This document shows positions 1 through 64,000 of a stretch of DNA of 64,000 nucleotides, in pieces (the stretch's first letter is position 1; each line of letters opens with the position of its first letter). A program made the position numbers and the translations under genes. The stretch lies in assembly GCA_021018995.1 (NCBI GenBank), contig CM037595.1, forward strand, positions 94,314,491 through 94,378,490. The letters run 5' to 3'. Source of the stretch: Chloranthus sessilifolius (taxonomy: Eukaryota; Streptophyta; Magnoliopsida; Chloranthales; Chloranthaceae). The notes beneath the pieces were generated by a model. It saw only the letters and a list, made by a program, of their open reading frames with translations. It did not search any database and was not told the DNA's origin.

Positions 1-2030
1 ATGAATATGCTGTGCAAATGCATCTGCGAACTCGGACACACGATGTGATGCAGACATGGGGATCAGGTCTAAGGGTGTTCGAGGCCTATGACCATGTACG
101 ACCTCAAATGGACTCATGCTTATGGTCCTATTTACTGAATTGCTATATGCAAACTTGGCCATTGACAAAATAGAATCCTAAATCCTATTGTGATCACCGA
201 CAAGGCTACAAAGAAGATTGCCTAAGCTTCTATTGGTGGCTTCGGTTTGGCCATCATTTTGAGGATGATAGGCAGAAGAGAACTGCGACATGGTACCCAT
301 CATGCGCCACAGGGTCTTCCAAAAGTAACTAGTGAACTTGACGTCCCTATCTGACACGATGGTCTTAGGCAACCCGTCGAGATGCATTGCCAGTGGAGAC
401 GCACTGCCCCGAAAAATAATTTAGCAATGTGAGCTGCATTGGAGGTTTTAGAGCCCGGTATAAAGTGGGCCATTTTGGAGAAACAATCCACTACCACAAA
501 AATGGAATTGTGTTTTCACGGAGTTTTGGGAAGTTCGAGCACGAAATCCATCGGGATGTCTTGCCACGGGGTGTGTGGCAAGGGTAATGGGGTGTACATG
601 CCAGTGTTTTGTTTACTCAGTTTGGACACTTGCATGTATGACATTGTTTCACAATCCGAGAAACATCTCTCATTAGGCTAGGCCAATAAAACCTATCCTC
701 GACGAGCACAACGGTCTTATTACGCCTGAAATGTCCGACAATCTCTTCAGCATGTAACTCCCAAATGAGGAAGTCACGTAATGAAGTGCGAGGGATGCAT
801 AAGCGATTGCCTTTGAACAAATACCCGTCCTGTAGGGTATAGTTGGAGTTAGTGCTGGTCGAATTACTAAGGAGAGCATTGTACTCCATCCCGAAATCTG
901 GACACTCGAGATATTCCTCTTTCAATCGTTTAAAGTCGACCTTGGTGCTCATGGTTTGCAAAGTCGTCACCCGACGACTAAGCCGTTAGCCGCTTTGTTT
1001 TCAACACCAGCCTTGTGCTTCAACACGAATGTGAACCCTTGGAGGTATTCGACCCATATTGCACGCCTCGGGTTCAATTTCTTTTGGGAAGCAAGGAACC
1101 GCAAAGCTTCGTGGTCAGAAAATAGCACAAACTCTTGCGCTTTAAGGTAATGTTTCCAATACCAAAGGGATCGGATGACCGCATAAAACTCCTTGTCATA
1201 AGTGGAACACTTTTGTTTTGCCTTGTTAAGCTTTTCGCTAAAGTAGGCCACTGGGTGGTCCTCTTGGCTAAGTACTCCGCCTACTTGCGCTCGATGCATC
1301 ACATGCAACTTCAAAGGCTTCAAAAAAATTCGGTAGACGCATGACAGGTGCACTACTCATTCTCTCTTTGATCTCGGTAAAGGCTTTCGTCACAACTTTA
1401 CCCCATTGAAAATCCCCCTTTCTCAGGCAGTCGGTGATTGGGGCAATGATGGTGCTAAAGCTTCGAATGAAGTGACGATAGAAAGTAGCCAAGCCATGGA
1501 AACTACGAACATCGTGAATATTCTTAAGTTCGGGCCACTCCACTATAGCCTTAACCTTTTCAGGGTCTGCAACCATTCCATCGACCGAGACAATGAATCC
1601 CAAGAAGACAACATATCGTTTCATAAATGTGTACTTCGTGAAATTCGCGTACAATTTTTCTCCCCTCAATGTCTCGCAAACTAACCTAAGGTGGATCAGG
1701 TGTTGCTCCTTGTCGTGACTATAAATCAAGATGCCGTCAAAATGAACAAGGAATTTGCCTAGGAACGACCTCAACACTTGGGTCATGAGCCTCATGAAAG
1801 TGTTCAGGGCATTAGAAAGCTCAGAAGGCATGACCGTCCACTCATAAAGACCATCCTTGGTCTTGAAAGTGGTTTTTCACTCATCACCGAAACGAATATG
1901 GACTTGATGGTAGCCACTTTTGAGGTCTATCTTGGAGAAGATAGAGACACCAACTATCATATCTAATATGTCATTGAGCCTTGGTATAGGAAACTAATAC
2001 TTGACCGTAATCTTGTTGATGACCCGACTA
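1..2030 (-). mobile_element. Ty3/gypsy chromovirus fossil (G0), 3' part of pol
   Basis: A decayed chromovirus on the minus strand, cut off by the left window edge. Reading down the minus strand from 2030, I see reverse transcriptase, RNase H with the [10 protein letters not shown] motif near 1250, the integrase zinc-binding region with a CHTC motif near 630, and the integrase core with [16 protein letters not shown] near 330. Its RT stops abruptly at about 2030, where the LTR of a plus-strand element begins, so that element inserted into it. It is broken in many places. The family is the same as the chromoviruses near 50-63 kb, judging by near-identical protein wording. The other half of the element was not found to the right of the inserted copy. 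Confidence 0.85.
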
Positions 2031-2860
2031 TCAGACGGGGACACCGACATTATGGACATCGACTATGGGCCATATCGCGTGTACCGACATTGGAAGAAGC
2101 GGAACGGGAACCAGAACCAGGCCTAAAGGAAGGAAAGCTCACTGCCCGAAGTCGATCGAGCGACTTCACTTCCCGTTCGAGCGAGAATGCTTTAAAAATA
2201 AGGCCAAACTTTCGGCTAAAAGTCGCTCGAGCGAGCATCGGTTGTCGCTTGAGCGATCCCATGTCGTGTTTTGACTTTTTTGTGTTTTTCTAGGTTTTCT
2301 TTGATTCAAATGTAGTCATTTTAGGGTAGTTTCATAATTTTTATTGTTTAGGGTTTTTCTATTTTGAGGCCTCCTATATAAGGTCATTATTAAGCATTGT
2401 AAAAATTGATTATTGATAAATGAAAAGAGCTATTTGCTTTTGGCTTGTGATGAGCTCGTAAAAGAGTGAATCTTCTTTCCCGTGAAGGGTTTGGTGTGAA
2501 GCCAAGTGTGCGAAGCCGACAATTTCCTAACTCCTAAACCCTAGATTTCACCCGAGCCATTAAACCAACCCGAATCAACAAACCCTGAAAGAACCAGTGA
2601 TTCTACCTTGGATCTTCGGGCAAGCGCCCTAATCTCGAAGATGCTAGAGCTCTATCTCTAGGATCCCCCTTTTGCTAAGCTAACGGACCTAGCGCATCGG
2701 ACTGAACCCTAGTCGGACCAAACGTGATCACCCAACGAAAATCTATGAATTCCTAAGGTATCATGAGTATTTTGAGATTTTGCTTAATTCATTTAGTTTA
2801 ATTTTGGCACATTCTCATTTCATCGTCATTCACAAGTTTTAGGGTCATCGTCCCGCGTTA
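2031..2860 (+). repeat. 5' LTR of G1
   Basis: The LTR starts at a degenerate form of the family's TGACGGGGAC start and ends in CCGCGTTA just before the primer-binding site. It contains a TATA-like box (CCTATATAAGG, about 2371), the CACCCGAGCC segment shared with the LTRs at 50.2 and 62.6 kb, and a block of GTCGCTCGAGCGA-type palindromes at 2151-2258. Confidence 0.75.
2151..2258. repeat. Palindrome block in G1 LTR U3
   Basis: At least four copies of short palindromes built on CTCGAGCG (for example GTCGATCGAGCGAC, GTCGCTCGAGCGA, TCGCTTGAGCGA) lie upstream of the TATA-like box. The position matches the TCGATCGATCGA block in the G3 LTRs. Confidence 0.8.
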
Positions 2861-2864
2861 GTTT

Positions 2865-2876
2865 TGGTATCAGAGA
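2865..2876 (+). other. Primer-binding site of G1 (tRNA-iMet type)
   Basis: TGGTATCAGAGA lies four bases after the LTR end. It matches the start of the classical plant TGGTATCAGAGCC site that pairs with initiator methionine tRNA, with the last bases diverged. Confidence 0.75.
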
Positions 2877-3040
2877 ACTAGGTTCTAGGTTAGGGCATCT
2901 TTGCTTGGCATTTTAATTTATTGCATTTTATTTCATTTGTGTTCATTTGTGCACGTCTGGTGTTTAAAAAGAGTCCTCATTCATTGTTGGTTCATAGTTG
3001 CATGTCATTGTAGAACCCGTGTTAGTAAGCCGTGTTCACC

Positions 3041-6000
3041 ATGGACATGAGTGAGGTTGTCGATGCTCTTAGGGGCATCCGAGTTGATTTGTGTGCGATC
3101 AATGATAGGATGACTGCCATGGGACAATCCCAAACAACCCTGAAGGCTTCCAATGGTAGACTGTTTGACCGAGTCAATCGGTTAGAAGGGGTTGATGAGC
3201 ACCTTGATCAACACCGTGAGCGTGATGGTCCAAGCTTTGAACGCGGTGGTCATCAGAATGATCAGAATCGGAACCATAGGGCAGATCGTCACGGAGATGA
3301 TACGACCCGGATGGAAGACTCCTCAAGAACGTTCGAGTTGAGTTTCCAACCTTTGATGGGTGAATGGACCCTAAAGTCTTCTTCGATTAGATCTCCAATA
3401 TGGATCAACATTTTGAGTGGTATGGTATGAGTGACGAACGATGTGTTAGGCTCGCCAAGATGAAGCTCATCAGCCAAGCTTGACTCTTTTGGGCCAACGT
3501 AGATCGCATAAGAGTGAATGCGGGTTGTGCTCCCACTGCCCGTTGGGAGGACATGAAGGTACGACTTATAGAGAAGTACTATCCTTTATCATACTACCAT
3601 CGCCTACTTGATCAATGGCAAAGTTTATGCTAAGGTTGTATGCCCGTGACCAAATTCATTGCCAAATTTGAAGAGTTCATGATGAGATCCAAGGTATCGG
3701 AAGATCCTCAAGTCACTCTCCAAATTCAGCACCAGATTGCGATTGGAATTGCAAAAAAAGTTGATCTCTCACCTCGTTGAAACTCTTGAAGAGTGTTATG
3801 CCGTTGTTGAAGACCTTGAATGATATTTGAAAATGACGGTGGTGAGGCGACTTGAATCACATACCGGTCAACATTGTGCCGGAGAGGTGAGGCTTAGTGC
3901 TGGAAACCCACCTTCCAAACCTACACAACCCACTCCTACTAATGTGAGGTTTGACAGAGGAAAAGGTGTGGTTGGAGAATCCTTGAGGGGTGGTTCTCAC
4001 ATCAAGTGCTATAAATGTCAAGGGTTGAGACACTTTGCCGCCTAATGCCTTACAAGGGACCCTTAAAGGAATCTCTTCATTGAGGGAGAGGGAGATGGGG
4101 ATGATAGAAATGTTGAGGAAGAAGTCTTCTAGCCGGATGTCACACCTAGTGATGAAGAAGGTGATGATAGTGGTAGTGCTTTAGTTGTAAGGTGTGCCCT
4201 TGCACAACTTCAACGGGATGAAAATGAGGATTGGCGTAGGGAAACATCTTCCACACCTTCGCCAAATGTGGAGAGAAGAGTTGTAGGGTTATCGTAGATA
4301 GCGGGAGTTGCACCAATGTTGTGTCGACACACACCATCATTCGTTTAGGGCTTACACCTGAAGCTCACCAGAGACTATACAAAGTCTCATGGGTTGACTC
4401 TTCATCCATTCCCGTGTCTCAAAGATGTTGTGTGCCGATTTAGTTGGCCTCTTATTCAGAAATTGATTGTGGTCGTGGCCCTTCTTGGTCAATCTAACAT
4501 ATGCACATTCATGTATAAGGGTAAGAAGATCACTTTAAACCCCTTACCTCCCAAAACACCATCGACTAACAAAGTAGAAAAGAAGGGCGGCCAATCTAAG
4601 ACCATCAACATTGTGAGCCCTTCGAAGTTTGAAAGAGCGTCTGTGGATGAGAACGTGGTATATGTTGTCATCATCGTCGAGTGTGCTCTCGAGTCAGTGG
4701 AGCAGATTTTGAAAGACTTTGCGGATGTCTTCCCAGAAGACTTACCTAATGAGCTCCCTCCAATGCGTGACATCTAACACGCCATAAACTTAATTCCCAT
4801 ATCTACTCTACCGAACTTGCCCCATTATAGACTGAATCTGGTTGAACATGTCGAGTTAACACGACAAGTTGATGAGCTCCTTCGAAAGGGGTTCATCCAA
4901 GAGAGCTTGAGCTCTTGTGCCATACCCGCACTACTCACACCCAAGAAAGATGATACTTGACGAATGTGTGTGGATAGTTGGGCCATCAACAAGATTACTA
5001 GTAAGTATCGGTTTCTTATACCGTGGCTCGACGACATGTTGGATATAATGGTTGGTGCCACTATCTTCTCCAAGATAGACCTCAAAAGTGGCTACCATCA
5101 GGTCCGTATTCGTTCAAATGATGAGTGGAAAACCGCTTTCAAGACCAATGATGGTCTTTATGAGTGGACGGTCATGCCTTTTGGGCTTTCTAATGCCTCA
5201 AACACTTTCATGAGGCTCATGACCCAAGTGTTGAGGCCTTTCCTAGGCAAATTCCTTGTGTATTTTGGTGACACCTTGATCTATAGTCACAGAGGTCGTT
5301 GAATTTGAGCGCTTGAAAGATGAGTATCCCGAGTGCCCGAATTTCGGGATGGAGTACAATGCTCTCCTTGATAATCCAACCAACACTAACTCCAAGTATA
5401 CCCTTTAAGACGAGTATTTGTTCAAAGGCAATCGCCTATGCATCCCTCGCACTTCGTTGCGTGACTTCCTTATTTGAGAGTTACATGTCGGAGGCCGAAC
5501 ATTTCGAGCATAACAAGACCATTGCGCTCGTAGAGGATAGGTTATATTGGCCTAGCCTAATGAGAGATGTTTCTCGAGTTGTGAATAAATGTCGTACATG
5601 CCAAGTGTCCAAATAGAGCAAACAAAATACATGTCTGTACACCCCTTTACTCATGCCACACACACCGTGGCAAGACATCTCGATGGATTTCGTGCTTGGA
5701 CTCCCTAAGACTTCGCGAAAACACGATTCCGTTTTTGTGGTAGTGGACCGCTTCTCCAAAATGGGTCACTTTATACTGTGCTTCAAAACATTCGATGTAA
5801 CTCACATTGCTAAATTATTTTTTGGAGAGGTTGTGCGTCTCCATGGGTTCCCCAAGACCATCATGTCAGGTAGGGACGTTAAGTTCACTAGTTACTTTTG
5901 GAAGACCTTGTGGCACATGATGGGTACCATGTTGCAGTTCTCTTCGGCCTATCATACTCAAACTGATGGCCAAACAGAAGTCACCAATAGAAGCTTAAGC

Positions 6001-6390
6001 ATTCTCCTTCGTAGTCTTATCGGTGATCACATTAGGACTTGGGATTCTATCTTGCAAATGACCGAGTTTGCATATAACAATTCAGTCAATAGGTCCACAG
6101 GCATGAATCCGTTTGAGGTTGTACATGATCATAGGCCTAGAACACCCTTAGATTTAATCCCCATGTCCGCATCACATTGAGTGTTCGAGTCCGTAGATGC
6201 ATTTGCACAACATATCCATAGTTTGCATGCCAAAATTAAACAAAAAATTAATTCAAGCAATGATTAATACAAATTATTGACGGATGCGCATAAGAGTTTC
6301 AAGGAATTCCAAATCGGCGATCATGTGATGGTTCTGATTAAGCCTGAACGATTCGCATCAGGAGTTGCAAAGAAGCTCCAAGCCCGCGGC
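3041..6390 (+). pseudogene. Remnant gag-pol of G1
   Basis: Coding remnants of the polyprotein: gag beginning MDMSEVVDALRGIRVDL, then a zinc knuckle, protease, RT and integrase, all in plus orientation and in chromovirus order. The reading frames are interrupted many times, so no functional protein is expected. The gag start matches those of G2 and G3 (MDMSGIVEAFNGMRVDL near 51400), which places all three in one lineage. Confidence 0.8.
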
Positions 6391-6400
6391 GCTGGACCTT

Positions 6401-6630
6401 TTATTTTTTTTTATTTTTTTTTGATCGGTAATGATAGATTATATAAAAAGACCAACAAGGCGCTGAAACCATATACAATCAGGACCAATATCAAAAAAAG
6501 AAGAGAAAAGCAACACACTAGACCAAAGAAAAGACAAACAGAAGACAAAGAGACCCCTCAGGTCGCTGTCGGACCCCTTAACCCGGATCCCAACCGAAGC
6601 TGGATCTGCTATCCCCGATCCCACCGCTCG
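6401..6630 (-). mobile_element. 5'-truncated L1 LINE 3' end
   Basis: A poly-T run at about 6398-6422 is the poly-A tail of a minus-strand L1. Behind it, the reverse complement carries TTTCAGCGCCTTG and TATATAATCT, matching the 3' UTR of the long L1 at 28.05 kb, and then the same end of ORF2, with an ACCCGGATCCCA segment matching ACCCGGGTCCCA near 28208. Only about 200 bases remain. It sits in the integrase C-terminal region of G1. I did not find a clear target duplication on the far side. Confidence 0.75.
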
Positions 6631-6753
6631 AGTCCCATAGAGTGACGTGTTCCGCAATCGCCCTAAGAACCGAATGAAAGTGGCATATTTTTGTTTCCAT
6701 TCTTGTTTATTTATTTGTTTTGCTCTGGGACTTAGAAATTATATATTTGGGGG

Positions 6754-7893
6754 TGTGATCAGGGCTAATTAGTTACAAAAATTAACCCTCAAACTTCTAT
6801 TACTACGACTTAGAGTAGATTAGGAATAGGATACTAATGTGTCCGTGTGTTTGTAGGAAATAGATACCCAAGGAGCAGAATGGAGGAAGATCTGTTGCAA
6901 GAAGTGCTTAGAAGAAGCTGGAATTGATATGGGTCGCTCGAGCGACTTTGGTTTTCGCTCGAGAGAGAAGCATTAAAAGAAGACACTAAAATACTCGAGT
7001 AAAAGTCGCTCAAGCGACTTTGGTTTTCGCTAGAGCGACCTCTCACGATTTGTATTATTGCTGACGAATGTTGACTTTTTCAGGGAAGCCCTAGCCAAAG
7101 CATATAAATAGAAATTGAAAAGGAGGAAATGAGAATTTCTTGCGAGGCAGAGGCTGAAAAGGAGAGCAAAGAAACCCTAACTCTTAGAAAGGAAAGTTGG
7201 AAGAGATGGAGCATTCTACCATCGTGGAAACCTTTGTCATGCGTAATGAAGTGTAGCTTCGTTTTGAGGGTTTGTAGTTGCTTGTGGTTATGATTGTAAA
7301 AGTTGCACTACTTTGACCTTTAATGGAATAAATTATTGTTGACTGTTATTCACTTTATCTTTTGCTTTGATACTTCTTGTCGAAATAAGAGCGGAGATAG
7401 ATACTTTTTGATTAATTTTAGATATGCGATCTAGGATTTACCTATGTTCAACAAGATGTGTATGTTTCTTAATGCCGTGTGATTAAGATGAGACTTGCCG
7501 AGAGGGTATGAATCATCGTTAATTGATGAATCATGCAAAATCAGTAGTCTCATATTATGAGCAAGGAATTAATTGATCTCGAAATCTGAGTAGAGCTTGT
7601 AGCTCTGTGAAGGATATTTCTTTCATAAATTAAATCAAGTAAACTCGAACCCGACTCACGAAAGTGACGTGGAGTTATGACCCTTGATTTTCTCCCTGTT
7701 TGCAACCCAAAGATTTCGCTAATTAGTTTACGAGTTTTCCTTTCATAAGAATTTTATCTTTGCACAACAACTTTGCTTTAGAAAGTAACAATCAATTAGG
7801 GATGATCTCATACCAATCCCTGTGGAATTGGCACCTGGACTCAAGTGCCATGCTATACCTTAAGTCACTTGCTGGGTTTAAGTGATCGAACCA
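6754..7893 (+). mobile_element. LTR-like sequence, Tat/Athila-like, boundaries uncertain
   Basis: No coding sequence is visible. A G-run (TTTGGGGGTG) is followed by TGATCAGGGC, which resembles a PPT-LTR junction. There is a TATA-like CATATAAATAG at about 7100, and near 7815 the wording CCAATCCCTGTGGAATTGGC, reminiscent of U5 regions of plant Tat/Athila LTRs. The right end and a second LTR were not found, so this is a solo or truncated LTR at best. It holds a CTCGAGCG palindrome block at 6933-7040. Confidence 0.4.
6933..7040. repeat. Palindrome block (GTCGCTCGAGCGAC) in LTR-like sequence
   Basis: GTCGCTCGAGCGAC, TTCGCTCGAGAG, GTCGCTCAAGCGAC and TCGCTAGAGCGAC occur within 110 bp, upstream of the TATA-like box. 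Word and layout closely match the block in the G1 chromovirus LTR at 2151-2258, although the surrounding LTR is different. Confidence 0.75.
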
Positions 7894-8468
7894 AAAGTAT
7901 CGATTAGTAGACTAAATAGTTCATTTAAGGGTTTCTTATTAGACATTTTGGGATGTTATGTTAATTGAATTTGATTGCTCTTTTGAGCAGAGACTTCAAT
8001 TTATTCCTATGATATAACAATTGTTAGCTCTCTCTCGATTCTCTTGTTTGGGTAATTTTCTCTGGAAAGCATTGCTTTTCAGTACTATTTCGTTTCGAAC
8101 AGGGTTTTGCATTAGAGGTCGTGAGATGCGATTTTCTATTTGCTTAGGTTGCCCATGGTCGTGGTAACAAAATCGAGATTTCTATATCCCTGCTGGGGAA
8201 AATCTTGGGTTTGAATATTGATTGATTTGATCACTACAAATTCAGATCTTTGACCTGCATGTATCATAAACAATCTTTGGCGATTAATGTACTCACCGCT
8301 CTCCTTTCATTGCCCTCATGGATATGGGCAACTTCTTCGAGAAATGACGCATAATGACTAATAAGCTGTTTTTCCAAAATGAATTTTAGTTGATTGTAGT
8401 ACTCAATCAAGGAGCGGGAATCCTGTTGGAGGTGGTATATGATAACTGACACGTTCCCAAGCTAGATA
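7894..8468. other. Non-coding stretch, possible copia gag trace
   Basis: No supported gene. On the minus strand at 8264-8452 a 62-residue frame contains SRSLIEYYNQLKFILEKQ, weakly like copia gag (UBN2-type) sequence. There is no further element structure around it, so this is only a hint. Confidence 0.3.
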
Positions 8469-8807
8469 GAGAACGGGTCACTGATTTTGGACATGTGTCA
8501 CTATTTTTCAAAAAAATGTGCCACAAGATGCGGACACGATACAAAAATCTGGTGCACTGAAAATTGCATTGAAAATAATCTCCATTGTGTGCTTCAAAGT
8601 AGTAACAAGCCTTTAAAATGAACAACTACCATGTAAATCTCTAAAATCAATTTTATTTGTTCATTTTGAAGGTGCTTCATCGCTTTGAATGACATGATAG
8701 AGATTTTATCCAATGCAATCTTCTACCCACCAGATCTTTAGTTCACCGTCCTCTGATCACATGACATAAAAAATAGTACTATGTGTCCAAAAAAGTGACC
8801 CGTTCTC
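8469..8807. mobile_element. MITE with imperfect ~40-bp terminal inverted repeats
   Basis: The left end GAGAACGGGTCACT continues with TTTTGGACATGTG and ACTATTTTT. The right end, read on the minus strand, is GAGAACGGGTCACT, then TTTTTTGGACACATAG and ACTATTTTT. The element is 339 bp and has no coding sequence. I could not settle the target duplication, so the superfamily is open (hAT or Mutator possible). A related but rearranged copy may lie near 19715. Confidence 0.75.
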
Positions 8808-9812
8808 AATCGTTCTTGGGAATGGGCCGGTTCCCATATAACAGCTCTTCTGTTGGAGACATTTAACGTCTAATTCTAATTGGAAAGTTTTTCTTGCACT
8901 TTCAGTAGAATGGAGAGCTGCATGGTGATCTAAAGCATCTGTGCCAGTCAAGGTTTTTACGGTGTTGCGCCCCATACTCATTACGATATTGCCTCTCCAT
9001 GGCGAGGCTATTTTTGTGTTATTTTTTACTTTTATTTTTTTACATTTTATTCTTTTTTATTTTTTCTCAATTTTCTATTTTTAAAATTTTCAGAGGAAGA
9101 AAATTTTTCTATTAATTTTTTAATGATATTATTCAAAAGTTCTAAATCAAATATCAGCAAAAAAATATGAAATATCAAACAAGGTTATAGTATTAATAAA
9201 TATTTATATTATTTTATTGAGCTATCAAGTATTTGTGTAAGTTTAGTATTCTGAACCCTAAACCTTGTTGAGTGTTAGTAAGTTGATCTTTGTTCCTTGG
9301 TGGTTGAGGGAGGGAGGCGCCATGATGTTGCTTTGTAAATCTTTCACTAGCTATTTAGGTTTTATGACAAATTCAGTCGTCATATGCTATAGCCTCATCG
9401 GGTATAGCAACACTTTTAACTACACTGGTGGTAATAGACATAAGCTAAACCCAAAGAAAAAGGTGATAAATTGGGAAGGATTAAGTTTTCATGAACATAC
9501 AGCTGTCCCGAAACTGAAAGAATTTACTCTTTCAATGTGGAAAAATGTTAGACAAAGGCAGATTTAAAACTCCATTCAACAATAAATGCATCTTGCAACA
9601 TAAGGCCCACATATATTTAAAAAGCAAAAATAAAATAAAAAAATCAAGTTTGAGGGAGTCAAAATTTTTCTGTTCCAAATTGCAACATCTCCTATTATCG
9701 CAAAAAATTATTCATACAATTCTAACCAAGATTGTAGGATTCAATAGATTATCGAAATTTCTAATCGGATTCAAATCTAATATGCAGTGTAGGCGTTTAA
9801 TGGGCTGTGCAG
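8808..9812. other. AT-rich non-coding DNA
   Basis: About 1 kb rich in A and T. The open frame at 9265-9567 (100 residues) has no recognisable motif. I see no gene, repeat or element end here. Confidence 0.5.
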
Positions 9813-10567
9813 TGTCACAGGGTCACTCTTCCAGCAGTGTCAGCCCGTGCGGCACCTAATGCCCGTTGCGCTAAGTCAGCATATTAAGTCCCAATTGAGT
9901 CACGAGATGCGGATTCCCAGATGCTACGAAGGGTGGAATGCTTGTCCTACTCAAGCTTCACCTCAACCTTTGCGTTCGAACTTTGCTTGCAAAGCAACGC
10001 AGCAGGTAAGAGCCGGCAACAACGATTGATAACGCAAGGCAACGACGATTGATAAAGCGATAGGCAGCGATGAGCATATACCGAGCCCCCTTTGGGCTAA
10101 AACCTGCACCGCGGAGGTGGTTGGAAACCACCCCAACACGATGGCCCTAATACACGACGTAGCTAGGACGATCATGCACCAAGCATGACCCGAATGCAGG
10201 CACTCAAGCCCACGAGGCTAGTGTACGTGTTGGGTCGGGGGACCCCAACTCATGTCCCCCTATATAAGAGTAAAACAGTAACTTGGTTCAAATGGCGGAA
10301 GGACCTCAAACCTATTGGTTTGACATACCGCAACATGGCACACATCCTCCGCACCATTACGTCGCAACGCCCCCGCCTCACTCCCCCACATGACCATGTC
10401 ATGTCCGTGTCTCAACCCTTCATCCAAACGTGTCGCGACGCCCTCGTGGCCCACAACGCACTTGGTGCCGCCCTCATGGCCTCGACGCACCAACGATGCT
10501 CTTGACGCGGAGAGGAAAAATGGCCCTACGGCTGACCTGGATGGCCACGCTTCATGCCCCCGTCACA
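9813..10567 (-). repeat. 3' LTR of the TR-GAG element
   Basis: 755 bp, near-identical along its length to 11802-12550, with scattered substitutions and small indels. It carries a TATA-like CCCTATATAAG box region near 10258 on the plus strand and the same TGTCAC...GTCACA ends. Confidence 0.85.
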
Positions 10568-11014
10568 TCCTCCTCTACTCAAAATCGTCAACGTCCTCAT
10601 TGACGCCAAGTTCTGTAATTTCTGTACACTGCCACGGTTCCTCGATAGCTCCCCGCCTTCACCCAATGTAGCAAAATTGTACACAACCAAAATTGCACAC
10701 TGCAAAATCTGTACACTGAAGGTGTCTAAGTCTGCCCATGGCCCAAGCCAACAAGACCGAGGTGGATCACTTACTCAGCAGTTAATCAGCCGGCGCCCTT
10801 ACTCTGGCTGCGAACTCCTCATCATCAATTGTTTTCTTTCCTTTATCTGCGACTATCTCGTTCAAGGCGGCTTTTCTGGACAATCCTGCACTAGATGCGG
10901 CCCATCACACAAGAAGCAACCCTTCTTACTTGACTTTTCATCTCTCTTTCTTTCACACCTACTACCCTTGTCTTGACCGAATCGCACGTGCTCAATGTCA
11001 TTACGCTTCTTCAC

Positions 11015-11801
11015 CTACTTGTCAACATTGTCAGTGGATGCCTGGTTTACCCTTTCTCGTTCATGGTGGTGTTCGGTTAGCCGCTCCGCAGCAGCCAACG
11101 TCTCATCCAGGTTCTTCATCCCTCTATGAGTTAACTCCCACTGCGCCCATGGCGCCAAGCCATCAATGAAGTAGAAGACCCGATCCTTCTCGCTCATATC
11201 ATCAATGCCTAACATCAGGCTCGAAAAAGTCTTAATGTACTCATGCAATGGTTCAGTGTGCTTCAACGTCGATAATGCCTTTCGCGCTGTCCATCCGACA
11301 TTGGTAGGTAGAAATTGAGCCTGCAGCTCTTTCAGATTGGCCCAAGAATCAGCTGCTCCATTGTCCATACGCACCTCTGACACACGGTGCCTCCACCATA
11401 ACTTGGCATCACCAACCAAGTATCTCGATGCAATCCTTAACTTGACTTTAGCATCGAGGTCCTCTGCGATTCGATGTATTCCATTACGTCCCATATAAAG
11501 TTCTCGAGGTCTTTTGCCTCGCGAGGGCCGTTGAACGTCTCTGGCTTGGGGACCTTTATATCTCGTACGTGACCTTTATATCTCGTACCTCTGCTGCCAA
11601 TTGCTCTACGGTCTTAGTCAAAGCGGTATTGATTCTCTCATGCCTATTCAGTCGTTCCCCATGCAACATCATGACAGATACCAGTGACTTAAACTGTTCC
11701 GCCTGAGCTTCTAAATTATCCAACCGTTCCCTCGTTGTCCGTCGTCTCGAATCTTCGCTTGTCCCTTCAATCTCAGCCATCATAGTGGCTTTGATACCAA
11801 A
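11015..11801 (-). pseudogene. gag of the TR-GAG element
   Basis: Read on the minus strand from the primer-binding site: an N-terminal coiled-coil-like part (RERLDNLEAQAEQFKSLV, 11556-11807) is followed by a Ty3-type Retrotrans_gag domain with LVGDAKLWWRHR and FLPTNVGWTARKALSTLKH (11015-11494). No protease, RT, RNase H or integrase follows, and only about 450 bp separates it from the 3' LTR, so movement would need enzymes from another element. The frame is broken in places. Confidence 0.75.
11787..11799 (-). other. Primer-binding site of the TR-GAG element
   Basis: The minus-strand sequence TGGTATCAAAGCC, two bases inside the right LTR, matches the tRNA-iMet type site TGGTATCAGAGCC at 12 of 13 positions. 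Confidence 0.8.
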
Positions 11802-12550
11802 TGTCACGGGATCACTCTTCCAGCAGTGTCAGCCCGTGCGGCACCTAACGTCTGTTGCGCTAAGTCAGCCTATTAAGCCCCAATTGAGTCACGCGGTGCG
11901 GATTCCCAGATGCTACTAAGGGTGGAATGCTTGTCCTACTCAAGCTTTACCTCAGCCTTTGCGTTTGGACTTCGCTTGCGAAGCAACACAACAGGAAAGA
12001 GCCGGCAACAACGATTGATAACGCAGGGCAACGGCGATTGATAAAGCGATAGGCAGCGATGAGCATATACAGAGCCCCTTTTGGGCTAAAACCCGCACCG
12101 CGGAGGTGGTTGGAAACCACCCTAACACGATGGCCCTAGCTAGAACGATCATGCACCAAGCATGGCTCGGATGCACGCACTCAAGCCCACGAGGCTAGTG
12201 CACGTGTTGGGTCGGGGGACCCCAACTCATGTCCCCCTATATAAGGGTAAAACAGTAACTTGGCTCAAATGACAGAAGGACCTCAAACCCGTTGGTTTGA
12301 CATACCGCAACATGGCACACATCCTCCGCACCATTACGTCGCAACGCCCCCGCATCGCTCCCCCACACGACCATGTCATGTCCGTGTCTCAACCCTTCAT
12401 CCCAACGTGTCGCGACGCCCTCGTGGCCCACGACCAACACACTTGGTGCCGCCCTACGATGCTCTTGACGCACCAACGATGCTCTTGACGCGGAGAGAAA
12501 AAATGGCCCTACGGCTGACCCGGATGACCACGCTGCATGCCCTCGTCACA
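11802..12550 (-). repeat. 5' LTR of the TR-GAG element
   Basis: 749 bp partner of 9813-10567. It directly adjoins the primer-binding site at 11787-11799. The high similarity between the two copies suggests an insertion younger than the surrounding copia and G1 fossils. Confidence 0.85.
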
Positions 12551-12671
12551 GCAGGCTCAGGTTAAACATAAAAGAAAATCCAAAAGCATAAGCCAGGCCG
12601 GTCAATTGACACCTCTAATTGGGTGGGTTTTAATTCATATTGTCAAAACAGTGCGAGTATCTTGTAATAGA

Positions 12672-12865
12672 CTAGCAGCTTTATTTTCTCCGTCCAGTGC
12701 TTACACAGCCGTCACATTCTTTCTTTTCAGTTTCTAGTCAAGTGATGTTTAACTTTGAGAGCTGTAGTGCTAGCAGCTCTATTTCTTCGTTCAGTGATTA
12801 CACGCCGTCACATTCTTTCTTTTCAGTTTTTAGTCAAGTGATGTTTAATTTTGAGGGCTGTAGTG
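12672..12865 (+). repeat. Tandem duplication, ~97-bp unit x2
   Basis: The segment from CTAGCAGCT through GTCACATTCTTTCTTTTCAG, AGTCAAGTGATGTTTAA and GAGCTGTAGTG occurs twice in a row (starts near 12672 and 12770) with about ten differences. It lies upstream of the first visible ATG1 exon, probably in an intron. Confidence 0.75.
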
Positions 12866-13338
12866 CATTAATGCATAGCGGAATTTTTGAATTTATTTTA
12901 TTTTTAATTTGCTGGAATATTCGTAGAAATCTCCCAATCTTCTTGGAATGTTATGCTATCTTATCTTTGTTTACAATTTTTTTTAGAGAACTTCTATTGC
13001 CACACCATCATTTACTAACCATTTAAAAAAGTTCTAGATTAATTGGTATGCACAATGTATTAGTTTGTGGGTCATCAGTCATCTCACTAATTTGTTGTGC
13101 ATGTGATTTTTCCATTGTTTGGTGTGCACAGAATGATTTGATGTGTGATTAGTAATTTCAATAATTGGTATGCGATGAGTAGATTTTGGCGTGGTAATAG
13201 GAGATCCCTAATTGTATTATTGAAAGTGAAGGTGTTGTTTCTATGTTGCAGCTCTTGTTATTCTGCCTGTCTACATCGGCAATTCACTTATAAATGCGTC
13301 GGTTATTCACTTGTGTCTTATTTCTTCAATATATGCAG

Positions 13339-13834
13339 CTTAATGCAGGACTGCATCTAGAATCATTTTCAGTGGAACTGGTAGCTTTAGCTGTATGGAG
13401 GGAAGCTCTCTGTGCATGCACTTTGTGGGGGGGATCATCCTCTACAGCAGACTGCCTCCCGAGTTCTTCAGCCACTGAATGCCAACCTGACCAGGAAGTT
13501 GCTTCTTTGTCTCTAAACTCCGGTCAGGGATTGGACTTTAACAGGCCATCGGCTGTTTGTTCGTGGGCAGAGAAAGGATTCCTTGTTGCGTTTGATCAAG
13601 CAGAAAAGATATCTAACTATCTTCGGGATATGGATGGTTAGGGCACTGATTGATGATGTTCTGTTTTTGTGTTAAAAAGTTTGGCTATTCTTCATTTACT
13701 GAGGCTGGGTTACTCTTTCTGGATTTCAAGCTTAAGGTTATTACCGTGTCTCAGGTAGTGCCGAGATGCCAGATGCAATGGAAATTATATTCCAGACAGC
13801 ACTAGCAACTGGGAAACGTGGTGGTGTAAGTAAT

Positions 13835-13870
<36 letters not shown>

Positions 13871-16800
13871 TATCTCTGGCTCTCTTTCTCTATTGTTGCT
13901 ATCTGTTGGATAAAAAAGAGATGTTCAGTATGGTGCCCAGTTGAATGCATTTAGTTTTCAATCCAATTCTGTGATTGGCCTGAATGTTCCTTAAGACTTC
14001 ATGTGCTCCTTACTATCTTAGTCATAATGGGCAGTGACATAATGCTATGCCAGGTTTAAAACTGACAGTGTTACCTAGACACACGGTACAAGTGCCAAGT
14101 GTCAATTGACTTTGGTGCAAGATTAGGGTTAGATAGTACGGGTTAGGGTTAGGTTGGAGAGAAGAAAGAGGAAGGAGGGAAAGATTGGACAAAAGTGACT
14201 TAGTTTGGGTTAGAGTCCTACTAGCCTTTATATTAATCTGAAAGACTTAATTATCCTTACAATGCATATACACCCATTACTATTACTAACACACCACACA
14301 CCACACGTATTACATACACCCAGTACGGCCCCTCAAGCTGGTGCATAGATATCCATCATGCTCAGCTTGGCAACAACATCGTTACGTTGTGTGGGACCTA
14401 ATGCCTTCGTAAAAATGCCTGCTAATTGATTTGAAGATGAGACTTTGGGAGTATCTATCAAGCCAGGTTGAACCCTTTCTCAGATGAAGTGAATATTAAC
14501 TTCTGTGTTTTGTCCTTTCACGGAGGACAATCAACGAAAATATTGATAACAACCTGATTATCACAATGTAACGACATGGGAGTAGATGGAGGAAACCCAA
14601 GTTCTGTAAGAGAGAACGCAACCTTAACAGTTCACATATGCCAGGTTCCATCGCCCTATATTCAAACTCAACACTAGATTTGGATAGCACCTCTTGCTTC
14701 TTACTCTTCCAGACTACAAAATTACACCAACGAATGCACAATGTCTTGAGGTGGAGCGACAATCAGTAGGAACCCAAGCGTTGTCAACATCACTGTAACA
14801 ACTAATAGAGTAATGCGCTACATCAGAGTAGAACAAACCATGTCCAGGAGATGCCTTAATATATCGAAGAATGCGGTGAAGAACCACAAGATGAGGAGCT
14901 CGCATGCAACAACCATAGACGATACAAATGTGAGATCTGGATGAGTGTCTGTAAAATAGATGAGATGGCCAACAAGTCTTTGATACTAGGAGGGATCAGG
15001 AAGAAGGTATCCAATGTCAGCATGCAGGTGATGTTTGGGATCCATAGGTGACTCACTCAAGCATATCAGTACGTGTAATAAATCAAGGACATATTTTCTC
15101 CGAGACAAGGGTGTGCCACGATGTGAGCAAGCAATTCAACTCCAAGAAAGAACCGGAGGTGACCAAGATCGTTCACATGAAATGCACAGCCAAGTTCAGA
15201 TTTGACGTGCTATGAAGTTGGTGTCATTTTCAGTAAGGATACTATCGTCAATATATAGCAATAGTAACACATATACCAATAGTATGATAGCCTTAGTGCA
15301 TGCTGACCAAATGTTCTCTAATGAGGCCACGACGAATAATCATTACCACCTCCATTCTAGCATCATCTTCATGCCCAGCCCTCCAACGTATACCTCACCT
15401 AATGCACACCTCTACATTCGTGAACCCAACCTTTCCTCCAACTACCTCACTTGGATGGCCACACCTCCACTGCTATTGAACCGCCTTACATGGAGAGTGA
15501 CATTTCCAATTGGGTATTTACACTTAAACAAAAAAACAGGGTTCCCTGTTGTTTCTGCCATATCCTCAATCTCTCCCCCATTTTCATCTCAAAAGCTTCA
15601 CCATCTTGTCATGATTCTCATTAAAAACTTCTCTAACGTATGCACAATCCATCTTCGAGTGCTTTTGGGAGAGATCATGATGTACCTGATCTAGTGGGCC
15701 ACCAGCTCCAGCATACTACAAGATGAGTGGGATACGACATTGATGGGCTTCACAGACAGGCAGTGACCATCATTAACCATGATAATACGTTTTCGGCTTT
15801 TTATTAACATATATTACATGAATAGCAAAGGGCTCATCTTTTGTGTAACCAATCGCAGGTCACTTTTTCAAATCATATACAATTGCGGGAGGAGGGTATG
15901 AGAGGATAGGTTGGATTGGTTAGATTAGATTTGTTAAAGATTCTATTAGAGTTATCTTTAGAAGATTGAGTTAGATTAGGATTAGATTAGGTGAGTTCAT
16001 ATCTTTTATGTAAGAATTTGAATTGGATTAAAATCTTCTGCACATCTATTTATAGGCGCAATAAATTAATGAAATCATGTTGAGATTTTCCACAATGTAC
16101 TCTTTGGAAGACCTCTTTCCTCTCTCCCCACCTCCTTTCTTCTTCTCTATCTAATTTTTTCAGTGTCAAGGAGTCATAGGTGTTTGGCATAAAACAATAC
16201 GAAATTTTCAAATGGCGCAGAGCCATAAAAATAAAATAAAATATATAGTAAAATAAAACTGAAGGGATCTTAGAGAGCTATTGAAAACCTACGTGATAAA
16301 AAGATGAATAAAAAAAGGATACATAATGTATGTCATGAAATCAAACTTAAAATATTCCATCTTATATAAGTGGTTTTCAAGGACCGAAACATTTTCTTAT
16401 ATAATTTGCTAAGCTTTGCATCAAGTTGTTCTGAAAATAGCAACTAATTTTACCGTGTTGAGACGAGGAGCACTTAGATGATATTAGGTGGTTCTTTTTC
16501 GTGCATGTCTAGCAGTGTCGTCTAATCTGAAGCTGTGGTATAGTGTCCTTGCCGCCTTATGCCCGACCCCTTGTGGTCGGTAGGCAAGAGTGTCTAATCC
16601 CTCCTTGTTCCAGATCCCAGTGATGCTGTTCTGTCTCTGTTCTGCACCTTGTTGTTGCTCCAGCTTCTTTTTTGGGAAGCCCTTGGATCCCACTTCGCTA
16701 CCTCTTGAACTCATTGCTTGGAACTGTTTAACTCAGGGAAGGACAGGGATTGTTCTAACCAAACTACGATAGTGCTATTATAATGCGAAGGGGAAAAGGA

Positions 16801-17734
16801 TCTGTTGTGAATGATTATTCTTGGCATAAAATAAGCATACTTGGAACCTTAATTTTTTATTACATACATATTATTGTCCCAAGTTTTTTTTTTAAATTTC
16901 AAAATAATGAAGTTGAGTGAATAAAAGAACATGGAAGAATTTTTCCATTTCCTTGTGCATATTGAAAGGCGGGGGACTTTGGAAGCTCATTTGATAGTTC
17001 CATCTAGATTTCTGGACTATGGTTTTTCTAGTCAAGTGATATCTCTCAGTTTTTGAAGTTGAAACCCCCCAGATTCATAAATGACTGCCATGATTATGCT
17101 GGGATTTGAAGGAAGCTAAAGAAAATATGGTTTAAGGGAAGAATTGATAACTTCCATATACTTCTATTAGTTACGAAAATAATTTGAGATATATGGAGCC
17201 GAAAAACTAAATGTAGCTCATTTTTTTTTTCCATGAAAAGAATCGATAACCTTGAATATTATAACTCCCAGGTGCAATATATGCTACATCTTAATTGATT
17301 CCACAGTATGTGAATACCAAGCTCCTTTATATAGATTGGAGACTTTCACCGAGCACGTTGCTACAAAAATGGGTAACCCGGAATGGTTAACTTTCTATAA
17401 GCAGCTGAGTAGGACCAACTCCACAACACTGAATTTTAATAAGCATACACAGAAAAAAAAAAATTGTGGAATGAATTCATCCATTACATATTTGACTAAT
17501 GGGATCTTTTGGTTTCAGGTGGAAGAGCTTATGGGAAACAGAAGCAGTGCGGCAACATTGTATTCAAAAGCCATGGCTCTGCTTTCATTTATCTTGGATG
17601 AAGCGACATCACTACCACTGAATCCGCCATTTTCGTTAACTGTCTCTGATCAGCAGCGGATCCACAAATACATTGTCAACTTGAAAGCCCATCTGAGCCA
17701 GTCTCAATCACCACATCCATCATCCATCACCTAA
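13339..17734 (+). CDS. ATG1: ATG1-family autophagy kinase, last three exons (C-terminal MIT region)
   Basis: This encodes the C-terminal half of a plant ATG1/ULK serine/threonine kinase, which with ATG13 starts autophagosome formation. Exons: 13339-13636, 13755-13825, 17519-17734 (TAA). All junctions are GT-AG, the first intron in phase 1 and the second in phase 0. Exon 1 carries SVELVALAVWREAL and SWAEKGFLVAFDQAEKI; exon 2 carries EMPDAMEIIFQTALATGK; exon 3 carries VEELMGNRSSAATLYSKAMALL and LPLNPPFSL, the tandem MIT region used for ATG13 binding. These exons have no stops. The N-terminal kinase exons are not seen in the 13.3 kb upstream, which is mostly transposons, so they lie outside the window or are lost. 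The last intron is 3.7 kb and carries a copia fossil. The gene is convergent with LHY. Confidence 0.85.
13838..13867. repeat. (CT)n microsatellite in ATG1 intron
   Basis: About 15 CT units start 12 bases after the GTAAGT donor of the second visible ATG1 exon. Confidence 0.95.
14060..15290 (-). mobile_element. Ty1/copia fossil, RT/RNase H end and 3' LTR
   Basis: A minus-strand copia remnant in the last ATG1 intron. From high to low coordinates: the end of RT (an LLLYIDD-like motif near 15250), the PLSRRKYVLDLL region near 15090, the RNase H region with WKSKKQEVLSKSSVEFEYRA near 14680, then a G-rich tract (GAGGGGCCGTACTGG) and an LTR starting TGTATGTAATACG at 14318. The LTR shares TATAAAGGCTAGT and neighbouring text with the copia LTR at 41.4 kb. 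It is badly broken and the 5' portion is absent. Confidence 0.8.
15291..17518. other. Rest of the last ATG1 intron
   Basis: No gene supported. The 160-residue open frame at 15212-15694 starts inside the copia remnant and has no known motif. At 15890-16080 there is a run of GATTAGATTAG-like text. The minus-strand frame at 16484-16714 is not recognisable. The stretch ends at the TTTCAG acceptor before 17519. Confidence 0.5.
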
Positions 17735-17992
17735 GACATCAATCTCTTAACTGATTCTCAATAACTAAATATAATTTAACCGCACTTCCTGATTCACTAA
17801 AATATCAATCTCTTTTAACTGAAGAAACAAACGGACTATCTGGATACTGTGGACCAATTCAAGCAGTCCTTGATTTTTTTTGGTCAAATACTGGTTACCG
17901 AATATTTTGCTCTGTATCCGATCTCGGCTAAAATGGGAAAAGGGTGCATGGAATTTGCTTAGAGAAAACTTTTATGTATAGAAGCTCATGTA

Positions 17993-17998
17993 AATAAA
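17993..17998 (+). terminator. Likely poly-A signal of ATG1
   Basis: AATAAA lies about 260 bases after the ATG1 stop codon in an A/T-rich 3' UTR, a plausible position for plant near-upstream elements. Confidence 0.5.
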
Positions 17999-18243
17999 AC
18001 ACGACTTGGGGCGAACTTGAATAGAAATGTATCTGTATTGAGTATGTACTATAGACAACTGTTAATAGCAAGTTTATGCAAGCTTTTCATTAGTGGGCTT
18101 TTGATTACTGATGTCTGACTCTTGGTTCACTTTGTTTTCCTTAACTTGAAGTACATGAGCTTCCAAAGATTCATAAAATTTGAATTTACCTGAACAAAAA
18201 GCAGGTAGTCTGAGCCTCAAGCTGAGCTGAGCCAAGCTATAGG

Positions 18244-18500
18244 AACCATGGTTTTAAATATCGGCCAATATATATCGGTTAGGCCTGTTCCGATATGATA
18301 TGGCCGATATGTATCGGGTTAGGCCTGTCCCGATATGATACTACCCAGCCGATTTTTGTACAGTATCAGTTTATATTGGCCGACATGGCCGATGTGCATC
18401 CAATATGAACTGGATATAATACCAAAAATTTCCAATGGGTAACTTTTTTATTTTATATATATATTAGAACAAAAAAAGGATGCTTTAATATTGCCGGTTC
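18244..18500. repeat. CGATA-palindrome repeat, copy 1
   Basis: It begins CCATGGTTTTAAATATCGG and contains repeated CCGATATGTATCGG-like words separated by TTAGGCCTGT. Related text occurs near 41140 and 47110. There is no coding sequence, and the right boundary is unclear. Confidence 0.55.
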
Positions 18501-18966
18501 GGCCGATGCAACAATGGCTACTGTCTCCGCCATAAGTGGCCTTTTATTCCATGTGCTCACTGAAGGTGGTGGGTGTTGTATCAATTGCTACAGATGCTTC
18601 TTCTTCGATCAGATCAAGATCCATAATTGGTTCAAGGCTTTTAGTTACTAATTGCTAGTTACTTGATCTCGCTTTCTAGCTACCTTTGTCTATGTTCTGA
18701 TCCTAGAAACCGTTCGAAAAAACCAGCTAAGGAACTACCGAGCCGGGGCAAAAGTACAGTAAGTTGATACATTTTTTTGTTTTTGTAATTATCCGATAGA
18801 TCAGATAAGTGTCTGCTTGAAACCCGGTGTAGATGCCCGATATGTAACGTTTTTAAATCCCCGACAAGAACTAAGTTTCTATGAACAATTGGACAAAATT
18901 TGTGATATGAGAACATGGATTTATGCATTATTCCCCTTTTCCAAAGGGTGCTATACGATCATGTTA

Positions 18967-19375
18967 TAGTCCCACATTAGATAAGGAAAAATCATGACCC
19001 TGAGTTATATGTGATTGCGGAAACTACATGTCATGACGCCTTTTGGGTGGGGACTTAGCCCATCCCAGAAACAAAAATCGGGGCGGGGATCTAAGTCCAA
19101 AATCGGACAATATTATGACATGTGGGTTTGAGTCGTCACAGAATGGTTTCAGAGCCGAGGGCGACTCTTCTATAAGGTGGGTGGGGGGATTGTAATAGTC
19201 TCATATCAGATAGAGAAAAGTCTTGACCCTGGGCTATATGTAATTGCAGACATTACATGTTATAATGCGTTTTATGGGGAGACTTGAGACTACCAAAAAC
19301 AAAAATTTCGGGCGGGGACCTAAACTTAAAATCGGACAATATTATGGCATGTGAGTCTGGGTTGTCACAAATTAT
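18967..19375 (+). repeat. Tandem pair of ~229-bp repeat (TAGTCCCACAT type)
   Basis: Two adjacent copies start at about 18967 and 19196. Both contain GACCCTG, TATATGT.ATTGC, AATCGGACAATATTATG and GTCGTCACA-like text. Between the copies is a GGTTTCAGAGCCGAGG segment. This wording resembles a dispersed plant repeat that carries a TGGTATCAGAGCC-like stretch. No coding sequence. Confidence 0.65.
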
Positions 19376-19479
19376 ATCCCTATTCATTTTGATTTTTGAA
19401 CCCTTTTCAACAGATCACACAAAAAGAAATGAAGCCACTGACCTCTCAAGGTATTGTAGAAATTTGGCAACCACAGCAT

Positions 19480-19670
19480 GTAGGGTGGGTGGGTCGAGGT
19501 GCCTTTTAGGTTGGGGTAGGCCTACTTGGTAGCTCCTCGCTACCTCAGGCTGTCCCGTGTTGGGTCCTTCTTTTCCCATCCTGTGGGTCGGTGCTGTTCT
19601 TTCTTGTTTTTGCTCATTTTAATGAATTTTTGTTACCGGTTAAAAAGACAAAAAAAAAGTTCATAGCAGG
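19480..19670 (+). mobile_element. Possible L1 LINE 3' tail
   Basis: The end TTACCGGTTAAAAAGACAAA resembles the TTA-GAT-poly(A) 3' ends of the L1 copies at 28.05, 6.4 and 37.36 kb, and T/G-rich 3'-UTR-like sequence precedes it. No ORF2 remnant is clear, so this is tentative. Confidence 0.35.
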
Positions 19671-19711
19671 CGATGAGGCGACCAAGTATATGAGTTGTTA
19701 TATGGTAATAG

Positions 19712-20030
19712 ATGATTTGTAATGAGTCACTGATTTTGGACATGGACATGTTTCACTATTTTGCAAAAGAGATGGTCCAGGGTAACCAACCCATTCGAGA
19801 CAGTGATTTGAAAAGCGTCACTTATTTGGGATGTGTACCATGTGGATTCACCATTGTTCATGATCTAAAGATCTTAGATTTGGGTGAAAAAATAAGTATA
19901 TCATGTGATTCCAAGTAGTCAATGCCTTTTAAATGAAGGGCTAAACTGAATTTAGAGATTTACATGATTTCCTTTCATTTTAATGGGTGTTGACTGTTTT
20001 GAATCACATAATAGAAATATTTTTTTTTGC
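19712..20030. repeat. Diverged relative of the 8.5-kb MITE
   Basis: GTCACTGATTTTGGACATG and CACTATTTTGCAAAA match the left end of the MITE at 8469. A matching right end is not evident. Confidence 0.4.
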
Positions 20031-20389
20031 ATAGTCTTCAGCCAATATTTTTGTGCCCAGTCTTCAGCCAATAGATTTTCAAAGCATGGGCATATCACAT
20101 AATGATTTCACATGGCAACCCTTTTCAGGGAATGTGGCAAGTGATGGGTTCAAAAGATCTGATGGGTCTTAACCCTTATTTTAAAGGCATTTGACCGCTT
20201 TAAATTACATGTAGAAATATTTTCCCGTTGTGATCTTGGACATAACAATCCCCATAAAGTGATTGTTAACTGACATGGCAGGCTAATATCTTTGTCTGCA
20301 TGAGTGCATGACTAATTTTACAAGAGTCTCTTAATAATTGAAGGCTTTTGTCATAGAGAGAGGTTAATTTTATATAGATTGAGACATTG

Positions 20390-20565
20390 ATTTTTTTATT
20401 TTTTGATAACGGGGTTATCCGGCCTCTTAGAACACCCGACTAAGTCTCCGGTACCTGCAATACTTGTACATTACATGCATATGGCCAACAAGGGGTGGGA
20501 TTCGAACTTAGAACCTCTCCCTCTTGAGGTGTGGTCCTGGCCACTGGAACTGATTGGTTAAAAAT
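20390..20565 (-). mobile_element. tRNA-derived SINE
   Basis: Read on the minus strand, it has an A-box-like CAGTTCCAGTGG (about 20540-20551) and a B box AGTTCGAATCC (20498-20508), spaced as in a tRNA gene. A non-tRNA body follows, and then an A-rich tail (ATCAAAAAATAAAAAAA, near 20395). The size fits plant SINEs. It is not a functional tRNA because no cloverleaf can be drawn. The target duplication is not clear. Confidence 0.6.
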
Positions 20566-21806
20566 TTAGAAGAGACAGTTCTTAGATTGATAATTAAGTA
20601 TCAGAAGAGGTTACATGGTGTATATTATGTGCTAAAGATGGGATCAAAGTTTAAAATCTTAGTTTTATAGTAGCATTACCATTTCAAGTGGTTAGGTGCT
20701 TGGTTGAACAACGAAATAAGTAAATGATAAGTTAAAACTACAGGGAAAGATTTTAGAGTTGAGACACGTTTGGCAAACGCAAGCAGGGAGTCTGGGGGTA
20801 GAACAGAAAAAACTCCTTAGCACTATAGTATGAATTTGTTTGATAATTGACACTGGGCATATGTTTATGGAGGAGGAAGGTTGAGGTGACGCAACTAAGA
20901 GATTAAGGAATGTCATTTGACATGGTTTAGAACGACAGGGAAAATAGAAGGCCAGAGTGGACAGAGAAATTCGATCCATCAATCAGTAAGAATGGAAGAT
21001 AACAGCTACTGACCGACAGAGGTGATGACATCACTGGGTCTTGTTCCCCAATTAACAAGAACATTCTCTTTCTAGAGATCCATTTATGGGAAAGAGGAGG
21101 TTGGAGGTATAATCAACACTGTGTAATTGGATAAGCGCAAAGTTCCCTTGAAGATATGCAAATTATGTTTCTAAACTAAAATGGCGCAATCAACGTTTTA
21201 AGGTGCTGTTCAAAGGGGGCCCTAGACTTACTAGAAACGTTCTTAAGATTGTGCTTGAATAATAGGTTGTATTTAGTTCTATAAACGGCTAGGTAAAACT
21301 TCTAATCCACTGCACAAACACAGCCCATAGTAAAAAAAATTGCGTAGTTTCTCAAAAATTCGCAAACTCGCTGTTGTTTGGTGCACCCAATTAATCACGA
21401 GTTTGCAAATTTTTTTAAGTACATGTATTTTTTTTACGAATATTTCAATAGATCGTTTTTATTTATTTATATATATATATTTAAAAATTTTCCTCCAAAT
21501 TTTTTCCCGAACTTACAAGTTTTAACCTTGGCAAATATTGTGGAACCCCGAACTTGTGACTATTCAGCATGCCTTGCTCTTTTCCAATTTCAGGCATGTG
21601 ACGTACCGGTCGCCATGGATGATCAAAAGGTGTGCTTTGATTGAACTAAGAAAATGATATATAGATAAATGAAACTTACATATTGTACACTGTGCATTAC
21701 AAAGTTCCAACGGCCTTTTCGGCCTTAAAAAGAAATAATTTACATGCAAAGCAAATGAAAGCTTCCCTCTGCATTAGAGCTTGCTTCTTTGCATGCATTA
21801 TTATGA
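20566..21806. other. Intergenic, no gene seen
   Basis: No recognisable protein. At 21349-21416 two arms, AAAAATTCGCAAACTCG and CGAGTTTGCAAATTTTTTT, form a small hairpin with a loop of about 30 bases. At 21450-21490 it is AT-rich with an ATATAT run. The LHY 3' UTR should occupy roughly the last 100-200 bases before 21806. Confidence 0.5.
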
Positions 21807-24458
21807 TCAAGCCGATGCGTCTCCTTCGAGACGTATCCGCTTTGCGCCTTTCTCTTCCCCTTGGCTGTTGCCACTCACAATCCTTCCCTCCTTGGCCTCT
21901 TCAGAACACCTCTTGTAAGGCTTAAATCCCATTCGCCGAGCCTTCAACTTCACAGGTTCACAGTTCTGCTCACCCTCGACTCCTCGAGACTGATCGAGCC
22001 CAGTACCCACTGTACCATCAATGAAAACTAGTTGCATAGCATTGTCGCCACTGATTTTGCTAGAATTCTGATTCGCATCTTCGATACTGCCTTTTGGATT
22101 CGCCTTGTTCCTTAGATCATGTGGAGGCGAAAAGCTCTGTGGTAATACTTCTCTGGAGAACAGTGCTTGGAAGGCCAGCCGTCCCTAACAAAGTTTAAAG
22201 AAATGTACAAAGATTAGTGACCGATTACTCAGAAGATACGAACTCATAAAAACTTTAGAATAAGACCATCAAACAACAACCTCTTCGGAGACTTCCTTCC
22301 AAGAATCATTGATGTTCCCCGAGTTTCTAAATCGACGGTAATTGGTGTCACCAGGAAGTTGGCTTAGTTCGGCTTCTTTACACTCTTCCTTGGCTTCCTC
22401 ATTTTTCTCTCTCAAGATGTCGGTTTCAACTTCACTGCTGGAGGTTGTGTTGGAGCCACAGGAGGAACGGTACACCTGTTTTCTGGGTTCTGACTTATCA
22501 GGATCATGGAATACAGTGCTTGATACAATGTTCTGCTTGTGGCCTGCACTTCCACTTTCCTCCGAGGCTGATGGCGACAATGGGGCTGATTTAGAAGCCG
22601 GTTGTCGAATTTTCAATGATGCAGTGATTTCTGGATCCGGGGATTGCACATCTTCCGTAAGCGGATTTCTGGGAGTTCCATTGGATCTTTCTTTGCTGTT
22701 GTATGGAAGTTGGGTGGTCTCTGCTGTTGACATTGTGGCTGTCGGCGGGGGAGCAAAGGCGAAACCAGTGTGAAGAGGACACAAGGGTAACATCCCATGA
22801 GATGCCCACCATGCAGATGCAGCTGCCACCGTAGCAGCAGCAAGGGAAGCCATACTTGATGATTGGCTGGTAGGTCTTAATGGAAACCCTCCAACAAGGA
22901 TGTCGGAAGTGGCATCTAAAGAAGTTTCCATGTCTGCATGGGGCCATAAAAAAGCTGCCAGACTTGCAGCTGTATGAGCGGCTGGGTTCTGCAGCAGACT
23001 TGAAATAACAAGACTCCGAAATGCAGACGATATGTTGATGAAAGATCTATATGTTTCTTGAGGGTTGGGAAATGGTGCAAAGGCAGGATGGAAAGTTGGT
23101 AATGATTGATGGATTGAAGACATTTCCGAGCTGACATGATGTACAGTAGTTTCAGAGAAACTTGGATTTTTGAACAGGTTTGAATTTTCTTGTGGGTTTG
23201 AATTGTTAGCAACAGATACGGGATTTGTTACATCAGAGGATGCATCTTGTGTTGATTTTTTGCCACTGCCGTCCACAACGTATACGGGAACATGCCTGGG
23301 GTAACTCTGAGTACCTTGTATCTCCTTTGGAGATGACAAACATAGTTCTTCTGGTTGCTTTAGTTCATCTGTTAGCGCTACTTGGTCTAGTTTTGCTTGC
23401 GAATTCAGGCAAATGTTTTCCATCTTTAGTCCTTCGCATCTATGAGTATTTACATCCGTATTGCCAACATCAATATTTTGAAGTTTCTGAAAACCATCAG
23501 CCATTGATGAGGATTCATCCATTGCAGTCTGGTTGATCATCTCTTTCAATGGCACATATTGCTTAAAAGTGCATGGATTTGTGAGTGACAAGGGTCTTGA
23601 TGCAGAGCTTTTGCTAGCTGAAGAGACACAGGCACAGGAAGCCTCATGGAAAAGGGTAAGGACTTCTGAACAGTTCCCTTCATCTGAAGTCTTCTTTGTT
23701 CTCTGGACTACTTCAGTTCCAGCAGGTTTCTGAGGGGAACATGTTAGAAAACGAAAAAGGGGCCAACTCCTATGACCGCTTTACATGGATATTTCCATGA
23801 GAAGCACCCCTTTAGGCCGCACGGCATCTTCCGTTGATCATATCAAGTGTTTCATGTGGATCTCCATCACTTTTACTACACGTAGCCTGAGAATCACGAA
23901 TATCTGAGCATTGGAACCATCCAGGCAGAGGACCTTAATATGAACTGTCAAGTAGATATGAACAAAGGTGCATATTCAAGCGCTCTAATTGGATGGTTCC
24001 AATCCCCTGATATACATGATTTTCGGGCCGGGAGTGGTACAAGTGATGCCCATCCACATGAAATACTTGCAAGATAAATAATGGATGCCACGTGGCATAA
24101 AAATGGGTATTTCGCAATATGGGGAATACACATTTTTATATCCAATTATTCCATTCTTTCTCATATCCAATTATTCCATTTAAATAATACGAGAACTGAA
24201 ATCAATTAAAGATTGAAAGAGAAAATGTACCTCAGGAGGTTGGTCGCTTTCCAAGTCCAGTACATGCTTAGCAGGGTATAGAGAAGAGACTGACAGTGAC
24301 GATCTGCCATCCTTCACTCCAATCGAAGAAGAGACAACCTCTGCAGCGGTCTTTCGAGGATATGGAGTGCTTGGCTTTCGTTTAGGCCGTGGAGGAGGGA
24401 TGTTTATGTCATGAGCTTGTCCTGGAGGTATTCCCTTGACTACAGCTTCTTTTTCCAA
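21807..24458 (-). CDS. LHY: LHY/CCA1-type circadian clock regulator, exons after the MYB domain
   Basis: This encodes the body of LATE ELONGATED HYPOCOTYL, a nuclear REVEILLE-type MYB that represses evening clock genes. Exons on the minus strand: 24458-24231, 23729-22281 and 22184-21807 (TGA), all phase 0 with GT-AG borders. The first begins LEKEAVVKGIPPGQAHDI and continues PPPRPKRKPSTPYPRK, which in LHY directly follows the SHAQKFF motif. The second has NCSEVLTLF, LLQNPAAHTAASLAAFLWP, SLAAATVAAASAWWASHG, YRSSCGSNT and NDSWKEVSEE. The third has GRLAFQALFSREVLPQSF and GFKPYKRCSEEAKE. The 685 codons have no stops. The two short MYB exons were not found between 24.46 kb and the right edge, so they lie beyond, behind a TE-filled intron, or are missing. 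Exon structure otherwise matches intact LHY. Confidence 0.93.
23790..24125. mobile_element. Foldback/MITE-like inverted repeat in an LHY intron
   Basis: Two imperfect arms mirror each other around 23956. AAGTGTTTCATGTGGA (23845) pairs with TCCACATGAAATACTT (24053), and ATTGGAACCATCC (23910) pairs with GGATGGTTCCAAT (23991). It fills most of the 501-bp intron 23730-24230. It has no coding sequence and no certain target duplication. Confidence 0.7.
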
Positions 24459-25559
24459 CTGTGCATGTAAGATATTTGTTAGCAATGGAGCCCTTCAACA
24501 TGTATGATTTGGGTAGAATACTCATTTACTTGGCAAATTTTGATCTCTTTTTTTCTTCGCCTTGTAATCTTATTATAGAAAGAAATTGGCAGGTGCATAA
24601 TGTGAATGCAAAATACACAAGAAGATAACCACAAAATTATTTATTTAAACACTGCAGGTGTATCCATATATGCACTTAAGTGCCAAAAAAAGAAAAAAAT
24701 GCATGTAAGTGTCAATCATACTCTTCATAACTATATAACATTTATTGAGTCCAGGAGTTTCTCTTTCTGCCTCCCATGCAGACAAAATACAACATACACA
24801 TTTGAGGACTCTGGGGTTGATGAACAGAAATGACATATTCCTGATTTCCCAAAAGACAAATACTACCCCAGTTATCTTCAGAAAAATTCAATTTGTTATT
24901 TATTTAAAAAGTACTTTGACATTTATAAAAGAAATTTTGCCAATTCAGAAATGTGAGAATTTGAACTTCCACTCAACCCAGGCACATGGAGATGCAAAAC
25001 GCAAATTTGTCTTACGGTCAAAATTTCATTTTATTTTCTTTTAGCTACATAACATATTAATTTCTATGTACTGCATTATAAACATAAGCTGAGACAATGC
25101 CCAATTCAAGGACTATAAACCTGAGTTGCTGGAGGTTGATACCATGCAGACACTCCAAACATTGTTATGCAAAGTTCAAAGAATAATAACTTTCTGATAA
25201 GACCAAAAAAATTATTACAAACTAGCTTTTGTCCACAATTATATGCAATGCAATGCCTTTTCTTAAAACCTAAGCCAGCAATATTTACAAGTCAATGTTA
25301 GGGACATATGACAGTCAGTTTTAAATGGGTATAGTCAACGATTTCAGCATCTGAAATCTGCTATACAACCAGATGATGTGTTTGATGATATCCCAACAGT
25401 ATCGATGTAGGGTCGGTGACGTGGAGACAAGTGAGTAGCATTTCATGATCAATGAGTGCTACTTCAATTGAAGAGAGTTTTTATAAGCCGAGGGTAAGAG
25501 CTGCATCAGTGAATGGCACAGAGTAATGGTTTACAAAGAAGCAAAAAAAAACAGTACAT
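24459..25559. other. Upstream LHY intron or flank, non-coding
   Basis: AT-rich. The acceptor of the LHY LEKEA exon (minus-strand ...TGCACAG) lies at 24459-24460. No MYB exon, repeat end or other gene was recognised. Confidence 0.5.
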
Positions 25560-25940
25560 GTGTCAGAGATTTGTTACCTAATGTGGTTGTGTGGAGTAAC
25601 AAAAAATGATATAATGAGATATGTGTACCTAACAGGAGGGTTAGGGGTGATCCTAATAAAAGTCAAACGTAAGGAATGTTGTTTGAGATGTTTTGGGCAT
25701 GTCCATTGGAGACTTGAATCAGCTTCAATACGAAGGAGTGAAATGATACAAGAACAAATGGGTAGGAGGAGAAGCCCAATACAGACTTTGAGAGTAGTAG
25801 TGAGAAGCGACATGAACGATGGCGAAGTAGAGTAGGCCAAAACAAAAATGAGTGGAGATTTAGGATTGGAAGAGCTGACCCAATATGGTGTTAGAGAAAA
25901 TTAGGAACAGAAATCCGAAAATGATGAAATGGGCAAGAGA
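25560..25940 (+). pseudogene. RTE-type LINE, ORF C-terminal remnant
   Basis: The frame holds KRKECCLRCFGHVHWRLESASIRRSEMI-like text, that is the LRWFGHV..R motif and a following RRSEMIQ that mark the C-terminus of plant RTE LINE proteins. Upstream VTKNDIMRYVYLTG corresponds to the KIRNEYIRG part. Only the 3' end of the element survives and it is frame-broken. A second RTE copy is at 34.5 kb. Confidence 0.7.
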
Positions 25941-25944
25941 AATT

Positions 25945-26660
25945 GGACTCGAGGCACGTAGTCGCTATCTTTAAAACGCTATTCGCTCCCTAATCGAGTA
26001 AATCCTTGAGTTTGCAAAAGAGTTCTAGCGAGACGTTTCCCGGATACAACAAGCCCAATCTCTTGGATGCGATCCGTTACTTTGCAACAGTAGAGGATCG
26101 CCCCAGAAGACTCAATCTGATGAAGTACCAACAAAAGAAGAAAGCAAGAGGAATTCTCAAGTTGTATGCAGGGATTTTGATGGATTTCAGAGTCTCAAAT
26201 CTGTATACAGAGATCTCTTTATATAGATTTTAAATGCCTTTTCAATAGGACTGTTGGATCACCAGTCGTATTTTGGATGACTCAGATCCTTTAGAGATCT
26301 TAACCGCTCCATCCAATAAATGTATGAAAGGTTGCACCTTTTCGAATTCACAGTTGCACACCTTTATAAGCGGTTATGAAACGGTTAGGTCCAATGGTCA
26401 ACATTTGACCAATCCGTTTAACCCAATAGAACTGAAATAGCCCACTAATTAGTGGCCAATTAGACCCGACCCGGCCCATGAATAATCTGACCGTTGGATC
26501 TACCTAGTCAAAAAGTCAAACCTCTCCTTGCGACGTTGCACACGTGCGTGCGCCTAAAGCGCCAATGCTAATCGCTACGCACACGCGCGCGAATGCGGCG
26601 GCTCGCCGCTAGGCACACTCTTCTCCTCTAATTGTCAAAGGTGAAAGGTTCTATATTTAG
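25945..26660 (-). mobile_element. LTR- or promoter-like unclassified repeat
   Basis: On the minus strand there is a GC-rich stretch with CGCACGCACGTG and CGCGCGCGTG words (26530-26600), followed about 320 bases later by a TATA-like CTATATAAAGAG (26218-26229) and a leader-like region. This order resembles a U3-R-U5 arrangement, but I could not define ends or a target duplication. The 75-residue frame at 26006-26233 has no known motif. Confidence 0.3.
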
Positions 26661-28049
26661 CATAGATACTTTTGACATTTACCAATGTGAGACTATTTAT
26701 TTGCATACAAAAATGAGAACATCTATTGCCTAAAAAACCAACCCACAAAACTAAGAAATGAAAATGAAGTTTTATTTTCTTTAAAATTATTTAAAATATT
26801 TATTATATTCTAAAGTAATAAATAAATATAACATATGGGACAAGGCAATGGTGATGCTAAAATTCTCTAGTAACAAATTATTATTATTATCTGACCTTTC
26901 TTAAATCCCAGTTATTAAAGTCAAGAGAGCAGGACACGCAACTTGGACTAGAACAAGAAAGGGGAGGGAATTCTACCATCCTTTGGTTTCTTAATTACCA
27001 CTTCATATTATGTCCTGTGTCTCAATGACTCCAAATAATTAACGGCACCTCAAAAGTTATTCCTTCACAAATTAGTGCTTCTAATTGAAGCAAAGCTACT
27101 AGAAACCTGGAGTAACTAAATCACATGGTGGATACGAGTCCCATGAATGAATTTGAGATTTGATCCATCGTTTGCTAGGCCAGGGGCTAAGGTATGCATA
27201 ATTTGAACATCACAAATCTCTTTGATATTTATAGCATTTTTGACGAAGACTTGGAAATTCTCCAAAAATAAATGTTTTCATTTGCCCCATTGAGTAATGT
27301 TGTGAGACTCACCCTCAATAATTGACTAATGTTTAATGGGGGCACAGATGAGCATCCCCGACAAAAATGATGCACGTCAGCCTCATCAATAATATTTTCT
27401 CTTCCAATGGGGTTGAATTAGAGAGTAGTAACTTGCATAAAAAATTCATGGAAGCTACAACCAAAGCCTTTCTAGTCTCAAGATGTTTCTGAGTTTATTA
27501 GATCTTATTCCTTATAACAAGCCATCTAACATGGATTCTTCACGAGGCCATAGTATAATCGAACACGGATCCTAAACAATGAAGGACAATATTGACAAAA
27601 CCTCGCTAAATCATGAAGGGTAGATCTGTTTATCCAGCATAGTGATTGCACAAAAAAAAGCCACTACAAACGGACCTTGACCTCCCACTGTAATGGGATT
27701 CTAGTGTTCCAACTTCCAACTATGTTTTTGAGATATATCTATATAAATATACATATATCTACACAAATACAAATTGCTAGCTAAGATCTTTTTAGATTAG
27801 GTAGGCTATTCATGAACATCTTTTATTTTTATTTTTTTACTTTCATCACGCTTCTACAATCTACATTATATGTAGTAATTATATGCTCTTTATTTTCATG
27901 ACACCTTATTATGTTTGCATTTTACATAATGGTTGTGATGTTCAATGTGCTCATTATATAACAACTTCATTTATTTGAGGGTTTTTATCGTGTTTGTTTG
28001 AGCATATTTCAACATGAACCACATAGAGTTTTAAGAACATGACACTTGT
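26661..28049. other. AT-rich non-coding DNA
   Basis: No gene or element was recognised. There is a short AT-repeat-like tract near 27735-27765. Confidence 0.5.
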
Positions 28050-28204
28050 TTTTTTTTTTTTTTTTTTATCAGTAATAGAGATTATATAGATAAACAGCAA
28101 GGCACTGAAACACAATACAACCTCGACACACACAATCAAAAGAGCAACAAACAACAGAAAAAAGAAAATACAACAATACACAGGCACCCGAAAGCACTGC
28201 CCAC

Positions 28205-29500
28205 TTAACCCGGGTCCCAAAGGAAAGAGCGATAACTATCACCAGCCCCACCTCTCACGACCCAAAACCTAACTAGCTCTGAAACCGACCTAATAACCAT
28301 TCCCACAAGTTTATTCTTCTCTTTGAAAATTCTGCAATTCCTCTCGCACCATAGACACCACAGAGCAGCGAATAGAGTAGCCCTCCACCAAACCCTTTCC
28401 TCCCCCTCCACCGTCACTGTGTCCCAACTGAGCAAAAGCAGATAAGGCATCCCAGACATTGTCCAGGATATACCAAAGGATTTGAGAATGGCACCCCACA
28501 CCTCAACAACCACACGACAATGAAGGAAGAGATGAGCAGCAGACTCCTCCCCATTGGAGCACATACCACACGAAATCGGAACGTCTTTACCCCTCCGAAT
28601 CAGCTGGTCCTTGGTCAGAATTCTATCTTTGCACAGTGCCCAAACAAAGAACCGGATCTTCAGAGGGATAGGTTCACTCCACAGCCATTTGCCTTCGAAC
28701 CTGATAAGTGGGCGGCGCGATAGCCAACGATACAACGATTTGACATTGAATTGCCCATCCTGATTCAGGACCCAAACCCTCTGATCAGCCTGTAAGGTGT
28801 TCTGTTGCGCCTCATACAACCTCTCAGCAGGTCCAAATAATTCCCCACCTCGCTGTCCCTGAGGATCCTTCTAGTGGCGACATCCCAAACCTTCGTCCCA
28901 CTAGCCGTTGAGACAAACTCCTCAATCCTACCACCCGGATTCGAAGAAAGGGTGTAGATGTCCAAGAATGCAGCCTTAAGCGGATCCACCTCCAACCACA
29001 TATCCTCCTAGAAGCGAATACGGGTTCCACACCCCAAGTTATATCGCACCCCTTTAGCCAGCGGTTCCCATAGGCGGGGAAATACCTCTTCACCACGCCG
29101 AGGTACTCCTATGGGACGAAAGGCATATCCCCCAACTCCCCCAGGATAGACCATACTTTTCGGACAACACCAACCACCAGAGGCACCCCCTCTTCTCCAC
29201 CCTTCCCACTCTCCAAATCCACTTACCAAGCATAACCAAATTAGTCCTTTTTAAGCTCCGAATCCCCAACCCACCATAGGCGACAGGCAGCTGGCACGTG
29301 TCCCAGTTGACAAGATGATACCACCTGTTCATACCCGCCCCCTCCCAAAGAAACGATCGTTGAATACGTTCCAGCTGATTGAGAATTTTGGCGGGACATC
29401 TAAGCATAGACATGTAGAAAATGGGGATCGAAGAGAGCACCGCTTTAACCAAGATTAGCCTACCCCCACTACTCAATAATCTACCTTTCCAAGACGAAGG
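28205..29500 (-). pseudogene. L1 ORF2 C-terminal part with zf-RVT domain
   Basis: After the RT, the thumb-like region has GGRLILVKAVLSSIPIFYMS and GGLGIRSLKRTNLVMLGKW (29090-29506). Then comes the zf-RVT zinc-binding region with FFVWALCKDRILTKDQL, CGMCSNGEESAAHLFLHC (C-x2-C...H-x4-C type, near 28560) and a tail ending FLWDPG before the stop at 28205. Frame shifts separate these segments. The same FLWDPG-type end and zf-RVT layout recur in the truncated copy at 36.56-37.2 kb. Confidence 0.85.
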
Positions 29501-29502
29501 AG

Positions 29503-30880
29503 TCAATCAGGGCTGGCCGAGCTCAAGTGGCGAAAATCAATAGGCAGCCCCTCGATATCACACCCAACCGAACCAGCTAGGTCGGTCAGAAGGCCATCCT
29601 TCGCACCAATGCCAGAGACAGCAGATTTGAGATGATTAACCCGCTGCCCCGACATCGCCTCATAAACCGAGAGCATATCTGCCACAGTGCGGAGTTCCAC
29701 CACCTCAGCCTTCCCAAATAAAATTGTGTCGTTTGCATATTGCAAGTGCGAGATGAATTTGCCCTACTCTCCTACTCGAATGCCAGTAAGCATATTTAAG
29801 TCCCTTGCGCGCCCGATCAGCCCGGATATAGCCTCCCCAACCATATTGAAGAGAAACAGGGATAAGGGATCTCCCTGCTTGATGCCTCTAGAGCTCTTAA
29901 AATAACCGACCGACGTGCCATTTATCAATACCGAAAACCACGGGGAGGAATAACATCCGCGCATCCATTTCCTCCAAATGGCGTCGAATCCCAACCTTCT
30001 CATCATGTAGTCGAGATTTCCCCAGTTGACCCGGTCATAGGCTTTTTCCATATCTACCTTCCAAACAACAGCCGACCGACGTTGCACATGGGCCGAGTGA
30101 ATGTCTCATTAGCCACCACCACAAGATCCGTTACTGTCTATCTTGGACAAAAGCCCCCTGATTGCCGGAAATAATAGTACCCATCACCCACTTAAGCTTG
30201 TTAGCCAACACCCTTGATATAATCTTGTAGAGGCAATTGATAAGACTGATCGGCCGGTAATCGGAAATGTTCTCAGCCCCTTGAGTCTTGGGAATGAGGA
30301 TAATAAAAGTGGAGTTTAAGGATCTCTCGATTAAACCAATTGAGTGAAACTCACGAAAAACCTCCAGCAGGTACGCCTTAATGGTCTCCCAAAAAGCGCG
30401 GTAGAACTCCATGGTGAAACCGTCCGGCCCAGGCGCTTTATTTCTACCACCAAACCTGACTGTTGTCCACACTTCATCTTCTGTAAAAGTACTCTCCAGC
30501 CCCCTACTAATCTCCTCCGAAAGAGAGGTAAACTGAAGCTCATCCAAACTCGGCCTCGGAAGACCCTCATCCGTATATAGCCGTTCGTAAAAATCAACGA
30601 TATTATCAAGAACCTGTTCGTGACCCGAATACAACACCCCATCCACGATGATACTCCCCAAATACTTAGATTTATTATGGGCGTTTGTAATCGCATGGAA
30701 GTACTTGGTGTTAACATCCCCCTCTTTAAGCCAACAAGCCTTCCCTTTCTGCATCCAAAACACTTCTTTGGCCCTGCAGGTCTCCCTGAACTCCACCTTC
30801 GTTTGCAGTCTAACCTCCCTCTCATCCGCCGATAGGTTTCTGGTCTCCAAATTATCCAACATTTTCAGCTTTGAGAGCAA
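29503..30880 (-). pseudogene. L1 ORF2 reverse transcriptase domain
   Basis: Non-LTR RT motifs in order: NKAPGPDGFTMEFYRAFW (30440), LIPKTQGAENISDYRPISLI (30290), DMEKAYDRVNW (30040), GIKQGDPLSLFLFN (29880), YANDTILFG (29735). The A/B/C motif order and the EGDVNTKYFH lead-in fit plant L1. The active-site box reads YAND where plant L1 RT normally has (F/Y)ADD, so the first aspartate of the pair is changed (codon at 29731-29733). Breaks near 30110 and 29750 split the frame. Confidence 0.85.
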
Positions 30881-31099
30881 AGTCCATAATCATCCCTGTT
30901 CCAGATTTTGATAATGTCCTTTATCTGACGAAGTTTAGAGAGGAACAGGTAAGCAGCCGTCCCATTCAATGCCGATTTCGACCACCAAACCGAACCTTCA
31001 CCCGAAAAGACTCATCCAATAGCCACATGTTTTCAAATCGAAAAGGAGAGGCCCCTTTCCACGAGACTCACACGTGAGAGCAAGAGGGCGATGATCAGA

Positions 31100-31760
31100 G
31101 ATGGCACAGGCGAAAGCTTCCAGTCGGGCCCCGGGCAAGATATCGAGCTAGTTGGTAGAGCACAGAAATTTGTCCAACCTGCTAAGAGAAGGCGTGTCCT
31201 GAAGACTAGACCACGTAAAACGAGCCCCAATTTGTGGGACATCAAATAACCCCCAGCCCGAGATGAAAGAATTGAAATCCCGCATGACTCTGAGATTAGG
31301 AGGGCCACCCTACTTCTCGAAGTCCCACCGGATAGCATTGAAATCTCCTCCCAGGCAGAGGAGAAAGTCCCACCGAGCAGCAAGAGCATTCAACTAGAAC
31401 CAAAAATCTCCCCTCTCCCGGTCCGATGCCGAGCCATAGATGCCCGCAAAACTCCGCTGCTTCCCTGACACTTTATCCCGAAACACCACGGAGGCGGAAA
31501 AGCAAGCCAATTCCTCATCCACTTTATCGAAAAGAAACGAAGACCAGGTCACCAGAATCCCTCCGGAGGCTCCGATGGAATCAATGCCGACCCAATCCCA
31601 GCTACCACCCCCCAGAATTGATTTGACCTTCCTTCTATCACAACTTCCCCACTTAGTTTCTTGAAGGGTAACAATGACTGGTTTAAACGCCGCGATCAAC
31701 CCCCGTCCACTTCAGAGGATCATTGATACCTCTCACATTCCAAGATAGCATCTTCATAAT
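31100..31760 (-). pseudogene. L1 ORF2 endonuclease domain
   Basis: The N-terminal motif MLSWNVRGIND begins near 31752. LQETKWGSCDRRKVKSIL (near 31650) carries the catalytic Glu of the AP-endonuclease family. SWDWVGIDSIGASGGILVTW and FAGIYGSASDRERGDFW follow. Past 31390 the frame shifts and the TRF-like remainder (RLDKFLCS) continues in another frame. Confidence 0.75.
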
Positions 31761-32210
31761 TGAAACACTTCAAAAGTCCGCCCAACCGAAGGAGACGATT
31801 ACAAACCCCCCCACCCCTCTCCCATCCGACATATCCCACTGTAACTGAGCAAGCTCCCTCGACCCACCCCGCCGCTTCCTCTTGATATCCTGGTGACATG
31901 TGAGGATGGACTTGAACACCCCGCAACTCAGCCTGAGATCCCTTAAACGACATCCCAAGGTTTCGCCTCACTTCGACCAGCCGATCGATCTCCTCCACAA
32001 TTCCAACTTTCGGAGCAAGTCCAACCTCAGAGGCATCTTGACAAGCTTATAACTGCAAATTCCTGACCATCGGGCTTCCCTGCTCATCAGATTCTGTGTC
32101 CGGCTAGCTCCCCATCTGAGCTTCCATCTTTGGCAAGTCATTTCCCGAAGCCAAAATGGCACCAAGGCCCGAACCGGCGTCCCGGGGAAAGGCTCTGTAG
32201 CATCGGGGAT

Positions 32211-32515
32211 TAGGGCTGTCAACGTGCTGGGCTCCGGCCCGAATGGGCCGGGTTCAGGCCCAATTTTTTTGTATTTCAGCTAAACGGGCAGGGCCAAGCC
32301 CGAATAAGAATTGGGCCGGGCTCAGGCTGCAAAATGTCCGGCCCGAACCCGGCCCGAATAGGTAATCGGGCCGAGTTCGAGCTATGGATTTCATAAACGG
32401 GCTTAGCCCGGCCCGGCCTGATTAGCTATTCAGGTTGGGCCCAATTTTTTTTGGTTTTTTAAACGGGCTGGGTGAAAATCTGGCCAGAACCCGGCCCGGC
32501 CCGTTGACACCCCTA
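32211..32515. mobile_element. hAT-like MITE (TAGGGGTGTCAACGGGC ends)
   Basis: The left end TAGGGCTGTCAACG and right end (minus strand) TAGGGGTGTCAACGGGCCGG are inverted repeats. The 305-bp interior is full of GGCCCGGCCCG-type words. The ends match a widespread plant non-autonomous hAT family. Flanking octamers TCGGGGAT and CTGGGTAT agree at 5 of 8 positions, so the target duplication has decayed. It lies within the probable ORF1 region of the L1. Confidence 0.75.
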
Positions 32516-33250
32516 CTGGGTATCCTCCATCCTGTTGTCTCTGCCCTTCCCAAAATTGTCGACCTCTCCCTCTGAATTAGAAACACGGGTCTCCTCTCCC
32601 TCATAAATAGATAAGATTTGTGCCCCCGGGTTGGCCCACAAGCGATAGGTTAAACCCAACAAAACAGACCCAAAAGAAACAAGGGTCAACCCGCCCGAAA
32701 TGGCCGGACCCAGTTGTTGTTCGGGTCCAAACCAAACCTCCCTCACCAGACCATAAAAACACTTCTTGACCTGAATCGTCTCGTTTCCTTGCTCCAGCCC
32801 AGACATCCTACACGTGTCGCCCCGGTGCGACCTCTTGGTAGGGCACATCAACAAACCACGTGGCCCCCCCTCCAACGCGGGATATATACCCCCCCTCCTA
32901 ATAGTCCCGCGATTAAAACCGATCAGCATCTCCGAAGAAACTCCAGAGAGTTTTAGAGCGACGCGACGTGGCAGCTCCAAAGCCCTTCTCGCTCCCCAAG
33001 GCACCACCCAACATCTTCTTCTCCTGCGATAAACCCTAAGGCCTTTTTTGAAGACAGAAGAGACTTTCCTCAAAAGGTGACCGACCGCCTCGAGCTCCAT
33101 CGGATCCCAGGTACAGCATCCAACCTCGTCCATCCTATCCGACAATACCCTTATCTCACCTACCCTCTATATTTGCAGGTGTACTTGTTAGTTGGCAGAC
33201 TAATCCACAACACATCTAGGACATAAAGGGTGAGGTTATGCACCACAAGG

Positions 33251-33427
33251 CAAGGATCAAAATTTCGGGTATCATTTCGGTTTCGGAGGGGACCAAAACA
33301 GAAATTTTGGACCGAAATTTTGGCCGAAACTTTCAATCCCATTCAAAATTTGGAACGAAATTTCAGTCCAAATTATCGTTTCGATGGGGACCGAAACCGA
33401 TAATTTTGGCCGAAATTTTGATCCTTG
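33251..33427. mobile_element. hAT-like MITE with perfect ends and 8-bp target duplication
   Basis: 177 bp. The left 18 bases CAAGGATCAAAATTTCGG are exactly repeated in inverse orientation at the right end. Both sides are flanked by CCACAAGG (33243-33250 and 33428-33435), a perfect 8-bp duplication typical of hAT insertion. The interior is made of AAATTTTGG/CCGAAATTT words and has no coding capacity. Confidence 0.92.
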
Positions 33428-33754
33428 CCACAAGGTACGTTTATGCCTAGGTGACACATATGATCAAGACAAGATCATTTAAATGAGATTAACACAGGTA
33501 CTATGAAGGTGAACTATGTTGCCTATTTCTTTGCAGGTTAGGATGCTTAGGAAACTCAACTTAGTTGGCAGGGATCGATACTGTAAACTGCGACTTATCT
33601 TGTTCACTAAATTTAGTCAAAATAGAAAACCAGTTAATGTCGCATTGCAGTGTTCCTAAAGTTGGTGGACGGGTTCAGGCGGTCAGGTAGATTTTCGGGC
33701 AGATAGGGTCGGGCGGCGCCTAGGCGGGCGCCCCAAGATTCAGGTGGTCCCGAA

Positions 33755-33755
<1 letters not shown>

Positions 33756-33849
<94 letters not shown>
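33756..33849. repeat. (AT)n(GT)n compound microsatellite
   Basis: About 25 AT units (33756-33806) run straight into about 21 GT units (33807-33849). Confidence 0.97.
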
Positions 33850-33850
<1 letters not shown>

Positions 33851-33889
33851 ACCCAAGAACCCCCACATTTTTCTTGGGTACCTCTGTTT

Positions 33890-34265
33890 GCGCCCATGTT
33901 AGAGACACCTTGAAAACCATTAATTGCTTCGAATCAGATGATGATGATCTTGTTTCAGCCCAATATCCCATACACTAGATCTTGAGATCATGGCGCACCA
34001 ATAATACGATCAGTGTTTGATTCCATGTGCCAAAGATCCCCAAAAGCTGGCCCTTAAATCATATGATACACATGACGCTTAAACGTGATTGCATAAGTTT
34101 AGGGTCATTTTCTGGGTATCAGTGACACATGGAATAAAAGACTGACGGTCTGATAGATGTACTATGATCTCAAGATCTATTGTGTGGAATATCGGGGTGT
34201 AACACGACCTCCGTCATCTGATTTGGCGTCATTAATGGTCATCACATGTCACATGTCCCTAAAAT
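33890..34265. mobile_element. Foldback element nested in the hAT-like element
   Basis: Two arms mirror around 34077. ACCATTAAT (33916-33924) pairs with ATTAATGGT (34231-34239), and TAGATCTTGAGATCAT (33976-33991) pairs exactly with ATGATCTCAAGATCTA (34164-34179). Further weaker pairing lies between. The outer limits are approximate. Confidence 0.75.
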
Positions 34266-34494
34266 ACCAAGTCTCTCTTTAAGGTCGGTGCAATGGCCAA
34301 CTTTCCGAGAGTAAAGGCCCTTCTAAAATCTGCTAAGTAATGGCTCTCGGGGGAAAAAAAAAGAAAAAAAATGGGGATTGGGGTAAGGCCGTCGGGTGGT
34401 TTAGTAGGCGCCCAAATCGTTCACCGAGGGCACCACTAAATCGGGCGCTGGGTGCCCAAACAACGACTTTAAGAACAATGTCGCATTGTCATAG

Positions 34495-35845
34495 ATTTTG
34501 TTAAGCTCTACTTTACAATCAGATGATGGATTTGAAGAGGACGTCTCAAATAGGATTAATGCAAGTTCGATGAAATGGAGGCAAACTGGCAGAGTATTTT
34601 GGGACCCACGAGTTCCACTTAAATTGAAGGGGCATTTTTATAAGACAACGGTTAGACCTGCCATATTATATGGTGCGGAATATTGGCTACAAAAGTGAGA
34701 AGATGAAGTACATGTGGTCGAGATGCATATGTTGAGATGGATGCGTGGAGCAATGACAACGGATAAAATACGAAATGAGTACATAAGAGAAAATTTGAGA
34801 CTAATATCTATAAAGGAAAAAATTATTGAGTGTTGCTTGAGGTGGTTTGACATGTTCATCGGAGGCCAAAAGCAGACCCTATACAAAAGGTTGAGACTAG
34901 TGGTGTCAATATCTTAACATTACAGACTTGAATCCTACGATTTAAGTCAAATCACACCCCAAAAGATTCGATTTGACATAAAATCGTTTTTGGGCCTGAA
35001 TCGTACGAATCAACTTGTGAATCTTACAATTTGACTTGAATCTTACGTTTCACAAACCCACTTACGTGGGTTAGCATTTCACGGCCCATGAAACATTAAA
35101 CTTATGAAACTTCTTTTTTTATAACCTTTTTTGCCCGTACCATTTTAGAAACCTCTTTGCAATATAAGAAACCTCTCTTATAATACTCTTATCTATCGTG
35201 TGGGGTTGAAAATTTGGGTTTCTTTCTCATCTTTGTCTCTAACATGATAAAATGCCAAAAACATTGTTCTTTCCTTCATAACTTTCTGGTATGGAATCAG
35301 AATTAAATTCTGTTTGTTGCAAATGACAACTACGATGAAATTACTCTTAAATGTGCATGAATATTTCTATTCAAAGAATGGTGCTTTTTGAAGATCCATT
35401 TCAAGCCATCAATCATGAATTGATGATGTTCATTTAGACATATTTAGTTGATATCTTTATAATATTTATGAATGAAGCATCATGCTATAAAATTTATTGT
35501 GGAGATATTTGGCTGTATTTCAATTTTTAGATATATTAGATTTTTTTTTTTCAAAATTTTCTCATAAAAAATAGTCGTGAATCTTACGATTCAATGATTC
35601 GATTCAATCCACAAACTCCAAAACGATTTTGCGACCCGATTTGATTTCTACAACATTGGTTAGGACTCTACAAGTAGAAGGACTTAAGAAGAGGAAGGCA
35701 AGTGAAGACCTGGATGGAAGCCGTGACAAGGTATATGAAGGATTGCAAAGCTACCGACAGCTTACCACTAATCAGAAATTAGAGGAGACATAGGATTCGC
35801 AAAGCCGAACTCAAATAGATAAGACTATGATGATGATGATGACCC
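34495..35845 (+). mobile_element. RTE-type LINE 3' end, split by a MITE
   Basis: The ORF remnant has YKTTVRPAILYGAEYW (near 34660), MHMLRWMRGAMTTDKIRNEY (near 34725) and IKEKIIECCLRWFDM (near 34820), the classic C-terminal wording of plant RTE LINEs. A stop follows YWLQK. Coding resumes at 35660 after an inserted element, with a degraded version of the tail that normally follows (VEGLKKRK...). It ends in ATGATGATGATGATGA at about 35828, a short tandem repeat rather than poly-A, as RTE elements do. Confidence 0.8.
34899..35659. mobile_element. hAT-like MITE inside the RTE LINE
   Basis: It is flanked by TTGAGACT (34891-34898) and TTAGGACT (35660-35667), a decayed 8-bp duplication. The ends AGTGGTGTCAATATC and, inverted, CCAATGTTGTAGAAATC are partly matching. 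The interior repeats words such as GAATCTTACGATT and ACGATTTAAGTC. No coding sequence. LINE sequence continues on both sides, which supports the boundaries. Confidence 0.75.
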
Positions 35846-36239
35846 TAGTTTTAATGAGAAGGAGAATGGTGAAACTTAAAACTGTGAAAGTGGTTTTGAA
35901 CCTGAAACCACTGCTTTTAGATATTGTTTTTAACTCATTGACGCATGGACCCACTTCCCAAAAAGTTATATTGTAAATTTATATTACCTAAAAGTCGGAT
36001 TGCATTTAGCGATTTTGCCACTCCCCAATAACTCTTTTGGCACTTGGTTCACACTTCACAGGACACTTGGTTCACGGGTGAATTTGTATTTCCCCATTTT
36101 CCACACCTTCTCTTTAGTCCAAGGCATCATGATACACACTTATTTGTATATTTTTACTACTATATTTGTTTCTTGGCTATAAATACTCTTTTTTATTAGA
36201 GATAAAAAAGTTCAATGTTTATCATTCACGGTTGTATAA

Positions 36240-36241
<2 letters not shown>
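35846..36241. other. Non-coding spacer
   Basis: About 400 bases between the RTE tail and the AC microsatellite. No gene or element end was seen. Confidence 0.5.

Positions 36242-36284
<43 letters not shown>
36242..36284. repeat. (AC)n microsatellite
   Basis: About 21 AC units followed by ATATATA. Confidence 0.97.
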
Positions 36285-36290
<6 letters not shown>

Positions 36291-36417
36291 CACACCGAGT
36301 CGGACCGAGTCTAGTTTTTTTCAATTCTTTCAGTGTACTCGACCCAGCTTGCTCTTGAGTCGAGTCGAGTTTTTGGGTTTTCGAACCATGATTTTAACAT
36401 CTCAAATTTGTAACTTG

Positions 36418-36501
36418 ATATCAAAGCCCTTGTGGTGATTCCCTCAAGCGTGTAGCGTTGAGGTCGGGTTCAAATCCCATGCTTACCTATATAAAAAAAA
36501 A
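36418..36501 (+). mobile_element. Short tRNA-derived SINE
   Basis: A-box-like sequence around CCCTTGTGGTG (36428), B box GGGTTCAAATCCC (36466-36478), then a short 3' part ending in ATAAAAAAAAAC (36491). It is under 90 bp, so probably a minimal or truncated SINE. It is no tRNA gene because acceptor-stem pairing is absent. Confidence 0.5.
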
Positions 36502-36558
36502 CTTTCTTCTTTCTTCACATTGGTGATCCTCATTGGAATTGTGTGTTGATGTTAGCAT

Positions 36559-37364
36559 CAACGATGAGGAGGTGACGTCGTTCGCTAAGCTGATGTTGAT
36601 GTTGTGCGAAGCCAAGCGGAACACTCTCGGGCAGGACCGGATGTCTTGGACTCCAAGCAACAATGGTCTCTTCAGTGTCAGGTCCTACTATAGCATGCTT
36701 ACTAGGCGACCCCTAATCCGGTACCCTGGTGCAAGCCTTTGGAAGGAACCCATCCTTCCCAAGATACGGTTCTTTGTGTAGACCCTTTTCAGAGGGAAAA
36801 TCCTCACCTTTGATCAGCTTATGCGAAGGGGGATGGAGGGCCCGAACTGTTGTGTTATGTGCAAAAGGGCGGAGGAGAGTGCGCCACATCTGATTTTGCA
36901 CTATGAGGTGGCTCGGGAGCTGTGGTCCATTGTGCTAAAATCTTTTAGCATGTGTTGGGTTACGTCGTCGTCTCCCTACTGCCAGTGGCTGATGTGGACG
37001 TCGGCCCCTGTGGAGGATCAATGTAGAGGTTATTGGAAGGCTGCTTTCTTTGCGATGCTGTGGACCATATGGGGGGAGAGGAATCTGCGAATCTTTGAGC
37101 AGCAGAGTAGGCCGGTGGGGATGATCATGAAAGCCATTAGAGACCTAGTTTGGTTTTGGGTGGCTAAAGGGGGGTGGGAACTATGAGGAGCACTACTTGT
37201 GGGACCCTGGTTGATATGACCTGGTTTGTTGGGGCCGGGTTTGGGGTCTTGGCTTTTTTCTGGTTTTGCTTTGTACTTTTTCTGTTTTTTGGTCGTGTCT
37301 TTGTATTGCTCTTTCAGTGCCTTGCTGTTTTCAGTATAATTCCTTTTATCGATTAAAAAAAAAA
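36559..37364 (+). mobile_element. 5'-truncated L1 LINE with target duplication
   Basis: A plus-strand L1 tail carrying the end of ORF2: RMSWTPSNNGLFSVRSYYSML, PILPKIRFFV (then a stop), LMRRGMEGPNCCVMCKRAEES with the zf-RVT cysteines, and ERNLRIFEQQSRPVGMI. The 3' UTR ends TTTTATCGATTAAAAAAAAAAA. It is flanked by the 10-bp direct repeat ATGTTAGCAT (36549-36558 and 37365-37374), so both ends are defined. It is a relative of the L1 at 28-33 kb, with a matching zf-RVT region and 3' UTR. At least one stop codon and the truncation make it inactive. Confidence 0.88.
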
Positions 37365-37374
37365 ATGTTAGCAT

Positions 37375-37889
37375 TAGCAATGTTAATGTCAACAAGTTCA
37401 TTAATACTTGATTGCACCAACAAGTATGCCTTTTTGAAGATCTCCTCTTCCATTTGGCGGTGATTTCCAGTCGTCCGAAGATTATTTGATCAAGTTAAGA
37501 AAGATTCAGCGCTTGCACAAAAAATAGATACCGAATCAATTTTTGCGAGATTTCTATTAATCGGAGGTTTATTAGGCTTTGAAACTACCATCATTAGGTG
37601 ATTTCATTATTCTGAAAAAAGGGGATTACAGATTTGGAAGGCCGGCCCCCTCAAAATTTTCGAGTTCCTATGTAAAAAACCTAGAAAATTTTGGGGCATC
37701 ACCATGACTGGGTTTGTTTTCCTTGTTGATTTTTCTTTGGCTTCTTGTTGGTTTGTGTTGGTATATGGTTCTGGAGCAAGGACCCCACCTTGGTGCACCT
37801 TCATGTTCTCTGGATTTGCCAAGCAATTTCCGTTTCCAGATTTGTGCTCTCTTTTCCCATCTTTGTGGTTGTGATTGTTCTTATCTTGG
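37375..37889. other. Spacer and possible copia leader
   Basis: No gene recognised. It leads into the copia gag remnant. I could not identify a 5' LTR here. Confidence 0.4.
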
Positions 37890-40800
37890 AGGTTAATGGA
37901 TTCTATGACCTCTCAAGGGGGGTCTCTAATGCCCTTTTCTCTATCACAACAATGATGTTTGGTGAAAATAATTATCTCTCATGGTCCCTAGCTATCCATA
38001 TGTATATAAGTGACCAAAATAAGTTGGGTTATCTAAATAAGAAGTTTTGAAAACTGATCTTGAGAATGATGAATCCCAAATAAAAGCCTACGATTCCAAA
38101 AATGCATTGTTATGTGTTGGATCTTGAACTCCATGGAGCAAGATCATGTTTGGAGCTATATGTTATATGATACCACGGCTAGCCTATGGGAATCCTTGAA
38201 AGAGACATATGGTGCTAAGAAGAATATGACACGTTTATTAGCTCCGTAGGGAGATTGCTCTTTATCAACGGGGAGCCATGACTCTTGCACAATATTTTCA
38301 TGGCCTTAAAAGTAGATGGGAACAATTGAGCTTCTGAGCCACTGTCAAAGCTCGTTGATAGCAAAAGTGTTGAGATTCAACGTGCACTATTTAAGCAATA
38401 TCAGACCTTTGATTTCCTAGTGGATCTACGTGATGAATATTCACAACTCTATGCACAGATATTAAGCCAACTCAGCATTTCCTTCATTCAAGACCATTTA
38501 CTCTGTTGTTCACAGTGAAGAAGAGAGTAGAAACGTGGAATCAATTAGAGTTTATGCAGCAAGCGTCCATTCATTATTGTGCAGTCTTTGTATCTGACTC
38601 ATGTGGAGTTGTTGAGACTCGTGTTCATAGCACCAGTCGAGGCCGTGAACATGGATCCGAAGGACGTGGCCCTGTATCCTCGCATTGTAACATGTTGGGT
38701 TACCCTCATGTCACTTGTTACAAGACTCATAGCTATATTCCCAGAGGCTCCTTTCTTCTTCATCCTGCATAGCCAGATGATTATACTCATTAGTAGCAAG
38801 TTTTTTAGCATTGAGACGATGCTAGATCTACTTCGCGAGACTGTTGCTATGACCAGAGCCAACACTCTAATATGTTGGCAAGACGAGTAGCAAGGTCTGC
38901 CCACTATATCAAAAGCCCACTCGTATAGCCTCCTCTTTGGCATTAGCCTCCCGACCATCAAATACCGCATTGCATGTCTTCTCTCCATCCACCTCTTGGA
39001 CCATTGATTTGGGATCTTCTGATCACATAACAAGTAATCATTGTCTGCTCCCTCCTACGTTACCATCCAATACATCTGTTGTTGTTCGTCTAGCATGGGT
39101 TTCTTACTCCTGTTTTTTATGTTGATTATTGTACTTTATCCTCCTCTGTATGCTTATCACATATCTTTCATGGTTTGCATCTCACATCTAAGTATCGAAC
39201 CTGTTATCTATTGGTTGCCTAACTAGAAATTTAAACTGCAGTGTGCCCTCACCCACCCATTGCATTTTTCAGGACTTGAGGTTGAGGAGGACCATTGGTT
39301 TGGAAGGGCACCAAGTGGTTGATATGATAACCTCCAGAAGCCTCTACCTCTTTTGACAATAACTACCAATTCCTACTCCGTCTTCATTTTGTTATTTTGC
39401 AGTTGATCCTAGCGATGCTAGCATTGCCATCTGGCATGCGTGCTTAGGCCATGTTCATTGAGCACTACGTTTCTTGAGTCTAGTCCTTTTTGTGGAAAAT
39501 TGCAATGTGATGTGTTACAGTTATCTAAGCACAATTGTGAAAAACTTACCCATCGCATAGGGATACAAGTTCTGATGTTTGAGGGCCCAGTCTTGCTGGC
39601 TCGATTGATGGCTTTCATTACTTCATTACTTTCATCAATGATTACTACAGAGCTTACATGGGTATATATATTTAGTTTTCATGATGAATTTTTTTTCTAT
39701 GTTTTGTATATTCCATAAAATGGTTCAAACTCAATATGATTGTTACATCTGAGACTCTGATCTAATACTGAAGGGGAGTATATCTCTCACTCCTTCACCT
39801 TTTACCTACACGATAATGGGATTGATTGTCACTTCTCTTGCCCTTATACTCCGCAACAGAATGGTGTTGTCAAGTGCAAGAACCACCATCTCTTAGAAGT
39901 GAAATCTTCTCTCTGAGAGGCATGGATATCCTACAACCATATTGGTTTGTTACTCTCCTCACTTCTTGGTATCATGCTAATTGAAGACACTCTAGTCTCT
40001 TGGAAGGGAATTCTCCATTTTAGTTTGTTAAGATAAGTCTTCCTCTTAAGGTTGCACATGTTTTTACAAAAGATGAATTCCACTCGACGTAAGTTGAATG
40101 ACAAGGCTACCAAATGTATCTTGAATGGGTATCCCATCAACATAATGGATATTGGTGCTTTGATCCTATCCATAGGATATTTCATGTTTCTATGGCTGTT
40201 TCAGTTTTTTGGATACCCCATATTTTCCATCTCCTTCCTCTACTATGGATATTGTTGTTCCTTGCCTGATTCCATTCCTGCAGATCCTCCTACATCTCAT
40301 CAGAAGCCTCTCCCCCTCTTCAAGAAAAGAAGCTGATAGTTTACTCTTGTTGGCGTGGGATGAGCTTAGCAAGAACAAACTCTGTGTTCATTTCCTCCTA
40401 ACTCAATATTACCCCTCCAACTCCAACTTTAGTTTCTACATCTGATTCTGATTTACTTATTGCTCTTCACATATGCAAAACAAGCTGTATTTCTCACCTT
40501 ATCTCTCGCTTTGTATCCTATCAGACTATCTCCCTCTTCCCAAGCATTTTTTAACTCTCTTTCATCTATCACAATCCCTTGCTCTACTATTGAGGCATTA
40601 CAGAGACCAGAATGGAAAGAATTTGTGTTTAGAGCTTGATGATCTTAAGAAGAATGGGACATGAGATCTTGTTCCCTTACCTCCAAGTAAATACCCATTG
40701 GCTACAAGTGGGTTTATATTGTTAACAATCGAATAGATGAGTTCATTCACTATAAGAAACACCTTGTTGCCAAAGTCTTCACTCAAATTTATGGGATTGA

Positions 40801-41139
40801 TTATAAGACTACCTTTCCTAACTCCTGTAGCCAAGATCAACTCTGTCAGGATCCTATTCATTGCAACCAGGGATGGCTTCTCTCTTATCTTAATGTGTAG
40901 AATGCTTTTTCTTGATGACATCATGGAAGAGGCATACATGGCTCTTCCTCCTAGTTCTCTGCCTACGGGGGAGAATTTTAGGCAACTATGTAAGGTAAAG
41001 AAGACCATCTACATCCTTAAGTAATCTCCTCATGCCTGATTCAAGCAATTCAACATTACGATATTTGATATGGGTTTCAATCAATGTCATGCAGATCATA
41101 CAATGTTTATTCATACACAACCGGAGGGCTCAAAATCTC

Positions 41140-41344
41140 GTCTGATACCAATATGTAACGTCCGATACGTATCAGTTTTGGACCTCACCAATACGGTACA
41201 TTCAAGGTACTGTATTGGTGCCTCCCATACAAATTACCAAAATACCAGACAATACATACCAATGTATCGTCCGGTACGTATCGGTTTTGGAGTTGGACGA
41301 TATGCATCTGTTTTCCGATTTTTTGACCCATGGCTCGCACTACC
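41140..41344. repeat. CGATA-palindrome repeat, copy 2
   Basis: It contains CCGATACGTATCAG and CCGGTACGTATCGG, plus a hairpin CACCAATACGGTAC...GTACTGTATTGGTG (41197-41231). It sits inside the copia RT remnant, so it arrived after that element. It is related in wording to 18244 and 47110. Confidence 0.55.
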
Positions 41345-41583
41345 CTAGTTGTGTACGTAGATGACTATTGGTGTGTATTGGGTGTGTTAGTTATGAGTGT
41401 GTGAGTAGGTGGCCACTTATGGTGTGCATGAAATAATTCTGGGTGTATCCTGTATATTGTTCTTTTAGTATAAAGGCTAGTCGGGGTTCTCTCTAACCCT
41501 AATTATACCATTCCATATTCCAACTCTTCTCTCTTTCTCCCTTTTCTCTTTCCTCAATTATCCAAACCCTAACCCTAAAGTCA
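41345..41583 (+). repeat. Copia LTR fragment inserted in copia RT
   Basis: GTGTGTATTGGGTGTGTTAG, GGGTGTATCCTGT, TATAAAGGCTAGT and a CT-rich part ending AACCCTAACCCTAAAGTCAAG match the LTR of the copia fossil at 14.06-14.32 kb read on its own strand. RT coding sequence resumes immediately after it. Confidence 0.65.
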
Positions 41584-43585
41584 AGTATGACATCATCATT
41601 ACAAAGGATGATGCTTCATTTATCAACCATGTAAATAAGACTGAGCCGTGTCTTTGAGAATAAGGACCTTGGATTAGTTTGCTACTTTTTAGGGATTGAA
41701 GTTGCTTGTTCTTCCAAAAACATCTTCATATCCTACAAGAAATTCACTCTTACTCTCCTTAGTGAGATTGAAAAGCTGCGGGATGTCCTGCCTCTTCCCC
41801 TATAGAAACAAGTTCTCTTCATGCTGCGAAGGGTTATTCAATTACAGATCCAGAGAAGTATTATCGGTTACTTGGAAAGCTGACTTACTTGACCATCACG
41901 AGACCTGACGTCACTCATGCTGAGTGTGGTGAGCCAGTTCAGGCACTTACCGTGTGTCGCTCATCTTGAGGGCATTCATCATATTTGATGATAGAACAAC
42001 TAGAGTCACGATCATGGAATTTTTATACTAGACACATGATCACCTAAATGTTTTGGGAAACCATAATACTAACAGGGGTGGTGGATGCTACAAATAAACG
42101 CTCTACATCTATTTTTTAACCTTTTTTAGAGGCAACCAGGTCACTTGGAAAAGTAAGAAGCAATTAGTTGTTCCACGATTGAATGCGGAAGTCGAATGTC
42201 GAGCTACTTCTCATGGATGTTATGAGCTCATGTGGTTTAGGACCTTCCTGACTGAGCTTGGATTTCATGATCTCCAATGCCTCTTTACTGTGATAACAAG
42301 ACAATCATCCACATTGCATGTAATGCAGTTCTATGTGAAAGGAGCAAGGGATCGAGGTTGATATTCTTTTTGGATGTAATGTAGTTCTACGTGAAAGGAG
42401 CAATGGATCGAAGTAGATCATTTTGTTCAGGAAAATCTTGCCTCTGTGTTGACATCTACTCCATACATGCAACTTCTAGGCAATTGGCAGATTTACTAAG
42501 GCCCTCAGGCCTTCTCATCTTCAAGAGTTTTTCGACAAGTTGGGCACCATGGATTTATAGGCTCCAACTTGACGGGAAGTATTGTTGCACCTTTTAGTCC
42601 CCATAATAGCATTGTTGATGCGGGACAAGGACCCTAAACTACGTGAATGTCATGATTGGATTAATTACCGAAATTAAATTAAATTAATTAAGCAATAAAC
42701 CATGAGATTAAAGTGGATACCTTAGGGTTTCGTAGCTTTCCATGGGGAGATCGCGCTAGATTCGAGTAGGGTCCGATCCGTACGCTAGATCCGTTAAATT
42801 CGTGGTGTAGATCGGTCTAGAGGTAGAACTCTAGCTTTTCCAGATTAGGGCGCCGCTCGAGATTCAATGGTGGAATCACGAGTCCTCTAAGGGTTTTGAT
42901 TCGGTTGGTTTAATGGCTTGTATAAGATCTAGGGTTGGAATCAATGGTTCTGATTTTGAGGGTTTTGGAAAAAGGATAATGGCTGAATTTGTGGTTTGTG
43001 GGATCCAAAACAAGCAGAGAAAGAAAAATGAAAACTGAAGAAATTGGTAGAAGATAGATTTTGGGCTTCACACCCTTAGCTTCACACCAAACCCTTCTCG
43101 GGAAGCGAAGAAGAATCACTCTTCAACAATGGCTCATTTCAAGCACATAAGCAATAGCTTTCATTCATAATTAAGATAAAAGGGAAAAAACTTGAGATTT
43201 TGGGTTTTTATCAACGGAATTAAAGAAGGATAATACCTGACAATAACTAGAGAAAAGATAAAATAAATGGATAGATTCCAAGGCTTCACACCAAGGATTT
43301 TCGAAGCTTCACACCACGGCTGTACGTCGGCTTCGCACCAAGTCGCAGGAGAAACGATTGCTCACTACTCAAGGTTTGAAGGATTCACTCCCTCGGTTGA
43401 AAACTCTTCACAAGCTCTCTAGGGTTTACACAAAAGCAACTCTCTTTTCATTCAATAATAAAAAAAAAACTAAAAAGTCTTTACAAGCCTCTATATATAG
43501 GCCATCAATAGTTAAAATTCGAAATAAAAAGTCCTACTACTAATAAAGCACTAAAATAGATAATTTCCGTAATATTTAGAAAACT

Positions 43586-43655
43586 CCGTCACGACGCCCA
43601 CGGACGTCCGTGACCTACGGACAGTGAGGGGGCAAAATCACGAACGTCCGTCACT
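43586..43655. repeat. Palindrome block (CACGGACGTCCGTG) in LTR
   Basis: The perfect 14-bp palindrome CACGGACGTCCGTG (43599-43612) and a second related CGAACGTCCG (43641) lie in the U3 position of this LTR, where other LTRs of the lineage carry different palindromes. Confidence 0.8.
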
Positions 43656-43676
43656 ATTCATCGTGAACAGTAAATT

Positions 43677-43700
43677 TATTTTTATTTTTATTTTTATTTT
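43677..43700. repeat. (TTTTTA)n short repeat
   Basis: About four units of TTTTTA within the U3 start of the LTR. Confidence 0.85.
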
Positions 43701-43715
43701 TGCCGTTCCCCGTCA

Positions 43716-44114
43716 CATACATTACCTTCCTGACTAAACATCAAACCATATTTGAGTTTATTATTATGAACATTTTGAATCATTACTCTATGCATCCTTT
43801 GTCAATATGCTTTACATGGGAAGAACACAGTGAAGAGATAAATGCCTTTTTTGCAACAACACTTGGATTCTTTTTCACTGCATGTCCTAGATGAATGTTG
43901 TTATATTTTAGTGGGCGTATACGATCACCAAGATGAAAAATGTGAGTGGTTTATCACTCTTTGGATTCTTGAATGGTGGTTCTTTTCCTTAGGTGGTTAA
44001 AATATACTTAGAGAAAGGTGTGCATGGGAAATAAAAGAGCGAAAGAGGTGATATTCATCAATGTTATCAAAGCCCAAATTATAGATTCGTCAATTCCTCA
44101 GTCGGGTTGTTGAC
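43716..44114. other. Spacer between two LTRs
   Basis: A 64-residue frame ending at 43894 has no known motif. Nothing else seen. Confidence 0.45.
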
Positions 44115-46475
44115 TGTAACGACCGAGATTTTCAAGTTTAATTAGTTGTTGCACATGAATATAATACTTCATTTAAATATGACTCGTTATAATTAACTAA
44201 TGTAATTGATAGACCTTATAAGCCTATATCTAGATTTTAGTAAATTTTGGTGCGACATTAGTAATAGTTAAAGGACCTTTAAGTAAATTAATTAAAGACC
44301 CAATAATTAATTAAAAACTCATTAACTAATTAAAGACCCAAGATAAGGCCATTGGGCCTTCACTTAAGACCAAGAGAGAGTTAGAGGTAGAGGAGTGGGA
44401 TGTAAAGCCCATTATAATATTAATAAAAAAAGGGACGTGGGTTATTTCCCACACACTTTAAAAAGAAAAAGAAGAACAAAGAAAGAGAGAAAAAGGAGAA
44501 AGAGATAGAAAGCAAAAAGAGATTGAAAGATAAGAGATTGAGGTAAATTTTATATTTATTTAATATCAAGATCAAGATTTTAAAAAGAAAAGGTTTTTTT
44601 CTTTGTTTCTTAAACTATCTAAAATTTGATAAATCTTCAACGTCCTCAATAATCTTCTCAAAACTTTAAGATACCTTTAAGAAGATCCTTTTACAAATTT
44701 TAAGGTTTGCAACTTTAGCTTTAAGGCTTTGTAAAATAAGGCTTTTTCAATAGCCTTCCAAGTTATCATAAATGAGAAGAAGAAGAATACATAAAAAGGC
44801 CTTTTTCAAAAATTTCTTTTAGGAATCAAGATTTCAGGGTTTTTTTTTTAAAAAAAATTATGTTTTTTTTAAAAGAATCTTTTTAAGGCTTTTTTTTAAT
44901 AATTCTATTTTTCCCAAGGCTTTTAAGAGGATTATCAAGTAGACATCTTCAAGATTTATTAAGGCCCTTTAAGAAGTAGAGAATACAAATAAAGAAAAAC
45001 AAGAAAATCAAGAAACCATAAGATATGGAAAAATCATAAGGTTTTAATGCTAGGAATAGGTATCATGCTAGGATGAGGTTAATTCATTTTCAAATATTGA
45101 AAGAGCATGTTTATTTTATTACCATATGGTTTAATGATTAATTATAGAATCACATGATTTATACCATTGTTCCTTAGCAATTTCACATGTTATTTACTAT
45201 GCTTATGTCATGTCACTCTTACATGAAAGTTAAGTTAATGTTCATATCATTTAGCTGATTCCTGCACATGTGAATTTAATAAATTTGAGACCATGATAAT
45301 AGACAATGCTATGGACTAATAAAGTGGAATATTGCATGGCGTTTTTACCGAAGTTTTTGCATCATATTTATTGTATATCTCATAAACATATGAAAGTGGT
45401 AAGATTCACGATTCTCACAAGACTAAACCATGATACCATTAATGAATTAGACACCATGAACGTCATAAGTAGATTTACATCTACTATTTAAAGTGAATAA
45501 TATGATACGATGAAAAAGACATGAAAAACATGACTTAATCAAGACATAATGCATACTAGCCTTAATGAATATGTTAAGAGATTACCGTTGCATGTCGTAA
45601 CCAGCTCAGATCCAATGGGCAAGTACTCTAAGATAAGAGATGGTGACTATGCATGTCTAAGAGGAGAAGGCCATGTAGAAGCCCCGTACCCAATTGATGT
45701 AGGGTGAAGATTGGGACGATGGACCATAGATGAAGAATGATCATGATGAATGAGATTCATGTTGTACTACATTTAACATTAATAATGAAAATTACCACAT
45801 AGAAAACTAGGAAGAGACATGAACAAGTCACATGTTATGTATCAATGTTTATTCTTAGTTATTATTTTATATTGCTTATATACATGCCATGTTCTTATTG
45901 CTTTTGTTCATATTATTTATCATTGGACTATTTATCATCTTTTGTTCATATAAGGCTTGCATGCGGATTTCTTGTATTAGCGATCCTATGATTGACTCAT
46001 ACGGAGTTCTTTCAAACTCACATCTCCATTGTTTACCATGGGATGGCCAGGAGATGAGTTGAACACAGAATACGAGGATACTGATGTGGAGATCCATGAC
46101 ACAAACCAGGATTTGAACGAAGAGGGTTTCGAGCATTAGGAGTTTATTTATTTTGAGAGTTAGACCTTTATTTTAATTTTTAATTGGAGCATTATTTGAG
46201 ATTGTTAAGACTTTTTAGTTGAGTTAGTTTGGATTATTGATTACATTATTTATAAGTAGTTAATTGATTAATTTTAATTCAATTCAGTTTTTAATAGTTC
46301 ATATTACCAATGAATGAATGGTGATTTATTTTTATTGTTTACGTTCCATTGTGCTATAGTTCAGATCATGATGTTAATATTATATTATATCTTTTGTCGC
46401 TTGTTATGTATGTTATGTAGTGCGACATCTCCATATGAGCACATAGATCCGGTGCGTAAGTTTGGGGACGTCACA
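44115..46475 (+). mobile_element. Solo LTR, 2.36 kb, Del/Tekay-like
   Basis: It starts TGTAACGACCGAG and ends GGGGACGTCACA, and is flanked by the perfect 5-bp duplication TTGAC (44110-44114 and 46476-46480). Ends of this form and the large size are typical of Del/Tekay-type Ty3 LTRs. There is no internal region, so it is a solo LTR left by recombination between two LTRs. The interior is AT-rich with purine-rich tracts near 44470-44530. Confidence 0.88.
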
Positions 46476-47490
46476 TTGACGTAGTCAAATTTGTAATGAA
46501 GCATGTTTGCACTTAATGCCTTTTTTCTATTTCCTCTTATTACGTTGGTTTAAATTTTCATAGATATACATTCCCATATAAAATATCATTTCACTCGCAC
46601 AGTTTTGGTTGTTTTCATTATTAGATTATCGACCAAGAGTGTTGGATAACACAAGTCATGTTTTTAGATTAAGAATCAATTTCATAGCAGTGATCTAGCC
46701 TCGACAAGCAGCATCAGAAATCGTGATGTTATGAAAGCAGTCAGATTTATATTTTATTTTTCAGTTTTGAAAAATTGCTGGTGAAATCAATAAATGCACT
46801 AGTTGAGGTGGAGAAATCTGATAAAAGAAATTAACTTCAGGAATGGAAGTTGAAAGTACATGATTTCATTGTGCAACAATGACAATATAGCATTGTGTTG
46901 GGTTAAAAAAACAGAGCATGTCAGACAGTGACTAAGATTGAGTGGGTTATGGGAGCACTTTTGAGCATTCATTTATGTTAGCATATGAGATTAGGTTTAA
47001 TATTATGGAAGAAAAGGCTTGCTGATCTCTGATCTAACAGAAAAAAACGATACATGAATATATCTTTGAAGAATCACATACACTTGAAGGACAAGTTTAA
47101 AAACTCAGTATCAGAGGTGGTATTAGCCAGCCTCCAAGACGATATGTATCGCCAACACTGATAAGGATTGGCCAATACCCAGAGATCCGATCCAATGTCC
47201 TAGCAATAAAGATACACATGTATATCGGTGTCTTCGGAAATGTTTGACAAGTGTCACTGTTATGTAACAGTTTCAGCGATACTTGAAATCATGCTTGGAG
47301 CGTCAATTGTACTCTCTTGGGATAGAGGTACAAAAGTGTCAAATCATCTTAACCTGCCCAATAGTCAATTGGCTATATTGGAGTATTTTTAGAAGATGGG
47401 AGAAAATGATGATATTGCTTTCTTTATTGCCAAAAGCTTTTGAAAATCTTGCAATTTCTATGAGCCGGATAAAGGATGAAAACCCTTGAC
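46476..47490 (+). mobile_element. Copia (TNT1-like) gag fossil, interrupted
   Basis: From about 46840, fragments such as KVHDFIVQQ and RFNIMEEKA resemble gag of TNT1-type copia. After a repeat block at 47110-47275 the gag resumes with SLERQLYSLGIEVQK and ILLSLLPKAFENL (47290-47470). Heavily broken, only gag remains. No LTRs identified. Confidence 0.6.
47110..47275. repeat. CGATA-palindrome repeat, copy 3
   Basis: It contains GACGATATGTATCGCC and ACACATGTATATCGG-like words and interrupts the copia gag fossil. It is related to the blocks at 18244 and 41140. Confidence 0.45.
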
Positions 47491-47809
47491 ACATGTAAGG
47501 TTGTGGTGCATTGTTAGTATAAGAACTAAGAATGCTCCTTGGAGAATGGTTGAAAATATAGGCAAATGTCCAGTCGTATGAGCTGGCCCTCGTCCTTGCG
47601 CCTTGCGCAGAGTCGCATGCGAGCATTACTTTTTGTTGGGTTCTCTGCTTGTGGGCAGAAAATGAAAATTCTGTGTTTGACATTTGCCTTAGTTATACAT
47701 TTTGTATCCTCGAAAAAAAGGAGTCAAGGAAGTGAGAGAGTGGGAAGATGATAAATAAAATGGAGTTGTTCTTCTTGTCATCAGATTTTTGGTGGTTGGG
47801 GTGGTGCCA
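47491..47809. other. Spacer before the nested chromovirus block
   Basis: No gene or element recognised. Confidence 0.45.
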
Positions 47810-48709
47810 TGGCGCGGGACGGGAACCCAAAAATGCGTGAATATGATTTTGATGCGATTTGCAGAAATTTAATAAAATTAATTCAAGATTAATCCCAAAA
47901 TTATCATGATACCTTCGGGTTCGTAGAATTTCGGTAGGTAAATCACGCGAGATCCGAATAGGGTGTTCAATCCGATGTGCAAGTCCAGTTAGATTTGAGG
48001 TGGGAACGGGCCTAGAGATAGGACTCTAGCTTTTCCAGGCTTGGGCATTCGTCTTTGATCCGATATAGATTCATAGGTTCGAACTAGGGTTGTAGGATTG
48101 GATAGGTTTGATGGCTCAAATGAAAACTAGGGTTTTGATGGAAATAGGTTTTGGGTTTTTGATTAGGGATTCAATATGGGTAATGGATTATAAGAGAAAG
48201 ACAAAGAAAATATACGGCAAAGATAATTAAAGATCAAAGAGAATAGATGGGAAACACTCCCTTGGTCCCACACCAAACCCATCTCGGGAAGAAGAATATT
48301 CAATCATAAAGCATTCAAACTATTCAATAATCTCTTAAAAAGTGTTTGCAAGCCTCTATATATAGGCCACCAATAATTAATTCGAAATATAAAAAAAGTC
48401 GTAAAAGAAATAAAAAACTAAAAAGGCAGTTTTCCGAATAAATAAAAATCCCACATCGGTAGCGGAATCGTCCCACGGCGCCTTTGTGACATTGTTCATA
48501 ACGTCGTGGCATAGCGCTATGGTCTTGTTCACAGCGTCTTTGTGTACAGTCTGTGGGATTGTTCCTGATATGGCATATAGCACCCGTTTCGTCATTCACG
48601 TGGCTATTTTCAAGTCACAATGAGCACTTCTTTTTTTCTTTTCTCCCTTGAAGCTGAAAATTTTGTTGCGGCCCAACTCCAATGCTCTCGATCTTGACGT
48701 TCCCTGTCA
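47810..48709 (-). repeat. 3' LTR of G2
   Basis: The plus strand starts TGGCGCGGGACGGGAACCC and ends CCCTGTCA. It matches the partial 5' LTR at 63816 onward over its first ~180 bases. It has the family TATA-like CCTCTATATATAGGCC near 48352 and a CATAGCGCTATG palindrome at 48510-48521. Confidence 0.85.
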
Positions 48710-49108
48710 TTCTCCCCCACCCAAAATATTTCATCACCGATGAAACACACATATGGTATTGATCAAGTGTATCGGGGCCCGATTAGTGGAAGTCTTTGCA
48801 ACTAGCCCAAACAATCTCGGCTCCTGGTGACGTAGGATCCTCATCTCGGTTGATTGTAGCGGGACGCACACGGTAAACCTCTCCTTGATGAACCTGATAA
48901 CCCAGCTCGCCAACCCACTCTACCAAATATTTTTGAAGCTGCTCATCAACTCTCCCGAAACCGAAGGAATTCATCCCCGATGAAGTGTGATTACGATATC
49001 GTTCGGGATTATGAGAACTCAAGCGACAAACTCTTTCATGACTGGCCTATGTACTCTCGGTAATCGAAGTATCAACAGATAATTTGCAGTGATTGTTGCT
49101 TGAATTAA

Positions 49109-49447
49109 TCATCTATTTAATTTCGGCATGCAATGCGGAATGAGACTTGAAAGTTGACTCACAATAAGACTTGATATGTATAACGGTATGCAACTCGAGA
49201 TTATGATGTGCATGCGTGACTCAATACTCTCATGTGCATGCGACGCTAACGACTCACATGTAACCGACTCTTGTGTGATTGAATCAAGCGACACTAATGG
49301 CTCAGGTGCACTCGGCTCTAGTAACTCGTGCGTAATCTTGTCAACCAAAACCAATGACTTGTGCACAACTGACTCTACGGACACTATCAGATCGTGCGTA
49401 GGTGACTCAGTCGAATCGTGTGTAGGTGACTCTACATCACTACTCAC
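49109..49447 (-). pseudogene. Ser/Glu/His-rich repetitive segment of G2
   Basis: The minus-strand frame repeats short motifs such as ESPTHDSTESPTHD, ITQESV and HAHESIESR. In DNA this is a degenerate array of GACTCGTGCGTA-like words. It has no counterpart in G3 or G4, where pol stands in this place. Its origin is unknown. Confidence 0.6.
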
Positions 49448-49599
49448 AAGGGTGATAGAAGCCTCTTTAACATAAACTAGACTTTTTTTAACTTCTTATA
49501 TCTCCTCTTCACTCATCATGGTTCTAGGGTCATACACTTCCTCTTTTACTTTCATATTTTTCGGCTCCTTAGAACTTTCGCTTTCAGTCAATAAATTCG

Positions 49600-50168
49600 G
49601 AGTGGGAAGTTTAATGGAGCACTGGTAAGCAAAGTGTCCGAACCCTTAACACTTAAGGCAATCATGACACCCATCTGTTTTGATTTTCAGACACTGTAGG
49701 ATGTGACGATGCATGGAAGGAACATAATTCTCGATAAGTCGCTCCCTTATGTCTTCCCATTGTGTGATGGGCTTACGATTAGCTAACTCGCGTAGAAGCT
49801 CAACATTAGTTCAATAGGTTTTGGCACTACCCTCAAACTTTATTTTCACTAACCTAACTTTGTACTCATTTGGTATGCCATACCAATCAAAATACTCTTC
49901 CACACTAGACAACCACTCCACGAAGGTTTTAGGGCTCGTCGTACCCTCAAAATCTGGGACCTCATTCCGAATAGATTTTAGAAACCTATCGGCAGGATTG
50001 TACTCGGGTTCACAATGATGAGGGTATCCCCTAACTCTAGTCTCATCAAAACTTTTGAGTTTTTGCCAAGAATTTGGTGTGTAGCGGCTCCTATTATTAA
50101 TTGCACACATTTGGGCTTTGATGTCCCTAAGGGCATCGACAATCTTGCTTATGCTCATGGTGAACATG
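49600..50168 (-). pseudogene. gag remnant of G2
   Basis: It starts MFTMSISKIVDALRDIKAQM at 50167, with SPKTFVEWLSSVEEYFDWYG near 49920 and a CHDCLKC zinc-knuckle-like motif near 49660. The start lies at the exact insertion edge of G3. Same lineage as G1 and G3. Broken. Confidence 0.8.
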
Positions 50169-51242
50169 TGACGGGGACGCCGACATCGTAGACATTGGAT
50201 ATGGACCGTTTCGTGTATACCGACGTCGAAAGAAGCAGAATGGAAATCAGAACTAGGCGAAAGATGAAAATTCTGGAGAACTGGAGGAACACAGCAAATT
50301 CGATCGATCGAATTTATTTTCGATTGATCAAAAAACTCGATCGATCGAGTTCTTGTTTCGATCGATCGAACAACAGTGAAAGGAAAAACACATGTTCTGG
50401 AGTATATAATTCGATCAATCGAATTATATACTCGATCGATCGAGTTTCAATCTCGATCGATCGACTTCCTGCGGCAAATTATGGATGTATATATTTTCGA
50501 TCGATCGAGTTTCACTTTCGATCGATCGAATTTCACTTTCGATCGATCGAAATCGCGCAGTTTTTTTATTTGGTATTTTTTTAAATTTCGAACTTAATTT
50601 TAGGGGCATACTTATCCTTTTAGTATTTGTTTTAGGGTTTTATTTTCGTTTGAAAATAAAACCCTAAAGTTAAACAATGTAATTAGTTATTGATTATTGA
50701 ATGAATGAGTGTTTGCTTTTGGAACTTGAGATGAATTTCTTCGAAGAGTGATTCTTCTTCCTGAGAAGGCTTTGGTGTGAAGCCCCCAATCTATCCTTGT
50801 TTACTGTATCCTTTTAATCTATCTTTCTTGCTTTACTTCAAACAAACTAAATCTGTCATCCCCCATCCAAATACCCGACTCCCAAAACCCTAGCTTTTCC
50901 CTAGGCCATTGAATCGATCTGATTCAACAACCGTAGCCTCCATCAGACTATTAAGCCTAGCCATATCAAAATAAACAGAAAACCAGAGATTCCATCATTG
51001 CACTGTGAGCGCCCTAATCTGGAAATCTAGAGTTTTATCTCTAGGATCGATCCGCACTACAACCTAACGGATCTCATGCCCGGACTGGACCTTACTCGAA
51101 TCATACGCGATCCCCCAAAGGAATACTACGAAAGTATAAGGTATTCGCTATATTTAGGGTTTAATGTTTAATTTAATTCGATTCAATTTCGGCAATCAAT
51201 TAATCATTGCATTCACGTAGTTTAAGGTTTCGTCCTGCATCA
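50169..51242 (+). repeat. 5' LTR of G3
   Basis: 1,074 bp, TGACGGGGACGCC...CCTGCATCA. It contains the TCGATCGATCGA array 50299-50552 and the CACCAAACC/GAAGAGTGATTC segment common to the lineage. The segment 50793-50892 is in opposite orientation to that in the 3' LTR. Confidence 0.9.
50299..50552. repeat. TCGATCGATCGA palindrome array, G3 5' LTR
   Basis: About ten copies of perfect or near-perfect TCGATCGATCGA palindromes, most with matching flanks (TTCGATCGATCGAA, CTCGATCGATCGAG). It includes a 34-bp palindrome with arms GAGTATATAATTCGAT at 50400-50433. Confidence 0.9.
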
Positions 51243-51246
51243 GTTT

Positions 51247-51258
51247 TGGTCTCAGAGC
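51247..51258 (+). other. Primer-binding site of G3
   Basis: TGGTCTCAGAGC, five bases after the LTR end, matches the tRNA-iMet site TGGTATCAGAGC with one difference. Confidence 0.8.
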
Positions 51259-51832
51259 ACTAGGTTCTAGGTTAGGGCATACTCTGTGACATTGAATTCA
51301 TTGCACTTTAACTTTCATTGCATATTATTTCTGTTTTGGCCAAAGTGTTCATTTTGCATTCCATTCTAGAACCCGTCAATTAGTGAACCATATCACCATG
51401 GACATGAGTGGGATTGTCGAGGCTTTTAACGGTATGAGGGTTGATCTGAAATCGATCAATGATCGAATGGCTGCCATGGAGACAACCCAAAGGACTCTTG
51501 AAACATCTAATGAGAGGTTGTTAGATCGAGTCAATCGGTTAGACGAGGGTGATGAGTACTTCGAACCACCCTGTGAGCATAATGGTCCACGCTTCGAAGA
51601 AATGGCTACAAACATAATCAGAATCGGAACCATAGGATAGATCATCATGGAGATGACTACGACCCGGAAGGGAGACTCCTAAAAATGTCCGAGTTGAGTT
51701 TCCAACTTTCGATGGAAGATTAGACCCTCAAGTCTTCCTCGATTGGTTATCCGATATGGCCAACACTTTGAGTGGTTTGGCATGAGCGATGAGAGGTGTG
51801 CTAGACTTGCTAAATGAAAGTCATAGGCCAAG

Positions 51833-52738
51833 TGACGCGGGACAACGACCCTATAATGCAGAATATGATTTTTATGCAGGTTTTGCCGAAATTAATGAAA
51901 TTAACTCAAGTTTAATCGCAAAGTTATCTTTGATACCTTTAGGGTTTTGCAGAATTTTTTATGGGTAGATCACACGCGATCAAGGTAGGGTCCAGTCCAA
52001 TGCGCAAGTACTTTTCGAATCGAGGCGAGATCGGCCTAGAGATAGAAGTCTAGCTTTTTCCAAGCTTAGGCACTTGTCTTCGGTCCGATATAGATTCACG
52101 GATTCCAAGTTGGGTTGTGAAAGGGATTTGCGGTTTGCAATAGGCTTATGATTTTCGGATCGGTTTATGGTTTGGAACAGGTGTTGGCAATGTTTGAATT
52201 AGGGTTTTAAAAGGGTTTAGGGTTTTTGGGAAAGCAAGAAAACAATTAGACTAAGGTTTTAGAAAGCAATCACAGATCGAGAAAGAGCAAATAGAATAGA
52301 GAATATAACAATAGCTTTGGGAATCACTCCCTTGGCCTCACACCAAACCCATCTCAAGCAAAGATTACTCAAGCATAAAAGCATTCAAATAATCAATCAA
52401 CTAACGAAAAGGTATTTACAAGCCTCTATATATAGGCCACCAATAATTAAGTTCGAAATAAAAGAGTTCTAATACTAATAAAACACAAAAAAAATGAAGT
52501 TTTGCATGAAATCCCCGTCTGAAGTCGTGTCGTAGCTCACTCGAGCGACCTTAAGTGATCGCTCTCGCGACTTCAAAGGCTCGCTCGCGCGAGGGCTCTC
52601 TGCGGCATTGTTCTCCTGGCTGTTTGTGTCTGTTTCTCCTCTGAGGCTACGGTACTAGGGTTTCCTCTACGCTTCTTCCGACGTTGATAAAAACGATGTG
52701 GTCAAAATCCGATGTCCATGTATGTGGCTTCCCCGTCA
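51833..52738 (-). repeat. 3' LTR of G4
   Basis: 906 bp, TGACGCGGGAC...CCCCGTCA on the plus strand. TATA-like CCTCTATATATAGGCC near 52424. It carries the short version of the palindrome block (52534-52595). Confidence 0.93.
52534..52595. repeat. GCTCGCGCGA palindrome block, short form
   Basis: About three units (GCTCACTCGAGCGACC, GCTCTCGCGACTTC, GCTCGCTCGCGCGAGGG) in U3 of the G4 3' LTR. Confidence 0.85.
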
Positions 52739-52839
52739 ATTCCCCCGGACCAAATAAGTTTCATCACCGATGAAACACGCTCGTGGTAGATGTCAATCAG
52801 ATCGAGGTTCAATCGGCGGACCTCATTCTCGTGGATCCA

Positions 52840-55800
52840 AGTGTTTTCGAACTCCGGTTTACCGACTCATTTAACCAAGTATTTATGGAATCCCCTGTCA
52901 TGTCTAGAGACGACATTATCATTGATTATATCCTCTATTTCATCTGTTCTCTGTCTGCTTGGGGAAGGAAGTGGTAGAGGTTGCAAGGTTGGGTTGGGAC
53001 TAGACGATGGTTGGAGTGGATTTTTAGGAGGTGGGGTGAAACCCAAATAAGGAACCAAGTCCTCCACGTTGAGCGTTGAACTAACCCCCGTACCTGGAGG
53101 AAACTCGAGCACGTATGCATTAGGACCACTCTTAGCCAAAATTCTAAAAGGACCAGCGCTCGAGATTGGAGCTTTTTTGCGGATCCCAATGGGAACCGCT
53201 CAAGCCTAACCCGGACCATCACATAATCACCCACATGAAATTCTTTAGAACGCCTATGAGCATTTGCAGATAATTTATATTGACTGTTGCTTGAATTAAT
53301 TTTCTATTTAATTTCGGCATGCAAGCTATGAATATGTTGTGCAAATGCATCGGCAGACTCTAACACTCTATGGGATGCAGACATGGGGATCAAATCTAAT
53401 GGGGCCCTAGGCCTATGACCATGCACTACCTCAAAAGGACTCATGCCTATGGACCTATTGATAGAATTGTTATATGCAAACTCAGCTATGGGTAAGATGG
53501 TATCCCAGGTCCTAACATGATCACCGACAAGACTACGAAGGAGATTCCCAAGGCTCCTATTGATGCTTTCGGTTTGGCCATCCGTTTGAGGGTGGTAAGC
53601 TGTAGAGAATTGGAGCAATGTGCCCATCATGTGCCAAAGGGTCTTCCAAAAATAACTAGTGAATTTAACATCCCTATCAGACACAATGGTTTTGGGCAAC
53701 CCAGGAAGACGCACTACCTCCGCGAAAATCGGTCCACTACGACATAGATGGAGTCGTGCTTCTTAGGGGTCTTAGGAAGTCCAAGCACGAAATCCATAGA
53801 GAGGTCTTGCCACGTATGTGTGGCACGGGTAACGAGGCGTACAAGCCGGTATTTTGTTTGGTTTGTTTTGACACTTGGCAAGTACGACAATGCTTAACGA
53901 CCCGGGCGACATTTCTCATTAGATTAGGCCAAAAGAACCTATCCTCTACGAGCGCAACAGTTTTATTACGCTCGAAATATCCTGCCATCCCTCCAGCATG
54001 TAACTCTCAAATGAGAAAGTCACGCAATGAAGTGCGAGGGATGCAAAGGCGATTGCCTTTAAACAAGTACCCATCTTGGATGGTGCACACAGAGTGTGTG
54101 TCAGTTGGGTTACTAAGGAGAGCAGTGTACTCAACCCCAAAATTTGGGCACTCAGGGTACTCATCCTTTAACTTTTTGAACCCGACGACCTCGGTGCTCA
54201 TTGTGCGCAAAGTCACCACTCGCCAACTAAGTGTATCAGTGACCTATTTTATTTATGCTTTAACACGAATGTGAACCCTTGAAGGTACTCAACCCACTTC
54301 GCGTGCCTTGGGTTCAACTTCATCTGTAAAGCAAGAAAGCGTAAGGCTTCATGGTCAGAGAACAGCACAAATTCCTGCGGTCTAAGGTAATGTTTCCAAT
54401 ACCAGAGAGATCGGACGACCGCATAGAACTCCTTGTCATAGGTGGAGTATTTTTGCTTCGCCTCGTTAAGTTTTTCACTAAAATAGGCCACGGGGTTACC
54501 CTCTTGGCTAAGCACTCCTCCTATGCCTACACCCAATGCGTCGCATGCGACTTCAAAGACTTTGGAAAAGTTTGGCAATCACATGACGGGTGCACTACTC
54601 ATTCGTTGTTTGATCTCAGCAAAGGCTTTTGTCGCCGCTTTGCCCCATTTAAGGTCTCCTTTTTTATGCAATCTGTAATTGGGGCCATAATGGTGCTAAA
54701 GCTTCTGATGAAGCGACGACAGAAAGTAGCCAAGCCATGGAAGCTGCGGACATCATGTATGTTCTTAGGTTTGGGCCACTCCACAATGGCTTTAACCTTT
54801 TCGGGGTCCGCGACCATTCCATCAGCCGAGATAATAAATCCCAAGAAAACAACAGATCGTTGCATGAAGGTGCATTTCTTGAGATTTGCAAACAACCTCT
54901 CGCCCTTGAGGGTTTCACAAACCAGCCTAAGGTGGGTCAAGTGTTGTTCCTTGTCATGACTGTAGATCAAGATGTCATCGAAATAAACAAGGAATTTGCC
55001 TAGAAACAGCCTCAACACTTGGGTCATGAGTCGCATGAAAGTACTCGGGGCGTTAGAAAGCTCAAATGGCATGACCATCCACTCATAAAGACCATCCTTA
55101 GCCTTAAAGGCGGTTTTTCACTCATCACCGGGGCGGATGCAGACTTGATGGTAGCCACTCTTAAGGTCTATCTTTGAAAAGATAGTGGCACCAACCATCA
55201 TATCGAACATATCATCGAGCCTTAGTATGAGAAACTGATATTTAACCGTAATCTTATTAATTGCACGGCTATCCATACACATGCGCCACGTACCATCTTT
55301 CTTAGGAGTGAGTAGGGCAGGTACGGTACAAGGGCTCATGCTCTCTTGGATGAACCCCTTCTGAAGGAGCTCATTGACTTGCCGAGTCAATTCGATGTGC
55401 TCAACCGGATTCAACCTATAGTGGGGCAAGTTCGGTAAGGTAGATCCGGGAACCAAGTCTATGGCGTATTGGATATCACGCAGGGGAGGAAGTTTGTTTG
55501 GTAAGTCTTTAAGGAAGACATCTATAAACTCTTTTAAAATCGGCTCACCCTCCTTGGGACACGCACTCTCTGATTTGGGGTGTACTCTCAACAGTGACAA
55601 CTACGTACACCACACTCTCATCTAACGATGCTTTCTCGAAGTCAGAAGGACTCACAACATTAACGGCTTTAGAAGATTCGCCCTTCTTTTCGACGGCGTC
55701 GGTCGATGGTGTTTTAGGAGGCAAAGGGTGTAAGTAATCTTTTTGCCCTTATGTATGAACGTGCATATGTTTGATCGACCAGAAAGAGTCACATTCATGT

Positions 55801-57290
55801 CGTAGAGCCATGGCCTTCCCAAATGATATGGCTCACATCCATCGGCACCACATCGCACCATAAGGTGTCTGAATAAGAACCTAACTGAATCGGTACACGA
55901 CACCTTTTCGACATGGGGATGGATGAAGAATTGACCCATGCGACTTTATAAGGTCTCGGGTGGGCTTCAGGTGTAAGCCCTAAGCGGCGTACTGCATGAG
56001 TTGATATTACGTTAGTACAACTACCGCTATCCACGATGACCCTGTAATTCTTTTCACTAAATCTGGCAAAGGTGTGAAAGATGTTCTCCCTTCGCCAGTC
56101 ATCCTTTTCATCCCGATGAGGCTGTGCAATGGCACACCTCACAACTAAAGCATGACCAATAGCATCACCCTCCTCATCACTAGGTGTGCCAACCGGTTCA
56201 ATTACTTCCTCTTCAACCACTACCTCATCATCATCCTCCTCTCCCTCGATGAAGAGAGTCCTTTGGGGTTCTTTCGTAGGGCATTGGGCGGCAAAGTGTC
56301 CCATCCCATGACATTTATAGCACTTTACTTGAGAATTAACCCTTGAGAATTCTCCGACTACACCTTTTCCCCTTTCAAACCTTGAATTCGTAGGGGCAGG
56401 TTGTGTAGGTTTGGGAGGAGGATTAAATCGTCCCTCACCGGATCGTTGACCGCTATATTGTGACTCGGTCCTCTTCACCACCGTAGTTTTCAAGTACCGT
56501 TCAAGATCTTGCACAAGCATAGCATCTTTCAAGAGTTTCCACAGGGTGAGAAATCAACTCTTTTTGCAAATCAAGTCGCAATCCGATGCGGAATCTAGAG
56601 AGAGTGATTTCAGGGTCTTCCGATACTTTTGCCCTCATCATGAACTCTTCGAATTTGGCAATGTAGTCAGTCACGGGCATACTACCTTAGCGTAACTTTT
56701 GCCACTGGTCGAGGAGGCGTTGGTGGTATGATAAAGGAATATACTTCTCAGTAAGTCGTTCCTTCATATCATCCCAACGGGTAATGGGAGGACAACCCGC
56801 ATTTACCTTGATGCGCTCGGCATTGAGCTAGAAAAACCGAGCTTGACCAACTAATTTCATCTTAGCAAGTTTAACGCAAAGGTCGTCATTCATGGCATAT
56901 CAATCAAAGTGTTAGTCCATGTCAGAAAGCCAATCGAGGAAGACGGTAGGGCCCATTCTTCCATCGAAAGTCGGAATCTCAACTTGGACGTTCTTAAGGA
57001 GTTGAACTTTGGGGTCATAGTCATCTCTACGATGATTCCTACGGTTCCGGTTGTCTTGGTGACCATTACGTTCAAAGTGAGGGCACTCACGCTCTTGGTG
57101 TTGATTTTCCAGCCCACCCATCGCTTCTAGTTGATTGATTCGATCATGTAATCTACCATTACCAACTCCTAGGGATGTTTGGGCTTGCTCTATGGTATTC
57201 AGATGTGCATTAATCGCACCCAATTCCTCTCGCATAGCTCTAAGAGTATTAAGAACCTCATCCGAAGCCATGGTGATCACAAAGTTTATT
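52840..57290 (-). pseudogene. gag-pol remnant of G4
   Basis: Minus strand from the right: gag MASDEVLNTLRAMREELGAI near 57270; zinc knuckle CYKCHGMGHFAAQC near 56310; protease DSGSCTNVISTHAVRRLGL near 56030; RT 55600-54600 with [13 protein letters not shown] near 55160 and [17 protein letters not shown] near 54970; RNase [21 protein letters not shown] near 54510; integrase zinc region CRTCQVSKQ near 53880 and core [20 protein letters not shown] near 53660; C-terminal region ending near 52850. Long stretches stay open, but the frame is broken in a few places. Confidence 0.88.
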
Positions 57291-57387
57291 AAGGTTCTAA
57301 TATGGAATGCAATATGGACTAAAAAATGAAAAAAAATGCAATAAACTAAATATGACAAGCAAAGATGCCCTAACCTAGAAAACCTAG

Positions 57388-57400
57388 GGCTTTGATACCA
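57388..57400 (-). other. Primer-binding site of G4
   Basis: The minus-strand TGGTATCAAAGCC lies next to the 5' LTR, one mismatch from the tRNA-iMet type site. Confidence 0.85.
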
Positions 57401-57404
57401 AAAC

Positions 57405-58403
57405 TGATGCGGGACAGCAACCCTAAAATGCGGAATATGATTTTTATGTAGGTTTTGCCGAAATTAATGAAATTAACTCAAGTTTAATAGCAAAGTTATC
57501 TTTGATACCTTTAGGGTTTTGCAGAATTTTTTATGGGTAGATCACACGAGATCCAGGTAGGGTTCAGTCCGATGCGCAAGTACTTTTCGAATCGATGCGA
57601 GATCGGCCTAGAGATAGAACTCTAGCTTTTTCCAGGCTTAGGCGTTCGTCTTCGGTTCGATATAGATTTACGGATTCCAAGTTGGGTTGTGAAAGGGATT
57701 TGCGGTTTGCAATAGGCTTATGATTTTCGGATCGGTTTATGGTTTGGAACTGGTGTTGGCTATGTTTGAATTAGGGTTTCAAAAGGGTTTAAGGTTTTTG
57801 GGAAAGCAAGGAAACAATTAGGCTAAGGTTTTAGAAAGCAATCACAGATCGAGAAAGAGCAAATAGAATAGAGAAGATAACAATGGCTTTGGGAATCACT
57901 CCCTGGGCCTCACACCAAACCCATCTCAGGCAAAGATTACTCAAGCATAAAAACATTCAAATAATCAATCAACTAACTAAAAGGTGTTTACAAGCCTTTA
58001 TATATAGGCCACCAATAATTAAGTTCGAAATAAAAGAGTTCTAATATTACTAAAACACAAAAAAGGGAAGTTTCGCATAAAATCCCGTCTGAAGTCGTGC
58101 CATAGCTCGCTTAAGCGAGGATTATCATCGCTTGCGCGACCTTAAGTGATCACTCGCGCAACTTTAAGTGATCGCTCGCGCGACTTTAAAGTAGTCTCCA
58201 TAGCTCGCACGTGAGGATTATCATCGCTCGCGCGACTTCAAGGGCTCACTCGCGCGAGGGCTCTCTGCGGCGTTATTCTCCTGACTGTTTGTGTCCGTTT
58301 CTCCTATGAGGCTACGATACTCGGGCTTCCTCTACGCTTCTTTCGACGCCGATAAAAACGATGTGGTCCAAATATGATGTCCATGTATGTGGCATCCCCG
58401 CCA
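57405..58403 (-). repeat. 5' LTR of G4
   Basis: 999 bp, TGATGCGGGAC...CCCCGCCA on the plus strand. It carries the long version of the palindrome block (58104-58260), which accounts for nearly all of its extra length over the 3' LTR. Confidence 0.93.
58104..58260. repeat. GCTCGCGCGA palindrome block, long form
   Basis: About eight units, such as GCTCGCTTAAGCGAGG, GATCGCTCGCGCGACTTTAA and CATCGCTCGCGCGACTTC, including repeated AGGATTATCATCGCT linkers. Same position as the short block in the partner LTR. Confidence 0.88.
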
Positions 58404-61400
58404 CCAAGCCTGACTCTTTTGGGTCAACGTTGAACGCATCAGAACGAATGCGGGTTGTACCCCCATTACCCGTTGGGAGGACATGAAGGAACGACTTACA
58501 GAGAAGTATGTTCCTTCATACTACCATCGTCTCCTCGACCAATGGCAAAATCTGCGCCAAGGTAGTATGCCCGTTTCGGATTACATTAGCAAATTTGAGG
58601 AACTCATGATGAGAGCCAAGGTATCCGAAGACCCTCAAGTCACTCAATCCAAATTTCGCACCGGATTGAGACTTGACTTGCAAAAAGAGTTGGTCTCCCA
58701 CCCTGTAGAGACTCTCACCGATTGTTACACTGTCGTTCAATACCTTGAACGATATTTGAAAGTGACGGTGACTAGGCGATCTGATTTTCACCCTGGTCAA
58801 CTCCGTACCGGCGAAGTGAGATCTAGTGCTGGAAACTCGCCTACCAAACCCACACAACACATCTACCAATGTGAGGTTCGACAAAGGTAAGGGTGCGTCT
58901 CATGTCAAGTGTTATAAATGTCAAGGATTGTGACACTTTGTCGCCCAATGCCCCACAAGAGACCCACAAAAGAATCTCTTCATCAACGGAGAAGGAGAAG
59001 AAAGTGAAGGAGTTTATGAGGAAGAGGTCTTTGAGTCGAATGCCATACCTAGTAACGAGGAAGGTGATGACATAGGTCGCGCTCTAGTTGTGAGGTGTGC
59101 CTTTGCACAGCCTCAACGGGATGAAAAGGAGGATTGGCGAAGGGAGAACATCTTCCACATTGTTGCGACATGTGAGACAAAGAGTTGTAGGGTAATCGTG
59201 GATAGCGGAAGCTGCACCAATGTGGTGTCAGAACATACCGTCACCTGCTTAGGGCTTACACCTGAAGCCCACCGAGACCTTACAAAGTCGCATGGGTTAA
59301 CTTCTCATCCATTCCCGTATCTCAAAGGTGTCGTGTACCCATACAGTTGGGTTCATATTCAGACACCTTATGGTGCGATGTGGTGCCAATGGATGTGGGC
59401 CACATTATCTTAAGGAGGCCATGGCTCTATGATTTGAACGTGACCATTTTTGGTCGATCTAACATTTGCACATTCAACTCAAGGGCAAGAAAATCATTCT
59501 TAACCCTTTGGCTCCCAAAGCACCATCGGTCAATAGAGTTGAGAAGAAGGAAGGCCAATCCAAGGCCATTAACATTGTGAGCCCTTCAGAGTTCGAGAGG
59601 GCATCGTTAGATGAGAGTGTCGTGTATGTCGTCGTCACTATTGAGAGTACTTCTGAGTCAGTCTGTGAGTACCCCAAGGAGGTAGAGCCCATCCTGAATG
59701 AATTTGCGGATGTCTTCCCCGAAGACTTACCTAATGAGCTCCCTCCCATGCGTGACATTCAACATGCAATCGACTTGGTTCCCGGATCTATACTACCGAA
59801 CCTCCCCCACTACAGGTTGAATCCGGTTGAACACGCCGAGTTGACTCGACAAGTCAGTGAGCTCCTTCAAAAGGGGGTCATATAAGAGAGTCTGAGCCCA
59901 TGTGTTGTACCAGCATTACTCACGCCTAAGAAAGATGGTACATGGCGCATGTGTGTGGATAGTCGTGCGATTAATAAGACCACTGTTAAATATCGGTTTC
60001 TCATACCACGGCTTGATGGCATGCTTGATATGATGGTTGGAGCCACTATCTTTTCCAAGATAGACCTTAAAAGTGGCTACCATTAGGTGCGTATTTGCCT
60101 TGGCGATGAATGGAAAATCTCCTTCAAGACCAAAGACGGTCTTTATGAGTGGATGGTCATGCCTTTTAGGCTTTCCAATGCCCCGAGTACATTTATGAGG
60201 CTTATGACCCAAGTGTTGAGGCCCTTCCTTGGCAAATTTCTTGTCGTGTACTTTGATGACATCTTTATTTGCAGTCCAAACAAGGACCAACACACTATCC
60301 ACCTGAGGTTGGTTTGTGAAACCTTGAGGGGAGAGAGGTTATACGCGAATCTCAAGAAGTGCACCTTCATGCAGCACTCCGTTGTATTCTTGGGATTCAT
60401 TGTCTCGGTAGACGGGATGGTTGCGGACCTTGCGAAGGTTAAGGCCATTGTGGAGTGGCCCAAACCTCGGAACATTCATGAAGTCCGTAGCTTCCACGGT
60501 TTGGCCACGTTTTATTATCACTTCATCCGAAACTTTAGCACCATCATGGCTCCCATTACCGATTGCGTGAGAAAAGGGGAGTTCATGTGCAACAAAGACG
60601 CGACGAGGGCCTTTGCCGAGATAAAAGATAAGATGGTTACCGCACCCGTCATGCGCCTACCGGACTTTTCTAAAGTCTTTGAAGTAGCATGTGACGCATC
60701 GGGTGTAGGCATAGGCGGAGTGTTGAGCCAAGAGGGTCACCCTGTGGCCTATTTTAGTGAGAAGCTCAATGAGGCAAGGCAGAAATACTCCACCTATGAC
60801 AAGGAGTTTTATGCGGTCATCCGATCTCTGTGGTATTGGAAACATTACCTGAGACCGCAGGAATTTGTATTATTTTCTGACCACGAAGCCTTATGTTTCC
60901 TTGCTTCCCAGAAAAAGTTAAACCCAAGGCACGCGAGTGGGTCGAGTACCTTCAAGGGTTCACATTCGTATTGAAGCATAAGGCCGATGCCGAGAACAAG
61001 GCCGCTGATGCGCTTAGTTGTCGAGTGGTGACTTTGCAGTCTATGAGCACCGAGGTCATCGGATTTGAGCAATTGAAACAAGATTATCCTGATTGCCAGA
61101 CTTTGGGGCAGAATACACTGCTTTCCTTGAAAATCCGAACAACATCAATTCCGAGTATACCCTGCTGGATGGGAATTTGTTCAAAGGAAATCATTTGTGC
61201 ATCCCTCATACTTCATTGCGTGAATTCCTTATCTGGGAGTTACATGTTGGAGGGATTGCCGGACATTTTGGGCACGATAAAACCAGTGCGGTCGTTGAGG
61301 ATAAGTTCTATTAGCTTAGCCTTGTGAGAGATGTTTCTAGGGCCGTAAAACAGTGTCGTACATGCCAAGTTGCGAAGTATATCAAACAGATACCAGCTTG

Positions 61401-62575
61401 TACACCCCTTTACCCGTGCCGCATACCCCGTGGCAAGACCTCTCTATGGATTTCGTGCTCGGACTTCCAAAGACCCAACAGAAGCACAATTCCATTATTG
61501 TGAAAGTGGACTGCTTTTCCAAGATGGCCCACTTCCTACCTTGCTCTAAAACCTCCGATGCAGCGCACATAGCCAAATTATTTTTCGGGGAGGTTGTACG
61601 TCTACATGGGTTACTTCAAACGATTGTGTCGGATCGGGATGTGAAGTTTACCAGTTATTTCTAGAAAACTTTATGGCACATGATGGGTACCATGCTCCAA
61701 TTTTCTTCGGCCTATCATCCTCAAACAGATGGCCAAATGGAGTCCACCAATAGGAGCTTAGGTAATCGTCTCCATTGTCTTGTTGGTGATCACCCTAGTA
61801 ATTGGGATTCTATTTTGCCTTTAGCCGAGCTTGCATACAACAATTCAGTCAATAGGTCCCTAGGAATGATGAGTCCTTTTGAGGTCGTCCTTGGTCATAG
61901 GCCTAGAACACCCATCGATCTAATCCCCATGTCTGCATCCCATTGAGTTTCAGAGTCATCTGATTCATTTGCACAACATATACATGAATTGCATGCCGAA
62001 ATTAGAAAAAGAATTAATGCAAGCAATGAACAATAGAAAATATCTGCGAATGTGCATAGGCGCTTCAAGGAATTCCAGGTTGGAGATTACATAATAGTCC
62101 GGGTTAGGCCTGAGTGCTTCCCATTGGGAGCCGCAAAGAAACTTCAAGCCCTTAGTGCTGGACCTTTTAGAATTGTGGCAAGGAGCGGACCTAATGCATA
62201 TGTTCTCGAGCTTCCATCGGATATAGGGGTCAGCTCTACATTCAATGTGGAGGACCTGGCTCCTTCTTTGGCCCCAGTCCCATCCCCTCACAACCCCTTC
62301 CAAGCAGCCCCGAGCCCAAATGCCAGCCCCACCCTGCAACCCCTACCCTTCCCTTCCCCATGCAAGCAGCGCAGAGATGAGATCGAAGGGATACTAGATG
62401 ATTTGGCGGTATCCACCCATAGGGGTAGAATTCAAAAGTACTTGGTCAAGTGGTTGGGAAAGCTGGACTCCGAGAACTCATGGTTAGCTAAAGACGAGGT
62501 GCGACGCCTGGACCTCGACATGCTCGAGCGCTATCGCGACGCCGCTGTGATGAAGCCTTTTCGGCCCGGGAGAAT

Positions 62576-63639
62576 TGACGGGGACGCCGACATCGTAGAC
62601 ATTGGATATGAATCGTTTCATGTATACCGACGTCAGAAGAAGCGGAATGGAAATCAGTAGCGAAAGAAGCGAAAGATGAAAATTCTGGAGAACTGGAGGA
62701 ACACAGCAAATTTGATCGATCGAATTTATTTTCGATCAATTCTTGTTTCGATCGATCGAACAGTAGCGAGAGGAAAAACACATGTTCTGGAGTATATAAT
62801 TCAATCGATTGAATTATATACTCGATCGATCGAATTTCCATTTGATCGATTGAGTTTCAATCTCGCTCGATCCACTTCCTGCGGCGAATTATGGATGTAT
62901 ATATTTTCGATCGATCGAATTTCACTTTCGATCGATCAAAATCGCACAGTTTTTTTTATTTGGTATTTTTAAAAATTTCGAACTTAATTTTAGGGACATA
63001 CTTGTCCTTTTAGTATTTGTTTTAGGGTTTTATTTTCATTTGAAAGGACTCCTATATAAAGTCCTTAAGTTAAACAATGTAATTAGTTATTTATTATTGA
63101 ATGAATGAGCGTTTACTTTTGGAACTTGAGATGAGTTTCTTCGAAGAGTGATTCTTCTTTCCGAGAAGGGTTTGGTGTAAAGCCAAGGGTTTTGGGAGTC
63201 GGGTATTTGGATAGGGGATGACATATTTAGTTTGTTTGAAGTAAAGCAAGAAAGATAGACTAAAAGGATATAGTAAACAAGGATCGATTCAACAACCCAA
63301 GGTTGTTGAATCGATCCGATTCAACAACCGTAGCCTCCATCAGACTATTAAACCCAGCCATATCAAAACAACAAGAAAACCAGAGATTCCATCATTGCAC
63401 TGTGAGCGTCCTAATCTGGAAATCTAGAGTGCTATCTCTAGGATCGATCCGCACTGCAACCTAACGAATCTCACGCCCGGACTGAACCTTGCTCGAATTA
63501 TACGCGATCCCTTAAAGGAATACTACGAAAGTCTAAGGTATTCGCTATATTTAGGGTTTAATGTTTAATTTAATTCGATTCAATTTCGGCAATCAATTAA
63601 TCGTTGCATTCATGTAGTTTAAGGTTTCATCCTGCGTCA
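62576..63639 (+). repeat. 3' LTR of G3
   Basis: 1,064 bp partner of 50169-51242, preceded by a purine tract (GGCCCGGGAGAAT). It has the TCGATCGATCGA array 62712-62940, a TATA-like CTCCTATATAAAG near 63050, a ~100-bp inverted segment 63185-63284, and a hairpin (CGATTCAACAACC, GGTTGTTGAATCG) at 63284-63313. Confidence 0.9.
62712..62940. repeat. TCGATCGATCGA palindrome array, G3 3' LTR
   Basis: About eight palindromes of the same type as the 5' LTR array, several decayed at CpG. It includes a perfect 34-bp palindrome with arms GAGTATATAATTCAATC at 62790-62823. Confidence 0.9.
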
Positions 63640-63815
63640 ACACGACTTACTAACACAGGTGCTAAATGACATGCCAACATGAACCATAATAGATGAGGAA
63701 TTTTGTCAAACAGTAGACGTGCGTACTTTTGAATACAAATGAGATAAAATGCAATGAAAATTAAAATGACACAATATGCCCTAACCTAGAAAACCTAGGG
63801 CTCTGATACCAAAAC
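63640..63815 (-). other. G2 leader and primer-binding site
   Basis: This is G2 sequence resuming after the G3 insertion. The primer-binding site at 63799-63811 reads TGGTATCAGAGCC on the minus strand, an exact tRNA-iMet type site. Between it and the insertion lies the untranslated leader, with CACGACTTACTAACAC matching the G1 leader near 3020. Confidence 0.85.
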
Positions 63816-64000
63816 TGATGCGGGATGGGAACCCTAAAATGCGTGAATATAATTTTGATGCGATTTGCTGAAATTAAATAAAATTAATTCAAAATTAATC
63901 TCAAAACTATCACGATACCTTCAGGTTCGTAGAATTCCGGTAGGAAAATCACGCGAGAGTCGAATAGGGTGTCCAATCTGATGCGCAAGTCCCATTAGAT
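63816..64000 (-). repeat. 5' LTR of G2 (partial)
   Basis: Starts TGATGCGGGATGGGAACCC on the plus strand and matches 47810-47990 closely. Cut by the window edge. Confidence 0.88.

Follow-up and report, generated by a model that had tools for sequence, protein, structure and literature searches.

Repeated palindromes in plant LTR promoters are described in the Sireviruses, a group of Ty1/copia elements. According to the passages of PMC2829016 drawn on here, Sireviruses carry 8-32 copies per element of palindromic motifs proposed to be binding sites, mostly in the upper half of the LTR ahead of the TATA box, with further copies before the ENV gene. In the same passages, a CGG-CCG signature with a variable gap is reported for 12 of 13 published motifs, motif clusters coincide with CpG islands, and such motifs are given as absent from classic Ty1/copia elements. 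Maize Sireviruses have a palindrome-rich, rapidly evolving LTR cis-region, and one of their palindromes is also common in Helitrons (Bousios et al. 2016, as relayed in parts of PMC10760457 and PMC5311732). Host-factor sites in other plant LTRs include the ONSEN heat element, the EVADE W-boxes and the BII boxes of Tnt1, whose subfamilies are differentially regulated (excerpts of PMC12786077 and PMC3316501).

The arrays analysed here, from the 2.17-Gb genome of Chloranthus sessilifolius, resemble the Sirevirus repeated motifs without belonging to them, and by analogy these are a close precedent; the original prediction that no named system of this kind exists fails against the account in PMC2829016. 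In both cases a repeated palindrome is clustered upstream of the TATA box, the word varies from element to element around a short constant signature, and the array part is CpG-island-like, here by its observed/expected ratio; the LTR region is palindrome-rich, like the maize cis-region in the parts of the sources cited. The Usier (Sirevirus) motif GTCGGACGTCCGAC has CGGACGTCCG in common with the word ACGGACGTCCGT found here, and the Tnd-1 (Sirevirus) motif ACAATCGATTGT, without the CGG-CCG signature, contains ATCGAT (both as given in the source excerpts). Unlike in Sireviruses, the host elements are Ty3 chromoviruses together with one or more additional LTR families, the motif is an ungapped 12-mer with a TCG..CGA frame and a ~21-bp phase, CGG-CCG occurs solely in the ACGGACGTCCGT word and not in the TCG-N6-CGA words, and the word changes inside one LTR group of one genome. 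VANC targets of VANDAL elements, likewise tandemly expanded short motifs that vary among related elements, are by analogy the nearest co-evolving motif arrays, but VANDAL elements encode their own binder and the motifs (YAGTATTAY) lie in one orientation outside an LTR promoter (PMC5735166 and PMC10398659, in the parts used). ONSEN, EVADE and Tnt1 resemble our proposal in having host transcription factor sites in the LTR, but the excerpts of PMC12786077 and PMC3316501 report neither a fixed palindromic frame nor a phased array in high copy. Among the literature matches listed (titles and abstract starts, subscription literature being mostly outside this scope), there was no Ty3/chromovirus case of such arrays, and of 210 papers with one or more of five word strings, the 20 listed had no apparent link to transposons in title or opening of the abstract. 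Two patterns run against a viral contig collection gave two contigs (apparent simple TCGA repeats) for one and none for the other.

The window, meaning the whole 64,000-nucleotide stretch analysed, consists of nested LTR retrotransposons of a single chromovirus group (Table 1), with the chromovirus traits SH3_Tf2-1/Chromo, a methionine-tRNA-type PBS and LTR pairs with target duplications. In the element designated G3, the LTR starts with TGACGGGG and ends in ...GCATCA (CA terminus), a PBS-like TTTTGGTCTCAGAGC lies directly 3' of the 5' LTR, and the flanks carry a duplication-like ACATG/ACACG with one difference. Its domains, RT and RNase H (60087-60974) and then SH3_Tf2-1 and Chromo (62052-62657), are in Ty3 order; the Chromo match, preceded by SH3_Tf2-1, scores 24.2 bits, just below the curated cut-off of 25.1, and the chromodomain ORF (62052-62660) terminates ~85 bases into the 3' LTR. 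A Pfam scan of six ORF pieces taken from elements in the window found ordinary gag-pol domains in five and no match in the sixth. The G1 PBS-like site, TTTTGGTATCAGAG, compares with TATCAGAGC, the methionine-tRNA PBS given in the consulted part of PMC2829016. Apart from the arrays, the two G3 LTRs carry a 104-bp stretch in opposite orientations (50788-50891 and 63186-63289, 95% identity in reverse), which adjoins short inverted repeats, and a perfect 34-bp palindrome (62790-62823) spans a decayed word in the array of the 3' LTR.

Table 1. Positions of LTRs and palindrome arrays in the window.
Feature	Position	Strand	Details
G1 5' LTR	2033..2856	+	Approximate ends
G1 array, word TCGCTCGAGCGA	2152..2256	.	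Starts 2152, 2173, 2223, 2245; 1 perfect
Array in an otherwise unrelated repeat, word TCGCTCGAGCGA	6934..7038	.	G1-like spacers; upstream of TATA-like ATATAAATAG near 7102
G5 LTR words	43600..43651	.	ACGGACGTCCGT at 43600, ACGAACGTCCGT one-off at 43640
CATAGCGCTATG in G2 LTR	48510..48521	.	Rejected as array member
G3 5' LTR	50169..51240	+	Chromovirus element; from self-alignment with 62576-63639; approximate ends
G3 5' array	50300..50550	.	10 TCGATCGATCGA copies (8 perfect; mismatches in the other two: 1 and 2)
G3 5' array copy starts	50300, 50320, 50337, 50358, 50411, 50432, 50453, 50497, 50518, 50539		
G4 element	51833..58398	-	Inserted into G3; flanked by duplication CCAAG
G4 LTRs	51833-52738 and about 57402-58398	-	
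G4 3' LTR array	52537..52592	.	3 copies, 22-bp spacing
G4 5' LTR array	58107..58257	.	TCGCTCGCGCGA, TCGCTTAAGCGA and variants; spacing 21-22 bp, one gap of 52
G3 3' LTR	62576..63642	+	Pairs with 5' LTR
G3 3' LTR array, word TCGATCGATCGA	62712..62939	.	8 copies with ≤2 mismatches, 3 perfect

Palindrome blocks had been proposed in the U3, upstream of a TATA-like box, from one reading of the window; they are real there and, by genome-wide counts, more extensive than claimed. About ten copies had been expected in the G3 5' LTR, and ten were found. The G1 block, put at 2151-2258, holds four, forming two pairs 21 and 22 bp apart, of which the copy at 2152 is the asymmetric TCGATCGAGCGA. Palindromes were confirmed in G4 as six and three copies (≤2 mismatches, CTCGCG/CTCGAG type) in its two LTRs, the main word TCGCTCGCGCGA being a near-palindrome (5/6 pairs), and the word assigned to 43599-43612 is accompanied by a one-off copy. 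The G2 word was mistaken, with 9 copies in the genome as against 36 for its reversed control.

Genome-wide, TCGATTAATCGA occurs 241,617 times (reversed control 55), TCGATCGATCGA 42,168 times (84) and TCGCTCGAGCGA 30,274 times (141). The control is the pattern read backwards, so that CpG is traded for GpC, and it should overstate chance because the genome is CpG-poor (observed/expected 0.64). The frame common to the arrays is a 12-bp palindrome, usually TCG-N6-CGA, mostly repeated every 20-22 bp; the outer letters, TCG/CGA or ACG/CGT, are kept across words, and the central six bases vary (ATTAAT, ATCGAT, CTCGAG, TTCGAA and GACGTC, with few copies of ATGCAT, CATATG and CCTAGG). Pairs of TCGN6CGA at 19-23 bp number 212,674 (control 3,637), compared to 3,499 at 24-28 bp (control 669), and 4 of 20 random 10-kb regions hold such a pair at 19-23 bp. 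ACGN6CGT pairs number 5,232 (control 424), and pairs with G/T as first inner base 1,232 (control 62), nearly all of the latter, among the matches listed, being TCGTTCGAACGA or one letter off.

We sampled 20 LTR stretches from ~100 listed places of a conserved R-side anchor (1,994 plus-strand and 1,986 minus-strand matches genome-wide, controls 0 and 0), all on contig C1, together with 7 window LTRs; 15 of the 20 have one anchor type and 5 the other. Palindromes of ≥10 bp were scored in 27 U3 blocks against 1000 dinucleotide shuffles of each. As the original prediction had it, palindrome density exceeds that of shuffled U3 in many blocks: at most 10 of 1000 shuffles were equally rich for 13 of the 27 blocks, and at most 50 for 17, with none of 1000 matching the G3 5' array. 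R-side control stretches (300 shuffles) gave 1/20 at the 1% and 2/20 at the 5% level, and in both positives (L042, L044) words extend into the control stretch. TA microsatellites inflate the scores of L030 and L039, and the miss at L036 concerns a truncated LTR. Taken singly, the G1, G2, G5 and left G4 LTRs were not significant (181-249 of 1000 shuffles), and the G1 and G5 words rest on their genome-wide counts.

The arrays lie upstream of the R side in LTRs whose other sequence aligns. In 31 LTRs examined (words with ≤1 mismatch, TATA-like 10-mer with ≤2), the distance from last word to TATA-like box is 93-138 bp in 24 of the 25 having both, and 175 bp in the other. Copies per LTR are 10 and 8 in G3 (≤2 mismatches) and 0-10 in the other sampled LTRs (≤1 mismatch). 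Not all LTR copies have a full array: L041 has the anchor and no word, and L005, L029, L037, L043, L047 and G5 have one or two words. The observed/expected CpG ratio is 1.87 in the array part, compared to 0.65 in the TATA-R part and 0.64 in 20 random 10-kb regions, and is higher in the array part in 27 of 30 LTRs.

Neighbouring sampled copies (pairs taken within 18-24 bp) are 20-22 bp apart in 62 of 68 cases. The centre is fully symmetric in 94 of 182 sampled TCGN6CGA sites, a sample enriched for LTRs, compared to 2/33, 2/50 and 1/21 for the control frames AGC..GCT, TGC..GCA and GTC..GAC. Over 106 array copies, flank symmetry is weak at position 1 (50 vs 41.6 expected, p 0.02) and absent at positions 2-8, so that the symmetric unit is ~12 bp. 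The half-way form TCGATCGAGCGA, an asymmetric join of ATCGAT and CTCGAG, has 705 copies genome-wide (352 + 353), ~43- to 60-fold fewer than either word joined in it. The claim that symmetry and not letters is conserved is thus upheld by the rarity of this form and by the symmetry stopping at the edge of the 12-mer, but not for the outer TCG/CGA or ACG/CGT, which are fixed. All 83 sampled neighbours (perfect copies of seven words) are of like word, and CTCGAG-ATCGAT neighbours at 19-23 bp are absent from the whole genome (0 pairs). Exceptions, among the matches listed, are ATCGAT or ATGCAT beside ATTAAT and TCGATCGAACGA beside TCGTTCGAACGA, for homotypy; TCGTTCGATCGA pairs, for symmetry or homotypy; and TCGACTGTTCGA and TCGACTTTGCGA, regular asymmetric members of some ATTAAT arrays. 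At C1:229221-229439, ATTAAT arrays with these two asymmetric members lie inside a higher-order repeat.

A tree of the non-array part of the LTR was built from 31 rows (34 hits, from which one duplicate, one second hit and one truncated hit were dropped), of which L047-L050 were chosen because they bear arrays, and L005 and L047 are long-branched and uncertainly placed. The word follows the LTR family, since word classes require 6 changes on this tree compared to a mean of 13.6 when shuffled. This agrees with the prediction that the word changes by family, but some words recur: CTCGAG and GACGTC lie in separate clades, each requiring two or more gains or losses where branch support is good, and words are shared with a second LTR family, which we take to be Tekay/Del-like. 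In the latter, L014 (outer element) and L018 have ATTAAT, an insertion in L014 bounded by TTGAA on both sides has the CTCGAG type and L045 has TTCGAA; array-adjacent sequence is alignable (75% over 370 bp, 94% over 85 bp) and the words differ, and six ORFs of L014 and L018 gave PPR repeats in one and nothing in the others. The expectation that LTRs align while their palindromes do not is true between word classes, but three of the words cited for it have TCG-N6-CGA in common.

One cassette is common to unrelated repeats. With words held fixed, the spacers of the array at 6934-7038, in a repeat that is presumably Athila/Tat-like, match those of G1 better than all of 2000 realigned shuffles. Its 200-bp flanks are matched as well by 13/300 (upstream) and 91/300 (downstream) shuffles against G1, and by 182/300 and 296/300 against L032. 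Because the spacers match G1 and the flanks have no convincing match, we read this array as a cassette transfer into a repeat otherwise unlike G1, as judged from these alignments. The G1 spacers clearly match those of the related LTR L053 (0/500 shuffles as good), which indicates that some shared words are due to descent and not convergence; their match to G4 is weak (15/500), and no match is seen with the CTCGAG arrays in L044, L048 or the L014 insertion (192, 219 and 196 of 500 shuffles equal).

Arrays of homodimer sites would account for the constant position, the two-turn phase, the 12-bp symmetry, the homotypy and the recurrence of words. We consider it somewhat more probable than its denial, on sequence grounds, that the blocks, about 95-140 bp before the TATA box in the U3 promoters of LTR retrotransposons, are upstream activating arrays in which homodimers of host proteins bind phased sites. 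Each site in these mostly homotypic clusters would comprise two inverted 6-bp half-sites, ungapped and two-fold symmetric, and sites about two helical turns apart would let adjacent homodimers line up along the same face of the DNA, with each array bound by homodimers of one sequence-specific host protein. The variation of the central six bases between families would probably reflect the use of different members of one host protein family, the outer TCG/CGA (or ACG/CGT) being the putative contact common to that protein family. Words would change through expansion of new sites and exchange of whole cassettes between elements, and not by gradual drift. We infer protein binding, its host origin, activation and the mode of word change from the pattern of the arrays. 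Counting against this reading, 39 of 182 sampled TCGN6CGA sites have no more than one of their inner pairs symmetric, and the TCG-N6-CGA frame was not matched to any known plant factor. More tentatively, and with more doubt than conviction, the words could make up a finite palindromic address code, a fixed frame with roughly six central words, each with its own homodimeric reader from one host family; lineages would swap or regrow these as cassettes, partitioning host factors among competing families, and the pool of words would move between lineages independently of element phylogeny.

The original prediction had offered a binding array for a dimeric factor, a hairpin or replication feature, and a module replaced to escape small-RNA silencing; the sequences favour the first. 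Because any two palindrome copies pair, the arrays would fold into chains of 12-bp hairpins, and their predicted RNA folding is far above that of shuffles (G3, 271 nt, z -9.0; G1, 121 nt, z -3.35). This strong folding makes possible, though in our view unlikely, a role as RNA or single-strand structure, with U3 hairpin chains or cruciforms serving RNA dimerisation, packaging or, as has been suggested for maize Sireviruses, small-RNA feeding or decoy. Homotypy would suit it equally, maize Sirevirus palindromes are small-RNA hotspots in the parts of PMC10760457 and PMC5311732 used, and decayed centres lean weakly to the wobble-tolerant side on the sense strand (TG 14, CA 6). However, hairpins require only inverted copies and not palindromes, a spacing of 21 vs 26 bp should matter little to them, and stems end at the word both inwards and outwards, save for a weak signal at the first position outside it (34 against 27.4 expected, p 0.011). 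Tandem growth by itself also yields homotypy and regular spacing, and a neutral minisatellite, a palindromic 21-bp unit amplified by slippage or unequal exchange and hitch-hiking in a tolerant U3, is a reading we hold to be quite improbable. The two LTRs of G3, and likewise those of G4, do differ in array copy number while their aligned-column divergence is even, substitution in the array being no faster than elsewhere in the LTR (6-8% in four parts of G3, 6-12% in three of G4; the 82% given by self-alignment is that of a gapped BLAST alignment spanning U3). Yet spacers within an array differ while the words remain alike, the asymmetric hybrid TCGATCGAGCGA occurs without amplification, and different LTR families have a similar frame and spacing.

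Tandemly grown short motifs that differ among related elements are also the VANC target pattern (PMC5735166, in part), and the CpG richness of the arrays would suit anti-silencing of the VANC/VANDAL kind, in which an element-encoded or co-opted binder strips methylation and co-evolves with its motif. We rate this as very unlikely, since unrelated elements use the same words, the scanned ORF pieces of the window offer ordinary gag-pol domains or nothing, and VANC21 motifs have one orientation in the cited part of PMC5735166 while the words here are mostly palindromic. Scarcely credible is a single ancestral motif altered by CpG decay alone. Decay does explain variation within arrays: in 16 ATCGAT-class LTRs, with 43 perfect, 42 one-change and 19 two-change copies, 38 of the 42 single changes are CpG transitions, and ATCGAT may have given ATTAAT by a double CpG transition. 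But ATCGAT, CTCGAG and TTCGAA differ from each other by paired transversions, GACGTC differs in its outer letters too, and the outer CpGs are retained in ATTAAT arrays. Pure decay is hence rejected for most words and could survive only for ATCGAT-ATTAAT, in keeping with the earlier expectation that the words are not one CpG-decayed motif.

A single 12-letter palindrome reaches ~240,000 copies in one plant genome, and in LTR promoters it is replaced by sister words of the same frame and spacing. Provided that these are binding sites, as we favour, a single DAP-seq or pull-down experiment could reveal the drivers of a large share of the retrotransposons of this genome, and the long-standing question of regulator change in LTR families would become testable. 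The arrays would extend Sirevirus palindromes to Ty3 elements, which suggests that palindromic promoter arrays are a wider strategy of plant LTRs. In L017, TCGCATATGCGA palindromes (4943-4981 and 5590-5605), two of them ~20 bp apart shortly before a TATA-like box, are possibly a further word. In L046 (1240-1310), TCGATGCATCGA words lie ~200 bp 3' of a PBS-like GCGCCGTTGCCGGGGA, and hence in the leader, not the U3, of another element.
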